A stretch of 64,000 bases of DNA from positions 62,001 through 126,000 of the forward strand of contig NZ_JAUSCF010000030.1 of assembly GCF_030651625.1 (NCBI RefSeq), read 5' to 3'. This DNA comes from Hydrogenophaga sp. Lineage in GTDB: Bacteria; Pseudomonadota; Gammaproteobacteria; Burkholderiales; Burkholderiaceae_C. The notes below the pieces were generated by a model, which had not been told where the DNA came from, made no database searches, and worked only from the letters and a program-made list of their open reading frames with translations. Shown in pieces: positions 1 to 64,000 of the stretch. The position numbers and the translations under genes were made by a program. Position 1 is the stretch's first letter. Every line of letters starts with the position of its first letter.

Positions 1-112
1 GTTAACCGGCGTTGCAGATCCCTCTCTCGCCGGAAACTGCGCGCTATGTAGCGTATACAACAGACATCGACCGAGCCAGCGACCACGATACCGCCGTTTG
101 TCGGAGGAACGA
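1..112. other. Left-edge non-coding stretch
   Basis: No gene is recognised here. The open frames crossing it on the minus strand are antisense to the Crp/Fnr gene. The last bases hold a GGAGG ribosome-binding site at 103-107, which serves a GTG at 113. Confidence 0.5.
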
Positions 113-1072
113 GTGCGCTATAAGACACCACTTGAGCTGGCCGAACGCGAGGTGCCGAACTTCGATAGGACCGGGGCCGGGTTGACGCCGCGACGGAAGG
201 TGAAAACCATCACAACGTCGCGATATGGGGAAAATGAATTGATCGAAGAAAATCACCTGCATTTGTCATCGGCCAGTTCGTCCCACCATGAGCAAAACCA
301 ACTGCTCGCTGCCATACCTTTCGAGGATTGGCGTCTCATTGAGTCCCACTTGGAGTGGGTTGAACTCCTGGCGGGCAGCACGCTACATGTATCAGGCGGC
401 GCCCTGAGACACGTCTATTTTCCGACGACGGCCGTTGTATCGCTGATTTCGACCATGTTGGATGGCTCAACCGTTGAGGTGGCAGCGGTAGGTCCAGAAG
501 GCATGGTGGGCGTGGATGCTTTCATGGGCAGCAGCAACTCCAACGACGGCACGTCTGCCAGCGGCACCTTTTCTGTTCAGAACACGTCACTTGTGATGCG
601 CAGCGGGCACGGCTACCGCATGAGCGCTCAATCAATCGCAGATCATGCCAAGCGATCAGCGCAAGTAATGCACCACCTGCTCAACTACACCCGCACCTTG
701 TTCTCACAAATATCGCAGACCTCGGCATGCAACCGCCATCACTCGCTCGACCAACAACTCGCTCGCTGGTTGTTGGTGCACCTTGAGCGTCAAGGTGACG
801 ATGAACTGAACATTACACAAGAGCGCATTGCCAGCATGCTCGGTGTGCGTCGTGAGGGTGTGACCGCCGGAGCAATGCGCCTGCAAAGAGCGGGCGTGAT
901 TCGTTACGGCCGTGGACAGATATCTGTGCTGGACAAGGACGGTCTGAAGCTCCACAGCTGTGAATGTCACGCGGTGATTCGTGGTGCGTATGAACGGCTG
1001 TCTCGCGATGCAGCGCCGCAAGCACCGCTTTCGGCTGACGTCTCTCCCATCCGCGGTCACTCTCAAAATTGA
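113..1072 (+). CDS. Crp/Fnr-family transcriptional regulator
   Basis: A cytoplasmic DNA-binding regulator of the Crp/Fnr superfamily; its signal is unknown. A beta-roll effector domain spans roughly residues 75-180 (with HVYFPTTAVVSL and VGPEGMVG). A winged helix follows (TQERIASMLGVRREGVT, about 234-263) and then CECHAV near the C-terminus. C206 (in SACNRHH), C283 and C285 also occur in the paralogue at 6502-7272. GTG 113 is chosen because GGAGG lies 5 nt upstream. TTG 239, behind GGGGAA, would give a protein matching the paralogue N-terminus better and is a real alternative; TTG 98 is also open. It lies upstream of a hybrid kinase, co-oriented, with a 220-nt gap. The family is clear; the target genes and ligand are not. 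Confidence 0.85.
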   Translation: MRYKTPLELAEREVPNFDRTGAGLTPRRKVKTITTSRYGENELIEENHLHLSSASSSHHEQNQLLAAIPFEDWRLIESHLEWVELLAGSTLHVSGGALRHVYFPTTAVVSLISTMLDGSTVEVAAVGPEGMVGVDAFMGSSNSNDGTSASGTFSVQNTSLVMRSGHGYRMSAQSIADHAKRSAQVMHHLLNYTRTLFSQISQTSACNRHHSLDQQLARWLLVHLERQGDDELNITQERIASMLGVRREGVTAGAMRLQRAGVIRYGRGQISVLDKDGLKLHSCECHAVIRGAYERLSRDAAPQAPLSADVSPIRGHSQN

Positions 1073-1233
1073 GTTGGGCGGCTTTCCAGCTGTTGATCTG
1101 GCCTCTTTCTGAGGAACTCCCTCGCATCGCCCGGTTGGTCCGTTAAAGCTGCTAAGTTGCACTCTAGAGTCGTATTCTCGCTACTCCACTGATCGATCAC
1201 ATTGGGCACCCAAAATGCCCAGAGCCAAATTCC

Positions 1234-1261
1234 TTGTCATTGAATTGAATCGTCGTATTGC
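1234..1261 (+). promoter_or_regulatory. Possible sigma-70 promoter for the hybrid kinase
   Basis: TTGTCA at 1234-1239 is separated by 16 nt from TATTGC at 1256-1261. The kinase start TTG lies at 1293, with AAGG at 1284-1287 as a modest ribosome-binding site. The -10 match is weak, so this is a candidate only. Confidence 0.3.
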
Positions 1262-1292
1262 AGTGACGTAATCCCGCACCTACAAGGTTCCT

Positions 1293-4200
1293 TTGAAACA
1301 CAATGACCAACTAGCCGCTGAACCAAATCCTCTTGCCTTTCTATTGGGCGGTGGCGAGATGGGCAACTTGATTCGGTCGATGGACTGGTCAGCGAGCGCG
1401 CTGGGACCGGTTGAGGGGTGGCCGCAGAGCCTGCGTACGACCGTCAGCATCTGCCTGGCCTCGGACCTGCCCATTTGCGTCATCTGGGGGCCGGGCCTGG
1501 TCCAGATCTACAACGATGCCTACCGGGTCATTTGTGGCAACAAGCATCCTCGCTCAATGGGGCAAAACTTCTCTGAGTGCTGGAGAGAGGCGTGGCCGGT
1601 GATTGGCGAGGCGCACGACTCGGCCCTGGCCGGCGACACGGCCTTCCTCGAAAGCCAGCAGATTTTCCTTGAACGGCACGGGTACGTAGAGGAGTGCTTC
1701 TTCACTTTCTCATTCAGCCCCATTCGGGACGAGGCCGGTCGGGTCGGCGGCCTGTTCCACCCCGTCATCGAGATGACGACCCAGATGCTCAGCGAGCGAC
1801 GGACACGGGCGCTGCGCGACCTTACAGCTCAAACAAACAAAGCCAAGTCTGTCAGCGAAGCGCTCTGCTTGTCCGCTCAGTCCCTCGCAGAATACGTCCT
1901 TGACGTGCCGTTTGTCCTGTTCTACGAATTGGACCCCGACGGTGATGAAGCCCGGCTGGTCTGCGCGACCGACCTTCAGGCTGATACTGTCGCCAACACG
2001 AACACCGCAGGTTCCGGAATGAAGGAACAGACTCCTTGGCCGCTGGAGGAAGTTGTACGCTCTGGGTCGGCAGTGCAGGTGAACGACATGCGCCAAAGGA
2101 CCAGCCAGGCTTTGCCTGGCCCCTATCCCGAACCACCGAATGCGGCACTGGCCCTGCCGATCATCCTGCCAGGTGCAGACCGCCCCGCCGCCATCCTCAT
2201 TGCGGGGGTCAGCTCTCGACTGAGGATGAACGAGGCCTACCGGAGCTTCTACGACTTGCTCGCAGCCGCCGCAACCACCGCCGTCGCGCATGCCCGGGCC
2301 TATGACGACGAGCGGCGACGTGCCAGGGCGCTGGCCGAACTCGACCGGGCCAAGATCGCCTTCTTTTCCAACGTCAGCCACGAGTTCCGCACGCCACTGA
2401 CCTTGATGCTGGGGCCAGTCGAAGACGCACTGGCCGCAACAGATGAGCATTTGCCGCCGTTGCAACGGGAGCGGCTGGAAGTCGTTTACCGCAACGGGCT
2501 GCGACTTCAACGCCTCGTGAACAGCTTGCTGGATTTCTCAAGAATCGAGGCTGGTCGGGTTAGCGCGGCCTATGAGCCGACAGCGCTGGCCGACTTCACC
2601 ACCGACCTCGCCAGCAACTTTCGCTCGGCCTGCGAGAAGGCTGGATTGGAACTTCGCATCGATTGCCCACCGCTCAGCGAGCTGGTGTTCGTGGATCACC
2701 ACATGTGGGAGAAGATCGTTCTCAACCTGTTGTCGAACGCCTTCAAGTTCACCTTTGAAGGGGAAATCGCTGTGTCTATGCGACAGGTCGACCGCGCCGT
2801 CGAACTGCGCGTCCGCGACACGGGCACGGGCGTCCCCGCCGAGGAAATCCCTCGGCTGTTTGAACGCTTCCACCGGGTCGAAAACGCGCGCGGCCGCACG
2901 CACGAGGGGAGTGGCATCGGGTTGGCCCTGGTGCAAGAGCTGGTCAATTTGCACGGTGGCTCGATCAGCGCCGACAGCGAGGTCGGACGCGGTACGACGT
3001 TCACCATCTCGATTCCGATGGGATCGCAGCATCTGCCCCAGGATCAGCTCGGTAACAGGCCTGCTGCCCCGCAGCCCACTACGGGGGCGAATCCGTTCGT
3101 CGAGGAAGCTCTCCGCTGGCTTCCCGACTCCGAACAGCGCTCTGCCCTCGAATCGGAGTTGCCATCGATTCAGGACGATCCAGCAGACACCGCCACCTCG
3201 CCAGATGGGCACGATGACAAACGTCCCCTGGTGCTGGTCGCCGACGACAACGCGGACATGCGGCAGTACGTCGTCCGTCTGCTCGGCTCGCATTACCGCA
3301 CTGAGGCCGTGCAGGACGGGGCGGCGGCGCTTGCGGCGGCACGCAAGCGGATGCCGGATCTGATCCTGACCGACGTGATGATGCCTGGGCTCGACGGCTT
3401 CGGGCTGTTGCAGGCGTTGCGCGCCGACCCTCGGATGCGCGGCGTGCCGGTCATCATGCTTTCTGCCCGTGCCGGGGAGGAAAGCCGGATTGAGGGCTTG
3501 CAAGAAGGGGCCAACGACTATCTGGTGAAACCGTTCAGTGCCAGGGAGTTGTTGGCCCGTGTGGCGGCTCAACTTCAAATGGCCCGCATTCGGCGGGAGA
3601 GCATTGTGGCGATCCAGGCCAGCGAAATGCGCTATCGCGCCTTGGTCACGGCCAGCTCCGATGTGGTTTACCGCATGAGCCCCGACTGGCGCGAGATGCG
3701 CGCACTCGACGGCCGCAGTTTCTTGGCCGATGCCCCCGAACCAACGACCAGCTGGCTGCAGGACTACATCCACCCGCAAGACCAAGCGCGCGTGCTGGCC
3801 GCGATCGAAACAGCCATTGAGGCCAAGGGCGTCTTCGAGCTGGAACACCGCGTGCTGCGCGTGGATGGCGAACTGGGCTGGACACATTCGCACGCGGTGC
3901 CTATGCTGGACGAAGACGGTGCCATCGTGGAATGGTTCGGCACCGCCAGCGACGTCACCGAAATGCGTCGTGCGAAGCAGACGCTGGTTGAATCGGAAGA
4001 GCGCTACCGCAGCCTCTTCAATGCGATCGACGAGGGCTATTGCATCCTCGAGATGATCTTCGACAACACCGGCAAGGCCGTGGACTACCGCTTCCTCGAA
4101 GTGAACCCGGCGTTCTCCGAGCTGACGGGGTTGGAGAACGCGGTGGGCCGGCGCATCCGCGACATCACGCCCGACCTTGAAGAGCACTGGTTCACCACCT

Positions 4201-5681
4201 ACGGCAAGGTGGCGCTGACCGGCAACGCGGTGCGCTTTGTCAACGACGCAAAGTCGATGGACGACCGCTGGTTCGACGTCTATGCGATGAAAGTGGGCGG
4301 GCCGGACAGCCGCAAGGTCGCGGTGCTGTTCACCAACATCACCGAACGGCGGCGCACTGAAAAAGCGCTGCTGGCCAGGGAGGTCGACCTCATCGATGCG
4401 CTGGCTGCCGCCGAAGACGCCAACCAGGCGAAGTCGGACTTCCTGTCGCACATGAGCCACGAACTGCGTTCGCCATTGAATGCCGTGCTGGGCTTTGCCC
4501 AGTTGCTGCAGTCCGGCACGCCGCCACCCACGCCGCGACAGGAAGAAAGCGTGGAAGAGATCCTAAAAGCAGGTTGGTACCTGCTGGGCCTGATCGAAGA
4601 GGTCCTGGACCTGTCGCTGATCGAATCAGGCCGCCTGTCCTGCGTGCTGGAGCCGGTGCCGTTGGCCGAGGTGCTGTCCGACTGCCAGGCGCTGGTGGAA
4701 GGGCAGGCCGCAGGACATGGCATACGCCTGAGTGTTACCCAGCCGGGCGACGCGTGCATCGTCATCGTGGACCGCACCCGCCTCAAGCAGGTCTTCGTCA
4801 ACCTTCTCAGCAATGCCATCAAGTACAACCGCGAAGGAGGCACGGTGCAGGTGCACTGTGAAGCCGCGGGGCGGGGCCGCATCTGCATCCGCATTGAAGA
4901 CAGCGGCAGCGGCCTGAGCCCCGAGCAGCTCACCCATATTTTCCAGCCCTTTGAGCGCCTGGGTCGGGAGACTGGAGCGATCGAAGGCACTGGTATCGGC
5001 CTGGCACTGAGCAAACGCCTGGTGGAATTGATGAACGGCCGCATTGGCGTGCAAAGCGCAGTCGGCCAGGGCAGCGTGTTCTGGGTGGAGCTGGATACGT
5101 CTGGCGCCCAGATATCGGCGCCAGCGAGCTCCGCCGAGACCACCCTTGCCAGGCTGCAAGTCGCGGCGATACCCGAACCCGCTGCGGCCGGCCGACGCCC
5201 ATTCACCGTGCTGTGCGTGGAAGACAACCGTGCCAACCAGCTGCTGGTGCAGCGCCTGCTGGCGCAGCGCACCGATGTGCGCCTGCTGCAGGCTGGGGAC
5301 GCAGAGCACGGCTTGCAGCTGGCACGCACGATGAAGCCCGACGTGGTGCTGATGGACATCAACCTGCCGGGCATGAGTGGGCTGGAAGCGATGGAGCACC
5401 TGGCTGCAGACGCAGCCACTGCGCACATCCCGGTCATTGCGCTCAGCGCGCTGGCGATGCAGCACGACATCGAAAAAGGCCTTCAGGCTGGCTTCTTCCG
5501 TTACTTGAGCAAACCGATCAAGATCGATGCCTTCACCGAAGCGCTGGACGCGGCCCTGGACCTTGCCGATCGGCCGGAGGAGGCGCCAGCCAGAGCGGTT
5601 GTTGTACAGCCGACACGCACGGCAAGCTCGGTAACCCCGAGACCCGTGGGAAAGAACCCAAAGAAAGTACATACGCCATGA
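1293..5681 (+). CDS. Hybrid sensor histidine kinase with two kinase cores and two receivers
   Basis: A 1462-residue signalling protein with no clear membrane segment, so probably cytoplasmic. Order: an N-terminal PAS-like domain (GGGEMG, LGPVEGWPQSL); GAF about 182-340; HisKA with phospho-acceptor H363 (VSHEFRTPL); HATPase (N box near 471, GSGIGLAL near 540); receiver 1 about 645-760 with D694 (LTDVMMP); two PAS domains about 775-1020; a second HisKA with H1056 (MSHELRSPL); a second HATPase (GTGIGLALSK near 1233); and receiver 2 about 1305-1425 with D1355 (LMDINLPG). Both cores keep their catalytic motifs, so this looks like an internal phosphorelay. The start is a TTG. The stop overlaps the next gene as ATGA, which argues for translational coupling. 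The input signal is unknown. Confidence 0.93.
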   Translation: MKHNDQLAAEPNPLAFLLGGGEMGNLIRSMDWSASALGPVEGWPQSLRTTVSICLASDLPICVIWGPGLVQIYNDAYRVICGNKHPRSMGQNFSECWREAWPVIGEAHDSALAGDTAFLESQQIFLERHGYVEECFFTFSFSPIRDEAGRVGGLFHPVIEMTTQMLSERRTRALRDLTAQTNKAKSVSEALCLSAQSLAEYVLDVPFVLFYELDPDGDEARLVCATDLQADTVANTNTAGSGMKEQTPWPLEEVVRSGSAVQVNDMRQRTSQALPGPYPEPPNAALALPIILPGADRPAAILIAGVSSRLRMNEAYRSFYDLLAAAATTAVAHARAYDDERRRARALAELDRAKIAFFSNVSHEFRTPLTLMLGPVEDALAATDEHLPPLQRERLEVVYRNGLRLQRLVNSLLDFSRIEAGRVSAAYEPTALADFTTDLASNFRSACEKAGLELRIDCPPLSELVFVDHHMWEKIVLNLLSNAFKFTFEGEIAVSMRQVDRAVELRVRDTGTGVPAEEIPRLFERFHRVENARGRTHEGSGIGLALVQELVNLHGGSISADSEVGRGTTFTISIPMGSQHLPQDQLGNRPAAPQPTTGANPFVEEALRWLPDSEQRSALESELPSIQDDPADTATSPDGHDDKRPLVLVADDNADMRQYVVRLLGSHYRTEAVQDGAAALAAARKRMPDLILTDVMMPGLDGFGLLQALRADPRMRGVPVIMLSARAGEESRIEGLQEGANDYLVKPFSARELLARVAAQLQMARIRRESIVAIQASEMRYRALVTASSDVVYRMSPDWREMRALDGRSFLADAPEPTTSWLQDYIHPQDQARVLAAIETAIEAKGVFELEHRVLRVDGELGWTHSHAVPMLDEDGAIVEWFGTASDVTEMRRAKQTLVESEERYRSLFNAIDEGYCILEMIFDNTGKAVDYRFLEVNPAFSELTGLENAVGRRIRDITPDLEEHWFTTYGKVALTGNAVRFVNDAKSMDDRWFDVYAMKVGGPDSRKVAVLFTNITERRRTEKALLAREVDLIDALAAAEDANQAKSDFLSHMSHELRSPLNAVLGFAQLLQSGTPPPTPRQEESVEEILKAGWYLLGLIEEVLDLSLIESGRLSCVLEPVPLAEVLSDCQALVEGQAAGHGIRLSVTQPGDACIVIVDRTRLKQVFVNLLSNAIKYNREGGTVQVHCEAAGRGRICIRIEDSGSGLSPEQLTHIFQPFERLGRETGAIEGTGIGLALSKRLVELMNGRIGVQSAVGQGSVFWVELDTSGAQISAPASSAETTLARLQVAAIPEPAAAGRRPFTVLCVEDNRANQLLVQRLLAQRTDVRLLQAGDAEHGLQLARTMKPDVVLMDINLPGMSGLEAMEHLAADAATAHIPVIALSALAMQHDIEKGLQAGFFRYLSKPIKIDAFTEALDAALDLADRPEEAPARAVVVQPTRTASSVTPRPVGKNPKKVHTP

Positions 5682-6502
5682 TCACTTCCAGCGACATCCT
5701 GGGCGCCCGCGTCCTCATCGTCGACGACCAGGAAACCAACGTGCGCATGCTTCAGCGCCTGCTGTCAGACGCAGGCTACAGCCAGGTCACGGCGACCCTT
5801 CAGCCGGATGAAGTGTGCGCACTACACCGGCAGCATGACTACGACCTGATCCTGCTGGATCTGCAAATGCCCGGCATGGACGGCTTTCAGGTCATGGAAG
5901 GCCTGAAGACCATCGAGCGCGACCCTTACCTTCCGGTGATCGTGCTGACGGCGCAGCCCGGTCACAAACTGCGTGCGCTGAATGCCGGGGCCAAAGATTT
6001 CATCAGCAAGCCGCTGGACCTGACCGAAGTCCACACCCGCATCCGCAACATGCTGGAAGTGCGTTTGCTGTACCGCCAGCTGGCGCTGCACAACAGCCAG
6101 CTCGAAGCCACCATCCTGGAGCGCACGCAAGAACTGCGGATCAGCGAAGCGCGCTTTCGCAGTTTGACCGAACTGGCGGCCGACTGGTACTGGGAGCAGG
6201 ACGAATCCGGGGCCTTCACGAAAGTGTCGGGGCCGGTGCTTGAAATGTTGGGCATCCAGGTGGATGCATTGATCGATGCGCCGCAAGACACCCAGCAGAT
6301 CGGCTGGAACGAATCCGAGCGCGCGGCCTTGCTCAAACGCATCGCCGCGCGCGAACCCTTTCTGGATTTTCACCTTAGCCGCCAGGAGGTGGACGGAGAA
6401 CATAGGCAGTTCCGCGTGAGCGGGCAACCGATGTTTGACCGAACCTGCCGCTTCATCGGTTACCGAGGTGTGGGTGTTGAAGTTTTGAAGGACAGCCATT
6501 GA
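5678..6502 (+). CDS. Response regulator with C-terminal PAS domain
   Basis: A 274-residue protein: receiver about 1-125 with acidic pair IVDD, phospho-acceptor D61 (LLDLQMPGMDG) and conserved lysine (SKPLDL); a short coiled linker; then a PAS domain about 150-270 (FRSLTELAADWYWEQDE). There is no DNA-binding or enzymatic output domain, so it probably relays the signal through protein contacts. The frame stays open far upstream, but ATG 5678 is chosen because the receiver begins there and it overlaps the kinase stop by 4 nt. Its own TGA (6500-6502) overlaps the ATG of the following Crp-like gene. The likely upstream kinase is the preceding hybrid protein. Confidence 0.92.
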   Translation: MITSSDILGARVLIVDDQETNVRMLQRLLSDAGYSQVTATLQPDEVCALHRQHDYDLILLDLQMPGMDGFQVMEGLKTIERDPYLPVIVLTAQPGHKLRALNAGAKDFISKPLDLTEVHTRIRNMLEVRLLYRQLALHNSQLEATILERTQELRISEARFRSLTELAADWYWEQDESGAFTKVSGPVLEMLGIQVDALIDAPQDTQQIGWNESERAALLKRIAAREPFLDFHLSRQEVDGEHRQFRVSGQPMFDRTCRFIGYRGVGVEVLKDSH

Positions 6503-7272
6503 TGGATGCCTTGATACGTCGGCAGCACCTGCCGAATCCGTTGCCGCAGCCCGAACTGCACGGCGCGCGGCTCAACCACCTGTTGGCCGCCTTGCCGGAC
6601 GTGGACTTCGACCTCATAGCGAGGCACTTGGAGCCGATCAACTTGCGCTTGGGTGAATCCATCTATGAACCCGACAGACCCCTGCATCACGCCATCTTCC
6701 CGACCACTTCCATCGTGTCGCTGCACTACGTGACCGCAACCGGCGCATCGGCAGAGACAGCTGCCGTTGGTAGAGAAGGAATGGTGGGCTTGGCGCTTTT
6801 CATGGGCGGCCACACCACCGCCAGTTCAGCCCGCGTGCTCGTGGCCGGTGGCGCCGTTCGGCTGCCGGCGGGCGAGTTGCGGCGGGCCTTCGATGGCGTC
6901 GGCTCGCTGCGAGGGTTGCTCTTGCGAGACGCCCTCTCGCTCATCGCCCAGATCACACTGTTCGCTGCCTGCAACCGGCATCACCCCATCGAACAGCAGT
7001 TCTGCCGCTGGTTGCTGTGTGCCCTGGACCGCCTGCAATCGGGCGAAATGGTGATGACCCACGAACTCGTCGCCAACACATTGGGTGTGCGTAGAGAAAG
7101 CATCACCGAAGTGGCGGGGCGCTTGCAGCAGGCTGGCGTGATCCGCTACCGTCGCGGCCACATCTCGGTACTGGACCGTGCCGGGCTCGAACATCGAGCT
7201 TGCGAATGCTATGCCGTGGTCAAGGGCGAGCAGCTCAGACTGCTGGCGTCGATTCCAGCAAGCCATGGCTGA
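6502..7272 (+). CDS. Crp/Fnr-family transcriptional regulator (paralogue of 113-1072)
   Basis: A 256-residue Crp/Fnr-type regulator. The effector-domain motifs (HHAIFPTTSIVSL, VGREGMVGLALFMGG) and the winged helix (THELVANTLGVRRESIT, about 185-214) closely follow the first Crp-like protein, as do C157 in AACNRHH and C234/C236 in CECYAV. The glycine/arginine pattern of a cAMP phosphate cassette is not seen, so cAMP is unlikely as ligand (inference). ATG 6502 overlaps the previous TGA; TTG 6499 is possible. GAAGGA precedes it. Overlaps through the three downstream genes indicate one operon, making this the probable transcriptional output of the cassette. Confidence 0.9.
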   Translation: MDALIRRQHLPNPLPQPELHGARLNHLLAALPDVDFDLIARHLEPINLRLGESIYEPDRPLHHAIFPTTSIVSLHYVTATGASAETAAVGREGMVGLALFMGGHTTASSARVLVAGGAVRLPAGELRRAFDGVGSLRGLLLRDALSLIAQITLFAACNRHHPIEQQFCRWLLCALDRLQSGEMVMTHELVANTLGVRRESITEVAGRLQQAGVIRYRRGHISVLDRAGLEHRACECYAVVKGEQLRLLASIPASHG

Positions 7273-7988
7273 AACGCCGCATGGACGTGTGTTGTTGCCG
7301 ACGGCAGCACCGACCCGGTGCTTCCTCCAGGGCACCTGCAATACCGCGAAATCCCAGGCCGCCGGCACCTTGGTGATCGATGTCCGATAGCGCCGGATCG
7401 CCTTCAGCTGCCTGACGCTGACGAAGCGCTTATCGACATCATCAGGCCGAGCGGCACCGGTTTCAGGCCGCTTGAAGCGCCAGGCTACGGGCCGGCGCAC
7501 GAGGCAGTGCCGGGCGTGGACCGGGGCACCACGGTGACCGCTGGGGCTGCAGGCCGATGGCTTTCACGATGAGCTCCCGAGGTGGTGCTCCCGCAGGGTC
7601 TCAAGTCGCGTGCCGCGCCTCAATCGCTCAAACTGCTGCCCACCTGTGAGTGCCTGCGGATGCGGGGACTCACAGGTGGCCTCGGTTCATCTGCCACCGG
7701 CGGCTCTCGAGGCGATGAGTTCGGGGCGGCCTATGTCGCAAATGGGTCGCGAAGAGCTGGTCGCCTGGGCGTGCAGGAGACGTTCGGCACCTCGTGCGCC
7801 CAACCCTGTTGAGTGGCCGCTGCTGTTGGTGTAGCGGTCGGTCGCCTGGCAGGACGACGAACGACAGGTTCCGGCGGCGGCGGTCATTGGGCTGCGAAAT
7901 CTGGCCAGCTGCAGCCAGTCTTGACTTGACGATAGACAGGACGAGGTGAACGGCGCTGCGTTGGCCGATCTGAGTCATCGCCGTTGGC
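7273..7988. other. 716-nt gap without a recognisable gene
   Basis: Several short open frames occur on both strands (for example 7582-7812 plus, 7670-7978 minus). They are rich in arginine, serine and proline, lack ribosome-binding sites and match no family I recognise. The one clear structure is a perfect 12-bp inverted repeat at 7640-7679. The stretch from about 7800 looks like degenerate intergenic repeat sequence of the sort common in Comamonadaceae, but I cannot assign it. Confidence 0.5.
7640..7679. repeat. Perfect 12-bp inverted repeat, 16-nt loop
   Basis: Left arm CCACCTGTGAGT (7640-7651) and right arm ACTCACAGGTGG (7668-7679) are exact reverse complements. No T-run follows, so it is not a standard intrinsic terminator. 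It could be an operator or a recombination relic. Confidence 0.6.
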
Positions 7989-8930
7989 TCAAACCAGGCC
8001 GACCATCACGCCGAGGAATACCGTAAACCCCAGCCAGTGATTCAGGCGGAAGGCCTTGAAGCAGCCTTCACGGGTGCGGTCTCTGATCAATGTGAAATGC
8101 CAGGCCACCTGGGCCAGGGCCACCAGCAACATGGCACCCCACACCCAGAGGTTCACCGTGCCCCAGAGCACTGCGCTCCAGATACCCAGAAACACCAGAT
8201 AGCAGCCAATCACGACGGGCACGTCCAGATCACCCAGGGTGATCGCCGAGGTTTTCATGCCGATCTTGAGATCGTCGTCGCGGTCCACCATGGCGTATTC
8301 GGTGTCGTAGGCGATCACCCAGAACAGGTTGCCGAGCATCAGCGCCCAGGCCAGGGGCGGCACGCTGTGCCATACACCTGGCCAGAAGCCGGGCGCCTGC
8401 CAGACTGCTGGCGCCATCAGCTCCCACATTGGCCCGCCATAGACCGCAGCAAAAGCCATGGGAATGCCGAAACTGAACGCCACGCCCAGCACCGCCTGCG
8501 GCATGGAAACCACTCGCTTCGCGTACGGGTAGACGATGGCCAGCACCAGCCCCAGGGCAGACCAGACGATGGTGGCCAGGTTGGTGGTGAGCACCAGCAG
8601 AAACGCCGTAAAAGCCAGTACCGCGCCCAACGTCAGCGCTTCTTTCACACCAATGCGCCCACTGGTCACGGGCCGCTGGGCGGTGCGCTTCACGTGCTTG
8701 TCAAACTCCCGATCGGCCACATCGTTGACACAGCAGCCGGCACTGCGCATGAGGATGGTGCCCAGCACGAACACCAGCAGCAGATGCACGCCAGGAAAAC
8801 CATCGGCCGCCACCCACAACGCCGAAAGCGAAGGCCACAGCAACAGCAGCCAGCCGGCCGGTCGATTCCAGCGGATCAGGTCGAGATAGAGGGCGAGCCG
8901 CGAAGGCGTGGGGGCCGTGGATGCAACCAT
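7989..8930 (-). CDS. ubiA: 4-hydroxybenzoate polyprenyltransferase
   Basis: Integral inner-membrane prenyltransferase that attaches the polyprenyl tail to 4-hydroxybenzoate in ubiquinone synthesis. The 313 residues match the usual UbiA length. Both aspartate-rich motifs are present: [19 protein letters not shown] at about 68-87 and [21 protein letters not shown] at about 205-225, which bind the prenyl diphosphate through magnesium. The rest is a run of hydrophobic helices (such as [13 protein letters not shown] and [11 protein letters not shown]). It is the third gene of the minus-strand run oxyR-dps-ubiA, separated from dps by 150 nt that contain a family A repeat. Confidence 0.97.
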
Positions 8931-8976
8931 GAAAAGAAACAGGAAAACGTGACTTCTTAAAACAGCGTATCCGGTG

Positions 8977-9078
8977 CGAAATGGCTGTGTCCAGAGATGC
9001 CGCGGAACTGGCTCCGCCAGGCCGCGGGCATCGCCCCCTTGAGGGGGTGACGCGCCTTCGGCGCGGCGCGGGGGTGTT
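8977..9078. repeat. Family A post-stop repeat, copy 1
   Basis: This copy contains the family core: a GGAAC-GGC-CC-GGC block, then ATCGCCCCCTTGAGGGGGTGACGC and a GC-rich end GGCGCGGGGGTG. The GGGGGTG end lies 2-6 nt from the dps stop codon (9081-9083, read on the minus strand), so in dps orientation the element begins straight after the stop. CCCCCTTGAGGGGG and GCGCCTTCGGCGC can form hairpins. Confidence 0.7.
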
Positions 9079-9080
9079 TT

Positions 9081-9584
9081 CTATTCTTCCAAAATCGAAC
9101 GCAACATCCACGCGGTCTGCTCGTGCACCGTCAGTCGCTGAGTGAGCAAGTCGGCCGTGGGCTCATCACCGGCCCTGTCCACCACGGGGAACAACTCGCG
9201 CGCCGTGCGGGCGACCGCTTCATGGCCCTGCACCAGGATGCGCACCATCTCCATCGCCTTGGGAGGCGCGGCCGGCGCGTCGGGCACCGAACTGAGCTTG
9301 CCAAACTGCGCATAGCTGCCCGGAGCCGAATGGCCCAGCGAACGGACGCGCTCGGCGATGGGGTCCACCGCGGTCCACAGTTCGGTGTACTGCGCCATGA
9401 ACATGGCGTGCAGCGAATTGAACATCGGGCCAGTCACGTTCCAGTGGAAGTTGTGCGTGGTCAGGTACAGGGTGTAGGTGTCGGCCAGCAGCTTGGACAG
9501 GCCTTTGGCAATGGCGGCGCGATCCTTTTCGCCGATGCCGATGTTGATGGGGGGCGCGGCGATCTTGCCGGTGGTTTTGGCCAT
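9081..9584 (-). CDS. dps: Dps-family DNA-protecting ferritin-like protein
   Basis: A 167-residue ferritin-fold protein that forms dodecamers, oxidises ferrous iron with peroxide and protects DNA. The Dps ferroxidase signature is visible in [22 protein letters not shown], followed by [19 protein letters not shown] with conserved D and E ligands. The N-terminal lysines (AKTTGK) may contact DNA. ATG 9584 is chosen: it has GGAG about 8 nt upstream, and the frame upstream of it encodes nothing Dps-like. It lies 32 nt after the oxyR stop on the same strand, so peroxide-dependent co-expression with OxyR is likely (inference). Confidence 0.95.
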
Positions 9585-9616
9585 GAAAAGCTCCAGGGTA
9601 ACGTTGAAAAAAGCAG

Positions 9617-10576
9617 TCAGGAGAGGCGTTTGACGCCCGGCAGCCGGCAGGCGTAAATCGCATTTCGAAGTTCGGCGATGGCCTCGTAGCGGGTGAAGCT
9701 GCGGCGCCATGCGAGCACGACGCGGCGGGTGGGCGCTTCGCCAGAGAACGGAAGGTAGCGCACATACGACGAATCGCCGAAGTCCTGCCCCGCATTGACA
9801 GCCCCTTCCAGCGCCGAGCTCGGCACGGAAAGACGCGGCACGAGGGTGATGCCCATGCCGGCAGCCACCATGTGCTTGATGGTTTCCAGCGAAGATCCTT
9901 CAAAGCTCTTGCGTATGCCTTCTGCGTCGTTGCTGAAGCGGGCGAATTCGGGACAGACCTCCAGCACGTGGTCGCGAAAACAATGGCCGGTGCCCAGCAG
10001 CAACATGGTCTCTTTCTTGATCTGTTCGGCTGTGATGTGACTTTGCTGGGCCAGGGGATGGGTGTGCGGCACGGCAGCCAGAAACGGTTCGTCGTACAGG
10101 GGCGCAATGGCCAGGTTGGTGTCGGGAAAGGGCTCGGCCAGAATGGCGCAATCAATCTCGCCCAGCCTAAGTTGCTCGAGCAACTTGACGGTGAAGTTCT
10201 CTTGCAGCATGAGGGGCATCTGCGGCGTGCGGTCGATCACCTGACGCACCAGGTCCGGCAACAGGTAGGGGCCGATCGTGTAAATCACACCCAGCTTGAG
10301 CGGCCCGGTCAGCGGGTCCTTGCCTCGTTTGGCGATCTCCTTGATGGCGGCGGCCTGCTCCAGGACCGTCTGCGCCTGGCGCACGATCTCCTCCCCCAGC
10401 GGCGTGACCGCGATTTCATTGGCATTGCGCTCGAACACCTTGAGTTCAAGCTCCTCTTCCAGCTTCTTGATGGCCACCGACAGTGTGGGCTGCGATACGA
10501 AGCAGGCCTCGGCCGCCTTGCCAAAATGCCGTTCACGAGCCACGGCCACGATGTACTTGAGTTCGGTCAGCGTCAT
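9617..10576 (-). CDS. oxyR: Hydrogen peroxide-sensing LysR regulator OxyR
   Basis: A 319-residue LysR-type regulator. The N-terminus [19 protein letters not shown] and helix-turn-helix [20 protein letters not shown] are characteristic of OxyR. The redox cysteines fall at C199 and C208 ([17 protein letters not shown]), the same numbering as in E. coli OxyR, so disulfide-based peroxide sensing should be intact. ATG 10576 fits the family N-terminus; the open frame upstream is not conserved. The next genes on this strand are dps and ubiA. A lipoprotein gene is divergent. Confidence 0.96.
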
Positions 10577-10710
10577 GGACACATTTTGCGCCATGAGCGA
10601 ATCGCTGACAAAAGCCGTTCGTTGCTGGTCCGCGCGATGGACTCTTCTATACTTTGCCGGTCGCGCTGGTTGAAAAGCCAGCACACCAACCCCTCAAGGA
10701 CCCCCCACTC

Positions 10711-11247
10711 ATGAACACCCGGACGTCCCTGCTGGCCTGCGTCAGCGCTGCCTTCCTTCTGGTCGCCTGTGGCGGCGGCTCCAGCAGCAGCTCCAATGAC
10801 GACAATGGATCGGGGACCGCACCTGGCGAAACGGCGGACAAATACGCGGGCAGTTGGCGCACCGAATGCCGGGAAGACTACGCGGTGGGTGAAAATCCGG
10901 CATTCCCTGGCGGCCGGTCCCAGTTCACGGGGTTGGTGCTGGCAAAAACGGGCGCGACCGCCATGAACTTTGCCCAGAATACGGCCGAATACGAAACCCC
11001 GGATTGCAGTGGTCCGCGCACCGCGCTGTTCACCAGCCGCGGCACGGTCACACTTGATGGCGGCAAGCGGATCGGCAATGTGCAGACCGACAGGGCCACC
11101 TTCACCACCACATCAGGCCCGGTGGTGATTGGCAAGGTCCTGCTCTGGGTCAACACTGGCCTGCTCTACAAGGGCACACAAGCGCCCCGAGATGCCCAGG
11201 GTTACCCCAACCAGATGGAAACGAACGAGCCCTGGTCGCCCATCTGA
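10711..11247 (+). CDS. Small secreted lipoprotein of unknown function
   Basis: A 178-residue predicted lipoprotein. A basic N-terminus and hydrophobic stretch lead to lipobox LVAC with C20 as the lipidated residue. A low-complexity tether (GGGSSSSSNDDNGSG) follows, then a globular domain with paired cysteines (TECRED, TPDCSGP) and repeated Thr/Gly strands. I do not recognise a named domain. ATG 10711 is chosen because the signal peptide starts there and CAAGGA lies upstream. It is divergent from oxyR and ends at a strong terminator. Confidence 0.75.
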   Translation: MNTRTSLLACVSAAFLLVACGGGSSSSSNDDNGSGTAPGETADKYAGSWRTECREDYAVGENPAFPGGRSQFTGLVLAKTGATAMNFAQNTAEYETPDCSGPRTALFTSRGTVTLDGGKRIGNVQTDRATFTTTSGPVVIGKVLLWVNTGLLYKGTQAPRDAQGYPNQMETNEPWSPI

Positions 11248-11275
11248 GAAGGCTGGGTTCCCGGGCCTGACAATC

Positions 11276-11303
11276 AGCCCGCCACGTCAGGCGGGCTTTT
11301 TTT
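11276..11303 (+). terminator. Intrinsic terminator after the lipoprotein gene
   Basis: Stem AGCCCGCC (11276-11283) pairs with GGCGGGCT (11290-11297) across a 6-nt loop and runs into seven T residues. It lies between the lipoprotein gene and the convergent recG. Confidence 0.9.
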
Positions 11304-11337
11304 CGCCCTGGCCACTTTGGCAACGGGTCGCATTCGA

Positions 11338-13788
11338 TCAGGCCTTCAGGTACTCGCTGCGTGCGCCGAGCCAGCGGGCCACATGCTTTTGCGCTGCATC
11401 GGGGTGCTCTGCCAGCATCACGGGAGCGGCCGCGCGTGCCCAGGCCAGCAGATGGGTGTCGGTGGCGAGGTCCGCAAAACGCAGCAGCGCAGCCCCTGAC
11501 TGACGGGCGCCCAGAAATTCACCCGGCCCACGGATTTCCAGGTCGCGCCGGGCGATCTCGAAACCGTCGTGGGTCTCTGCCATGGCGCGCAGGCGCTCGC
11601 GTGCGGTTTCACCCAGACGCCCACCGTCTGGCGGCGTGTACATCAGCACGCAGGCCGAAGCAGCGGCGCCGCGCCCGACCCGGCCACGCAACTGGTGCAA
11701 CTGGCTCAGCCCAAACCGCTCGGCGTGTTCGATCACCATCAGCGAGGCATTGGGCACGTCCACGCCGACCTCGATCACGGTGGTGGACACCAGCACGCCC
11801 ATGTGACCGCTGGTGAAGAGCGACATCACCGCCTTTTTTTCTGCCACCGGCATGCGCGAGTGCAGCAGGCCCACGGTAACAGTAGCTCCCCCCTGCGCCG
11901 CTGACGCGGCTTCCCCCCTCTCTGGCGCGCCTTCGGCGCTGGGAGGGGGGACGCACCCTGTGGCCCGGCCAAGCCGGTTCCACGGGTGCCCTGGAACAAT
12001 GCCCTTCGCTCCGGAAAGGTTCGGCGCTCCGCCCTGCGCTGTTGACGCGGGTTCCCCTCTCTCTGGCGCGCCCTCGGGAGCCTTGGACACAAACGCCCCT
12101 CCCCGGAAAGGCACTGCCGGGCTGTTGAGCGCCGCATTGAGTTCGGCGTGCGTGGCGGTGGCGTTGGAAAGATCGATTGACTCGCTCTCTTCGATCAGTG
12201 GGCACACCCAGTACACCTGCCGGCCCTGCGCCACCTGGGCGCGGATGCGCTCGATCACCTCGGCGCGGCGGTTGTCGGACACGACCTTGGTGACGATCGG
12301 GGTGCGTCCCGGTGGCAGTTCGTCGATGGTGGAGACATCAAGGTCGGCGTAGTAGCTCATGGCGAGCGTTCTGGGAATGGGAGTGGCCGTCATCATGAGC
12401 AGATGGGGCTCCACCACGGTCGATGGCTCGCCGCGCGTGGCCGCATTCCCCCTCAAGGGGGAACCACCTTGCGGCCCGTTCTGAGCCGGTCGAGGCGCGC
12501 CATCGCCGCGGCTGTCAAAGACATCCGGTGTCGTCTTTGCTCGCAGCGCCAGCCGCTGCGCCACGCCAAACCGGTGCTGTTCGTCGATGATGGCCAGCGC
12601 CAGGTTGCGGAACTGAACCTGTTCCTGAATGACCGCGTGTGTGCCCACCACCAGCGCGGCTTCGCCACTGGCAATCAATGCCAGCATTTCGTTGCGCTGC
12701 TTCTTTTTCTGGCTGCCTGTGAGCCAGGCCACGCGTTTGCCTAGAGGTGCCAGCAGCGGCTCCAGCCAGCCGATCAGTTTGGCGAAGTGCTGTTCAGCCA
12801 GAATTTCGGTGGGGGCCATCAGCGCGCACTGCCAGCCGGCGTCAATGGCCACCGCCGCGGCCAGGGCCGCCACCACGGTCTTGCCCGATCCCACATCGCC
12901 TTGTAGCAGGCGGTGCATGGGCACCGGGCGGGCCAGGTCGGTGGCAATCTCTTCGCACACCCGGCGCTGTGCAGGGGTCAGGGCGAACGGCAGCGCACCC
13001 AGCAACTGTTCATGCAGGCCGCCGGGACGTGTGGTCAACGCCGGTGCGCGAAAGGCATCGCGTTCGCGCTTGGCCATGAGCTGCGACAGTTGTTGCGCCA
13101 GCAACTCTTCGGCCTTGAGGCGCTGCCAGGCCGGGTGGCTGCGGTCTTCCAGCGCAGCCATCGAGACATCGGGCGTGGGGTGGTGCAGACAGAACAGCGC
13201 CTCCCGCAACGAGCTCAAGGGTGCGCGCAGCCCACTCAAACTGTTTTGCAGGCTCTGCAACAGTTCGGGTGACAGGGTTTCGCTCAAATCGGCACGCTGC
13301 AGCCCTCCTGCCACCGCCTTGCGCAGGTAGGCCTGTGGAAGCTGGGCGCTGGTGGGGTAAACCGGGGTGAGCGCGTCAGGCAAGGCCCCACCTGCTGCAT
13401 GAAACGCCGGGTGCATCATGGTCCGGCCCATGAACCCACCTCGGATCTCGCCACGCACCCGCACCCGCGCGCCCACCGCCAACGCTTTTTGGTGCGATGG
13501 GTAAAAGGTGAAGAAACGCAGGGTGCAGGTGTCGGAGCCGTCGTCCAGCGTCACCAGCAGTTGCCGGCGCGGGCGCAGTGTGATTTCGCTGTGGGTGACC
13601 GTGCCCTCCACCTGCACCAACTCCCCCTCGCGCGCGTCGGCCAGCCGCACCACCCGGGTTTCGTCTTCGTAACGAAGCGGCAAGTGAAGCGCCAGGTCGA
13701 TGGCACGCTCCAGGCCCAGCTTGCGCAAGGCCTTCTGGGGTGCGGACAGCGCAGTCGTGGCGGGTTTGCCTTCGGCTTGGGCGGGCAT
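11338..13788 (-). CDS. recG: ATP-dependent DNA helicase RecG with two repeat-derived insertions
   Basis: RecG remodels stalled replication forks and branched recombination intermediates. It has an OB-fold wedge domain in the N-terminal half, Walker A GDVGSGKT, DEQH box IIDEQHRFG, TATPIPRTLAM, and the C-terminal part with QLHQLRGRVGRG. At 816 residues it is over 100 longer than typical RecG (about 690). The excess lies in two alanine/proline/glycine-rich segments. One, about 421-459, falls between RLALRAK and HLLMMTATP. The other, about 554-635, falls between HAELNAAL and VTVGLLHSRM. Their DNA belongs to dispersed repeats. The frame stays open and every helicase motif is intact, so the protein is probably functional (inference). 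Confidence 0.95.
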   Translation of the reverse strand: MPAQAEGKPATTALSAPQKALRKLGLERAIDLALHLPLRYEDETRVVRLADAREGELVQVEGTVTHSEITLRPRRQLLVTLDDGSDTCTLRFFTFYPSHQKALAVGARVRVRGEIRGGFMGRTMMHPAFHAAGGALPDALTPVYPTSAQLPQAYLRKAVAGGLQRADLSETLSPELLQSLQNSLSGLRAPLSSLREALFCLHHPTPDVSMAALEDRSHPAWQRLKAEELLAQQLSQLMAKRERDAFRAPALTTRPGGLHEQLLGALPFALTPAQRRVCEEIATDLARPVPMHRLLQGDVGSGKTVVAALAAAVAIDAGWQCALMAPTEILAEQHFAKLIGWLEPLLAPLGKRVAWLTGSQKKKQRNEMLALIASGEAALVVGTHAVIQEQVQFRNLALAIIDEQHRFGVAQRLALRAKTTPDVFDSRGDGAPRPAQNGPQGGSPLRGNAATRGEPSTVVEPHLLMMTATPIPRTLAMSYYADLDVSTIDELPPGRTPIVTKVVSDNRRAEVIERIRAQVAQGRQVYWVCPLIEESESIDLSNATATHAELNAALNSPAVPFRGGAFVSKAPEGAPERGEPASTAQGGAPNLSGAKGIVPGHPWNRLGRATGCVPPPSAEGAPERGEAASAAQGGATVTVGLLHSRMPVAEKKAVMSLFTSGHMGVLVSTTVIEVGVDVPNASLMVIEHAERFGLSQLHQLRGRVGRGAAASACVLMYTPPDGGRLGETARERLRAMAETHDGFEIARRDLEIRGPGEFLGARQSGAALLRFADLATDTHLLAWARAAAPVMLAEHPDAAQKHVARWLGARSEYLKA
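11882..12125 (-). repeat. Family A-like repeat translated inside recG (insert B)
   Basis: Read in the recG direction, the segment contains GTGGAACCGGCTTGGCCGG, then GGGTGCGTCCCCCCTCCC, then GCGCCAGAGAGGGGGG and CGCGTCAGCGGCGCAGGGG. The same order of blocks occurs at 53722-53813. Two related sub-copies give the twin peptides EGAPERGEPASTAQGGAP and EGAPERGEAASAAQGGAT. It sits in recG in the orientation opposite to the one it takes after stop codons. Confidence 0.7.
12410..12525 (-). repeat. Repeat-like segment translated inside recG (insert A)
   Basis: The recG-strand sequence holds GGCCGCAAGGTGG, then TTCCCCCTTGAGGGGGAA, then GCGGCCACGCGCGGC, with the CCCCCTTGAGGGGG hairpin core seen in the family A copies. 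It encodes about 39 residues (with PQGGSPLRGNAATRG) absent from other RecG proteins I know. Confidence 0.55.
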
Positions 13789-13891
13789 GCGCGCATTGTG
13801 CCCGGCAAAGCCTGAGCGCCATTTCCACAGCGCGTGCAGGCATCGACGCCTTCCCCTAGGATTGAGTGCCTATTCGAGCCCGACACCCCCA

Positions 13892-14509
13892 ATGGATGCC
13901 ACCCACTTCTACGAACCCGCCCAGGGCCACGGCCTGCCGCACGACCCGTTCAATGCCATCGTCGGGCCACGGCCCATCGGATGGATCTCCACGCTCGGCG
14001 CCGACGGCGTGCACAACCTGGCGCCGTACAGCTTCTTCAACGCCTTCAACTACGTGCCGCCCATCGTCGGGTTCTGCAGCATCGGGTACAAGGATTCGGT
14101 GCGCAACGTGGAGGCGACTGGCGAGTTTGTGTGGAACCTGGTGACGCGGCCGCTGGCCGAGCAGATGAACCAGACCTGCGCACACGTTCCACCCGAGGTG
14201 GACGAGTTCGCCCTTTCCGGGCTCACGCCGGTGGCTTCGCGCGTGGTGGCCGCACCGCGCGTGCAGGAAAGCCCGGTGAGTTTTGAGTGCAGGCTGTCGC
14301 AACTCGTGCGTCTGACTTCGGCCGCGGGTGCGCCCATCGACAGCTGGCTGGTGCTGGGTGAGGTGGTGGGTGTGCACATCGCGCGGCATCTGTTGAAAGA
14401 CGGCATCTACGACACAGCGAACGCCGGGCACATCCTGCGTGCCGGTGGCCCGGCCGACTATTTCACCATTGGCCCCGAACAGCTGTTCCACATGTACCGA
14501 CCCCGGTGA
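13892..14509 (+). CDS. Flavin reductase-like domain protein
   Basis: A 205-residue FMN-binding split-barrel protein of the flavin reductase-like group (DIM6/NTAB type). Typical motifs are DPFNAIVGPRPIGWIST near the N-terminus, NLAPYSFFNAFNYVPP and GEFVWNLVTRPLAEQMN. Members reduce free flavin or bind FMN without a known partner; the substrate cannot be read from sequence. ATG 13892 is chosen because the conserved domain begins within a few residues. It is divergent from recG and precedes queA on the same strand. Confidence 0.88.
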   Translation: MDATHFYEPAQGHGLPHDPFNAIVGPRPIGWISTLGADGVHNLAPYSFFNAFNYVPPIVGFCSIGYKDSVRNVEATGEFVWNLVTRPLAEQMNQTCAHVPPEVDEFALSGLTPVASRVVAAPRVQESPVSFECRLSQLVRLTSAAGAPIDSWLVLGEVVGVHIARHLLKDGIYDTANAGHILRAGGPADYFTIGPEQLFHMYRPR

Positions 14510-14587
14510 GCCACGGGAGTCGGAACTGCGACAATCTGCGTCTTCGTTTTCTTCACTTGGAACGGGCCTGTCCGACCCTCAAGCTGC

Positions 14588-15688
14588 ATGCCTTCTTCTG
14601 CTTCCGATGCGCGAACCTTCAGGGTCGCCGACTTCGATTTTTCCCTGCCCGACGAACTGATTGCACAGCACCCGGCCGCCGAGCGCAGCGCATCCCGGCT
14701 ACTTGACGGCCGTACGCTCCCTCCCGCAGACCGCATCTTTCGCGACCTGCCCGACCTGCTCACCGCTGGCGACCTGCTGGTGTTCAACGACACGCAAGTG
14801 GTGAAGGCGCGCCTGTTTGGGGAGAAATATTCTGGTGGCAAGCTGGAACTGTTGATCGAGCGCGTGCTGCTGCCGCACGAAGCCCTGGATGGATCGCCTC
14901 AGGAGGTCGTGGGTCATCTGCGGGTGAGCAAGAAGCCCTTGCCGGGCGGCCTGCTGCACATGGCTGGCGGCTCGCAGGGCAGCGGCTTCGACGCGGTGTT
15001 TCTGGGGCGCTGGCCCGACGAACGCGGCCAGTTGTTCCGGCTGCGCCTGCAGGGTCCTGCGGGCGAAACGCCGTACGAGCTGATGGCGCGCCATGGCCAT
15101 GTGCCACTGCCCCCCTACATCACCCACACCGACGACGCCGATGACGAGCGGCGCTACCAGACCGTGTTTGCCCGTGTGCCCGGCGCGGTGGCCGCACCCA
15201 CCGCTGCGCTGCACTTCGACGAAGGCGTGCTGGCCGCACTGGAGGTGCACGATGTGCAGCGCGCTAACGTGACGCTGCATGTGGGCGCGGGCACGTTTGC
15301 CCCCATGAAAACCGAGCGCATTGAGGAACACGTGATGCACCACGAGCGCTACGCGATCCCCCCAGAAACCGTGCAAGCCATCGCCGACTGCCGGGCGCGC
15401 GGCGGCCGCGTGGTGGCCGTGGGCACCACCACCGTTCGCACGCTGGAGACTTGGGCGCGCACCGGAGAAACCACCGGCGACACCAACATCTTCATCACGC
15501 CGGGTTTCGATTTTCGTGTGGTGGACCTGCTGGTGACCAACTTCCACCTGCCCAAGAGCACTTTGATGATGCTGGTGAGCGCCTTTGCCGGGTACGAAAC
15601 GGTGATGGCGCTGTACCGTCACGCTATTGCGCAGAGGTACCGGTTCTTCAGCTACGGGGATGCGATGCTGCTGGGGCGGTCAGCCTAG
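14588..15688 (+). CDS. queA: tRNA preQ1(34) S-adenosylmethionine ribosyltransferase-isomerase
   Basis: QueA transfers and isomerises the ribosyl part of S-adenosylmethionine onto preQ1 in tRNA, giving epoxyqueuosine in the queuosine pathway. The 366-residue protein has family motifs [42 protein letters not shown] and [14 protein letters not shown] stretch at about 95-135 is longer than in E. coli QueA. No strong ribosome-binding site precedes ATG 14588. The stop overlaps the convergent Rieske ferredoxin gene by 9 nt. The partner gene tgt lies 3.8 kb downstream instead of adjacent. Confidence 0.97.
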
Positions 15689-15991
15689 ATCCAACAGCAC
15701 GCGCCCGCTCTCGATCTTCACCGGCCACACCTTGATCGGCTCGGTGCAGGGTGCGAAGGTGGCGGCGCCCGTGCGCAGATCAAACCGCCCCTGGTGGAAC
15801 GGGCATTCGATTTCGTGCCCCTCTATAAACCCGTCGCACAGACTGGCGTTGCCGTGGGTGCAGAGGTTGCTGGTGGCGAACACCTCGCCGTTCACCGAAA
15901 ACAACGCGATATCGCGCCCACCCGGCGCCACCGGAATACCCGCACCCTCAAACAGATCGGCCTCGGCGGCCACGTCGGTCCAGTTGCTCAT
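15680..15991 (-). CDS. Rieske [2Fe-2S] ferredoxin
   Basis: A 103-residue Rieske-type ferredoxin that carries electrons from a reductase to a ring-hydroxylating oxygenase. The cluster ligands are C44/H46 (CTHGNA) and C63/H66 (CPFHQGRF). It lies downstream of the oxygenase beta and alpha genes on the same strand. It resembles the NagAb/NahAb-type ferredoxins of aromatic dioxygenase systems (established family); pairing with the neighbouring oxygenase is inference from position. A family A repeat separates it from the beta-subunit gene. No ferredoxin reductase gene is in the window. Confidence 0.93.
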
Positions 15992-16025
15992 GAACGTTGC
16001 TCCAATTGATGGGGGTGATGTCTCC

Positions 16026-16124
16026 GGCGCGAAATGCCAAAGTCCAGGATGCGGTGGAACCGGCTTGCCGGGCCACTCGCATCGCCCCCTGCAGGGGGTG
16101 ACGCGAAGCGGCGCGGGGGTGGGC
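16026..16124. repeat. Family A post-stop repeat, copy 2
   Basis: This copy has GGTGGAACCGGCTTGCCGGG, then ATCGCCCCCTGCAGGGGGTG and a GCGGCGCGGGGGTGGG end. That end touches the stop codon of the oxygenase small-subunit gene at 16125, so the element follows the stop directly. Confidence 0.7.
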
Positions 16125-16619
16125 CTAGATGGGATAGATGATGGAATTGGGGATCATCTCGCTGTCGTAGATGCACAGCCGCTGAGCGAACTTCCATCCG
16201 CCGGACGTGGGAGCGACGATGTCGAAATAGCGCCCCACGTTGAACACGGTGCTCGGCCCGTCCAGCTTGGTGCGGAACACCGCATAGTTCGCTTCGCAAT
16301 GCAGCCGCCCTTCGTCCTCGACCTTCCGCACCACCGGCGCACCCACCACATGACGCTGGTAATAGGGGTCGTGGAACAGGGTTTCCTTGATGCCGTAGAC
16401 GCGATCGCGCAGCATGGCCTGGCTGTCGAACGCCAGCGTAGCCAGCGGAAAACCGCGCTCGAAGTTCTCGCGGGGTTGCAGCTTGTAGACACAGTCGGTG
16501 GTGAAAAAGGTGGGCCACAGGTCCCACTGGCCGCTGTCCACTGCGAGTGCGTAATCGGCGTAAAGGGTTTGCAAAGCCTGGTAGGTGGCGAAGTCCAGGG
16601 GCGGCGGCGTCGGGTTCAT
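16125..16619 (-). CDS. nagH: Ring-hydroxylating oxygenase small (beta) subunit, NagH-like
   Basis: A 164-residue beta subunit with the SnoaL/NTF2-like fold of aromatic ring-hydroxylating oxygenases; it has a structural role in the hexamer. Motifs [22 protein letters not shown]-type strands and the C-terminal [13 protein letters not shown] match the salicylate 5-hydroxylase small subunit as I remember it from Ralstonia sp. U2 NagH. The ATG overlaps the end of the alpha-subunit gene by 4 nt, so the two are coupled. The symbol is by similarity from memory and context; other salicylate- or anthranilate-type oxygenases are possible. Confidence 0.82.
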
Positions 16620-17962
16620 GCCGATGTCTCCGCCGGGGAGGCCACAGCATCGGCTTCCATCACCTTGCGCCAGTATTCGTACATGCCACGGATCAGCGTC
16701 TCGGTCACCATGTGGTCGGTATCGCCCACCTCACGGCCGCCGAGTTCGGCCAGGGTGCGGTGCAGCGGTTTGCTCTTGAAGGCCTGCTGCGAGAACTCGA
16801 TCACTTCGCCGTCATCGGCACTCACGAAGCCGGCCGGGCCAAACAGATTGGCCTGGCGAAGACGACGCTGGGTCATCTCTTCGCTGTCGTCGGCAAAACC
16901 GAAATGGGTCCAGACAAAGTCGAACGCCCCGGTTCCATCGGGCTGGATGTGGCGCGTAGACACGCTGTTGACCTGCTGCTGAAAGATCACGCTGGGGAAC
17001 AGCGTCATCATCACCGCTGAAGGCATTGCTTCGTCCAGTTGCCACCAGGCCTCAGGGACGATGTCCAGAAACCGTGGGTCTTCCAGCTGCATGCTCTCCT
17101 TGAAGCTGGACACCTGGGTGACCTGGGAAGCCTGACCGCTGGCCTGGCCAGCGCTGCCACGCGTCGACACCATGGCCGCGTGGCGGTGGTGCTCGTCCAT
17201 CAGCAACTGGCTCTTGTTGTCGGCACGCCAGAGCCCGAAAGTGACGAACCAGGTGTGCAGCAGGCCCGGGTGGTACGGGTCCTTGATGTTTTCCTGCATG
17301 AGCTTCCAGTTGCCCGGAATGCGCTGGCGGTTGTAGCCCAGGATGGTGAGTTTTCGGCCATTGAACAGGCGGTCGAAGTAGGTAAGGATCGCCGGGCCCA
17401 TGTAGTCTTCGAGCGACTCCACATCATGGTCGAAACTGGCGAACACCACGCCGCCACGCACCGCCACCTTCAGCTTGGTCAGCGAATGTTCCTTGGGGTT
17501 GAAGTCGGCCGGCATGCCGCCGTTGACCTTGCCATCCTGCCGCACGCCGCGTCGGAATGGCACGCCTTGCAGGTCGCCATTGGTGGCGTAGCTCCACTGG
17601 TGGTAGGGGCAGACAAATTCCTTTTTGTTGCCGTGACGCTCGCGGCAGAAGCGCATGCCTCGGTGGGCACAGACGTTTTCCACCACGTGCACCGCACCGT
17701 CTTCGGCCCGGGTCATGATGACCGAGCGCTCGCCGACCACGGTGCGCTTGAAGTCGCCCGCGTTCGGGATTTCGGCTTCCAGGCCCACGTAGCTCCAGTG
17801 GCCCTTGTAGAAAAACCGCTCCAGCTCGCGCAGGTGCCGCTGCTCGTCGGTATAGACGGCAAACGGGATGCGGCTGGTGCCGCCCAGTTCCCAGGGCAAG
17901 GCATCCGGGCCGGGCTTCGGAATTGGCGTGCTCACGGCTGTCTCCTGTTTTTGTGAGGTCAA
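16616..17962 (-). CDS. nagG: Ring-hydroxylating oxygenase large (alpha) subunit, NagG-like salicylate 5-hydroxylase
   Basis: A 448-residue catalytic subunit. The Rieske cluster ligands are C98/H100 (CAHRG) and C118/H121 (CPYHQWSY). The mononuclear iron facial triad includes H231 and H236 in DPYHPGLLH, with the bridging D228. Long stretches such as [20 protein letters not shown] and [14 protein letters not shown] match NagG, which with NagH, ferredoxin NagAb and reductase NagAa turns salicylate into gentisate (established for Ralstonia sp. U2). An insertion rich in Ser/Gly/Gln ([12 protein letters not shown]) is not typical. It heads an operon with nagH and the ferredoxin, divergent from a NagR-like regulator. 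The substrate assignment is inference. Confidence 0.85.
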
Positions 17963-18018
17963 GGGTCATGATGGCAAGCTCTGCGTCATCCAGCAATCGA
18001 ATTCCGGGAATACCCACT

Positions 18019-18041
18019 ATTCATCAATGAAATAATGATGA
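18019..18041. promoter_or_regulatory. Candidate LysR operator between nagG and nagR
   Basis: TCATCA at 18021-18026 and TGATGA at 18036-18041 form an inverted repeat with a 9-nt AT-rich spacer, and TTCAT-CA-ATGAA overlaps it at 18020-18031. It lies in the 240-nt divergent region, closer to nagG (start 17962), where a NagR/NahR-type regulator would bind. No binding data; candidate only. Confidence 0.4.
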
Positions 18042-18202
18042 GGGCCCGTACAGAAATGGGCTGCACAATTTTTCGGGCCCTGGCCGGCGCGCTGCTGCGT
18101 TGCGCACCGCTTGCAGTGTTCACACTGCGGCGCGTCGCACGCCTTGCCTCGCATCCGGCGATGGCCGCCAAGTCGCACACCCTATTCCCGCACGGACCCT
18201 GC

Positions 18203-19147
18203 ATGGACCTCGCCGACATGGATCTCAACCTGCTGGTGGTGTTTCACCACTTGCTGCGCGAACGGCGCGTTTCGCGCGTGGCTCAGACCCTGGGCCTGAG
18301 CCAGCCGGCGGTGAGCAATGCGCTGCGCCGCTTGCGCACCCAACTGGATGACGAGCTGTTTCTGCGCACCCCGGGCGGCATGGAGCCCACGCCGTACGCA
18401 CAACAGCTGGCCGTCCCCCTTTCGCAGGCGCTGGACACCTTGCGCGATGCACTCAACGTGCGCGCCTCGTTCGACCCTGCCACCAGCTCCCGCTGCTTCA
18501 CGGTGGCCATGAGTGACGTCGGCGAAACCTACTTTCTGCCGGTGCTGATGGACGCGCTGGCGCAACATGCACCTGGCGTCACCTTGCGCTGCATCTCGGT
18601 GGCCGATGCCGCGTTGCGTGATGACATGGCCCAGGGCCGGGTGGACCTGGCGCTGGGTTCGTTGCCGCAACTTCAGGCCGGTTTCTTCCAGCAGGCGCTG
18701 TTTCGGCAGCCCTATCTGGCCCTGATGCGCCAGGGCCACCCGCTGGCCGGGCGCAAGCAGGTATCCCGCACACAATACCGGCAGGTGGGCCATGTGCGGG
18801 TGATCGCCGCCGGCACCGGTCATGGCCGGGTGGACCGTGCGCTGGACCAGCTCGGCGTGGCACGCCGGGTGCAGTTGACCGTGTCGCACTACGCCGCGCT
18901 CGGCCATGTACTGGGCAGTACCGACCTGCTGGCCACCGTGCCCGAGCGTTTTGCGCAGCGCGTCACCGGACCTTTCCGGCTGGTCACCCGGCCGCTGGCG
19001 CTGCCCTTGCCCAGCAGCACCATTGCCCAGCTCTGGCACGCCCACCTGCACCGGGACCCCGGGCACCAGTGGTTGAGGGCACTGGTGGCGCGCCATTTCG
19101 GCAGCGAAGCCGATCTACCGCTCGAACGGGCGGTCACGGCCCCCTGA
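18203..19147 (+). CDS. nagR: LysR-family regulator of the NahR/NagR type
   Basis: A 314-residue LysR-type activator. It starts with DLADMDLNLLVVFHHLLRER and helix-turn-helix RVAQTLGLSQPAVSNALRRL. The effector domain has TVAMSDVGETYFLPVLMDAL, DLALGSLPQLQAGFFQQ and WLRALVARHF, resembling NagR/NahR, which respond to salicylate (established for that group). ATG 18203 is chosen by alignment to those proteins; the frame is open to 18035 but that extension is not LysR-like. Divergence from the nagG-like operon fits control of it. Salicylate as inducer here is inference. Confidence 0.88.
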   Translation: MDLADMDLNLLVVFHHLLRERRVSRVAQTLGLSQPAVSNALRRLRTQLDDELFLRTPGGMEPTPYAQQLAVPLSQALDTLRDALNVRASFDPATSSRCFTVAMSDVGETYFLPVLMDALAQHAPGVTLRCISVADAALRDDMAQGRVDLALGSLPQLQAGFFQQALFRQPYLALMRQGHPLAGRKQVSRTQYRQVGHVRVIAAGTGHGRVDRALDQLGVARRVQLTVSHYAALGHVLGSTDLLATVPERFAQRVTGPFRLVTRPLALPLPSSTIAQLWHAHLHRDPGHQWLRALVARHFGSEADLPLERAVTAP

Positions 19148-19258
19148 GCGCCACGCGTCAGTTTGTAACAACTTCCTGTCCACTCGTGCAGTTATCGCGA
19201 CCGGTTGCAGCGAGAATCGCGGGCAGCCCTTTTTTTGACGCATTCCCCTGACAGCACC

Positions 19259-19411
19259 GTGATTGAAATCTGCACCCGCCTCGGCCTCGCCCTCGTCCTT
19301 TCATTGACCCTCGCCGTGCTGCTTGCCTGGGGGTGGGACAGTTCCGATCCGTTGCCCATCGAAAGCGACCGCATGGTCGAAGCCTCCGGATCGCAAGCAC
19401 CGGCGCAGTGA
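19259..19411 (+). CDS. Possible small single-span membrane protein
   Basis: From GTG 19259, 50 residues: a short N-terminus, one hydrophobic helix (LGLALVLSLTLAVLLAWGW) and a polar tail with SDPLPIESDRMVE. There is no clear ribosome-binding site and I recognise no family. The orderly helix-plus-acidic-tail pattern makes it better than a random frame, but it may be spurious. It fills the gap between the LysR gene and tgt, 46 nt before tgt. Confidence 0.3.
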   Translation: MIEICTRLGLALVLSLTLAVLLAWGWDSSDPLPIESDRMVEASGSQAPAQ

Positions 19412-19448
19412 TCCCCGGGCGGCGCGTCGCCAGAGGACGCCCCTCTAA

Positions 19449-20648
<1,200 letters not shown>

Positions 20649-20696
20649 CACCTTTGCGGCGAGTGCTGGCCGCAATGCGCGTTTAAGCTGCACGCC

Positions 20697-21878
20697 ATGA
20701 CACAGCCCCCGGTGCCCCGCCACATCTTGCCAGTGCTGGTGCTCGCGCAGTTGCTGGGCACGTCTTTGTGGTTCGCGGTCAACGCCGTGATGCCGGACCT
20801 GCAACGCGAACTGGGCTGGTCCACCAGTGCGGTGGGCACACTCACATCGGCGCTCCAGTTCGGCTTCATCCTGGGCACGCTGGTGTTTGCGCTGCTGGCC
20901 ATTGCCGACCGCTTTGCACCGCGCCGTGTGTTCCTGGTGTGCGCGCTGGCCGGCGCTGCCTGCACCGTGGGCGCCTGGTGGACGGTGCGCGACTTCAACG
21001 CGCTGATGGTCTGGCGGTTTGCCACCGGCTTTTTTCTCGCCGGCATCTACCCGGTGGGGATGAAGATCGCAGCGCAGTGGTACAGCAAGGGCCTGGGCGC
21101 GGCGCTGGGCTACCTGATCGGTGCGCTGGTGCTGGGTTCTGCCAGCGCGCACGCGTTGCGCGCGCTGGGCAACGCCCTGCCCTGGCCCACGCTGATGCTG
21201 GGCGTGGCCGCGCTCGCGGCATTGGGTGGTCTGCTGCTGTTCTTTGCCACCGGCGACCCGCCCGGCGCCGTGGCACGTGTGACCACCCTGCAGTGGCGCG
21301 CACTGGGATCGGTCTGGACCGATGCGCGCGTGCGCAGCTCGGTGCTCGGATACTTCGGCCACATGTGGGAGCTCTACACCATGTGGGTGATGGTGCCGCT
21401 GGTCCTGGCCACGCGACTGCAGGGGGTGAGCCTCTCGTGGGCGGCTTTCTGGGTGCTGGGCGCCGGCGCGCTTGGCTGTGTCGGTGGTGGCTGGGTGGCG
21501 CAACGCTGGGGCAGTGCGCGTGTGGCGGGCAGCCATCTGGCGGTCAGCGGGGCCTGCTGCCTCGCTGCGCCCCTGTTCATGGCCGCACCCGATGCGTGGT
21601 TCTATGCCTGGCTGGTGGTGTGGGGCATCACCGTCTCGGGCGACTCACCCCAGCTCAGCACCCTGACCGCGCGCAACGCGCCCCCACAGGCGGTGGGCAG
21701 CGTGCTCACGCTGGTCAACAGCATCGGTTTTGCGATCTCCATCGTCAGCATCCTGCTGTTCGTTTCACTCGCTGAAACCGTGGCCCTGGACGCGCTGCTG
21801 CCCTGGCTGGCGCTGGGTCCTGCGCTGGGGCTGTGGGGACTGCGGCTGCTCTGGCGCGAAGAATCGCAGCAGCGTTGA
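20697..21878 (+). CDS. Major facilitator superfamily transporter
   Basis: A 393-residue inner-membrane protein with about 12 hydrophobic helices. The MFS loop motif after helix 2 reads ADRFAPRRVF, and LGTSLWFAVNAVMPDL opens helix 1. A conserved SPQLSTLTARNAPP segment lies near helix 10. No substrate can be read. It lies 48 nt after tgt on the same strand, so may be read through from it. The convergent receiver gene ends 7 nt beyond its stop. Confidence 0.9.
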   Translation: MTQPPVPRHILPVLVLAQLLGTSLWFAVNAVMPDLQRELGWSTSAVGTLTSALQFGFILGTLVFALLAIADRFAPRRVFLVCALAGAACTVGAWWTVRDFNALMVWRFATGFFLAGIYPVGMKIAAQWYSKGLGAALGYLIGALVLGSASAHALRALGNALPWPTLMLGVAALAALGGLLLFFATGDPPGAVARVTTLQWRALGSVWTDARVRSSVLGYFGHMWELYTMWVMVPLVLATRLQGVSLSWAAFWVLGAGALGCVGGGWVAQRWGSARVAGSHLAVSGACCLAAPLFMAAPDAWFYAWLVVWGITVSGDSPQLSTLTARNAPPQAVGSVLTLVNSIGFAISIVSILLFVSLAETVALDALLPWLALGPALGLWGLRLLWREESQQR

Positions 21879-21885
21879 AACGGGC

Positions 21886-23046
21886 TCAATGACCCAGGTG
21901 CTGCGCCACCTTCTTCAGCAGGATGTCCCGATTGAAGGGCTTGGCCACGAAGTCCACGGCGCCCGCCTTGCGACTTTCCACAATCACATGCTTTTCGGTC
22001 CGGCCAGTGAGCATGATCACGGGAACGTCCACATTCAACTGGCTGCCCTTGAGCTCGCGTGTGAGCAGGATGCCATTGGAGTCAGGCAGAAGAAAGTCCA
22101 TCAGGATCAGGTCGGGCCTGTTCTTCGCAAGGAAGCGTTGCGCATCCACGGCCGTGCCCACGACCTCGACTTCGTATTGCGCACCGATGAGCACCTGCTT
22201 GAGGAGGCGTCGCATGTACTCGTCGTCGTCCACCACCAGCAGCTGTGGCCGGCTTGACCTGGCACGTTGCACCATGTCGCGCGTGGCCTGCATGGGTTCG
22301 GACAATTCGCTGGTGATGGTGTCGACCCAGTCCCGCACGGGTTGCACCGACTGCACCACGTCTTCCAGCGTGGGCATGACGGCCTCGCTGCGCAACTTGC
22401 CAAACGCTTGCTCGACCCTTGAGGCGTCGCGCACCGTGAGGGCGTTGTCCAGCCCCGTGGCCAGGATGCGTTCGGACAAGCCTCCCATGGCCCGGCTGAC
22501 CGATTCCTGCGCCAGCCGCGCGGTGGTCTGCGCATGGCGGGCGTGCAGCCGACCCAGTTTGACCTGTTGTGCGAGTTGTTCCTCCAGCGCTTCGGCACGG
22601 CGCGCGAGGTTGGCCAGTTCCGACAGCGGCGCCAGCGCCAGCTCCTGGTCCAGCGCGCACAGCGCCAGGTGCACCGACATGGCCAGCCGCCTGGCATCGT
22701 GCACCAGGGGCCAGAACAGCACGTAATCGTCGAACACGTCCTGCACGCACAGATCGAAGGCGCGTCGCACGGTTTCCTTGTCGCACAGCAGCAGCGTGCG
22801 GTGCGGGAGCGACTGGATCACCTCGCTGCGCCGGTACAGCCCCAGGTAGAAGCGTTCACAGGCTTCCAGCGACTTGAAGGCCAGCACCAGCACCTGCGGC
22901 TTGACCCGCTCGAACACGGCATCCGATTTCAGGGCATCGGTCGTGGCTTCCACTTGCGGGTAGCGCTCGCGCAACATGACGCAGACCTGCTCGCCGTCCA
23001 TCGCGTTGTCGCCGACAACAAGGACCCTGGCCTCTCTGTGTTTCAT
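21886..23046 (-). CDS. Two-receiver response regulator with a degenerate N-terminal receiver
   Basis: A 386-residue protein. The N-terminal receiver-like domain (about 1-120) lacks the phospho-acceptor: the beta-3 strand reads VLVLAFKSL, with A56 where aspartate is expected, and VVGDN replaces the acidic pair. A helical linker (about 140-270, LEEQLAQQVKLGRLHARHAQ) follows. The C-terminal receiver is canonical: acidic LVVDDDEYMRRLL, D317 in LMDFLLPDSNG and KPF lysine. There is no DNA-binding domain. It lies 27 nt after the hybrid kinase on the same strand, which probably phosphorylates D317 (inference). Confidence 0.9.
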   Translation of the reverse strand: MKHREARVLVVGDNAMDGEQVCVMLRERYPQVEATTDALKSDAVFERVKPQVLVLAFKSLEACERFYLGLYRRSEVIQSLPHRTLLLCDKETVRRAFDLCVQDVFDDYVLFWPLVHDARRLAMSVHLALCALDQELALAPLSELANLARRAEALEEQLAQQVKLGRLHARHAQTTARLAQESVSRAMGGLSERILATGLDNALTVRDASRVEQAFGKLRSEAVMPTLEDVVQSVQPVRDWVDTITSELSEPMQATRDMVQRARSSRPQLLVVDDDEYMRRLLKQVLIGAQYEVEVVGTAVDAQRFLAKNRPDLILMDFLLPDSNGILLTRELKGSQLNVDVPVIMLTGRTEKHVIVESRKAGAVDFVAKPFNRDILLKKVAQHLGH

Positions 23047-23073
23047 GTCTGTCTGTTCATGCGGTGGTCCGGC

Positions 23074-25974
23074 TCAGCTGGTGGTGTCCGAAATCCCGAC
23101 GCCCTGGTGCTCAGACAACCGGGTCATGACGTGGGCCAACTCGTCTTCCATCTGTGCCATCAGGCGGTGCATCTGTGTGGCGCTGCAGCCGGGTTCGGCG
23201 TGTTCGATGCGGTCGCAGCACGCAGCCAGCGACACGGCGCCGATCACCCGGCACGAAGACTTGAGTCGGTGCGCCAGATTGCCCAGCGTGGCAACATCAC
23301 CGCCGCTGGCGGCACGCCTCATCTCGTCCATGGTGCTGAATGCGGTGAGCACAAAGCGCTGGCGAAACTCGGCCAGCACGACAGGGTCGTCGCCCACCAA
23401 GCCTGCCAGCGCCTGGTCGTCGTAAGCGCTGGGGCCCAGCTCCACGTCGACCACGTCCAGCTCTTCACAGACGTCCACGTCGAACAGGCCAGCGTTCTGT
23501 GATTCGTGCGGCGGCATCCAGCGCCTGAGCATTTCATCAAGATCGTCGGTCTGGACCGGTTTGCTCAGGTAGTCGTCCATGCCGGCGGACCGGCAGCGGT
23601 CGATCTCGCCACGCAAGGCGTTCGCCGACAGCGCCACAATCGGGATTCTTGCGCCATCCCCCTCCTCGGTCCGGATGGTGGCGGCCAGCGTGTAGCCGTC
23701 AATCCCCGGCATGTGCAGGTCGGTGAGCAGCAAGGCATGTCGCTGCTGGGCTCGTCCGGTACGCCAGCGCGCCAATGCGTCCAGCCCGTCGCTGGCCACC
23801 TCCACCGAGAGGCCCAGCAGGGCGAGCTGGTGGCCAATCACCTTCTGGTTGATCTCGTTGTCTTCCGCCAGCAGCACCAGGGGGCTGCCGGCCATGGCGA
23901 ACCGAGGCCCTGTCTGCAGAGTGGGGGTGGGCCAGTCGGTGTCCGTCCGGGGAGGGGCCTGTGCCAGCTCATAGGGAAAGGTCACCGTGAAAGTGGAGCC
24001 CTGTCCGGCGGTGCTGTCGACCACGATCCAGCCGCCCATCATGCTGGCCAGGCGCTTGCAGATCGACAAGCCCAGACCGGTACCTCCATAGCTGCGGGTG
24101 ATGGCGCTCTCAGCCTGCACGAAGGGCTCGAAAATGCGTTGCAGCGCCTCGGGAGCCATACCGATTCCGTTGTCGATCACGGTGATTTCAAGGTGCCCGG
24201 GAAGCTCCGGCCCACACGGCTGCACCCGAAGCTCCACCCGGCCCGCGCGCCCGGTACCCACGGAGAACTTGATGGCGTTGCCCAGCAGGTTGTTGAGAAT
24301 CTGGCGCAACCGTCCGACGTCGCTGAGGATCCAGTCTGGCACCTCAGGTGCCACGTTCACACGAAGTTCGACCAACCGTGAGGCGGATGTGGTGCGCAGG
24401 GCGTCGCACACGCTGTCGGCCAGTCGCACCAGAGAGACGGGGCCGCTTTCCAGCTTGAGCTGACCCGCTTCGATCCTGGAGAAGTCCAGCAGGTCATCAA
24501 TGATAGTCAGCAAGGCCAGGGCCGATTCGCTGACGGTGTCGGTCAGTTCGCGCTGGTAAGACGAAAGCGCCGAGCGTTGAAGCAGGTCGATGCAACCCAC
24601 CACTCCGTTCATGGGCGTGCGGATCTCGTGACTCATGGTGGCCAGGAACGCGCTCTTGGCTTCGTTGGCGGCCTCGGCCGCTCGTCGCGCCTTCACCAGG
24701 GCTCCGGTGCGCAGCTCCACCAGCTCTTCCAGGTGCTGCTGGTAACAGGCCAGTTCATGGCTCAGGCGCTCCTTCTCGGTCACGTCCAGCATCAGCGCCA
24801 GGTATTGCGTGATGCGACCGTTGGCGTCGCGGATGGGGGTGATGATTGCGTCTTCCTGGTATTCCACACCGTTCTTGCGTCGGTTGAAAAACCGGCCGCG
24901 CCAGGACTTCCCTTCCAGCAGGTGTTCCCACATTTCACGGAACGTCTCCGGCGGGGTTCGGCCCGATTGCAATATGCGGGGGTTCTGCCCCAGCATCTCG
25001 TACAGCTCGTACCCCGAGCTGGCCAAAGCGGCGGCGTTGACATACTCGAGGTTGGCATCGAGGTCGGTGATGTGAACACTCTCGGCGCACTGCTCCATGG
25101 CCATCGAGAGCAAGCGCAGTTTCTGATCCTGGGCCCGGCGCTCCGTGATGTCCCTCAGCACCGACACGTAGCGGTGGGCATCCACCCGGCGGGTGCCCAC
25201 CTCGGCCCAGAACGCGGTGCCGTCGCGGCGGAGGAGTGGCCATTCGTTCAGGCGACGTTCCGAACCCGATCCTTCGGCAATGACCCGGGTGAGGCGAGCG
25301 CGTTCTGCCTCGGGAATCAGATCCATCACATGCTTCGACAAGAGTTCGCCCCTGCTGCATCCCAGCATCTGCAAGACGGCCGGATTGGCGTCAATGACAT
25401 GGTGGTCCTGGTCCAGCATGAGCACACCATCCGGCATGTGGTCGAGCAGGTCGCGGCGCTCGGCATTGGCTCGGCTGACCTGCTCATGCAGGTGCTGGCT
25501 GCGCAGGCAGTGCTCCACTGCCCGCGCGAGGTCACGCAGGATGTCACGCTGGGAGTCGGTGAGCTGGCGCGGCTGATGGTCGAAGGCACACAGCGTGCCC
25601 ATGGCGTGACCATCCACCAGCAGCGGGACACCCGCATAAAAGGTCACATGCGGCTCCCCGGTGACCAGCGGGTTGTCGGCAAAGCGAGCGTCCAGCCTGG
25701 CGTCGGGCACCTCCAGCAGCTCGGGCTGGAGGATGGTGTGGGCACAGAACGCCAGCTCGCGCGGGCCCTCTTGCGCTTCGATGCCGTGTCGCGCCTTGAA
25801 CCACTGCCGGTCCGCATCGACCAGGCTCACGACGGAGAACGGGCAGCCGGTCAGCTGGGCAGCGGCCCGAACGATGCCATCGAGCACCGGATCGGGCGGC
25901 GTGTCGAGCACTCCCAGGGCATCGAGGATGGCGAGGCGACGGGATTCATCAGGGGGCAGGAGGGCAGAGGGCAT
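23074..25974 (-). CDS. Hybrid histidine kinase: GAF-PAS-PAS-HisKA-HATPase-receiver-Hpt
   Basis: A 966-residue, probably soluble, four-step phosphorelay protein. GAF about 22-165; PAS about 175-285 and 290-410; a coiled helix to 440; HisKA with H449 (MSHEIRTPMNG); HATPase with NLLGNAIKFS and GGTGLGLSICKRL; receiver with D752 (LTDLHMPGIDG); and a C-terminal Hpt domain with H902 (LAHRLKSSCRVIG). This matches the BarA/EvgS-style order without their membrane-bound sensor. All phosphotransfer residues are present. It is the middle gene of a minus-strand set: a small receiver gene ends 9 nt upstream and the two-receiver protein follows 27 nt downstream. Confidence 0.94.
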   Translation of the reverse strand: MPSALLPPDESRRLAILDALGVLDTPPDPVLDGIVRAAAQLTGCPFSVVSLVDADRQWFKARHGIEAQEGPRELAFCAHTILQPELLEVPDARLDARFADNPLVTGEPHVTFYAGVPLLVDGHAMGTLCAFDHQPRQLTDSQRDILRDLARAVEHCLRSQHLHEQVSRANAERRDLLDHMPDGVLMLDQDHHVIDANPAVLQMLGCSRGELLSKHVMDLIPEAERARLTRVIAEGSGSERRLNEWPLLRRDGTAFWAEVGTRRVDAHRYVSVLRDITERRAQDQKLRLLSMAMEQCAESVHITDLDANLEYVNAAALASSGYELYEMLGQNPRILQSGRTPPETFREMWEHLLEGKSWRGRFFNRRKNGVEYQEDAIITPIRDANGRITQYLALMLDVTEKERLSHELACYQQHLEELVELRTGALVKARRAAEAANEAKSAFLATMSHEIRTPMNGVVGCIDLLQRSALSSYQRELTDTVSESALALLTIIDDLLDFSRIEAGQLKLESGPVSLVRLADSVCDALRTTSASRLVELRVNVAPEVPDWILSDVGRLRQILNNLLGNAIKFSVGTGRAGRVELRVQPCGPELPGHLEITVIDNGIGMAPEALQRIFEPFVQAESAITRSYGGTGLGLSICKRLASMMGGWIVVDSTAGQGSTFTVTFPYELAQAPPRTDTDWPTPTLQTGPRFAMAGSPLVLLAEDNEINQKVIGHQLALLGLSVEVASDGLDALARWRTGRAQQRHALLLTDLHMPGIDGYTLAATIRTEEGDGARIPIVALSANALRGEIDRCRSAGMDDYLSKPVQTDDLDEMLRRWMPPHESQNAGLFDVDVCEELDVVDVELGPSAYDDQALAGLVGDDPVVLAEFRQRFVLTAFSTMDEMRRAASGGDVATLGNLAHRLKSSCRVIGAVSLAACCDRIEHAEPGCSATQMHRLMAQMEDELAHVMTRLSEHQGVGISDTTS

Positions 25975-25983
25975 GGTGGCGTC

Positions 25984-26394
25984 TCAATGGGGTGAGGAAT
26001 GGCCGCTGGCCAGGGCATGGAAGGACTGTTTCAGCCGAACAATGGACGGCCGGTTGCAATCGGTTCCGGCACCGGTCGTGCCGTCGAGGGAGTCATCAAA
26101 CACGTGCACCAGGGCCTGCGGGGCGGCGCGCGCCAGGAAGCGCCTGATGGCGGGCACGAGCACGCTGTCCATCGACAGATCGAGCACGAGCAGATGGGTT
26201 TCCAGGCGGGTGGCGCGATCCATGGCGTCGAGGTACGAATCGACCACGACGATGCTGCAGCCGGGCAGGTGATTTCGCACACACCGCTGCAGCAAGGCGT
26301 GGCGTCTCGGGTCGTCCACCACCAGCATGACCCGGGGAGGCGGTGCGCCCGACCCGGCTTCAGCGCGGCGATCGGCCGAACGCGTGTGGGGCAT
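25984..26394 (-). CDS. Small receiver-like protein
   Basis: 136 residues from ATG 26394. A receiver-like fold is suggested by RVMLVVDDPRRHALLQRC (acidic pair near 27-28) and THLLVLDLSMDS with D72. The C-terminal half is short and divergent, and the conserved lysine region is not clear. There is no output domain. TTG 26442, behind GAAGAAGG, is an alternative start. It lies 9 nt before the hybrid kinase and may act as its regulator or phosphate sink (inference). Confidence 0.65.
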   Translation of the reverse strand: MPHTRSADRRAEAGSGAPPPRVMLVVDDPRRHALLQRCVRNHLPGCSIVVVDSYLDAMDRATRLETHLLVLDLSMDSVLVPAIRRFLARAAPQALVHVFDDSLDGTTGAGTDCNRPSIVRLKQSFHALASGHSSPH

Positions 26395-26533
26395 TGAGAA
26401 ACTCGCTGTCGGCTGTCCGGGCTCAGCGAGCCACCAGATCAACAGCCTTCTTCGACTGTAGAAAGCCGCCGGCGCTGCGTCTGTAGGGAGTTCTCGATGC
26501 GGTGTGTGGGTGGATCGTGTGCCACACCTGGAT

Positions 26534-27169
26534 TCAGGCGTTTTCCGCGTCGATCAAGCCTTTGCGGATGGCGAATCGCACCAGGGCGGGCACATCGGGC
26601 GTGGCCAGTTTGCTCATGATGCGGCTGCGGTAGGAGTCCACCGTCTTCGGGGACAGGTGCAGCGCGCGTCCGATCTCGGCGCTGGATTGCCCCTGAACCA
26701 CCATCAGCACGATCTGGCGCTCGCGCACCGACAGCATGTCCAGGGCATCGTCTCCGGGCGCCGTGAGGCCCTGCACGGCCAGCTCGGCCACCTCGGAACC
26801 CATGTAGCGCTGTCCCTTGCCCACCGCATCGAGCGCACCCAGCAACTCGGAGGCCGGCGAGCCCTTGAGCACATACCCCATCGCACCCAGGCGCAGCGCC
26901 TCTGCCACATGGCGTGGCTGGGCCGACATGGTCAGCACGATCGCTTGCGCCTGCGGTGCGCGGCGCTGGAGTTCGGTCAGCAGTTCGAAACCCGAGCGCT
27001 GGCCCAGGTGCAGATCGAGCAGCACCACCACCGCACCAAGATCACGCAGGTCGGCCAGCGCCTGCGTCGGGTCGGCCGATTCCCCCACCACCCGATGTCC
27101 GGCGGCTTCCAGCACCGCCCGCAATCCATCGCGCAGCAGGGTGTGGTCGTCGACAAGATACAGGTTCAT
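26534..27169 (-). CDS. NarL/FixJ-family response regulator
   Basis: A 211-residue DNA-binding response regulator. Receiver: LYLVDDHTLLRDGL acidic pair, D52 in VLLDLHLGQRSG, and lysine in YVLKGSPASELL. LuxR-type helix-turn-helix at about 145-205 (LSVRERQIVLMVVQGQSSAEIGRAL, LSPKTVDSYRSRIMSKL). ATG 27169 overlaps the TGA of the upstream PAS kinase by 4 nt, so the pair is translationally coupled and forms a NarX/NarL-like two-component system. Confidence 0.94.
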   Translation of the reverse strand: MNLYLVDDHTLLRDGLRAVLEAAGHRVVGESADPTQALADLRDLGAVVVLLDLHLGQRSGFELLTELQRRAPQAQAIVLTMSAQPRHVAEALRLGAMGYVLKGSPASELLGALDAVGKGQRYMGSEVAELAVQGLTAPGDDALDMLSVRERQIVLMVVQGQSSAEIGRALHLSPKTVDSYRSRIMSKLATPDVPALVRFAIRKGLIDAENA

Positions 27170-29796
27170 GGCGCCACCCAGTTCAGGCACACGCGTGTGC
27201 CCCCGCCGGGTTCGGCGGTGATGACGAAGCGCGCACCAACGGAGATGGCCCGTTCCCGCATGCCCACAATGCCCAGGTGGCCCGGCCGTCCCTGCCACAT
27301 GTCGGGCGGGATACCGGTGCCGTCGTCGATCACTTCCACATCAAGCCGGCGCGCATCGCCGTCCAGCAGAACCCGGATCAGCGATGCCTGCGCATGCAGG
27401 CGGGCATTGGCAATGGCTTCACGCACCACCATGAAGGCGCTGTACTCCACGTCACTCGGCCATCGCTGACGGCTCAGGCCATCCGCGACCTCCAGCAGCA
27501 CATCGGTGCCCAGGGGCAAAGGCGCGGTCCGGATTTCGTTGTCCAGCGCGGCCGCCAGGCCCTGTTCTTCCAGCAAGGGTGGACGCAGGTCCGCCAGCAC
27601 CTCACGCACATCCAGCACCGCTTGCGCCAGCACCTTTTCGAGACGCTGGCACTGCTCGGCAAGCACCGGTGGCAAGGTGGTGCCCGCCGTGACCAGCACA
27701 GCCTCCAGGTTCAGACGCGCCACCGCCAGCGACTGGCCGAGGTTGTCGTGCAGCGCCTGGGCCAGGCGCCGTGTGGTGTGCCGTTCCTGCTTCATGAGCC
27801 GCTGATTGAGTTCGGAGAGTTCGACCTGGTAGGTCAGCAGCGCATGCTGCGCAGCTCGGCGATCGGTCATGTCACGCAGCACCGCGATGTAGCGCGTGGC
27901 GTCCAGGGCGCGGATGCTCACTTCCACCGGCAAGACCGTGCCATCGCGGCGCACCACGTTCCACTCTGTCAGGGGCTCCGGACTGGGCGACCGCGGCTGA
28001 AGGAAGTCGGCCGGACAGGTCGGCTTCTGGTTCGCCAGCAAGGCCTCCAGCGACATGTTGAGCAGCCCCTCGCCCGCGTAGCCCAGCATGTCCACCGCTT
28101 GCGGGTTGGCGTCGAGGATGCGGTTGCCGTGGTCGACCAGCAGCACACCGTCGGCCAGCTGGTCGAACAAGTTGCGCCGGTAGGCCTCGGATTCGCGCAG
28201 CGCGGCCTCGGCCTTCTTGCGGGCGCTGATGTCAACGGTGGTGCCGGCCATGAAGATGGCCTGCCCTTCCTCGTTCCACTCGGCCTGTCCCTGCATGTGC
28301 ATCCAGCGCCATTCGCCAAGCGCATCGCGGACGCGCACTTCCAAATCGAAGGGTGTGCGCGCCTTCAGGTGGCGGCGCAAGGCATCGCGGTGCCTGCGCA
28401 GGTCCTCGGGATGGGTCAGCGCGCCCAGACGGCTGCGGTAAACCGTGGCCGGGACCGGATCGAAACCGAGCTGCAGCCAGAAATCGTCGCTGAAGTTGAG
28501 CCGGTCACTCCTCGGGTCCCAGTCCCACACCTGCCCGCCCGCAGCAGCCAGCCGGTAGCGCTGTTCGCTGCGCCGCAGGCTGGCCTCACTTTCGCGCAGT
28601 GCCTGTTCGCTTTCCACCAGGTCGGTCACGTCCAGCGCAATGCCCTGCACATAGGCGGGGAGTCCATCGGAAGGCGCAATCCGCCGGGACCGGTCCCGAA
28701 AATGGCGCCAGTTGCCGTTCGCCTCTCGCATGCGGTACTGAATCTGGTGGTCGATACCGTCCAGGCGGTCACCCGACAGCGCGTCCATCACGCGGTCTCG
28801 GTCCTCCGGGTGCAACGCATTGGTCCAGACCTGGGGATCGGCGATCCACTCACTCACGCTGTACCCCAGCTGGCGGACATAGGGACTGATGTACATCGTC
28901 GGATAAGACGGTTCCAGGGCCGTGCGGTAGATCAGCGCCGGCATCTGTTCGGCCAGCAGGCGGAAATCGCGCTCGCGGTCGAGCAGCAGTCGCTCGAACA
29001 GCTTGCGCTCGGTGATGTCGTTGCAGAAGATCGAGAGGCCCTCCGGCGAGGGGAAAACACGAACCTCCAGCCACTTGTCCCACGGCGCGTAGTACGCTTC
29101 AAATACCTCGGCCTTCTGGGTCCGTATCGCATTCACATAAGCGTTGTGAAACACACGTGCGTGCTTCAGCTCGTATTCGTCCCAGACGTATCGACCGAGC
29201 AGTTGCTCGGGTTTGTCTCGCTGAAAGAGCCGCAAGGCGGGTGCATTGAGGTAGGAGAACCGCAAGTCCTTGTCAAAGGCAAAAATGGAGTCACTCACCC
29301 GATTGATCACATGGTCGAGCAGTTCGCGCGCCGCGCTCGTCTCGCGCATGGCCAGCTCAGCCTTTTGCTCCATGGCAATGCGTTCTGTCACCTCGTTCAC
29401 CACCACCAGCCGCGCCGGACACCCGTCCCATAGCAAGTCACTGGATGTCACTTCGACTTCGATCAGGTCGCCGTCCTTCAAGGCATGCTTCCAGCGGGTG
29501 GTCACCCGCAGCCCATAGGAGCCGATCGGGTCCTTGTCTATTTGCGCCTCTGTCAGGCGCTGGCCTTGCAGCGTACGGCGAATGTCCAGGATGGTGAGCC
29601 GCAGGAATTCTGCGCGGGAATAACCGTAGCGCGCGATGGCTGCGGTGTTGACGGCCAGCAAGCGCTTGCTGGCATGGTCGAACACCCACATGGGCTGTGG
29701 GTGGGCGTTGAACAGCAGGCGGTACTGCTGTTCGCTGTCCTGGGGCGCTGGGAAATCGCCTGGGTGTTGCGGAATGTGGCCCTCTGGCTTTTGCAT
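27166..29796 (-). CDS. Multi-PAS sensor histidine kinase, NarX/HisKA_3 type
   Basis: An 876-residue cytoplasmic kinase with five PAS domains in series (about 20-145, 155-270, 280-400, 410-530 and 535-655). Each begins with a phrase like YRLLFNAHPQP or RNLFDQLADGVLLVD, and most end in a D-I/V-T-(E/D)-R type linker. The HisKA_3 dimerisation domain carries H683 (LAQALHDNLGQSLAVARL). The HATPase domain has NARLHAQAS, DDGTGIPPD and HLGIVGMRERA. No transmembrane helix is seen, so it senses a cytosolic or diffusible signal. Its cognate regulator overlaps its stop codon. Confidence 0.94.
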   Translation of the reverse strand: MQKPEGHIPQHPGDFPAPQDSEQQYRLLFNAHPQPMWVFDHASKRLLAVNTAAIARYGYSRAEFLRLTILDIRRTLQGQRLTEAQIDKDPIGSYGLRVTTRWKHALKDGDLIEVEVTSSDLLWDGCPARLVVVNEVTERIAMEQKAELAMRETSAARELLDHVINRVSDSIFAFDKDLRFSYLNAPALRLFQRDKPEQLLGRYVWDEYELKHARVFHNAYVNAIRTQKAEVFEAYYAPWDKWLEVRVFPSPEGLSIFCNDITERKLFERLLLDRERDFRLLAEQMPALIYRTALEPSYPTMYISPYVRQLGYSVSEWIADPQVWTNALHPEDRDRVMDALSGDRLDGIDHQIQYRMREANGNWRHFRDRSRRIAPSDGLPAYVQGIALDVTDLVESEQALRESEASLRRSEQRYRLAAAGGQVWDWDPRSDRLNFSDDFWLQLGFDPVPATVYRSRLGALTHPEDLRRHRDALRRHLKARTPFDLEVRVRDALGEWRWMHMQGQAEWNEEGQAIFMAGTTVDISARKKAEAALRESEAYRRNLFDQLADGVLLVDHGNRILDANPQAVDMLGYAGEGLLNMSLEALLANQKPTCPADFLQPRSPSPEPLTEWNVVRRDGTVLPVEVSIRALDATRYIAVLRDMTDRRAAQHALLTYQVELSELNQRLMKQERHTTRRLAQALHDNLGQSLAVARLNLEAVLVTAGTTLPPVLAEQCQRLEKVLAQAVLDVREVLADLRPPLLEEQGLAAALDNEIRTAPLPLGTDVLLEVADGLSRQRWPSDVEYSAFMVVREAIANARLHAQASLIRVLLDGDARRLDVEVIDDGTGIPPDMWQGRPGHLGIVGMRERAISVGARFVITAEPGGGTRVCLNWVAP

Positions 29797-29958
29797 CGCT
29801 CATTGTGCTCGAGGCTTTCGGGGGTTTCAACCGGAAGGCAACACTCGCTCACGCACCCGCGGGGGAGGAAGTCCTCTTCCTGTGCCACCGCCCGCTGGCG
29901 ATCCCAAGGATCCACGCCGCAACACACGGCAAAACCATCCTAAGACACGTCAAACAGG

Positions 29959-31005
29959 TCAGTTTTTCACCGGCAACGCCGGAGCTCCGCAACCATGGCA
30001 GTACCGCGCAAAGGCATTCTTGCGGACATGACAGCCACCACATCGGTTGTTCAGGCCCATGCCGCAGTGGGGGCAGAAGTCGTTTTGTGGGTCCTTCATG
30101 TCCACCGCACGCTCGCAGCCTGGGCACACACCTTTGCCCAACCGCTTCAGCGCCAGGTCGTAGTCCAGATCGTGACGGCGCTGGCTGTCCGGCAGGGCCT
30201 CCACCTGCTTTTGTTTTTCCAGATAGCGTTGCAGCGCACGAATGGCGTAGCGCCCACCCACCACCGTCAGCACGATGCCGACCAGATAACGAACATAGCC
30301 ACCATAACTGGGCAAATAAGGCACCAGTTTCACGAAAAAGGCAAAGACCGCGAAGAAGATGAAGCCCCATACGAACGGCCAGTAGGTGCCGTGCCGCTTC
30401 TTGGCAAACAACCAGCCCGCAGCCACGAGCAGAGGCAAGGTGAGCGCCAGGCGGTACAGGAACACGCGCAGTTCCTGCGCCCGCTGGGCACTCAGGTAGC
30501 TGTCGCGGGCGGCATCCTGCAGATCGCGCAACTGGTCTTGCGCACGCTGCTCGGTCTGTCGAGCGTCAAGGGCTGCCTGCTCTTGCGCCTCCACCCCCGC
30601 CAGGGCTTCCCGCTCGGCCAGTCGGTAAGCGTCGAGGTCGCGGGTGCGCCGAATCAGTTCTTCGTCCTGCTCGGGCCGCTCGGTGGCGCGCCGCGTGGCC
30701 AGCCAGTTGCTGAAGGTTTCGCGCGCCGCGCGGTTGTTGGCCTGTGCCGTCTGCAGCCGCAAGCGCGCCTGATCCAGCGCGTCCTGCGCATCCCGCCCTG
30801 CCCGTTGCGCAGCTTCAATGGATTGCTTCAACGCTGGCGCCCGTTGCGTGTCCAGGAAATCGTCCAGCGACTGGCTCTGCTCCACCTGGGGCAGGTCACC
30901 CACGATGGTGCCGCCCAGCCCGACCAGGAACCAGGCAAACACAAAGGCCACCAGCCACAGGCCACGGCGAAACCATTTCTCTGACCAACGCATGCTCTGG
31001 CTCAT
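29959..31005 (-). CDS. Membrane protein with coiled coil and C-terminal zinc ribbons
   Basis: A 348-residue protein of no named family known to me. One hydrophobic segment lies near residues 14-35 (LWLVAFVFAWFLVGLGG). A long Ala/Gln/Arg/Glu-rich coiled coil follows (about 50-175), then hydrophobic segments about 185-265. The tail (about 298-343) has four CxxC pairs: CPGC, CPHC, CGGC and CHGC, enough for two zinc ribbons. ATG 31005 is chosen because GAAGGAG lies close upstream. The topology suggests a periplasmic coiled coil with cytosolic zinc ribbons (inference). Confidence 0.75.
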   Translation of the reverse strand: MSQSMRWSEKWFRRGLWLVAFVFAWFLVGLGGTIVGDLPQVEQSQSLDDFLDTQRAPALKQSIEAAQRAGRDAQDALDQARLRLQTAQANNRAARETFSNWLATRRATERPEQDEELIRRTRDLDAYRLAEREALAGVEAQEQAALDARQTEQRAQDQLRDLQDAARDSYLSAQRAQELRVFLYRLALTLPLLVAAGWLFAKKRHGTYWPFVWGFIFFAVFAFFVKLVPYLPSYGGYVRYLVGIVLTVVGGRYAIRALQRYLEKQKQVEALPDSQRRHDLDYDLALKRLGKGVCPGCERAVDMKDPQNDFCPHCGMGLNNRCGGCHVRKNAFARYCHGCGAPALPVKN

Positions 31006-31409
31006 CTCCAACTCCTTCGCTTCTTGACGACAGGGAAGTATCTGCGCGAACCGGTGCTCACGGTGCCAGCCGTTCAGGCGCGCTGCCCAGGCCGCTGCGC
31101 TCCACGTGCGGGGGGGATGCTGCACGCGGGTTCTATCAACAAGGCAGGTAGCGGCGCTCGCAAAGCGGGTGCCAAAACCGACCACACCGCTTCGTGGCGT
31201 CACAGATCGCCGAGAAAACTCGCCCAGACCCTACCGGTAGGGGCCGGTGAAGGTGCCGCACTGGTTGTGCTTGGGCCGCACACCCCCTGGGCAATCCTTG
31301 ATTTCAGGTCGTTGACGACCACGTTGACAACCTCAGATCCGAAGCCAGGAACAATCGTTTTTCTGATGCCCAACGCGGGGCGAGACCCCGAACGGCACAG
31401 GACAAAAGC
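31006..31409. other. Gap upstream of the zinc-ribbon gene
   Basis: No convincing gene. The plus-strand frame 31024-31509 has no ribosome-binding site and no recognisable domain. The notable element is a perfect palindrome CCCTACCGGTAGGG at 31229-31242. Confidence 0.5.
31229..31242. promoter_or_regulatory. Perfect 14-bp palindrome, possible operator
   Basis: CCCTACCGGTAGGG is self-complementary over its full length. It lies about 225 nt upstream of the zinc-ribbon gene and well outside any convincing coding frame. The symmetry fits a dimeric regulator site, but no regulator can be named. Confidence 0.4.
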
Positions 31410-31503
31410 TCAGACAATGTCGACGATGCCCCCTTCCACCCGCAAGGCAACCCCGGTGGTGACAGAGAACGGCGGTCTTGCCGCTAAGGTCGATGTTCGG
31501 CAT
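31410..31503 (-). pseudogene. Remnant of a short-chain dehydrogenase/reductase gene with internal deletion
   Basis: The minus strand begins MPNIDLSGKTAVL, a typical start of an SDR protein just before its glycine-rich NAD(P) loop. Straight after it, in another frame, comes TTGVALRVEGGIVDIV followed by a stop, which is a typical SDR C-terminus. The two ends are joined with about 230 residues missing, leaving 94 nt, not a multiple of three. The ATG lies 2 nt after the ygiD stop, so the intact gene was once the third member of the doxX-ygiD transcript (inference). Confidence 0.7.
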
Positions 31504-31505
31504 GT

Positions 31506-32345
31506 CTAACCTCGAAGAGCGCATGCGTGTGGCGCTTCATTGGCGGTCGAGGCAGGGACCGGCGCAGCAGCGCCGAACACGAAAGCATCCATTGACAGCA
31601 CACCGTGGGTGATGCCGCCGTCGATCACGCGTCCGGGCACGCCGTCGCCCGCAGCTCCGGCGGCCACCAGCAGCGGCAGGAAGTGTTCGGTCGTGGGGTG
31701 GGCTCGCTGCGCGTGCGGGGCGATCTCCAGCGTGCGCTGCAGTCGCGCGCCATCACCCTGCTGCACGGCCTCACGTACCCAGGCCACGAACCCGGTGGCG
31801 TAGGCCTCTTCATGCCCGTGCCCGGCGCGGAACTCGTAGAGGTTGTGCGTGAGGCTGCCCGAGCCGACGATGAGCACACCTTCATCGGCCAGCGGCGAGA
31901 GCGCCTGGCCGAACGCCCAGGCACCGGCCTCGTCCAGCGTGGCAGGCAGCGACACCTGGAACACCGGCACATCCGCCTCAGGGTAAAGGTAGAGCAGCGG
32001 CACCCAGGCGCCGTGGTCCAGACCGCGGCGCTCGTCTCCGTGGGCACTCCAGCCGGCCTGTTGCAACACGGCCAGCGTGCGGTGGGCCAGGTCGGGGTGG
32101 CCTTTGGCCGGGTAGCCGATCTCGTACAGCGGCTGCGGGAAACCGCCGAAGTCGTGGATGGTGGCGGGCTGCGCAGACAGGCCCACGCGCGCGCCCTGCG
32201 TCATCCAGTGCGGGGAGACGATCAGCACGGCTTGGGGTCGAGGCAAGTCGCGGCCCAGGGTGCTGAGCTGCGGCCCGGCCAGACCGGGATCCAGCGCAAA
32301 GGTGGGCGCGCCGTGGGACACAAAAACGGTGGGCAAGCGGGTCAT
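31506..32345 (-). CDS. ygiD: Class III extradiol dioxygenase, DODA/YgiD type
   Basis: A 279-residue protein of the class III extradiol ring-cleavage family that includes E. coli YgiD (4,5-DOPA extradiol dioxygenase). Metal-ligand histidines are H11 (VSHGAPTFAL), H46 (VSPHWMTQ) and one in SGSLTHNLYEF. The C-terminus has HGVLSMDAFVFG. ATG 32345 has GGAG about 6 nt upstream. It follows doxX on the same strand with a 43-nt gap; the two are divergent from a LysR gene. The natural substrate is uncertain. Confidence 0.9.
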   Translation of the reverse strand: MTRLPTVFVSHGAPTFALDPGLAGPQLSTLGRDLPRPQAVLIVSPHWMTQGARVGLSAQPATIHDFGGFPQPLYEIGYPAKGHPDLAHRTLAVLQQAGWSAHGDERRGLDHGAWVPLLYLYPEADVPVFQVSLPATLDEAGAWAFGQALSPLADEGVLIVGSGSLTHNLYEFRAGHGHEEAYATGFVAWVREAVQQGDGARLQRTLEIAPHAQRAHPTTEHFLPLLVAAGAAGDGVPGRVIDGGITHGVLSMDAFVFGAAAPVPASTANEAPHACALRG

Positions 32346-32388
32346 GCGTTTCTCCTGCGGCGCCGGGGCGCCGTGTGGTCCATGAATC

Positions 32389-32844
32389 TCAGTCGGCGCG
32401 GCGGGCCAGCGTGGCATCCACCGAGGCGTTGCCCGCGCCGCTGATGAGCAGCGAGACCGAGGCCGCCAGCAAAGCCAGCGCGTACTCGTAGCCGTTGTTG
32501 GCCATGAAGAGCCCCTTGTCCAGGTGCACGGTGGCAATCGCCACCAGCATGGTCACGGCCAGCAAGGCCGCGGCCGGGCGCACCAGCAGACCGATCAACA
32601 GGGCCAGACCACCGAAGAACTCGGCGGCGCCGGCCAGCAGCGCCATGAGGTAACCCGGGCTCAGTCCCAGCGAGTCCATGAACTGACCGGTGCCTTCCAG
32701 GCCATGGCCGCCGAAGGCGCCAAAGAGCTTTTGCGCACCGTGGGCCACAAAGATGATGCCGATGGAAATGCGCAGGGCCAGTGGCGCCCAGCCGGCGCTG
32801 GTGCTCAGCAGGCGTTGCAGGGGGGAAGTGGTCGTGGTGTTCAT
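32389..32844 (-). CDS. DoxX-family membrane protein
   Basis: A 151-residue inner-membrane protein with four hydrophobic helices. The DoxX signature is GWAPLALRISIGIIFVAHGAQKLFG with GGHGLEGTGQFM after it. DoxX-like proteins are linked to redox or thiol stress in some bacteria; here there is no direct clue. ATG 32844 follows GAGGAACCCACC. It is cotranscribed with ygiD and divergent from a LysR regulator. Confidence 0.9.
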   Translation of the reverse strand: MNTTTTSPLQRLLSTSAGWAPLALRISIGIIFVAHGAQKLFGAFGGHGLEGTGQFMDSLGLSPGYLMALLAGAAEFFGGLALLIGLLVRPAAALLAVTMLVAIATVHLDKGLFMANNGYEYALALLAASVSLLISGAGNASVDATLARRAD

Positions 32845-32965
32845 GGTGGGTTCCTCAGAAAAAAAGGATTGAAAGTGAAGCGATGGATGAACTTTAAAAG
32901 TCCCACAAAGAAAGATAAACATGCTCCAATGAGACTGACTATTCCTTCATTTAATACAATCCACG

Positions 32966-33883
32966 ATGGACCGATTTGAAGAAATGCGGGTGTTCGCGGC
33001 AGTGGTTGACGCGGGCAGCTTCGTGGGCGCGTCCGACGCCCTGCCCATGTCCAAGGCCGCGGTGTCGCGCCACGTGGCAGAACTTGAAGCGCGCCTGGGT
33101 GTGCGGCTGCTGCACCGCACCACCCGCAAGCTCTCGCTCACGGCAGAGGGCGAGGTGTTTCACGCCCGCTGCAAGGAGGTGCTGTCTACCGTGGACGAGG
33201 CCGAGGCCGAGATCACCTCGCGCAGCGGCGAGGCCAGTGGTCTGCTGCGCATCAACGCACCCTTCACCTTTGGCCTGCTGCACCTGGCGCCGCTGTGGGT
33301 GGAGTTCATGGCGATGCACCCCAAAGTCACGCTGGACGTGACCCTGGCCGACCGCCTGGTCGATCTGGTGGACGAAGGTTTTGACCTCGCGGTGCGGATC
33401 GCCCGCCTGCCTGACTCCACCCTCATCAGCCGCCAGCTCACCAGCACGCGCCTGGTGCTTTGTGCTTCGCCCACCTACCTGCGCCAGCACGGAACGCCGA
33501 AGCACCCCTCGGAACTGGTGAACCACGCGGTGGCGGCTTACAGCCTGTTTTCGATGGGCGACAACTGGGTGTTCACCGGACCCGATGGCCCGGTGCCGGT
33601 GAAGGTGTCACCGCGCCTGCGCAGCAACAACGGCGACACCTGCCGCATGGCCGCGCTGCGCCATCTGGGCATCGTGCTGCAGCCCTCTTTTCTGGTCGGG
33701 CCCGACTTGCAGGCTGGCACATTGGTGGAGGTGCTACCCGACTTCCACTCGCTGGAGCTCGGTGTGTATGCAGTCTACCCTTCGCGCAAGTTCGTCTCGG
33801 CCAAAGTGCGCCTGCTGATCGAGTTCCTTGTCGATGCTTTCAAGATGCAGGCTTGGCCCTCATCTGCCTCTGCCGCTCGCTGA
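32966..33883 (+). CDS. LysR-family transcriptional regulator
   Basis: A 305-residue LysR-type regulator of the group with N-terminus MDRFEEMRVFAAVVDAGSF and helix-turn-helix ALPMSKAAVSRHVAELEARL. The effector domain has LRINAPFTFGLLHLAPL and DLAVRIARLPDSTLISRQL. The 121-nt AT-rich divergent region with doxX-ygiD suggests it controls that pair, as is common for this arrangement (inference). TACAAT at 32955-32960 could be a -10, but it would give almost no leader. Confidence 0.92.
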   Translation: MDRFEEMRVFAAVVDAGSFVGASDALPMSKAAVSRHVAELEARLGVRLLHRTTRKLSLTAEGEVFHARCKEVLSTVDEAEAEITSRSGEASGLLRINAPFTFGLLHLAPLWVEFMAMHPKVTLDVTLADRLVDLVDEGFDLAVRIARLPDSTLISRQLTSTRLVLCASPTYLRQHGTPKHPSELVNHAVAAYSLFSMGDNWVFTGPDGPVPVKVSPRLRSNNGDTCRMAALRHLGIVLQPSFLVGPDLQAGTLVEVLPDFHSLELGVYAVYPSRKFVSAKVRLLIEFLVDAFKMQAWPSSASAAR

Positions 33884-34173
33884 CGGGCCCATCGAGCGAC
33901 ACAGACGGGCAAGCGTTTTCACAGTGACAGGACCGACTGCAGTCCGTTGCCTTGGGATACCGCACGGTAGCAGACCCTCGGACGTCACTTTCAGCCTGGC
34001 AGCCGTCGACAGGGCGGAGCGAGAGGCATTGCGGCCGTTCCACAGGCTGCCTGACCAGCGAACTGGGGAATGCCCTCACCGTCTTCTGCTGGCTCAACCT
34101 TGGAATATCCGAGGCCAGCCCTGACCCGCCGCTGAAATCAAGGTTCCCCAGGCCATTCACGACCGATACCCGG
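33884..34173. other. Intergenic region without a gene
   Basis: The gap lies between the convergent LysR gene and DUF2130 gene. It has no T-run hairpin or coding signal. A segment around 33925-34040 resembles degenerate intergenic repeats of the same flavour as 7800-7980, but this could not be confirmed. Confidence 0.4.
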
Positions 34174-35583
34174 CTATCCACCATCCGTGGGCTTCTGGTC
34201 CTTGAGTTCGGCGAACTTCGCCGCCATCGTCGGGTTCCCGCGCGTCAGCTTCTTGATCGTCACGTCCTGCGCCTTGTCGTTGGCCAGCCGCAGGTTCCGG
34301 TCGGTGCCGAGCAGGGCATCTTTTGTCTTCTGCAGGTGATCGATCGATTTGTCGATCTCGTCAATGGCGGTTTGAAACCTTCTGGAGGCGAGGTCGTAGT
34401 TCTTCGCGAAGGCGCTCTTGAACTCTTCCAGGCCATTCTCGAAGTTGGTGATGTCGATGTTTTGCGACTTCACGAGCGCCAACTCTGACTTGTACTTCAG
34501 CGAGTTCATCGCCGCATTGCGCAGCAGCGTGATGATCGGAATGAAGAATTGCGGCCGCACGACGTACATCTTCGGGAAGCGGTGAAACACGTCAACGATC
34601 CCCGTGTTGTAGAGCTCACTATCGGGCTCCAGCAGAGAGACCAGCACCGCATATTCGCACCCCTTCTCTGTGCGGTCTTTGTCGAGTTCCCTCAGGAAAT
34701 CTTCGTTCCGGTTCTTGGTCGCGGTTCGGTCGTTCTCGTTCTTCATCTCGAACATGATGGAGACGATTTCGGTACCGGCTTCGTCCGCGTCGCGAAAGAT
34801 GTAGTCGCCCTTGCTGCCCGTGCGGGCGTCGTTGTCTTTTTCGAAGTAGGCCCGGGGAAATGCCGTTGCCCGGATGCGGTTGAACTCGGTCTCGCAGTGC
34901 TGCTCAAGGGTTTCGCCCACCATCTTGGTTGAAAGACGGGCCTTCATGTCGCGCAGGCGCTCGATGGCGTCATCCCGGTCCTTGATCTGTGTTTCGTATT
35001 TGTCCTTGAGCGACTTCTCGGCAAGTTGTTTCTCAAGTTCCGCGCGTGCGAGGCTGCTCTTCAAGTCGTCGCGCTCTTTCTCGACCGTGCCCACGGCCTC
35101 GTTGATCGACAGCTTCTGCGCCACCTCAATGGCGTCCAGCTTCGCCTTCAACGCTTGTATCTCCGCGTCCTTCGTTGCCGCTGCCTGCTGCAGGCCATTG
35201 ACGAGCCTGGCCTCGGCCAGTTCGGATGCGGCTTGTTTGTCGCGCCTGGCCTGCTCCAGTTCGTTGGCGAGCGCGTCGCGCTGTTTCTCCACCGCGCTCA
35301 GTGCCTCGGCCACGGCGAGTCTTCGCGCGATCTCGCCGGCATCGAGCCTGGCCTTCAGTTCCTGGATTTCTGAGTCTTTCGCTGCGGCAGCCTTCTGCAG
35401 TTCACCAGCGACCTTTGCTGTGGCCAGCTCGACAGCGTTGCGTTTGTCTTGCTCGGCCAGTTCAAGTCGGTCGTGCAGTTGCTGATCAAATTCGCTGTCG
35501 CGCACCTGCTTGAGGATGTCTGCGTACCCGGCCTCGTCGATCTTGAATGCCTTACCGCAGTGCGGGCAGATGATTTCGTGCAT
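34174..35583 (-). CDS. DUF2130 protein: zinc-knuckle, duplicated coiled coil, nuclease-like core
   Basis: A 469-residue protein. The N-terminus [13 protein letters not shown] has a CxxC motif (C6/C9), probably half a zinc site. Residues 46-183 form a coiled coil made of two 69-residue tandem units, starting DKRNAVELA and DKQAASELA. The DUF2130 core follows ([18 protein letters not shown] onwards). D260 (SKGDYIF), E279 and K281 (FEMKNEND) fit a PD-(D/E)xK nuclease active site. Nuclease activity is inference from motif spacing; no function is established. ATG 35583 is chosen by the CxxC start. It is a single-gene unit. Confidence 0.85.
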
Positions 35584-36044
35584 GTCTGGTTTCTTCCCGG
35601 CTTCGTCAAATGGCTTTGGGTATCTCAGGGCTCGCCCGTAGCGATGCATACGAGCCAAACCGGAGTCGACTGGCTGGAAATGGTCCGGCTGGAACCAATA
35701 TAAACCAGCCTTTCAGGCCTGCCGGCTGGAACACCTTCTTTCGTACCGCAGTCGCGCTGGATGGCAGGCAGGCCCTCGCCACCATGGAAGCACAAGAGGC
35801 AGCTCAGGAGCGTTCGAGCAAGCTCGCCACCCGTTCGTGCCGCCTTCGGCGCCCCCCCCGAGGGGGCGGCACAGGTGGTCCGGCGAAGCCGGCTCCGCGG
35901 TACCCCTGGGAGGGCTTCCCCTGCGTCGTCGGCGCCTGTTTCCTCCGGCTGCATGGCGACATGCGTCCGCTCTATCGCCGGGGCTGGCATGATGTCGGGC
36001 TTGCCAGAAACCGGGCACATCTCCTTCTTGCTTCACACGTCCAC
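35584..36044. other. 460-nt gap upstream of the proQ-like gene
   Basis: The plus frame from 35610 runs into the proQ-like gene but does not look coding before 36045. A direct repeat GGCTGGAA lies near 35681-35695, followed by an AT-rich AATATAAA that could be a -10. A family A-like repeat occupies 35835-35920. Confidence 0.45.
35835..35920. repeat. Family A-like repeat, copy in intergenic space
   Basis: On the minus strand it reads CCGCGGAGCCGGCTTCGCCGG, then a run with GCCCCCTCGGGGGGGGC and CGCCGAAGGCGGC, matching the block order of family A. It is the one copy not attached to a recognised stop codon, perhaps because the gene before it has been lost. Confidence 0.55.
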
Positions 36045-36797
36045 ATGAACGCCACCGACAACGACACGCCCGACAACACCGCTCCGGCATCAGATGAAGT
36101 CAGTACGGCACCGCCAGCCGGTAGCACACGCGGCCAGCGGCCGAATCGCGGTCGCCGGCCTCCGCGACCCGCTGCCGATCGGCCTGCCGTCCCGGCGCCT
36201 TCGCGCCAGCACCCGGTGCTGGACCAGCTGGCCAGCCTGCATCCGGCGCTGTTCGGCGAGGTGTTGCTGCCGCTCAAGCGCGGCATTTTTCAGGACCTGC
36301 TGGAAGCGCACCCTGATGTCATCGAGAAAAACGGGCTGAAGGCCGCGCTGGCGCTGCACACGCGCTCCACGCGCTACCTGACGGCGGTGGCCTCTGGCCT
36401 GCCGCGCCACGACCTGAACGGCCAGCCGGTCGAAGACCTCACGCCCGAGCAGGTGCACCACGCGCTGATCGAGGTGTTCCGGCGTCGCGGCGCGCGCAGC
36501 CGCGAAGACCTGCGTCCCAAGCTGCGCCAGCGCATCCTGCAGGCTTTCGAGGCTTCCGGTCTCAGCCGCGAAGACTACGCCGCGCGTGTACAGGGGCGTG
36601 ACGAGGAAGTGAACCAGCTCACGCAGGACGCGCTGGCCGAGGCATCGCTGCGCGCGGCACGTGAGGTGGCGTTGCTGCGCGCATTCGAGGCCAGCGGTCA
36701 GACGGTCGAGGCCTTTGCCGACATGTACGGCATGCCCGTGCACGAGGCGCGCCGCACCCTGGAGCGGGCGCAGGCCCGCCAGCAACCACGCACATGA
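36045..36797 (+). CDS. proQ: ProQ/FinO-domain RNA chaperone
   Basis: A 250-residue RNA-binding protein. A basic, disordered N-terminus (RGQRPNRGRRPPRP) precedes a FinO/ProQ domain at about 65-165: HPVLDQLASLHPALFGE, PLKRGIFQDLLEAHPDV, ALHTRSTRYLTAVASGLPRHDLNG and TPEQVHHAL. A helical, Ala/Arg/Glu-rich tail follows. ProQ proteins bind structured small RNAs and mRNA 3-prime ends (established). ATG 36045 is chosen; the earlier open frame contains repeat sequence. The stop overlaps the next gene as ATGA. The symbol is by domain only. Confidence 0.85.
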   Translation: MNATDNDTPDNTAPASDEVSTAPPAGSTRGQRPNRGRRPPRPAADRPAVPAPSRQHPVLDQLASLHPALFGEVLLPLKRGIFQDLLEAHPDVIEKNGLKAALALHTRSTRYLTAVASGLPRHDLNGQPVEDLTPEQVHHALIEVFRRRGARSREDLRPKLRQRILQAFEASGLSREDYAARVQGRDEEVNQLTQDALAEASLRAAREVALLRAFEASGQTVEAFADMYGMPVHEARRTLERAQARQQPRT

Positions 36798-38056
36798 CCC
36801 GCGAAGCGCCCACCGCTGAGTCTGCCTACGCCTGGTGGCGGCTGGTGGTGTCGCTGGCGCTGATGACGCTGGGTGGTGTGGGCATGTACGGCGTGACGGT
36901 GGTGCTGCCACCCATCCAGGCCGAATTTGGCGTGGCGCGGGGCGATGCCTCGCTGCCCTACACGCTGACCATGATCGGGTTCGGTTTCGGCGGCATCCTC
37001 ATGGGGCGCCTGTCCGACCGGTTCGGCGTGATGGTGCCGGTGCTGGGTGGCGCGATCGGTCTGGGTCTGGGGTTCATGGCAGCGGGCATGTCCACCAGCC
37101 TGTGGCAGTTCAGTATCGCCCAGGGCCTGATGATCGGCCTGCTGGGCACCTCGGCCACCTTCGCACCACTGGTGGCCGACACCTCGCGCTGGTTCACCCG
37201 CCGCCGGGGCATTGCGCTGGCCATCTGCATGAGCGGCAATTACCTGGCTGGCGCGCTCTGGCCACCGGTGATGCAGCACTTCATCGACAGCGTGGGCTGG
37301 CGTCAGACCTACATCGGCATTGGTGTGTTCTGTCTTGCATTGATGTTGCCGCTGGCTCTGGTGCTGCGCCGGCGCCCGCCCGCGTTGCCCGCCGCTGAAC
37401 CCGTCAGCAATGCCACCCTGAAGACATCAACCGCACCGACGACCGAACGTCCGCTCGGCCTTTCGCCTGGCGCACTCCAGACGCTGCTTTGCGTGGCGGG
37501 TGTATCGTGCTGTGTGGCCATGTCGATGCCACAGGTGCACATCGTGGCCTACTGCACCGATCTGGGTTTTGGCGCCGCGCGGGGCGCGGAGATGTTGTCG
37601 ATCATGCTGGGCATGGGCATTGCCAGCCGACTCCTCTCGGGCTGGATTTCTGACCACATTGGCGGGCTGCGCACGCTGCTGCTGGGCTCGGTGCTGCAGA
37701 CGGTGGCGCTGCTCATGTTCCTGCCCTTTGACGGCCTGGTGCCGCTGTACCTGATCTCGGGCATGTTCGGGCTGTTCCAGGGTGGCATCGTGCCCAGCTA
37801 CGCCCTGATCGTGCGCGAACATTTTTCACCGCTGCAGGCTGGCACGCGGGTGGGCACCGTGCTCATGGCCACGCTGTTCGGCATGGCGCTGGGCGGATGG
37901 ATGTCGGGTGCCATTTTTGATCTGACCGGCAGCTACCAGGCGGCCTTCATCAACGGCATCGGCTTCAACCTGCTCAACGTGGCCATCGTGATCTTCCTGC
38001 TGCGGCGGGCGCGGCGCAGTGGCATCGGACTGGGCCGCGTTGCTCAGCCAGCTTGA
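36794..38056 (+). CDS. Major facilitator superfamily transporter
   Basis: A 420-residue permease with about 12 helices. Loop motif GRLSDRFGVMVP follows helix 2, and WRQTYIGIGVF lies before helix 6. The second half repeats the pattern (GWISDHIGGLRTLLLG). It resembles monocarboxylate/oxalate-type MFS proteins, but the substrate is unknown. The ATG overlaps the proQ-like stop by 4 nt, an unusual partner for an RNA chaperone; coupling may reflect gene order only. The FIST gene is convergent, 7 nt away. Confidence 0.9.
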   Translation: MTREAPTAESAYAWWRLVVSLALMTLGGVGMYGVTVVLPPIQAEFGVARGDASLPYTLTMIGFGFGGILMGRLSDRFGVMVPVLGGAIGLGLGFMAAGMSTSLWQFSIAQGLMIGLLGTSATFAPLVADTSRWFTRRRGIALAICMSGNYLAGALWPPVMQHFIDSVGWRQTYIGIGVFCLALMLPLALVLRRRPPALPAAEPVSNATLKTSTAPTTERPLGLSPGALQTLLCVAGVSCCVAMSMPQVHIVAYCTDLGFGAARGAEMLSIMLGMGIASRLLSGWISDHIGGLRTLLLGSVLQTVALLMFLPFDGLVPLYLISGMFGLFQGGIVPSYALIVREHFSPLQAGTRVGTVLMATLFGMALGGWMSGAIFDLTGSYQAAFINGIGFNLLNVAIVIFLLRRARRSGIGLGRVAQPA

Positions 38057-38063
38057 CCGAAAT

Positions 38064-39365
38064 TCAAGCTGGCATGGTGAACACGGTGAGCACGGCGGTG
38101 TAGCCGTACACGCGGTGGTGCGCGATTTCACCTCCTGCAAAGAAGCCCACCAGCGGCACATCGCCCAGCGCGCGACGAACAATCTGCAGTTCGGCGCTCG
38201 GGCTGCCAAAGTGCGGCCCTCCGCGACCCGAGCAACTGACGTAGACCGCGCCGGCAATGCGCCGGGCCGGGTGTGGCGTGGCTTCGGTGTCGCTCGCGGC
38301 CAGCGCCGTGGCCAGGGAAAGGCTGCGCTCTTCGGGCTCCAGTTCTTCCCGCACTTCAGCACACACCCGGGTGAGATCCGCGCGCGCGGCCTGCACATGG
38401 CGTTCACAAAACGCCATGCGCGTGCCAGCGGGAGCATTCTCCGCGATCGCAATGCCCCGGCGCGCGGTGTCGAGCCCGATGATGTGGCGCACCCGCACGT
38501 CAGCACCGAACTGACCGGATACACGCAATGCGACGGGTTCAGGCGACCGATGCGGCGGCACATCCAGTGGGTCGCTCAGGCCCACCAGGGTGGTGCGCAA
38601 ACGGGCCACCGTGCCAGACAGATCGTCGAGTGAAAGTTGAAACCGCTCCAGCAGCAAGTCGAGTGCGGGTTGGTCGTCCAGCCGCAACACCAGGTTGCCG
38701 TCGGCGGCCGTGATGGTTCGCTCCTGATCCACCGGCTGCGCACCCTGCGTTACCCGGGACACCAGGCCCACGTCGGTACCGAACGCCACGCCGCTCAAGC
38801 CCCCTTGAAAGACGCCACTGGCCGCGCCTTGTCCACCCATCGTTCCCGCACTGCTCAGTGCAAACTGGGCGCTGGCACCCCGGCTGGCGGTGAGCCCGCC
38901 GAACACATAGCCGGATGCGGTGCGGTCCGCCACTTCGGCGATCAGCTCGGCCAGATCGGGCGTGCGACCCTCGGCGTGCACCAGTGCGGTGTGCGGGACA
39001 AACCCCGAAGCATCGGCCCCGCTGGCCACCAGCGGCGCCACGCCGCTGAACACACGGTACTGGTCGGGGCTGAGGTCGCACAGCATCACGGCCATGGCCG
39101 GTTCGTCAAAATACTCCACGTTGTTGGCCGCCACACCAATGCCCACGGTGCCCGCCCAGTCGGTGACTTCAGGCAGTTCGGCGCTGAGGTGGCCCAGGAT
39201 GTCCTGCGCGTCTGCTGCGTAGTGATCGGTGATGTAGAGCAGCGCCAGCGAGGGCGCGTCGGCATGGTGGGGCAAGGCCATCTGCGCCCGCAACTGGGCC
39301 AGCACCAGCGCAGCGGCCATGCGCCATTGCGGGTGGGTGGCGTGGGCGTAGGGAAAGAGTTTCAT
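38064..39365 (-). CDS. FIST-domain sensory protein
   Basis: A 433-residue protein with FIST N (about 25-225: LALLYITDHYAADAQDIL, VGIGVAANNVEYFDEPAMAVML) and FIST C (about 240-425: RTITAADGNLVLRL, GAVYVSCSGRGGPHFG, GFFAGGEIAHHRVYGYTAVLTVF). FIST domains are predicted small-ligand sensors usually linked to signal transduction (established as a family prediction). There is no output domain. It lies 54 nt after phaM on the same strand, so it may be cotranscribed with phaM and the crotonase. Confidence 0.9.
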   Translation of the reverse strand: MKLFPYAHATHPQWRMAAALVLAQLRAQMALPHHADAPSLALLYITDHYAADAQDILGHLSAELPEVTDWAGTVGIGVAANNVEYFDEPAMAVMLCDLSPDQYRVFSGVAPLVASGADASGFVPHTALVHAEGRTPDLAELIAEVADRTASGYVFGGLTASRGASAQFALSSAGTMGGQGAASGVFQGGLSGVAFGTDVGLVSRVTQGAQPVDQERTITAADGNLVLRLDDQPALDLLLERFQLSLDDLSGTVARLRTTLVGLSDPLDVPPHRSPEPVALRVSGQFGADVRVRHIIGLDTARRGIAIAENAPAGTRMAFCERHVQAARADLTRVCAEVREELEPEERSLSLATALAASDTEATPHPARRIAGAVYVSCSGRGGPHFGSPSAELQIVRRALGDVPLVGFFAGGEIAHHRVYGYTAVLTVFTMPA

Positions 39366-39419
39366 CTATGGAATCAAGCCCTGCGGCGCAGGGCAATGGC
39401 AAGAACACGGGCAATGGAT

Positions 39420-40577
39420 TCAACGGCGGCGGGAAGGAGCAGCGGCCTTCTTGCCTGGTGCCTTCCTGGCTGCGGTTTTTTTCACAGCAGGTTTGGCTGG
39501 CGCTTTTTTGGTCGCAGTCTTGGTGGCTGGTTTTCTGGCAGGTGACTTGGCGCTGGTGGCAGGCGCAGGGGCTGTTTGAAAACCCGGGAAGAAGGCCGTG
39601 GGCAGTTGCCAGTCGCCCGCCGCCATGGGCTGGGTGACCACTGGCCCTCGTGCCTGGGCCGGTGCGGGTGCCTTGCTGGTGGGCGCCTTCCGCGATGTCG
39701 CCTTGCGTCCGCTGGAGACCGCGCGCACCGCCGCCTTGCCCATCCCGGCCGCAGCACCCACATTGCGTGCCACGTGCGAGGTGACCGCCCGGGTCGCCTT
39801 GCCCGCCATGCCGGTGGTGGTCTTGACCGCCTGCTCGGTGAGTCCGCTGGCGACCTTGCGGGTGGTGTCGAGCGTGGTTTGCTTGGCCACGTCCTTCATG
39901 GCGTTGGTGGCGATGTTCTGGAATTGCTGGGACAACGCGCCCCACCATTGCAAAGGGTCGATGGTGCCGCCTGCAGGGGCGCCGTCTGCGGGCGCCTTGG
40001 GCGCCGCAGAGCGCCTGGCTGCCCTGCGCACGACGGGAGGCGGCGGCTCTTCAGCCTCTTCCTCTTCTTCCATGTCTTCTTCCATGTCTTCTTCGATGTC
40101 TTCTTCGGACTCTTCTTCGTCTACAGGCTCGGGAGGCGGCGCGGGCATGCCGTAGGTTCGTTCAGGGATTTCAAGACCTGCAAACTGGGTCGCACCGGAT
40201 GCGGATGCCGGCGGCGCGCCTGTGAAGCTGGCCATGCTGTCGGCGGCCTTGATCTTGAGCGCGTTGGCCACGTCACCCAGGCTGAAGTTCATGGTCTTCA
40301 AGGTGGCCAGCGTCATCTTCTGGACTTCGAGCGCCTGGATGGTGGCGCCCAGCGCCTTGGCGTTCTGGTCCAGCCAGAAATGCACAGCCCTGAGTTCTTC
40401 GATGCGCTTTTCCAGATCTTCCACGTTAAAGGTGGGCGCCACCCAGTTGCCCAGGTTGGGCAGTTGCGGAATGCTATTTCCCAACCCCTGGGCCACACCG
40501 CCCGCCGCCTGGCCGGCCAGGTTCTGAAGGAATTCGAAACCGGGCACGAATTTGCCGAAACCGCTGGCGTCGCTCAT
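39420..40577 (-). CDS. phaM: Polyhydroxyalkanoate granule-associated protein PhaM
   Basis: A 385-residue PhaM-family protein. The N-terminal block GKFVPGFEFLQNLAG, LPNLGNWVAPTFNVEDLEKRI and FWLDQNAKALGATIQALEVQ matches PhaM, which activates PHB synthase and ties granules to the nucleoid (established for Ralstonia eutropha). The middle carries a very acidic run (about 147-174, mostly Glu with Asp and Met). The C-terminus is a Lys/Ala/Pro-rich histone H1-like tail that probably binds DNA. It is longer than the R. eutropha protein because of the acidic run and tail. ATG 40577 has a GGAG site. It is 19 nt after the crotonase gene. Confidence 0.88.
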   Translation of the reverse strand: MSDASGFGKFVPGFEFLQNLAGQAAGGVAQGLGNSIPQLPNLGNWVAPTFNVEDLEKRIEELRAVHFWLDQNAKALGATIQALEVQKMTLATLKTMNFSLGDVANALKIKAADSMASFTGAPPASASGATQFAGLEIPERTYGMPAPPPEPVDEEESEEDIEEDMEEDMEEEEEAEEPPPPVVRRAARRSAAPKAPADGAPAGGTIDPLQWWGALSQQFQNIATNAMKDVAKQTTLDTTRKVASGLTEQAVKTTTGMAGKATRAVTSHVARNVGAAAGMGKAAVRAVSSGRKATSRKAPTSKAPAPAQARGPVVTQPMAAGDWQLPTAFFPGFQTAPAPATSAKSPARKPATKTATKKAPAKPAVKKTAARKAPGKKAAAPSRRR

Positions 40578-40596
40578 GGGTGTCTCCTGGTGTTGC

Positions 40597-41436
40597 TCAG
40601 CCGTCCACGCCATAACGGGGTGCACGGCGTTCCCGCAAGGATGCCACACCTTCGCGCACATCGGGACCGGCAAAACCCATGAATTCCAGTGCCAGCGACG
40701 TGTCGAAAGCCGGTCCGGCCTGTCGCAGCCAGTTGTTGAGCGAGTACTTGGTCCAGCGAATGGCGGTCTGGCTGCCGCTGGCAAGGCGGTCGGCCACCTC
40801 ATAGGCCTTGTCGATCAGCGCGTCGTCCTCCACGGCCAGCGACACCAGGCCAATGCGCTCGGCCTCTTCACCACTGATGGGGTCGCACAGCATGAGGTAG
40901 TACTTGGCCTTGGCCATGCCGCACAGCAATGGCCAAACGATGGCAGCGTGATCGCCTGCCGCCACGCCCAGGCGGGTATGACCGTCCACGATCTTCGCGC
41001 TCTTGGCTGCGATGGATATGTCGGCCAGCAACCCTGCCACCAGCCCGGCACCCACGGCCGGGCCGTGCATGGCGCTCACGATGGGTTTGTCGCAGTTGAT
41101 CACGTTGTAGACCAGATCGCGCGCCTCCTTCCACACCCGGGTACGCACCTCGAAGTCGGTCGCCATGTCCTGCACCAGCGCCAGATCACCGCCGCCTGAA
41201 AATCCGATGCCGCTGCCACGCAGCACCGCGCAGCGCACGCTGTCATCGCGCCCAACGTCGCGCCAGATTTCGCTCAGCTCCCAATGCCCTTCGTGGCCAG
41301 CGGTGGGCAGCTTGCCGTTGCCGCCGGGGCCGTCGGCCCGCATCTGGATGTCGAGCACACTGGGGATACCGTCCACGCTGGGGCCTCGTCGGGTGATGGC
41401 GAGCGTCTGGTAGCGGCTGTAATCGATCGGTGTCAT
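40597..41436 (-). CDS. Crotonase-fold enzyme lacking both canonical glutamates
   Basis: A 279-residue enoyl-CoA hydratase/isomerase-family protein. The oxyanion-hole region reads [10 protein letters not shown], and the second conserved block reads [21 protein letters not shown]. In hydratases, glutamates fall at the positions that here are V133 and H153 ([13 protein letters not shown]), while D162 sits in the AAGD motif. It is therefore probably not a simple hydratase; a CoA isomerase, hydrolase or lyase activity is possible. ATG 41436 follows AAAGGAG. It is the first gene of a run with phaM and the FIST gene and is divergent from a DksA-like gene. Confidence 0.85.
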
Positions 41437-41476
41437 GAAGGTCTCCTTTGCATTTAGGGGCTCGATTGGATTGTGC

Positions 41477-41490
41477 TTGACCTGAATCAA
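41477..41490. promoter_or_regulatory. FNR/ANR-type binding site
   Basis: TTGACCTGAATCAA matches the FNR/ANR pattern TTGAT-N4-ATCAA at nine of ten defined positions. It lies in the 102-nt divergent region. For the DksA-like gene a start near 41525 would place its centre at about -41.5, the class II activation position, with TATC near 41516 as a possible -10. Inference from pattern and spacing only. Confidence 0.6.
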
Positions 41491-41538
41491 GGGCACAGGC
41501 AACGTGCACCGTCAGTATCCAGCCTCAAAGGAGACACC

Positions 41539-41892
41539 ATGAGCACACCCATTTCCGACACCTTCACAACTCAGCTGAACCAGATGCGGCGCGACCTGAT
41601 TGACCGGCTCCGCGCCCAGCGTGGTGGTGCGCGCGGTCGCGCCGAGGCCGCCGCCGATGCACGCGAGATGGCCAGCGACGACTGGGCCAAGGCCGACGAG
41701 GAGTTCGACCTGAGTGTGGCACTGGAAGAGCGCGAGGCGGCCGAACTACTGGCCATCGACAACGCACTCAAACGCGTGGCCGATGGAACCTACGGTTTGT
41801 GCCTGCAATGCGGGGTGTCCATTCCCACGGCACGCCTGCATGCGCAGCCCACCGCCGAGCGCTGTGTGGAATGCCAGGCCAAAACCGAATAA
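41539..41892 (+). CDS. DksA/TraR-family zinc-finger protein
   Basis: A 117-residue protein with a helical N-terminus and a C4 zinc finger: C88, C91 (CLQCGVSIP), C109 and C112 (CVEC). DksA/TraR proteins enter the RNA polymerase secondary channel and modulate initiation (established). The acidic tip expected between the two helices may be DDWAKADEEFD (about 47-57). It is shorter than DksA (151) and closer to YbiI/TraR-like proteins. ATG 41539 follows AAAGGAG with 5-nt spacing. An FNR-type box lies upstream. A tandem repeat array starts 9 nt after its stop. Confidence 0.92.
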   Translation: MSTPISDTFTTQLNQMRRDLIDRLRAQRGGARGRAEAAADAREMASDDWAKADEEFDLSVALEEREAAELLAIDNALKRVADGTYGLCLQCGVSIPTARLHAQPTAERCVECQAKTE

Positions 41893-41901
41893 CACGTCAT
41901 A

Positions 41902-42160
41902 CCCCCACGCTCCGCCGCTGACGCGGGTCGCTGCCCCCCGAGGGGGCTGACCTTGCTTGGGGCGGCCCTGCGCTGCGGTCTGTTCGTTACCCCCACGCTC
42001 CGCCGCTGCGCGGGTCGCTGCCCCCCGAGGAGGCTGACCTTGCTTGGGGCGGCCCTGCGCTGCGGTCTGTTCGACCCCCCACGCTCCGCCGCTGCGCGGG
42101 TCGCTGCCCCCCGAGGGGGCTGACCTTGCTTGGGGCGGCCCTGCGCTGCGGTCTGTTGGA
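41902..42160. repeat. Family B tandem repeat, three units
   Basis: Three near-identical units of 86-88 nt start at 41902, 41990 and 42076. Each begins CCCCCACGCTCCGCCGCTG, continues with GGGTCGCTGCCCCCCGAGG and TTGCTTGGGGCGGCCCTGCG, and ends CGCTGCGGTCTGTT. The units differ by a few bases. The first begins 9 nt after the DksA-like stop; the third ends about 16 nt before the glyoxalase-fold gene. Confidence 0.9.
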
Positions 42161-42176
42161 GGGTATGCTCCTTTGC

Positions 42177-42614
42177 ATGAATTCTGAGACCCCCATTAGC
42201 ACCCGCAGCCTTTTCCACTTCGCTTTCAACGTCACCGACCTGGACACGGCGCGACGCTTTTACGGCGGCGTGCTGGGCTGCCAGGAAGGCAGAAGCACCG
42301 ACACCTGGGTCGATTTCAATTTTTTCAGTCACCAGATCTCGTTGCACCTCGGTGAACCACTGAAAACCACCCGCACCGGCCATGTGGGCGAACACCTGGT
42401 GCCCATGCCGCACTTCGGTCTGGTGCTCTTGCTGCCGGAATGGAAGGCGCTGGCCGAACGGCTGAAAACCGCCGGCACCGAGTTCGTGCTGCCTCCGCAG
42501 GTGCGTTTTGAGGGCCAGCCGGGGGAGCAGTGGACGATGTTCTTCTGCGACCCTTTTGGTAACCCGATCGAGGTCAAGGGGTTCGCGTCACTGGATCAAG
42601 TTTACGCAAGCTAG
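42177..42614 (+). CDS. Glyoxalase/VOC-family protein
   Basis: A 145-residue vicinal oxygen chelate protein. Two beta-alpha-beta-beta-beta modules are visible: LFHFAFNVTDLDTARRFYGGVLGC and ADVGLVLLL-type strands with WTMFFCDPFGNPIEVKGF. Candidate metal residues are an N-terminal His (FHFAF), a His in HFGLVLLL and E in IEVKGF. The substrate is unknown. ATG 42177 is chosen; ATG 42165 is in frame but has GGAGGG too close. The ribosome-binding site lies just beyond the last unit of the tandem array. Confidence 0.85.
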   Translation: MNSETPISTRSLFHFAFNVTDLDTARRFYGGVLGCQEGRSTDTWVDFNFFSHQISLHLGEPLKTTRTGHVGEHLVPMPHFGLVLLLPEWKALAERLKTAGTEFVLPPQVRFEGQPGEQWTMFFCDPFGNPIEVKGFASLDQVYAS

Positions 42615-42689
42615 GCATCGACCAACCCCTACCACGCAGCGCCGCTCTGTGGAGGAAGTGAAGGCACGTCGCTCGAGGGGTAGTCCGAT

Positions 42690-42931
42690 CCCGATCCCGC
42701 ATTGCCGAGTGGCCGGGCTGAGCAGCGCAGCGGCGTGGGGACCAGAAATTCGCATGACCGAAGGCCGCGCAGCGGACAAGTTTGCGAATTTCCCCCACGA
42801 CGCGAGCAGCGCAAGGAAGCCCGCAGGGCCCCGGACTTCGGCACGCCTTTCTTTTGGGTACTTTTCTTTGGCAAAGAAAAGTACCTCGCCCGCCGGGGCG
42901 AGACCCGGCCAAGCCAAGCTTCCGGAAGGCC
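42690..42931. repeat. Element C: long interrupted palindromes between convergent genes
   Basis: Arms GAAATTCGCA (42745-42754) and TGCGAATTTC (42783-42792) pair perfectly and are flanked by GTGGGG (42735-42740) and CCCCAC (42793-42798). Further on, GTACTTTTCTTTG (42858-42870) and CAAAGAAAAGTAC (42872-42884) are perfect inverted arms around a single G. The CTTTCTTTTGGGTACTTTTC type of block is a known-looking dispersed repeat in beta- and gammaproteobacteria. The element ends at the FAH gene stop (42932). The 75 nt before it hold no gene. Confidence 0.75.
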
Positions 42932-43942
42932 CTACCCCTCCAGCGGCGCAATCTTCTGATCGATCGCGCCAAAAATGCTCTGACCGTCCTTGCCCTTCAT
43001 CTCGATGCGGATGGTGTCGCCATACTTCATGAACGCGGTCGACGGTTTGCCGTCGAGGATGGTCTCGATCGCGCGCTTCTCGGCGATGCAGCTGTAACCC
43101 TTGGGCCATTCCTTTCGGCCGTCCACCTCCACGGCCTTGTTGCTCACGGTGCCGCTGCCCACGATGGAGCCGGCGCGCACCTTGCGCGTCTTGCCGATGT
43201 GCGCGATGAGCTGGCCAAAGTGGAAGGTCATTTCGGGGCCTGCTTCGCACATGCCCACCTTGCGGCCGTTCCAGGTGCTTTGCAGCGTGAGGTGCACGCG
43301 GCCGCCCTGCCAGGCATCGCCCAGCTCGTCGGGCGTTACCGCCACCGGGCTGAAGGCGGTGGCCGGCTTGCTCTGGAAAAAGCCAAAGCCCTTTGACAGT
43401 TCGGCGGGTATCAGATTGCGCAGCGACACGTCGTTGACCAGCATGAGCAGGCGCACGCTGTCAATGGCCTGCTCGGGGGTGACACACATGGGTACGTCAC
43501 CGGTAACGACCGCGATTTCGGCTTCGAAGTCGATACCGTAATCTTCGCTCGGCACCACGACGGGATCGCAGGGTCCGATGAAATCGTCGCTGCCGCCCTG
43601 GTACATCAGAGGATCTTCATAGAAACTCTGGGGCACTTCGCTGTTGCGCGCTGCGCGCACCAGTTCGACATGGTTGATGTAGGCTGAGCCGTCCGCCCAC
43701 TGGTAGGCGCGTGGCAGCGGCGCCATGCACATGGCAGGATCGAAGGGAAAAGCGTGCCTGGCCTTGCCGCTGTTGAGGGTGGCGTAAAGGTCTTCCAGCT
43801 GAGGCGCCAGAAAGTTCCAGTCGTCCAGCACCTGCTGAAGGCGGTCGGCGATGCCGGTCGCATAATGTGCGGTCGAGAGATCGCGCGAGACCACCACCAG
43901 TTGTCCGTCGCGTGAGCCGTCTTTGTATGTGGCGAGTTTCAT
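42932..43942 (-). CDS. Fumarylacetoacetate hydrolase-family enzyme
   Basis: A 336-residue FAH-superfamily enzyme, cleaving a C-C bond in an acylpyruvate-type substrate with a divalent metal. The metal-site motif DFEAEIAVVTGD and the VNDVSLRN region are present, with KPATAFSPVAVTPDELG and GSGTVSNK typical of the longer fumarylacetoacetase-like group. ATG 43942 follows CAGGAGAC. Possible roles are homogentisate or gentisate breakdown, the latter of interest given the NagG-like genes 25 kb away, but the enzyme cannot be placed by sequence alone. Divergent from an IclR regulator. Confidence 0.88.
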   Translation of the reverse strand: MKLATYKDGSRDGQLVVVSRDLSTAHYATGIADRLQQVLDDWNFLAPQLEDLYATLNSGKARHAFPFDPAMCMAPLPRAYQWADGSAYINHVELVRAARNSEVPQSFYEDPLMYQGGSDDFIGPCDPVVVPSEDYGIDFEAEIAVVTGDVPMCVTPEQAIDSVRLLMLVNDVSLRNLIPAELSKGFGFFQSKPATAFSPVAVTPDELGDAWQGGRVHLTLQSTWNGRKVGMCEAGPEMTFHFGQLIAHIGKTRKVRAGSIVGSGTVSNKAVEVDGRKEWPKGYSCIAEKRAIETILDGKPSTAFMKYGDTIRIEMKGKDGQSIFGAIDQKIAPLEG

Positions 43943-44032
43943 GCAAGTCTCCTGCTGCAGTTGGGTTGGGATGTCCTGATTTTGACCTTGGGCATCCACA
44001 GGCTGCAGCCCGGGATCGATGAACGGCCAAAA

Positions 44033-44066
44033 TTACGAATAGTGAAATTAATTAACCTATACGTAA
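44033..44066. promoter_or_regulatory. Candidate IclR operator
   Basis: TTACGAATAG (44033-44042) and CTATACGTAA (44057-44066) are inverted with one mismatch, around a 14-nt AT-rich spacer. The site is in the 231-nt region between the divergent FAH and IclR genes, the normal place for an IclR-type dimer site. Confidence 0.5.
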
Positions 44067-44173
44067 GGCCGAAATTCTAGCTGAAAGCCTGAAAATGTGT
44101 GCCCGGTCCGCCTGAAGGCGCACGGAACCCGCTTGCACCCACCGTATCCAAGTCAAGCCCAACCCACCTCTAC

Positions 44174-45067
44174 ATGCCTGCTTCAACCTTCAGCGATGCC
44201 CGCGCCAAGCGCACCACTTCCCGCACGCCCCCCGCAGAAAGCCCAGACGACGCGGAGCAGTTGCGTGCGGGTATCCAGTCGGTGGAAGTGGGCTTTGCAC
44301 TGCTTGACGCGCTGGCTCAGGCCACAGGTGCGCTCATGCTGCGCGACCTGGCCGCCGCCGCCGGCATGAGCGCTGCCAAGGCGCACCGGTACCTGGTCAG
44401 CTTCCAGCGCATGGGCCTGGTCCTGCAAGACCCGGTGAGCACCCGCTACGACCTCGGTCCTGCCGCGCTGCGACTGGGACTGGCCAGCCTGAGCCGGATC
44501 GACGCGGTGAAGCTCGCGCGTGATCGCATCGCCACCCTGCTGGCCGAAACCGGCCATACGCTGGCCATTGCGGTTTGGGGAAACCAGGGCCCCACGATGG
44601 TGCACTGGATGGAAGCCCCCCAGACTGTGCCGGTCACGCTGCGGCTGGGTGATGTCATGCCTCTGCTCACCTCGGCCACGGGCCGGTGTTTTGCCGCCTT
44701 CATGGGCAATGAAGGTCGCGATGCACAGCGCATCGGACCCATGATGCGGGAAGAGCTCGCGCGGCTGAAAAAGCTGCCTCGCAATGGCCTGCCGCTGGAG
44801 GACGTTCCCCAATCGATTCAGGAAGTGCAGGCCTTGCTGGAAGAAACCCGGCATCGTGGCCTGGGTCGCGTGGTGCACAGCCTGTTGCCTGGCGTCGGCG
44901 GCTTCTGTGCCCCGGTATTTGACGCACAGGGCCGGCTCGCATTGGGTCTGGTTGTGCTGGGTTCGGTGGCCACACTGGACACCCGCTGGGATAGCCTGCC
45001 CGCCCAGTCTGTGCTGCGCTGCGCGCGCCAGCTCAGTGCCGACCTGGGACACAACCCGGTAACCTGA
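44174..45067 (+). CDS. IclR-family transcriptional regulator
   Basis: A 297-residue regulator. Winged helix at about 35-95 (VEVGFALLDALAQATGALMLRDLAAAAGMSAAKAHRYL), then the IclR effector domain (IDAVKLARDRIATLLAETGHTLAIAVWGNQGP, SATGRCFAAFMG, GVGGFCAPVFDAQGRLALGLVVLG). ATG 44174 is chosen; the open frame starts at 44099 but the added residues are not conserved. Divergence from the FAH gene suggests it controls it, probably in response to an aromatic catabolite (inference). Confidence 0.9.
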   Translation: MPASTFSDARAKRTTSRTPPAESPDDAEQLRAGIQSVEVGFALLDALAQATGALMLRDLAAAAGMSAAKAHRYLVSFQRMGLVLQDPVSTRYDLGPAALRLGLASLSRIDAVKLARDRIATLLAETGHTLAIAVWGNQGPTMVHWMEAPQTVPVTLRLGDVMPLLTSATGRCFAAFMGNEGRDAQRIGPMMREELARLKKLPRNGLPLEDVPQSIQEVQALLEETRHRGLGRVVHSLLPGVGGFCAPVFDAQGRLALGLVVLGSVATLDTRWDSLPAQSVLRCARQLSADLGHNPVT

Positions 45068-45072
45068 CACAC

Positions 45073-46329
45073 GTGAGATCCCCCTCGGAACGCACCTCCT
45101 CTGCGCCGCGCTGGCACACGCTGTCTGCGCTGACCGTCGGCGTGCTACTCGCTCACCTGTATGTTCTGACCGGCGGTTGGCCCAGCGGGATCGGCCCAGA
45201 TCAGGCAGCGTCCTCAGGCGGCTCGCCGAACGCTGCGTCACCTGCCACGCTCACCGCCCAGATCACCCCTGCGGACACGGCGCCCGCCCTGCCCGCACCC
45301 ATCACCTCCAGTCGGGTGCGCTGGATCCTGCCCAAGCCGCCAGAGCCAGCACCACCGCCAGAGATCAAGGCGCCACCACCCACACCCCGGCAAGCGCCAC
45401 CGCCGCCCGCCGCCGAACGCCCCCCCGAAGTGGATCCCCCGCCTCCAATCCTGCAAACACCACAGGCGTTGAACGACGAGCCCGCCCAGTTGCCGATGGA
45501 AGCGCAGCCGGCCGACCCCGCCGAAGCTTGGATGGCGGAGCCGATCGGTGCGCCAGACCTGACCACCCAGGAGCGGCCTGGTACCGGCCTGGCGGCCGAT
45601 CCCGCAGCCACCGCCGGCCCTGGCGGACTGCCCGCGCCCCGGCCGGAAGACCCGGTACCCGTCGAGCCGGTGGTCGCCGAACCAGCACTGCCTCCTGCGC
45701 AGGTGCCTCCCAGCATGCGCCTGCTGTACGAGGTCACCGGGCGCGTGAAAGGCATCAACTACAACGCCAGTGGCTCCCTGAACTGGGAGAACCAGGATGA
45801 CCGCTATGAAGCGCACATGGTGGTGCGCGCCTTTCTGGCTGGCAGCCGTGAACAGACCAGCGTGGGTTCGGTGGCGTCCACCGGCCTGGTTCCGGAGCGA
45901 TTCGGGGACAAGAGCCGCAGTGAACGGGCCGCCCATTTCGATGGTCCGAACCAGCGCATCCGCTTCAGCAACAACGCACCCGACGCCACCTGGCTCGCTG
46001 GGGGCCAGGATCGACTGAGCGTTTTCATGCAACTGGCAGCCCTCTTGCAAGCACAGCCTGAGGCCTACCCGCCTGGCACTTTCGTCAACCTGCAGGTCGC
46101 TGGGCCGGGCGACGCCGAAATCTGGCGCTTTGAAATGGGCGCGGAGCAAACGCTGACCTTGCCTGCGGGGGAGTTGAAGGTTCGACACATCAAACGCGCC
46201 CCCAGAAAACCCTTCGACACCCAGACCGAGCTGTGGCTGGCACCCCAGTTGAACCATTTGCCCGCTCGCCTGCGCATCACACAGCACAACGGCGACCACG
46301 TCGAACAATCGCTTCGCTACTTCCCTTGA
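45073..46329 (+). CDS. DUF3108-domain envelope protein with proline-rich linker
   Basis: A 418-residue protein from GTG 45073. A single N-terminal hydrophobic helix (about 14-33, LSALTVGVLLAHLYVLTGG) is an anchor or uncleaved signal. A long Pro/Ala/Glu-rich linker follows (about 75-210), long enough to cross the periplasm. The C-terminal DUF3108 domain (about 215-418) opens LLYEVTGRVKGINYNASG and includes VRHIKRAPRKPFDTQTELWLAP. Function is unknown. It begins 5 nt after the IclR stop. Confidence 0.82.
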   Translation: MRSPSERTSSAPRWHTLSALTVGVLLAHLYVLTGGWPSGIGPDQAASSGGSPNAASPATLTAQITPADTAPALPAPITSSRVRWILPKPPEPAPPPEIKAPPPTPRQAPPPPAAERPPEVDPPPPILQTPQALNDEPAQLPMEAQPADPAEAWMAEPIGAPDLTTQERPGTGLAADPAATAGPGGLPAPRPEDPVPVEPVVAEPALPPAQVPPSMRLLYEVTGRVKGINYNASGSLNWENQDDRYEAHMVVRAFLAGSREQTSVGSVASTGLVPERFGDKSRSERAAHFDGPNQRIRFSNNAPDATWLAGGQDRLSVFMQLAALLQAQPEAYPPGTFVNLQVAGPGDAEIWRFEMGAEQTLTLPAGELKVRHIKRAPRKPFDTQTELWLAPQLNHLPARLRITQHNGDHVEQSLRYFP

Positions 46330-46426
46330 CGGTGGCCTTTATCTCCCTCGCAACGCGGCGCGGGCGATGCATACCCTCCCTGATGCATGGATAAAGGGCA
46401 GAAATGTGCCCAAAAACAGACGCATC

Positions 46427-46456
46427 TTGAAATTGGCGTGAACGTTGCCATGTAAA
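46427..46456 (+). promoter_or_regulatory. Possible promoter of the DUF3567 gene
   Basis: TTGAAA (46427-46432) and TGTAAA (46451-46456) are 18 nt apart in an AT-richer 213-nt gap. The start codon is 87 nt further on. The -10 match is partial. No terminator was seen for the preceding gene. Confidence 0.3.
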
Positions 46457-46542
46457 CCTCACTCTCACCTGCAGTTCCCGCATCAATTGCCGATATAAGT
46501 TCAACAGGCACACTGGTTTCCCATTTCAAGGATTTTTCAGTC

Positions 46543-46827
46543 ATGAACATGCTCTACGACTCGGACGCCTTCGCCGTTGTCCACATCCTTGCCAATGCTC
46601 CACTGGAAGGCGATCTCACGCCTTCGGATGGTCCCCAGATCCCGCGCCACGGCTTCGAGATCGTGGACAAGCGTTCGGGCAAAGAGGTCTACCTGGACGG
46701 TTCATGGGCAGAAATGTTCCAGAGCCAGATCACTGTGTGGCAACAAAGCATGCCATCCCAGGAAGAAGTCGAAGACACACTGGAAGGCTACGCCACCCTG
46801 GCGCAGATGCCTGTGGTGATGCACTGA
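46543..46827 (+). CDS. DUF3567 small protein
   Basis: A 94-residue acidic protein of the DUF3567 type, typical of betaproteobacteria. It starts MNMLYDSDAFAVVHILAN, then HGFEIVDKRSGKEVYLDGSWAEMF and a helical C-terminus (SQEEVEDTLEGYATLAQ). Its function is not known. It is preceded by AAGGATT about 7 nt before the ATG and followed by a strong terminator, so it is probably a single-gene unit. Confidence 0.9.
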   Translation: MNMLYDSDAFAVVHILANAPLEGDLTPSDGPQIPRHGFEIVDKRSGKEVYLDGSWAEMFQSQITVWQQSMPSQEEVEDTLEGYATLAQMPVVMH

Positions 46828-46855
46828 TCAAACCACGCAAGAACCCGCGTCTCCT

Positions 46856-46890
46856 AAAGCCGACAGATCTCAACGATCTGTCGGCTTTTT
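46856..46890 (+). terminator. Intrinsic terminator after the DUF3567 gene
   Basis: Stem AAAGCCGACAGATC (46856-46869) pairs with GATCTGTCGGCTTT (46875-46888) over a 5-nt loop, and the T-run ends at 46890. A 14-bp perfect stem with T-tail is a strong terminator. Confidence 0.93.
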
Positions 46891-46981
46891 CACGCTTGCG
46901 TTGCTTGAATGCGCCGGGCATGGCCGGCAATGCTTTAGCAGCTCTAGACTGAATGAAATCGAAGCCCTTTGAATTGATTTC

Positions 46982-48133
46982 ATGAACAAAACCAACACCT
47001 TTAGCCGCTGGTTGCTGTCCGCAGGCATGGTCGGTTTGCTGGCCTGCACCAGTGCACACGCCGAAGATGGCATCACAGCCCGGGAAATCCTGATAGGCCA
47101 GAGCATCACGCTTCAGGCCGGGAAGAACGATTACGGCATGGCCGTGCTGGACGGCATCCAGACCCACCTTGCACAGGTGAACCGCCAGGGGGGCGTTGCG
47201 GGCAGAAGAATCGTGGTGAAGGTGCTGGATGACAACAACAGTTCAGCCCAGGCGGAGGCGAATGCGCGGCAGTTGATCTCCCAGGACAAAGTTTTCATTG
47301 TTTTCGGCTCCATTGAGGGTGGGCCATCCACGGCCGTGATGAAAGCCACCAACGATCTCAATGTGCCCTTCTTTGGTCCGATGGCTGGCTCACCCACCCT
47401 GCGCACCCCTCATCAGCCACTGGTGTTCCCCGTCAGGGCCGAGCACAAGGACGAGTTCCAGGCGCTGATGGCGCACGCAAAGAGCCTGGGAATGAGTCGC
47501 ATCGCGTTCTTTCGGTCTGACTCTGAAACCGGACAACAGCACCTTGACAATGTGCGCAAGCTCAGCCAATCCCTGGGCCTCGATCTGGTGGCCGACTTGC
47601 CGTTCAAGTCCGATGTGGACGATGCAGGGATCAACGCCATGGTGGACCAACTCGGCCGAAGCGGCGCGCAGGTGGTGTTCAACCACGGCGGTATCGGTGT
47701 CTACGAGAGACTCATCCGAAAGACCCGGGACCGGCAAATCAAGGTCCAGTTCTACGCCGTGAACTCCGGTTCAACCAACCTCGCGGCCAGTCTGGGTGCA
47801 CTTGCGCATGGCATGATCTTTGCCCAGGTGATGCCCAGTCCCTGGGAGCGCAAGTCTGCACTGACCCGCGCCTACCAGGATGCATTCAAGGCGTACAAGC
47901 CTGGTCAGGACTTTTCATATGGCAGCCTCGAGGGATACATGACGGCCCGGGCGTTGGTGGAAGCGCTTCAGCGCGCGGGCACCAACCCTACCCGGGCGAG
48001 CTTCGTGGCCGGCTTGAAGAACGCCGATCTGCAGATCGAAGGGATGAAACTGGCCTACCGCGAAGGCGGCCATACCGGGCTGACATTGGTGGACCTGGCC
48101 ATCTACACACGCGAAGGCAAGTTCCGGCACTGA
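46982..48133 (+). CDS. Periplasmic branched-chain-amino-acid-type binding protein
   Basis: A 383-residue type I periplasmic binding protein of the LivJ/LivK group. Signal peptide with cleavage after SAHA (about residue 27); LLAC at 22 could also be read as a lipobox. The mature domain has ILIGQSITLQAG, GIQTHLAQVNRQGGVAGRRI, VFGSIEGGPSTAV and GSLEGYMTARALVEAL. Substrate is unknown, possibly an amide, amino acid or aromatic acid. No ABC permease or ATPase genes are nearby, so it is an orphan or serves chemotaxis or two-component sensing (inference). The convergent permease ends 2 nt away. Confidence 0.9.
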   Translation: MNKTNTFSRWLLSAGMVGLLACTSAHAEDGITAREILIGQSITLQAGKNDYGMAVLDGIQTHLAQVNRQGGVAGRRIVVKVLDDNNSSAQAEANARQLISQDKVFIVFGSIEGGPSTAVMKATNDLNVPFFGPMAGSPTLRTPHQPLVFPVRAEHKDEFQALMAHAKSLGMSRIAFFRSDSETGQQHLDNVRKLSQSLGLDLVADLPFKSDVDDAGINAMVDQLGRSGAQVVFNHGGIGVYERLIRKTRDRQIKVQFYAVNSGSTNLAASLGALAHGMIFAQVMPSPWERKSALTRAYQDAFKAYKPGQDFSYGSLEGYMTARALVEALQRAGTNPTRASFVAGLKNADLQIEGMKLAYREGGHTGLTLVDLAIYTREGKFRH

Positions 48134-48135
48134 GC

Positions 48136-49227
48136 TCAGGGAGCCGGCAGCCGGCCCGCATACCACCAGCGGTACACCGGTTCGGCCAGCACCAGCACGG
48201 CCACGAGGCGGCACACCTGAAACGCGGTGACCACGGGCACCCCCAGTTGCAGCACTTTGGCGGTGATCGCCATTTCGGCGATGCCGCCGGGCGAGGTGCC
48301 CAGAATCAGGGTGGCTGGATGCAGACCGGTGAGCGCCGAGAGCAGCCACGCGAACCCCGCACACAAAAGCATCATGGCCACACTGGCCACGGCCACCGAG
48401 GCCAGCCACCGGGGCGCTGTGTGCAGGAAGGCGGGGGTGAAACGCACGCCCAGACTCACGCCAATCACCAGTTGTGCCGCATTGGACAGCCCGGTCGGAA
48501 TCGCCGAGAGCGTCACACCTGAGAGCGTGATGGCCATGGTGACCACCAGTGCGCCCATGAACCAGGGATTGGCTCGTCCCAGTTGCGTCATGACCCAGGC
48601 CCCTGCAAACGTGGCGAGCGCCAGCACCGCCAGACCTTGCCAATGCCAGTCGCGCACCGCAGCGGGCAGGGTATCCAGCGCGTCGACACCCCAGATCTGC
48701 ATGGCAAAAGGAATGGAAAGCGTGACCAGCAAGACCCGCAGGCTGTGCGTCGCGGCCACCAGGTCCGTGCGCGCGCCATGGCGTTCGGCGATCAGCGTCA
48801 TCTCCGAAGCACCGCCGATCGCACCCGCAAAGTAGGTGGTGCACCGCAGTTCCGCCTGGCTGAGCCCAGGCAGGTGGTGTGCGTGCAGGCGGTGCAACCA
48901 GCCGCCAAAAGCAAGCCCCAGCGCCAGAGCCCAGGCGATGCCCAGCGCGATCGCCCACCAGAGACCCGCCACCAGCTTGCCCACCTCTGGCGTGAAATAC
49001 AGCCCCAGTGCGGCACCGATCACCCATTGCCCGGTGTTGCGAAACGGCGCCCAGCTCTCGGTCGGGGCACCGAGTACCGACAACAGCGAAGTGGCCAGCA
49101 AGGGCCCTATCATCCAGGGAATGGGCGTGGCCAGCCACACACAGACCTGGGCAGCCACCAGCGCCAGCAACAACGTCAGCGCGACACGCCAGGGCGAGGC
49201 AGGAGGGAGAAAATGGGTTATGGTCAC
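48136..49227 (-). CDS. AbrB-family permease
   Basis: A 363-residue inner-membrane protein with two repeated halves of the AbrB (ammonia monooxygenase-related) fold. Each half has a motif like PWMIGPLLATSLLSVLG and NPWFMGALVVTMAITL, then TSPGGIAEMAITAKVLQLGVPVVTAFQ versus GAIGGASEMTLIAERHGAR. Some relatives are linked to exporters or regulators of uptake; the substrate is not known. GTG 49227 is chosen because the longer frame upstream is non-hydrophobic and antisense to the ChaN-like gene. No clear ribosome-binding site precedes it. Confidence 0.83.
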   Translation of the reverse strand: MTITHFLPPASPWRVALTLLLALVAAQVCVWLATPIPWMIGPLLATSLLSVLGAPTESWAPFRNTGQWVIGAALGLYFTPEVGKLVAGLWWAIALGIAWALALGLAFGGWLHRLHAHHLPGLSQAELRCTTYFAGAIGGASEMTLIAERHGARTDLVAATHSLRVLLVTLSIPFAMQIWGVDALDTLPAAVRDWHWQGLAVLALATFAGAWVMTQLGRANPWFMGALVVTMAITLSGVTLSAIPTGLSNAAQLVIGVSLGVRFTPAFLHTAPRWLASVAVASVAMMLLCAGFAWLLSALTGLHPATLILGTSPGGIAEMAITAKVLQLGVPVVTAFQVCRLVAVLVLAEPVYRWWYAGRLPAP

Positions 49228-49281
49228 AGTGATTGAAAAAGGCCAGCAAACGCCATCAGGCGGGCGACGTAGTATCCACAC

Positions 49282-50154
49282 ATGAACTGTCGAAGCGCTG
49301 TCACACATGGCTTGTTTGGGGCCTGCATGGCTGTGGGCGCGCTGCCACTGGGTGGCTGCACGCTGGCCGAGCCTTTGCAGACCCCGGCGGCACCGAATCC
49401 GGCACGCACCGCCAGCGACATGCTCGAACGCACCATGCCCACGCCGCTGTTGCTGCTGGGTGAACAGCACGACGCGCCGGACCATCAGCGGCTGCAGCGC
49501 GAACTCGTGCGGCAACTGGCGTCGCGGGGGGAGCTTGGCGCCGTGGTACTGGAAATGGCGCCGCGCGGACGCTCCACCAGCGGCCTTGCACCCGACGCCA
49601 CCGAAGATCAGGCCAAAGAGGCCCTCGACTGGAACCAGGCCAATGGCGGCTGGCCATGGCCGGTGTACGGACCGGTTGTGATGACCGCGGTAAGGGCCGG
49701 CGTACCCGTGTTCGGAGGCAATCTGCCCCGGGCTGAAATGGCCGCGGCGATGAACCACACCGCGCTGGATCAACTGCTGGACCGGGATGCACTCCTCGAA
49801 CAGCAGGCCAACATTCGCAAGGGCCACTGTGACCTGCTGCCCGAGGCCCAGATTGCGCCCATGACCCGCATCCAGATCGCCCGTGACCAGTCGATGGCGC
49901 TGACCGCGACATCGGCCCTCAAAAGGGGACAGACCGTCTTGCTGGTGGCAGGCAACGAGCATGTCCGGCGTGATCTGGGCGTGCCGCGTTTCCTGCCAGC
50001 GCGACAGGCCTTCAGGGTGGTGCAGTCCCGTGCACAGCCGAACACCCTCGAAGACCCGGTGGCCACCACCTCGCAGGCCGACCTTCTGTGGACCTCACCA
50101 CCGCAGCCGCCACGCGATCACTGCGCCGAGATGAAGCGGCAAATGGCGCGCTGA
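49282..50154 (+). CDS. ChaN-family lipoprotein
   Basis: A 290-residue predicted lipoprotein, lipobox LGGC with C26. The ChaN/Haem_bdPlat-type domain includes LLLLGEQHDAPDHQRLQREL, VVLEMAPRGRS and VLLVAGNEHVRRDLG. Campylobacter ChaN binds heme and is involved in iron supply (established). The C-terminus is Pro/Arg-rich (PPQPPRDHCAEM). It is divergent from the AbrB permease and followed by a repeat copy. Confidence 0.85.
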   Translation: MNCRSAVTHGLFGACMAVGALPLGGCTLAEPLQTPAAPNPARTASDMLERTMPTPLLLLGEQHDAPDHQRLQRELVRQLASRGELGAVVLEMAPRGRSTSGLAPDATEDQAKEALDWNQANGGWPWPVYGPVVMTAVRAGVPVFGGNLPRAEMAAAMNHTALDQLLDRDALLEQQANIRKGHCDLLPEAQIAPMTRIQIARDQSMALTATSALKRGQTVLLVAGNEHVRRDLGVPRFLPARQAFRVVQSRAQPNTLEDPVATTSQADLLWTSPPQPPRDHCAEMKRQMAR

Positions 50155-50249
50155 GAAGCACCCGGTTCTTCAGGCAAGCGCCGAAGGTGCTCAGGTGATG
50201 GCGCGCGGCGCGGCAGGATGACCCCATCCCTTTGCGGAGTGAAGTGACC

Positions 50250-50336
50250 CATTCCAGAGGCTCCGTCGGGCCGGCGCTACCGGACGACTGGTATCGCCCC
50301 CTTCAGGGGATGGCGCGCAAGCGCTGCGGGGGTGTG
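50250..50336. repeat. Family A post-stop repeat, copy 3
   Basis: The family core TATCGCCCCCTTCAGGGGATGGCGCG and the GCGGGGGTGTG end are present. The end touches the stop of the minus-strand aminotransferase (50337), so it follows that stop directly. The far end is divergent from the other copies. Confidence 0.65.
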
Positions 50337-51677
<1,341 letters not shown>

Positions 51678-51796
51678 GTCGGTGCTCCTGGGGTACGAAG
51701 ATCGCCAATTCTGGCAGGTCCAAAGGCCTTCGGGGGCACCACTGCCCACGGCGGCGACGGACCCATCGCCAGGCATCCTGCGACAATCGGTCGGCC

Positions 51797-52645
51797 ATGA
51801 ACCACACCTATGTCCTCACCCTCTCCTGCCCGGACCGCCCCGGCATCGTGCACGCTGTTTCGGGCTTCTTGCTGGAGCACGGCGGCAACATCGAAGAGGC
51901 CGCCCAGTACAACGACCCCGACACCGGGCTCTTCTTCATGCGGGTGCAGTTCGCCTGTGTGCAACTCACGCAGGACGATCTTCGCCTGCGCCTGAAGCTG
52001 TTCGCCGAGGCCTACGCCATGCGCTGGAGCCTGCACGCGCTGGCAGAACCGGTTCGCACCGTGATCTTCGTGAGCAAGGAGGGGCACTGTCTCAACGACC
52101 TGATGTTCCGGTGGAAAAGCGGTTTGCTGCCACTCGACATCCGCGCCATCATCAGCAACCACCGGGATTTCTACCAGCTCGCGGCCGGCTACAACGTGCC
52201 CTTCCACCACATTCCGGTGACCGCCGCCACCAAACCGCAGGCCGAGGCCAAGCAGCTGGAGATCATCCAGGGCGAAGGTGCCGAACTGGTGGTGCTGGCG
52301 CGCTACATGCAGGTGCTCAGCAACGACTTGTGCAAACAATTGGCAGGCAAGGCGATCAACATCCACCACAGCTTTCTCCCCAGCTTCAAAGGGGCCAAGC
52401 CGTACTACCAGGCGCACGACCGCGGCGTGAAGCTCATTGGCGCCACCGCCCACTACGTGACGGCCGATCTTGACGAAGGTCCGATCATCGAGCAGGACGT
52501 GGCCCGGGTGGACCACACCGACACGGTGGAAGACCTCACTGCCCTGGGCCGTGACACCGAAAGCCAGGTGCTGGCGCGCGCCGTGAAGTGGCACAGCGAG
52601 CACCGGGTGCTGCTCAACGGCCACAAGACGGTTGTCTTCAAATGA
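51797..52645 (+). CDS. purU: Formyltetrahydrofolate deformylase
   Basis: PurU hydrolyses 10-formyltetrahydrofolate to tetrahydrofolate and formate, balancing one-carbon pools. The 282-residue protein has an N-terminal ACT domain (about 1-80, LTLSCPDRPGIVHAVSGFL) and a formyltransferase-fold domain. Catalytic residues are visible in NIHHSFLPSFKGAKPY (Asn/His) and ADLDEGPIIEQDV (Asp). Length is normal. ATG 51797 gives the usual N-terminus. It is followed directly by family B repeats. Confidence 0.96.
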   Translation: MNHTYVLTLSCPDRPGIVHAVSGFLLEHGGNIEEAAQYNDPDTGLFFMRVQFACVQLTQDDLRLRLKLFAEAYAMRWSLHALAEPVRTVIFVSKEGHCLNDLMFRWKSGLLPLDIRAIISNHRDFYQLAAGYNVPFHHIPVTAATKPQAEAKQLEIIQGEGAELVVLARYMQVLSNDLCKQLAGKAINIHHSFLPSFKGAKPYYQAHDRGVKLIGATAHYVTADLDEGPIIEQDVARVDHTDTVEDLTALGRDTESQVLARAVKWHSEHRVLLNGHKTVVFK

Positions 52646-52651
52646 ACTGTG

Positions 52652-52790
52652 CCCCCACGCTCCGCCGCCGCGCGGGTCGCTGCCCCCCGAGGGGGCTGAC
52701 CTTGCTTGGGGCGGCCCGGCGCTGCGGTCGGTCGACCGCCCCCACGCTCCGCAGCTGCGCGGGTCGCTGCCCGGCGGCTCGTGACTCCCT
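52652..52790. repeat. Family B tandem repeat, one full and one partial unit
   Basis: A full unit begins at 52652 (CCCCCACGCTCCGCCGC) and includes CTGCCCCCCGAGGGGGCTG and TTGCTTGGGGCGGCCC. A second, shortened unit begins at 52739 and ends with TGCCCGGCGGCTCGTG. The first starts 6 nt after the purU stop. The units match those at 41902-42160, 10.5 kb away. Confidence 0.85.
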
Positions 52791-52811
52791 CCGATGGGGA
52801 CATTGACGCAC

Positions 52812-53681
52812 ATGACCATCCGAATTCCCCCGATACAGTGTCTGCTCACCTTCGAGGCCCTTGCGCGGCTGCGCAGCGTCACCCAGACGGGGGAGGAACT
52901 CAACGTCACACCCAGCGCGGTCAGCCATCGCATCAAGCAGCTGGAACAGATCCTGGGTACCAAGCTGTTTGGCCGGGCAGACTTTTCCCTGACAACCGAG
53001 GGCAGCGAATACCTGGCTCATGTGCGCGAAGGCCTGGCCACACTGCAAAAATTCCCTAGCAGCGCTGTCACACCCGGGCGACGCAAGCTTCGGCTGGCGG
53101 TGACGCCCACTTTCGCGCGCTCCATCCTGTTGCCGCGCCTGAAACAGTTCAGCGAGGCCTACCCGGAGATCGACCTGACGCTGCAGGTCAGCATCCCGCT
53201 GCTGGATGTGGTGGCCGAAGATGCGGACCTGATGATTCGCTTTGGCACCGGTCGCTACGCCGACGTGGAGCACGTCTGCCTGATGAAGGACGAAATCACA
53301 CCACTGGCCTCACCCGCCTTTGCACGCGAGCACGGCCCGTTCGAAACCGCCGAAGACCTCGAGGGAGTGCCTTTGCTGCGAAGCCCGCTGGAGCCATGGC
53401 GCACCTGGTTCGCTGCGCACGAACTGGACTGGCCCGAGCCCCTGGACGGCTCGCAATTCAACGACATCGGTCTCATGTGCGACGGCGCTGCCGCCGGAAT
53501 GGGCGTGGCACTGGTGCGGCTCAAACTGGGCGCGCCCTGGCTGGAGCACGGCACACTGGTGCCGCTGTACGAACGGCACGTGCCAAGCCCGCACGCGCAC
53601 TACCTGTGCTGGCGCACCGGCACGATGGATCGCTGGGAATGCGCGGCGTTCGCCGAGTGGCTCAAGAAAAGCCTCAGCTGA
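52812..53681 (+). CDS. LysR-family regulator, GcvA-like
   Basis: A 289-residue LysR-type protein. N-terminus IPPIQCLLTFEALARLRSVTQ and helix-turn-helix ELNVTPSAVSHRIKQLEQIL are typical of the GcvA/AmpR-like branch. The effector domain has LRLAVTPTFARSILLPRLKQF and DLMIRFGTGRYADVEHVCLM. ATG 52812 is chosen; ATG 52794 is in frame with weak support. The upstream region is mostly family B repeat, leaving little room for its own promoter. The target is unknown; purU (one-carbon metabolism) just upstream could be one (inference). Confidence 0.88.
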   Translation: MTIRIPPIQCLLTFEALARLRSVTQTGEELNVTPSAVSHRIKQLEQILGTKLFGRADFSLTTEGSEYLAHVREGLATLQKFPSSAVTPGRRKLRLAVTPTFARSILLPRLKQFSEAYPEIDLTLQVSIPLLDVVAEDADLMIRFGTGRYADVEHVCLMKDEITPLASPAFAREHGPFETAEDLEGVPLLRSPLEPWRTWFAAHELDWPEPLDGSQFNDIGLMCDGAAAGMGVALVRLKLGAPWLEHGTLVPLYERHVPSPHAHYLCWRTGTMDRWECAAFAEWLKKSLS

Positions 53682-53721
53682 ACCCAGGAGCAACCGGAGC
53701 GCGTGCCCCTGATCCAGGGCA

Positions 53722-53813
53722 GCCTTGGAACCGGCTTGCCGGGCCAAAGGGCTGCGTCCCCCTCCCGCCGCAGGCGAGAGAGGGGGAAGACGCGTCAGCG
53801 ACGCAGGGGGTGC
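53722..53813. repeat. Family A post-stop repeat, copy 4 (long GC-variant)
   Basis: Read on the plus strand: GGAACCGGCTTGCCGGGCC, GGGCTGCGTCCCCCTCCCGC, GAGAGAGGGGGAAG, CGCGTCAGCGACGCAGGGGG. The GGGGGTGC end touches the stop of the minus-strand Hsp20 gene (53814). The same block order occurs in recG insert B. Confidence 0.7.
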
Positions 53814-54242
53814 TCACTCTATATTCAGGCGCTGCCCCGCCAGGGCCACCTTTTTGGGAAGGGTCAGCGTCAACACCCCGTTTTCATACTTGGCGCGGGC
53901 ATTCTGGTTGTCAATGTCGGTCGCCAGCTGAAAGCTGCGAGACACCGCGCCGTAATAGCGCTCGGTGCGCAAAACCTTCTCGTCCTGGCGCTGGCTGTCC
54001 TCCTGCTTGATCTCGGCGCGCAGGGTCACCACGCTGCCCTCGACCGTCACATGAATGTCCTCCCTGGGCACGCCGGGCACCTCAGCCACCACCGTGTAGA
54101 CCGACGGGGTTTCCTTCACGTCGATCTTTATCTGGGACGGCGACGGAAGGGAATCCCCGTGCAAGGGACGGACAAAAAACCCCGGAGCGACATCCTTGAA
54201 GAAGTCGTCGAGCAAACCGGAACGGGTGATCACATGGTTCAT
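53814..54242 (-). CDS. Small heat-shock protein, Hsp20 family
   Basis: A 142-residue alpha-crystallin-type holdase chaperone. The core domain is about 38-142: IKIDVKETPSVYTVVAEVPGV, REDIHVTVEGSVVTLRAE, FQLATDIDNQNARAKYENGVLTLTLPKK. The N-terminus LLDDFFKDVAPGFFVRP is the usual oligomerisation part. ATG 54242 follows AAGGAG. The upstream CTTGAAA could belong to a heat-shock sigma-32 promoter. Divergent from the glcD-like gene. Confidence 0.93.
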   Translation of the reverse strand: MNHVITRSGLLDDFFKDVAPGFFVRPLHGDSLPSPSQIKIDVKETPSVYTVVAEVPGVPREDIHVTVEGSVVTLRAEIKQEDSQRQDEKVLRTERYYGAVSRSFQLATDIDNQNARAKYENGVLTLTLPKKVALAGQRLNIE

Positions 54243-54306
54243 GGAAAAACTCCTTGTCAGCGTTGGCGGATCAGGGGGCACGGGCTGTGCCCCACCCAGC
54301 AAAAAG

Positions 54307-54333
54307 TTGATGTCGCCCCAGCGGTTTTTCAAG
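54307..54333 (-). promoter_or_regulatory. Possible sigma-32 promoter for the Hsp20 gene
   Basis: On the minus strand, CTTGAAA (54333-54327) matches the heat-shock -35 exactly. About 12 nt further, GACATCAA (54314-54307) is a weak fit to the CCCCATNT -10. The start codon is 65 nt downstream. The -35 is good, the -10 poor. Confidence 0.35.
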
Positions 54334-54459
54334 TCCCCATGCGCCAAATCCGACCGGTGGAGCGCTGCGCCAACTTCACACACGGCTGCAAGTTTCTTCA
54401 ATCGCTGTGCGACCGATTGGCCTAAACTGAACGCCCGCGCGTTGTCCATCGCCCCCACC

Positions 54460-55962
54460 ATGAATGTCCCCTCAACCCCTGTGCAGGTCAACCAGAGCGA
54501 ACGCGCCGTGCGCCAGAGCACGGTGGTCAGTGCGCTGCAGGCGGTGCTGCCTGCGCATGCGCTCCTGTGGCACAACGAGGACACGACGCCTTACGAATGC
54601 GACGGTCTGACCGCCTACCGGCAACGGCCGCTGGTGGTGGCTCTGCCCGAGACCGAAGACCAGGTGGCCGCCGTGCTCAAGGTCTGCCATGCGCTGGACG
54701 TGCCCGTGATCGCCAGGGGCGCGGGAACCGGCCTGTCGGGTGGCGCCATGCCCCATGCGATGGGCGTGACCTTGGCACTGGCCAAGTTCAACCGCATCTC
54801 GCGGATCGACCCGCGCGCCAGAACCGCCGTGGTGCAGGCCGGCGTTCGCAACCTGGCCATTTCGGAGGCCGCTGCACCTCACGGTCTGTACTACGCGCCC
54901 GACCCGAGCAGTCAGATCGCCTGCACCATTGGCGGCAACGTGGCCGAAAACTCCGGTGGCGTGCATTGCCTTAAATACGGCCTGACGCTGCACAACGTGC
55001 TGCAGGTGCGGGGTTTCACGGTGGAAGGTGAACCCATCACCTTCGGTGCTGAAGCGCTCGACACGCCGGGTCTGGATCTGCTCTCGCTGGTGATTGGCAG
55101 CGAGGGCATGCTGGCCGTGATCACCGAGGTCACCGTCAAGCTGGTACCCAAGCCGCTGCTGGCGCGCTGCATCATGGCCAGTTTCAACAATGTGCGCAAA
55201 GCCGGCGATGCGGTGGCTTCGGTCATTGCTGAAGGCATCATCCCGGCGGGGCTGGAGATGATGGACAAGCCCATGACCGCTGCAGTGGAAGACTTCGTGC
55301 ACGCGGGCTACGACCTGAATGCCGAAGCGATCCTGCTGTGCGAGAGCGACGGCACACCCGAAGAGGTGGAGGAAGAGATCGGCCGCATGAGCGCCGTGCT
55401 GCGCCGATGTGGCGCCACCGCCATCGCGGTCAGCCGCGACGAGGCCGAGCGGCTGCGTTTCTGGAGCGGCCGCAAGAACGCCTTTCCCGCCAGCGGGCGC
55501 ATCAGCCCCGACTACATGTGCATGGACTCGACCATCCCGCGCAAACGCCTGGCCGACATCCTGCTCGCCATTGCCGAGATGGAAAAGAAATACCGGCTGC
55601 GTTGCGCCAACGTGTTTCATGCCGGCGACGGCAATCTGCACCCGCTGATCCTTTTCGACGCGAACGATGCCGATCAATTGCATCGCTGCGAGCTCTTTGG
55701 TGCCGACATACTGGAAACCAGTGTGGCCATGGGGGGCACAGTGACCGGAGAACACGGCGTGGGTGTGGAAAAGCTCAACAGCATGTGCGTGCAGTTTTCC
55801 GCCGAAGAGAATGCTCAAATGTTCGCAGTGAAGCGCGCTTTTGATACCAATGGCCTACTGAATCCCGGCAAGGTGATCCCCACCTTGCAACGTTGTGCTG
55901 AATACGGAAAGATGCTGGTGCGCGGAGGACAGCTGGCGCACCCGGAACTGCCCCGTTTCTGA
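54460..55962 (+). CDS. glcD: FAD-linked oxidase, GlcD type
   Basis: A 500-residue flavoprotein of the glycolate oxidase / D-lactate dehydrogenase subunit D group. FAD-binding domain about 55-235: RPLVVALPETEDQVAAVLKVC, VIARGAGTGLSGGAMP and IACTIGGNVAENSGGVHCLKYG. C-terminal catalytic domain: CANVFHAGDGNLHPLI and GGTVTGEHGVGVEKL, with histidines of the substrate/metal site. ATG 54460 is chosen; the frame upstream is antisense to the Hsp20 gene. glcE/glcF are not next to it, so the symbol rests on the protein type. Confidence 0.9.
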   Translation: MNVPSTPVQVNQSERAVRQSTVVSALQAVLPAHALLWHNEDTTPYECDGLTAYRQRPLVVALPETEDQVAAVLKVCHALDVPVIARGAGTGLSGGAMPHAMGVTLALAKFNRISRIDPRARTAVVQAGVRNLAISEAAAPHGLYYAPDPSSQIACTIGGNVAENSGGVHCLKYGLTLHNVLQVRGFTVEGEPITFGAEALDTPGLDLLSLVIGSEGMLAVITEVTVKLVPKPLLARCIMASFNNVRKAGDAVASVIAEGIIPAGLEMMDKPMTAAVEDFVHAGYDLNAEAILLCESDGTPEEVEEEIGRMSAVLRRCGATAIAVSRDEAERLRFWSGRKNAFPASGRISPDYMCMDSTIPRKRLADILLAIAEMEKKYRLRCANVFHAGDGNLHPLILFDANDADQLHRCELFGADILETSVAMGGTVTGEHGVGVEKLNSMCVQFSAEENAQMFAVKRAFDTNGLLNPGKVIPTLQRCAEYGKMLVRGGQLAHPELPRF

Positions 55963-56012
55963 GGGTCATATTCACCGTTGCTTTCACACCCGCTGGGGTA
56001 AAGTGGTGTGAG

Positions 56013-59000
56013 ATGAGCGCACTTCACCCTCCGCCGGACAGCCGTTCTTCGTCTTCAGCCGTTGAGACGAAGCTGTCGGTGCGCGAAAGAGCCATGCTGA
56101 TGGAGGTGGAAGCCCTCCGCGCAGAGAATGCCTACCTGCGAGGCCACTATGCCCAGCAACTGACCGGCACGCTGCAAGACCCTGTCGACCTGCAAGCCGG
56201 GTCCTCCTCCGCGCCACTGCCACTGCCGCTGGAGGCCACGTTGTCGCTGGGGGACGACCACGCGCCCGGCATTGCCCCCCTGGAGTACAGGGCAGTTTTC
56301 TCCGCTTTGTCCACCCTGTTTCCAATCGGGATCTTCCGGATCGATCACATGGGCGTGCTGACACACGTCGACGATCAGCTCAAGGCCATTTTTTCGCTGG
56401 AGCAGACCGACTTTCCTCACTTCGGCTGGCTGGAGCGCGTGCACCCGGAAGACCTGGACAGGGTGCGGCAGACATGGGATGAGGGCATCAGGCTGGTGCA
56501 GGAGCGCAGTATCGAGTTCCGGATCGTGAAGCCGGACGGCTCCCTGGCGCACTTACTGGCGAACACCGTCCCCCAAAAAGACGACCAGCACCGTTTGACT
56601 GGCCAACTGGGCTTCATGCTGGACATCAGCCGCATCCGCGCCATTGAAGCCGACGCGCAGATCAAGGACGAGCTCAACCATCAGATCATCGCCAGCACCA
56701 TCGACTGCACCAAGGTGCTCGCTCTGGATGGCCGTCTGCAGCAGATCACGGCGCAGGGCTGTCGGTTGATGGAACTGGACAACGCCGACCAGGTGCGTCA
56801 GGGCGACTGGACCAACTGGTGGCCAGGCGAAGGCCGACAGCTCGCGCGGGCAGCGGTCGAGAGTGCCCGCAAGGGTGAAAGCGCCAAATTCGTGGCGTTT
56901 GGCTACACGTTCAAGGGTTCCCCCAAGTGGTGGGACACCGTGATCTCGCCGATCCGTGATGCGCACGGCACCCCGGTGATGCTGCTGGCGGTCTCACGCG
57001 ACATCACCGAATCACATCAACAGCAGGAAGAAATCCGTCGGCTCAATGAAGGACTCGAGACGCGCGTGCGCCAGCGCACCGAAGAACTCGATCAGGCCAA
57101 CCAGCGCATTCGCCAGACGCTGGCAGACACGCAGGCTCTGTACGACCAGGCACCTTGCGGCTACCACTCGGTTGATGCCGATGGACTGTATGTGCTCATC
57201 AACCAGACCGAACTGGACTGGCTGGACTACGCGCGCCACGAAGTCGTGGGCAAGCGCCGCTTTCGCGACCATGTCGCGCCCGAACACCTGGACATGGTGA
57301 AGGACCGCTTGCGGCGCCTGAAGCTGAGGGAGAAACTCGAAACTGTTGAGATCGACCTGCTCCGCCGCGATGGCAGCCGCTTCACAGTTCTGCTCAGCAG
57401 CACCGCTGTGTACGATGAACACGGCGTGTTCGTGCGCACGAACAACACACTGGTGGATGTCTCCGAGCGCAACGCCGCCAGCAGGGCGCTGGCCGAACAA
57501 CGCAACTTGCTGCAGACCATCACCGACCGCGTTCCTGTCCAGATTGCTTTCTTCGATCGCGATCTGATCTGCCGCTTTGCCAACGCCAGCTACGCCCGGT
57601 GGTTGGGAAATGATTCGCAGCAACCGGTGGGTCTGCACCTGAGTCAGATCGCCCGCCCGGAAAACTACGAGAGCACCCGGGATCGTCTCGCCGCAGCCCT
57701 GGCCGGACACTCGCAACGCTTTGAAGGCGAAAGAGAGTTCCCGGACGGCAACCGTTTTTATGCCAGCATCGAATACACGCCGTACCTGAACCACGGCGAA
57801 GTGCAGGGCCTCATCATCCAGATGCTCGACATTTCCGACCGCAAGGCCTCAGAAGATCAGGTGCGTGGCGTCAATGCTCGGCTGCAGGAGGCACTGTCAC
57901 AGGCGCAGTCGCTCTACAACCAGGCGCCTTGTGGCTACCACTCGCTGGACATCAACGGCATTTTTGTGTCGATCAACGACACCGAGCTGGAGTGGTTGGG
58001 CTACTCCCGTGAAGAAGTGGTTGGCAAGCTGGGGTTCAAGGACGTGATCCGGCCGGAGAACAATGCGCTGCTGGGGTCTCGGCTGCAGCGGCTGGTTGAC
58101 GATGGCGTGCTCGAGGCTGCCGAATACGACGTGCAGAGACGCGACGGCACTGTCTTTCCTGCACTGATTTCCTCTTCTGCCGTGCGCGACGAGACGGGGC
58201 GCTTCCTGCGCAGCAACACCACCGTGGTCAATATCTCGCAACGCAAGCAGGCCGAACTGGCACTGGAACACAACCAGCGGTTCCTGCAAGCAATCACCGA
58301 CCATGTGCCCGGCCTGATCGCCTACGTCGATGCATCGCTCCGGTTCCGCTTCGCCAATGCCGAACACCTCCATGTGTACGGCATGGACCCCCAGCAGATC
58401 ATTGGCATGCACATGAGCGAGTGCGTGCCACCCGACGCCTGGCAAGACATCGCACCGCGCATTCAGGCTGCGGCAAATGGCTCTCCACAGCGATTTGAAG
58501 CGTGGCGCACAACAGTCTCGGGCACACCGATGTACATCAGCGCCACCTATCTGCCAGACATGCATGCCGGGCACGTGCAGGGCGTGTTCATCCAGATCAT
58601 CGACATCACCGAGCGAAAAAGGGTCGAGGAACGCGTCAAGGGGCTCAACGAAGAGCTGGAAACCCGTATCAAGGAACGATCGGCCGAATTGCTCGAAAGT
58701 GAGCAGCGGTTCCGGATGATGGTGGACAACCTGCGCGATTACTGCATCTTCTTCATGGATGCGCAGGGCCTGATCACCGACTGGACCGACAGTGCCCAGC
58801 GGCTGGAAGGCTACTCGCCCTCTGAAATGCTGGGACGCCACTATTCGGTGCTCTTCGACAGCTCCTCGCCAGAAATTGCGCAGAGCCAGGCGAGCCAGAC
58901 GCTGAGGCTTGCAGCGTCCCGAGGACAACACGACATCAGCAACTGGCATGTCCGCAAGGATGGTTCGCGCTACTGGGCGCAGTCGCTGCTGATCGCGCTG

Positions 59001-59870
59001 CGGGAAGCCAATGGCGAGTTGAGGGGTTTCGCCAAGATCAACCGCGACATGTCGGATGCCAAGCGGCTGGACGACCTGATGCGCAACATCAACGACGAGT
59101 TGGAAAACCGCGTTACCGAGCGCACCGAGCAATTGCTCGCCGCCAACCGGGACCTGGAGTCTTTCTCGTATTCGGTATCGCACGACCTCCGGTCGCCTCT
59201 GCGTCACATTTCCAGTTTTGTGAGCCTGCTGGAAGAGCACATGGGCGATCAGCGCGACGAGGTGGCTTCCAGGTACCTGAACACCATCGGCAACTCGGCG
59301 CGTCACATGAGCCAGCTGATCGATGGCCTGCTCGCTTTCTCGCGCCTGGGTCGCGCCGCGGTCAATGTCACGCCGGTTGACCTGGCCATGCTGGTCGACA
59401 CCGTGGTCAGTCAGATCGCACACGACACCGAAGGTCGGGTCGTGGACTGGGTGATTCCACCAGACCTGCCGGTGGTGCATGGCGACGCCCTGTTGTTGCG
59501 CGAAGTCTGGGCCAACCTGCTGGGCAATGCATTCAAGTATTCAAGGCCGCGGGAGCGCGCCATCATTGAAGTGGGCTGGAGCGTGGATCCTGCGGTCGGC
59601 TACACCTTCTTTGTGAGAGACAACGGCGTCGGTTTTGATCCAAAATACGCCCAGAAGCTGTTTGGCGTCTTTCAGCGCCTCCACCGAGCGTCTGATTTTG
59701 AAGGAACCGGTATCGGCCTGGCCCTGGCGCGGCGCATCGTGGAGCGACACGGGGGCAGCATCTGGGCCGAGAGTCAGCTCGGGGTGGGCAGCGTGTTTTA
59801 TTTTTCACTTCCTTTTGAAAGTGCGCAAATCATCGAGTCCCCCCGTGACTCGGGGTTCGCGGCGTTATGA
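56013..59870 (+). CDS. Seven-PAS sensor histidine kinase
   Basis: A 1285-residue soluble kinase. After a short coiled start, seven PAS domains lie at about 91-215, 225-345, 374-490, 494-615, 632-745, 752-875 and 899-1020. The third-fourth and fifth-sixth PAS pairs are near copies (LYDQAPCGYHSVDADGLYV versus LYNQAPCGYHSLDINGIFV), offset by 258 codons. The HisKA domain with H1057 (FSYSVSHDLRSPLRHI) is of the phytochrome-associated type. HATPase: WANLLGNAFKYS near 1165 and GTGIGLALARRI near 1231. There is no receiver. Its stop overlaps the next gene as ATGA, which supplies the receiver. Confidence 0.93.
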   Translation: MSALHPPPDSRSSSSAVETKLSVRERAMLMEVEALRAENAYLRGHYAQQLTGTLQDPVDLQAGSSSAPLPLPLEATLSLGDDHAPGIAPLEYRAVFSALSTLFPIGIFRIDHMGVLTHVDDQLKAIFSLEQTDFPHFGWLERVHPEDLDRVRQTWDEGIRLVQERSIEFRIVKPDGSLAHLLANTVPQKDDQHRLTGQLGFMLDISRIRAIEADAQIKDELNHQIIASTIDCTKVLALDGRLQQITAQGCRLMELDNADQVRQGDWTNWWPGEGRQLARAAVESARKGESAKFVAFGYTFKGSPKWWDTVISPIRDAHGTPVMLLAVSRDITESHQQQEEIRRLNEGLETRVRQRTEELDQANQRIRQTLADTQALYDQAPCGYHSVDADGLYVLINQTELDWLDYARHEVVGKRRFRDHVAPEHLDMVKDRLRRLKLREKLETVEIDLLRRDGSRFTVLLSSTAVYDEHGVFVRTNNTLVDVSERNAASRALAEQRNLLQTITDRVPVQIAFFDRDLICRFANASYARWLGNDSQQPVGLHLSQIARPENYESTRDRLAAALAGHSQRFEGEREFPDGNRFYASIEYTPYLNHGEVQGLIIQMLDISDRKASEDQVRGVNARLQEALSQAQSLYNQAPCGYHSLDINGIFVSINDTELEWLGYSREEVVGKLGFKDVIRPENNALLGSRLQRLVDDGVLEAAEYDVQRRDGTVFPALISSSAVRDETGRFLRSNTTVVNISQRKQAELALEHNQRFLQAITDHVPGLIAYVDASLRFRFANAEHLHVYGMDPQQIIGMHMSECVPPDAWQDIAPRIQAAANGSPQRFEAWRTTVSGTPMYISATYLPDMHAGHVQGVFIQIIDITERKRVEERVKGLNEELETRIKERSAELLESEQRFRMMVDNLRDYCIFFMDAQGLITDWTDSAQRLEGYSPSEMLGRHYSVLFDSSSPEIAQSQASQTLRLAASRGQHDISNWHVRKDGSRYWAQSLLIALREANGELRGFAKINRDMSDAKRLDDLMRNINDELENRVTERTEQLLAANRDLESFSYSVSHDLRSPLRHISSFVSLLEEHMGDQRDEVASRYLNTIGNSARHMSQLIDGLLAFSRLGRAAVNVTPVDLAMLVDTVVSQIAHDTEGRVVDWVIPPDLPVVHGDALLLREVWANLLGNAFKYSRPRERAIIEVGWSVDPAVGYTFFVRDNGVGFDPKYAQKLFGVFQRLHRASDFEGTGIGLALARRIVERHGGSIWAESQLGVGSVFYFSLPFESAQIIESPRDSGFAAL

Positions 59871-60358
59871 CCATGAACAAAAATGCAGAAGCCATCTTGC
59901 TGGTCGAAGACAATCCGGACGATGCCGAACTCACGAGGCTGGCCCTGGCCAGACACGGCCTGGATGGTCGTGTCACGCACGTCTCTGATGGCATGCAGGC
60001 GCTCGACTACCTTTACCGGCGCGATGCCTATGCGCATCGATCCGGTGGCAATCCCATTCTGGTCCTGCTGGACCTGAAAATGCCATTGCTGGACGGGATC
60101 GGGGTGCTCAAGGAAATCAAGGGTTCCAGTCAGCTGCACAACATCCCTGTGGTGGTGCTGACCTCATCCACCGAACCCAGCGACTTGCAGCGCGCCTATG
60201 ACGCGGGCACCAACGCCTACATTGCGAAACCCACCGAGTTCTCCCAGTTCCTGGGAGCCATGAAGCACGTCTGCGAATTCTGGGTCAACATCAATCAGAC
60301 AGCACCCCAGGTGGCAGGTGCAGGGATGCGCCCTTCCAGCTTCGGCGAATTGAACTGA
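59867..60358 (+). CDS. Rcp1-like single-domain response regulator
   Basis: A 163-residue receiver-only protein. Acidic residues in ILLVEDNPDDAELTRLAL, phospho-acceptor D69 (LVLLDLKMPLLDG), Thr in VVVLTSSTEP and Lys in AYIAKPTEFSQF. The NPDDAELTRLAL start and the insertion before the D69 strand (YRRDAYAHRSGGNP) are typical of Rcp1-type partners of phytochrome-like kinases. It overlaps the upstream kinase by 4 nt. No output domain. The convergent carboxyltransferase ends 31 nt downstream. Confidence 0.93.
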   Translation: MTMNKNAEAILLVEDNPDDAELTRLALARHGLDGRVTHVSDGMQALDYLYRRDAYAHRSGGNPILVLLDLKMPLLDGIGVLKEIKGSSQLHNIPVVVLTSSTEPSDLQRAYDAGTNAYIAKPTEFSQFLGAMKHVCEFWVNINQTAPQVAGAGMRPSSFGELN

Positions 60359-60389
60359 GAGTCACTGAAGGCCCTTGACTCATGACACC

Positions 60390-62222
60390 TCACCAGGTGT
60401 CGATGAAGCGGCCGCGCGGCGCCTCATCCACTCGCGCGCTCTGTAATCCCTTTGAAATCCACTGCCGGGTCTGCGCCGGGTCAATGACCGCATCGATCTC
60501 CAGCGTTGCAGCCATCTGCATGGCTTCGCCATTGGCGACCTGCTGGGCCAGCAGGCGCTGAAACAGGCCCTCGCGCTCCGGTCCGGCGGGCAGCGCTTCC
60601 AGCTCCTTTCGGTAGCCCAGGCGCACGGCACCTTCAAGACCCATTGCGCCGAACTCCCCGGTCGGCCAGGCCACATTGAAAACAGGGGCGTGAAAACCGC
60701 CAGCGGTCATGCCCATGGCACCCAGGCCATACCCTTTGCGCAAGACCACGGCAAACACAGGCACACGCAGATGCGCCGCCACGACGAACAACCGGCTGAC
60801 GTGCCGCACCTGCGCCCTGGCTTCGGCCGCCGGACCCACCATGAAGCCCGGGGTGTCCACAAAGCTCACCACCGGCAGGCCATGCGCGTTGCAAAGCTGG
60901 AGGAAGCGCGCCGCCTTGTCGGCCGCGTCGGCATCAATGGCGCCGCCCAGGTGCATGGGGTTGTTCGCCAGCACACCCACGGATCGGCCTTCAATGCGCG
61001 CCAGCGCGGTGTGGATGCCTGTGCCGAACCCTGTGCGCAAAACCAGCAAGCTGCCGACGTCCACCGTGCCCTCCACCGCCAACAGGCTGTCGTAGACCCG
61101 CAACCGGTTTTCCGGTACCACCTCCCTCAACCGCGTGGTGTCAGGTGCCGACCACTCGGCGGCGTGTCCCTGGAAAAATGACAGGTAGTGACGTGCCACC
61201 TCGACAGCGCACGCTTCATCTTCCACCAACAGATCGATCACGCCATTGGCATGCTGCACGGGACTCGGTCCGATGTCTTCAGGGCGGAAGCGGCCGAGGC
61301 CCCCGCCTTCGACCATGGCGGGTCCCCCCATGCCGATGTTGCTGGAGCGGGTGGCGATGATGACATCGCTGCAACCCAGCAGCGCCGCGTTGCCCGCGAA
61401 GCAGCGCCCTGCGGCAATGCCCACCACGGGGACCTGCCCGGAAAGCCTGGCCATCGCCGCGAACGTGCCCACGTGCAGGCCGGCGACGATGGGCATATCG
61501 GTGTCGCCGGGCCGGCCACCACCGCCCTCGGCAAACAGGACAACGGGCAAGCGTTGCGCCAGGGCAATGCCCAGCATGCGATCTGTCTTCTGATGGTTGC
61601 GCATGCCCTGCGTGCCGGCCAGCACGGTGGCGTCGTAAGCCATGACCACGGTGCGGGCGCGCGCCTCACCAAAGACCGATCCGTTGACCGAACCGATGCC
61701 GGTGACCATGCCATCGGCTGGCGTGTTTGCAATCAGGTCTTCTTCACTGCGGCGACCGCGCTGCGCCGCCACCGCCAGGGCGCCGTACTCCAGGAAGCTC
61801 CCTTGGTCGCACAACGCACCGATGTTTTCCCGCGCGGTGCGCAAGCCCTGCGCTCGGCGACGTGCAACCGCCTCAGGGCGTGCGGCGTCCTCCGTCAACG
61901 CGAGGCGGTTGCGCAAGCGCTGAAGATCGAACCGAAGTTCGGGGTCTTGAGGCAGCTCTGGAGCGTCTGCCTCAAGGTGCAGATCAGACAACGGTGCACC
62001 CGCCTGCAGAAGCTGCCCACTCACCAACACTTCACCGGAAGTAACCGCGTCACCGACATCCACATGCAGAACGGTCACTTGAATCGCGCGATCTGCCCTT
62101 ACCTCGTGTTCCATCTTCATGGATTCGAGCACAACGAGCAGGGCACCGGCTTGCACGCTATCGCCGGGTTTCACCAGCCATTCAATGACTTGGGCAGACA
62201 AGGGGGAGCGCATGTCGATCAT
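60390..62222 (-). CDS. Acyl-CoA carboxylase: N-terminal biotinyl domain fused to carboxyltransferase
   Basis: A 610-residue protein. The first ~70 residues are a biotinyl domain, with K36 in VLESMKMEHEV as the biotinylation site and ALLVVLE. The rest is an acyl-CoA carboxyltransferase: ARENIGALCDQGSFLEYG, VNGSVFGEARARTVVMAYDATVLAG-type strands, FAEGGGGRPGDTDMP, and FVDTPGFMVGPAAEARAQVRH in the second half. Biotin-dependent carboxylases usually keep the biotinyl domain on the biotin-carboxylase chain, so its N-terminal fusion here is unusual. No biotin carboxylase gene is in the window. ATG 62222 is chosen; TTG 62228 and ATG 62213 are alternatives. Confidence 0.88.
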   Translation of the reverse strand: MIDMRSPLSAQVIEWLVKPGDSVQAGALLVVLESMKMEHEVRADRAIQVTVLHVDVGDAVTSGEVLVSGQLLQAGAPLSDLHLEADAPELPQDPELRFDLQRLRNRLALTEDAARPEAVARRRAQGLRTARENIGALCDQGSFLEYGALAVAAQRGRRSEEDLIANTPADGMVTGIGSVNGSVFGEARARTVVMAYDATVLAGTQGMRNHQKTDRMLGIALAQRLPVVLFAEGGGGRPGDTDMPIVAGLHVGTFAAMARLSGQVPVVGIAAGRCFAGNAALLGCSDVIIATRSSNIGMGGPAMVEGGGLGRFRPEDIGPSPVQHANGVIDLLVEDEACAVEVARHYLSFFQGHAAEWSAPDTTRLREVVPENRLRVYDSLLAVEGTVDVGSLLVLRTGFGTGIHTALARIEGRSVGVLANNPMHLGGAIDADAADKAARFLQLCNAHGLPVVSFVDTPGFMVGPAAEARAQVRHVSRLFVVAAHLRVPVFAVVLRKGYGLGAMGMTAGGFHAPVFNVAWPTGEFGAMGLEGAVRLGYRKELEALPAGPEREGLFQRLLAQQVANGEAMQMAATLEIDAVIDPAQTRQWISKGLQSARVDEAPRGRFIDTW

Positions 62223-62340
62223 GCGCAAGATTCTGCGACGGTCCGGCAGTGGCTGGGGTCAATCTTGCGACAGGGAGCGCATACGACGTCCAGTCAGACT
62301 AGTTGCTCCACCTCGCAGCCACGACCCACGACGCATGCAA

Positions 62341-62413
62341 CGGTCCCATCCAGGGGAACCGCCGAGTCGGCTTTGCCGGACGGCCAGTGCCGCCCCCTAG
62401 GAGGTGGCGCGAA
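62341..62413. repeat. Family A repeat, copy 5 (partial)
   Basis: GAGTCGGCTTTGCCGGACGGCC and GCCGCCCCCTAGGAGGTGGCGCGAAGCG follow the family A block order. It is a second, degenerate unit next to copy 6, in the same orientation. Confidence 0.6.
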
Positions 62414-62430
62414 GCGAGGGTTACTCATGC

Positions 62431-62532
62431 TGCGGCGCGAAATGCCTCTTCCAGAGATGCCGTGGAACCGGCTTTGCCGGGCCACTGGTATCGCCCCCTT
62501 GGGGTGACGCGAAGCGGCGCGGGGGGGAGTTT
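62431..62532. repeat. Family A post-stop repeat, copy 6
   Basis: CCGTGGAACCGGCTTTGCCGG, then GGTATCGCCCCCTTGGGGTGACGC and GAAGCGGCGCGGGGGGGAG. The end lies about 8 nt from the stop of the minus-strand RRM-like gene (62539). Confidence 0.7.
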
Positions 62533-62538
62533 CATCTC

Positions 62539-62847
62539 TCAGTCGTACATGTTGGAGTCGGCCCACTGGGATGAAGGCCCGTCATCGTCGGAAGTCACAG
62601 CCACATTCAGATTGAGCACAAACACGACTTCTCCCCCGAATCGCCCCACGCCCAAGGTCTTCATGAGCTGCTGCTCCTGCTCCGGACGTTCCATGCGCAG
62701 GAAGCAGATCGCCTGCTTGGTTCCCTCGTGCATGGCGGTGAGAATGTCCAGCCGGGTGATGCGGCCGAACTCGCTGCACAGCTGGTGCAACGAAGACTTC
62801 AAGCTGGCCACATCGCTGTGGCGCCGGAGTTCTGCAAGCGCGGTCAT
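62539..62847 (-). CDS. Small RRM-like protein
   Basis: A 102-residue protein. The middle fits a ferredoxin-like/RRM pattern: LCSEFGRITRLDILTAMHEG followed by KQAICFLRMERPEQEQQLMKTL, that is, helix-strand-strand-helix. The tail is acidic and polar (SDDDGPSSQWADSNMYD). RNA binding is plausible but unproven. ATG 62847 has a weak AGGGGT upstream; TTG 62853 is also possible. It is divergent from the PAS protein at the right edge. Two family A repeats follow its stop. Confidence 0.72.
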   Translation of the reverse strand: MTALAELRRHSDVASLKSSLHQLCSEFGRITRLDILTAMHEGTKQAICFLRMERPEQEQQLMKTLGVGRFGGEVVFVLNLNVAVTSDDDGPSSQWADSNMYD

Positions 62848-62853
62848 GGTCAA

Positions 62854-63160
62854 TCTACCCCTGATGAATCCTGTGTGGAGCCGCCTGACTTGAAGTGTTC
62901 AACCGCAAGAGAAGCGTTAAGCGGATATTAGTACATGCGCTACAAAAAAACACATCTTTGCAACAACTTTGCATGTGACAAATTACCAGCTATTCGGCCT
63001 GACACTTGATAGGCTGGCGAATCGGGCAAGGAAGCCTTTTCGGCCAGCTTTCAAATGGGTGACCAGGCCTCCTTCACCCAGCAGACACTAGGAGCCTGCT
63101 CTTTGACCTGCCTTCAATGTGCTACCCCGGGCGCACTGCCTGTGACAAATCGAGACTTCC
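62854..63160. other. AT-rich divergent regulatory region
   Basis: About 300 nt between the RRM-like gene and the PAS protein, markedly more AT-rich than its surroundings at 62930-63010. It holds GCGTTAAGCGGATATTAG and an A-run CTACAAAAAAACAC. A TGCAA-N5-TTGCA inverted repeat near 62966-62980 could be an operator. No gene is seen. Both flanking genes probably have promoters here. Confidence 0.5.
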
Positions 63161-64000
63161 ATGCGCTCACTGCCTGAAATGCCTGCCGCCTCTGCCCCGA
63201 ATGACCGCCCGGAATCGCCCGACGGGCGCCCTCCATTGCGGCGCGCATTCGATCACCTGACCGCGATGGCCGTGCGACTCACAGATGCCAGGGGAGCGGT
63301 GCTGGTGGTGCCAGCAGGAGACTCGGTCACGATCAAAGGCGCAACGGGCCTCTCACCCACCGAGCAGGGTGGCTTTGTGGCATGGGCCGGGCCGGCCTGC
63401 CCCCTTCTTGTTGGATCGGATGAATCGGCCTGCATCACGCCAACCGACTCCCCCGCCCTGTCCACCATCAATGCGGGAGCAAAGCCGATTCAACAAACCG
63501 ACTGGATGGCCTTTCCGGCGAAGTCGGCGCGTCCAGACGGCTGGCTGGTGTTGCTGGACGCGCACCCTGCGGACAGGAACTCGAACCACGCCGCCGACAC
63601 ACTGGCGCTCGTGCTTGAGCAGGCGCAAGCGTTGCTGGACCTGGACAAGCTGGAGTCTTCTCCAAACGCCCTGCATGAAAGCGAAAGCCGACTCAACCTG
63701 ACCGAACACACTGCGGGCGTGGGCAGCTGGGCGGTGGTGCTGTCCACCGGCCAGGTTCATATCTCCAACGAATGCGCATCGATCCTTGGCGTGGACGATG
63801 CCTCGAAATTCGATTCCATGGAGGCGATGGTGAACTGCTACACGCCTGAATGGCGCGATGGCATGCAAAAACGCTTGTCGCGTTGTCAGCAGTCCGGCGT
63901 GCCCTTTGACGAAGAAATACAGGTGATGGTGGAGGGTGTGGGCCCCAAATGGGTTCGCACTGTGGGTGCAGCACTGCGCGATGCACAGGGTCACATCGTC
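63161..64000 (+). CDS. PAS-domain sensor protein, cut by the right edge
   Basis: The reading frame from ATG 63161 is open for 280 codons to the end of the window. The first ~170 residues are GAF-like (LRRAFDHLTAMAVRLTDARGAVLVV, then WLVLLDAHPADRNSNHAADTLALVLEQAQALLDL). A PAS domain follows (LTEHTAGVGSWAVVLSTGQVH, with PKWVRTVGAALRDAQGH near the end). Such an N-terminus usually leads to a histidine kinase or GGDEF/EAL output, but the output lies outside. The 40-nt upstream sequence has only a weak ribosome-binding site. Confidence 0.8.
   Translation, partial: MRSLPEMPAASAPNDRPESPDGRPPLRRAFDHLTAMAVRLTDARGAVLVVPAGDSVTIKGATGLSPTEQGGFVAWAGPACPLLVGSDESACITPTDSPALSTINAGAKPIQQTDWMAFPAKSARPDGWLVLLDAHPADRNSNHAADTLALVLEQAQALLDLDKLESSPNALHESESRLNLTEHTAGVGSWAVVLSTGQVHISNECASILGVDDASKFDSMEAMVNCYTPEWRDGMQKRLSRCQQSGVPFDEEIQVMVEGVGPKWVRTVGAALRDAQGHIV

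Follow-up and report, generated by a model that had tools for sequence, protein, structure and literature searches.

Dispersed hairpin repeats in the open frame of recG, at two loops of the helicase in Hydrogenophaga and other Comamonadaceae

In-frame repeats in bacterial repair genes are already on record. Passages of Di Nocera et al. 2013 (PMC3733652) describe intragenic GTAG/CGTC REPs, many of which reside in replication and repair genes; the tagged repair genes include those for UvrABC, UvrD, polymerase I, RecBCD and DnaE2, and in many species replication and repair genes are the sole genes tagged. The same passages report different REPs at about the same recB site in two Xanthomonas species, speculate on mutator effects, and suggest that location in loops may render the insertions neutral. 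The word RecG is absent from the text of that article (supplementary gene list aside). Rickettsia palindromic elements (RPEs) are palindromic DNA of up to about 150 bp that is inserted in frame into genes whose proteins are likely functional (passages of PMC10969869 and PMC3733652). The REPs of Escherichia coli are placed, in the relevant part of PMC12306157, within 15 nt of the stop codon. Among the literature matches listed, none was recognised that concerns the repeats described below (F1 to F6) or repeat inserts in RecG, RecG was not found as a recurrent repeat host, and PMC2755013 deals with CRISPR only and holds nothing on these repeats.

The DNA analysed here (the window) is a stretch of 64,000 nucleotides from Hydrogenophaga sp., whose genome comprises 4.27 Mb in 39 contigs. 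Its recG gene carries two inserts, and both derive from one dispersed multi-hairpin superfamily, here named F1. The features of the gene are as follows.

11338..13788, minus strand: recG, ATP-dependent DNA helicase of 816 amino acids with two repeat-derived inserts (open reading frame and domain matches)
12412..12534, minus strand: site 1 insert, residues about 419-459, F1 subtype B, read antisense
12431..12490, element sense strand plus: F1-B element core with the CCCCCTCAAGGGGG hairpin (E 2e-4)
11881..12126, minus strand: site 2 insert, residues about 555-636, F1 subtype A, read antisense to the element
11882..12021, element sense strand plus: F1-A unit 1 (nhmmer E 7e-37)
12027..12077, element sense strand plus: F1-A unit 2, partial (nhmmer E 6e-7; BLASTN 88% over 52)

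RecG passes the NCBIfam model PRK10917.1-4 (1118.8 bits; cut-off 864), and the Pfam wedge, DEAD, Helicase_C and RecG_dom3_C domains are all found. The preliminary description had the protein longer than usual by two inserts, and alignment to the 693-residue RecG of PDB entry 9wm0 agrees: about 115 extra residues lie in the helicase half, in unmatched stretches at about 418-460 and about 554-637, where residues 418 and 460 adjoin chain residues 413 and 420 (site 1) and residues 554 and 637 adjoin 515 and 518 (site 2). Its designation of RecG as an essential-type protein was too strong, as RecG is dispensable in E. coli.

The search models used on recG were built with recG left out, F1-A from 58 other units of the same genome and F1-B from 44 B copies. 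Site 1 is the weaker of the window's two sites, with an E value of only 2e-4 for the B model, which also picks up recG's A copy (E 1e-11). The site 2 insert contains a full F1-A unit, a partial second unit at a spacing of 141 bp (47 codons) and a third part that resembles the tail of a single element in related species; elsewhere site 2 holds one element in each of three related species, to which the window adds the partial second unit. Several sequence details noticed earlier were recovered, namely the CCCCCTTGAGGGGG core in site 1 (12448-12461), the two copies of the peptide EGAPERGE(P/A)AS(T/A)AQGGA (residues 572-588 and 619-635), and the kinship of the second insert with the intergenic repeat near 53722-53813, for which BLASTN gives 81% over 127 columns (E 7e-25, against 53694-53810).

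F1 is a structured hairpin element in which base pairs are kept by two-sided changes. Units measure about 100-145 bp (about 140 bp in subtype A) and form several hairpins, of which the second distinguishes the subtypes, being long in A, as in site 2, and short in B, as in site 1; some copies form tandem arrays with a period of about 130-141 bp. RNAalifold gives F1-A a multi-hairpin fold with double-sided changes in 9 of 27 pairs for 41 of the 57 listed units, 16 having been dropped by choice (mostly for a shortened second hairpin) and the kinship of copies being uncontrolled. In hairpin III such changes affect three pairs, in 16, 11 and 16 sequences respectively. Rfam assigns no family to any part of the window at the gathering cut-off; two sub-threshold matches of 19-20 bits fall within 8900-12600. 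In the same genome BLASTN finds at least 62 matches to the site 2 DNA (40 of 232 candidates scored), and the CCCCCTTGAGGGGG core, with one mismatch allowed, gives 72 + 76 strand matches, self-complementary variants being scored on both strands, against 0 + 0 for the reversed pattern. Of 29 genomes searched, 28 contain F1, with identical places in two of them. In the window, the copies outside recG are the following.

8967..9110, minus strand: F1-B copy, intergenic, in post-stop orientation; a member of the B model
16020..16127, minus strand: F1-B copy, intergenic, at the end of a minus-strand gene
35852..35912, plus strand: partial F1, intergenic; no neighbour ends towards the copy on its strand
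50228..50346, minus strand: F1-B copy, intergenic, at the end of a minus-strand gene
53689..53814, minus strand: F1-A copy between convergent genes, at the end of the minus-strand gene
62332..62427, minus strand: F1 copy adjoining the 62431..62548 copy
62431..62548, minus strand: F1 copy at the end of a minus-strand gene

The usual place of F1 is shortly past a stop codon. Stretches of the same genome amounting to 377 kb, picked for repeats, contain 168 copies (E up to 1e-5). With recG and the 12 copies at stretch edges excluded, 142 of 154 follow a gene end or stop codon of their own strand, at a distance of no more than 60 nt in 93 cases, and 12 lack this placement. Only two of the 168 are intragenic, both at site 2 of recG (the weaker site 1 copy came from a separate search). 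Likewise, 39 of 44 same-strand F1-A runs with their start covered begin within 40 nt past an own-strand gene end, 28 of these within 12 nt, and the single intragenic run among the 44 is that of recG, on the opposite strand; 38 of 45 exact F1-B cores (from 40 loci and the window) have a facing gene end within 80 nt, and the one intragenic core is again that of recG, antisense. All three copies in recG thus run antisense to the usual post-stop orientation, as had been observed beforehand. This orientation is hardly explained by the reading frame, because in the sense direction, too, F1 can mostly be read without a stop: stop codons are absent from the three antisense frames of a 120-nt core in 47, 54 and 53 of 59 units, and from the three sense frames in 49, 20 and 53. 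Gene ends were called with a simple codon model trained on 29 open reading frames of the window, which placed no F1 inside genes other than recG in these stretches. Other genes of this genome with in-frame F1 were considered, and the long frames spanning copies were judged by eye to be in the wrong frame; the long open frames at C26, C3, C36 and C6 held no in-gene copy (E up to 1e-5). The distance of F1 from the stop codon and its fixed orientation would bring it near enough for an effect on translation like that reported for E. coli REPs.

As far as the cited passages go, F1 resembles GTAG/CGTC REPs in being a hairpin repeat mostly downstream of genes with some copies in a repair gene, but differs in its greater length and in having no constant GTAG or CGTC tag. 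With the REPs of E. coli, as excerpted, it shares hairpins a few bases past the stop codon, yet the F1 unit extends over about 140 bp, forms several hairpins and resides in a betaproteobacterium. F1 is REP-like in placement, having the high copy number and the intergenic, mostly downstream position of REPs; it is not classed as a RAYT-mobilised REP, because both a constant tag and a linked transposase fail. No constant tag was seen by eye at the starts of F1-A in 44 runs. The genome has one Y1_Tnp (RAYT-like) match, a 241-residue frame at G000:C34:30239-30523 (L161), and its 3.3-kb locus returned nothing significant for F1, although a more divergent RAYT may escape such detection. From the earlier view of a mobile or spreading repeat the dispersed copies stand; active mobility is unsupported because the only Y1 transposase locus has no F1 copy, and that the repeats move is no more than probable. 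The earlier comparison with Rickettsia was apt in that dispersed-repeat DNA lies in the open frame of an otherwise intact recG, and the likeness to RPEs, as these are described in part above, would be one of mode of working. RPEs enter many unrelated genes per genome, whereas F1, mainly a post-stop element, is intragenic only in recG among its 168 copies.

The two loops are occupied by repeats in other Comamonadaceae as well. In 110 RecGs (that of the window and 109 further loci, some from duplicate genomes) most loops measure 5-23 residues at site 1 and 10-19 at site 2, the rest being longer. A recognised repeat is present in 34 of 92 distinct RecGs (27 at site 1 and 9 at site 2), or in 30 (22 and 9) when the weak family F6 and the hand-set row L076 are left out; 58 have none. 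Among the Hydrogenophaga carriers, H. palleronii strain NBRC 102513 has its insert at site 2. The loci named here were ranked by similarity to the insert-bearing query, and carriers were detected via open frames, so that broken recG copies would escape. Within the genus, 28 of 35 genomes, the best-scoring ones, yielded a recG locus; a repeat occurs at site 1 in 8 of 28, at site 2 in 1 of 27 readable loci, at either in 9 of 28, and at neither in 19 of 28. Stop-to-stop frames without a recognised insert have 706-737 codons in 17 of these 19, and the remaining two (875 and 886 codons) have their excess outside both loops. The inserts are not the conserved lineage-specific loops that the preliminary description named as its refuting case: neither loop carries a recognised repeat in 19 of 28 same-genus loci, and repeats elsewhere in the genome match the DNA of the inserts. 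The families recognised are as follows.

F1, antisense: the window, several Hydrogenophaga, and L071 and L107 (under other titles)
F1, sense: L063, L064
F2: TTCGACAGGCTCAGCC repeats
F3, a Comamonadaceae repeat, at site 1: L103, L115, L122, L132
F3 at site 2: L067, L070; in the opposite orientation L065, L066, L129
F4, dRS3-like: L079
F5, a pair of Pseudomonas-type REPs: L131
F6, short: L065, L119, L123, L126

F4 is presumably akin to dRS3 and F5 to the Pseudomonas REP, and F1 and F3 are similar in layout. Most of these families recur outside recG in the carriers' own genomes. F1 and F2 do so in the Hydrogenophaga carriers searched (for L071 and L107 by totals only), F3 in seven of nine carriers (L065, L066, L067, L070, L103, L115 and L129), while in L122 and L132 it has one place among the matches listed, taken to be that of recG itself. 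F4 has 31 places in its carrier including that of recG, with none for the control, and F5 has three besides recG. F6 is a weak case, with 0, 2 and 3 places outside recG in three of its four carriers.

Whatever the tree, at least seven insertion events are needed at site 1 (at least six without F6) and at least three at site 2, because families or orientations differ. Judged by sequence, this is not one entry: the loop pair was entered by several repeat families in different species. On a FastTree phylogeny of 92 RecG cores (37 of 89 inner branches starred), site 1 needs at least 21 state changes and site 2 at least 15 when unexplained long loops are counted as a state. The four F1 inserts at site 2 have orientation and boundaries in common and their carriers are non-sister on this weakly supported tree, which could mean one old insertion followed by losses, or exchange of recG. 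Relative to the cases in the cited part of PMC3733652, RecG is peculiar in that the same two loops of a single protein house several repeat families across the Comamonadaceae.

Tolerated in-frame entry of selfish F1 DNA into RecG loops, recurrent across the Comamonadaceae, is very probably the best explanation. F1, from its usual place shortly past stop codons, would have inserted into two loop-coding positions of recG; being antisense and in an open frame, it would leave a RecG that survives with added linkers, and the same loops of other Comamonadaceae would have received F1 in both orientations as well as at least four other repeat families. Intragenic copies would be rare elsewhere most simply through purging, and those in recG would last as both loops tolerate stop-free linkers. 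RecG thus appears to be a place where selfish DNA has settled time and again and been tolerated, with inserts that are presumably translated and harmless.

The position of the inserts fits this reading. In sequence, site 1 separates helicase motif II from motif III, and site 2 separates the helix following motif IV from the next strand; in an AlphaFold model of RecG, site 1 is flanked by helix 408-419 and by strand 462-467, site 2 by helix 541-555 and by strand 639-642, and the inserts contain no helices. Built from 31 sequences, the model has a mean pLDDT of 68.7 and is of fair to poor quality, and low pLDDT in the inserts does not prove disorder because conserved helicase parts also score below 50.

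An unlikely alternative is that recG is a true hot spot, where mobilising enzymes have a target-site or replication-linked preference that goes beyond tolerance. It would account for the sharing of two spots by several distinct families and for the confinement of intragenic F1 to recG among 168 copies, and a control on neighbouring genes speaks in the same direction. In 92 recG loci spanning 631 kb with 468 other genes, called with the same codon model, F1 alone gives 14 matches in recG, 16 in intergenic DNA and none in the other genes. All families together give 35 matches in recG (33 loci), 34 of them at the two sites and one near the frame start (L099), and outside recG 17 intergenic matches, one across a gene end and two in other genes, both queA; F2 to F6 were defined from recG inserts, so that their excess in recG is partly built in, whereas F1 was defined independently of recG. 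A preference of this kind sits poorly with the sequence flanking the sites, which varies between species, and with the queA genes near recG (L065:140-1297 and, on the minus strand, L070:1643-2827), which carry in-frame F3, at a different loop in each of the two species, and both pass the NCBIfam QueA cut-off. Moreover, recurrence at the most permissive loops is already predicted by tolerance. Purging, and not target choice, would then be behind the pattern.

That the inserts alter RecG activity, as a mutator or through changed fork processing, and are kept by selection is improbable. RecG would be one more case beside the many intragenic REPs that passages of PMC3733652 report in replication and repair genes, but the inserts vary freely between species, 58 of 92 rows are without a recognised repeat, and divergence within the inserts is near-even over codon positions. 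At positions 1, 2 and 3 it amounts to 0.12, 0.16 and 0.20 for F1 at site 2, 0.22, 0.20 and 0.30 for F1 at site 1, 0.25, 0.22 and 0.24 for F2, 0.22, 0.11 and 0.17 for F3, and 0.09, 0.09 and 0.08 for F6, while the flanking core of the same rows has 0.06-0.09, 0.02-0.05 and 0.21-0.40, mainly at position 3. By these plain counts the divergence leans to tolerance. A related idea starts from the action of RecG on stalled forks and hairpin-rich DNA; because of it, hairpin-repeat copies in recG might feed back on repeat spread or genome stability, so that the families are drawn and kept there, which we regard as very doubtful.

Ordinary lineage-specific low-complexity loops that resemble repeats through GC-rich composition are scarcely credible: the inserts are rich in Ala, Pro and Gly and eight loops of at least 25 residues in 92 rows match no recognised repeat, but the held-out models refute the idea for site 2 (E 7e-37 and 6e-7), and, although site 1 of the window is a weaker case (E 2e-4), a composition artefact is ruled out by these models together with the absence of reversed-pattern matches, and clear members of other repeats sit at the same place in related species.

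On tolerated entry, a conserved repair helicase would repeatedly have gained coding sequence from intergenic repeat DNA, each time at one of two places, and this outside Rickettsia. Some 30 carriers, their empty relatives and several repeat families make the published puzzle of in-frame REPs in repair genes testable in terms of tolerance, target choice and selection, and two natural insertion-permissive loops of RecG can be named.

Several observations concern single loci. Several matches to RecG on draft contigs start or stop at residues about 550-554 or 608-637, which is site 2 (L036/L094 and L103; also G033:C35:69, G004:C223:119 and G031:C532), as if a repeat there had split some assemblies, and such carriers would drop from the counts. 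Long loops matching no recognised repeat are found at site 2 in L063, L064, L068, L073, L077, L083, L100 and L114 and at site 1 in L108; further unrecognised repeats may lie inside them. In L131 (Pseudomonadota bacterium S5R_St_7, with a Comamonadaceae-like RecG), where site 1 is the occupied loop, the genome has further copies of the Pseudomonas-type REP GTGGGAGCGGGCTTGCCCGCGA.
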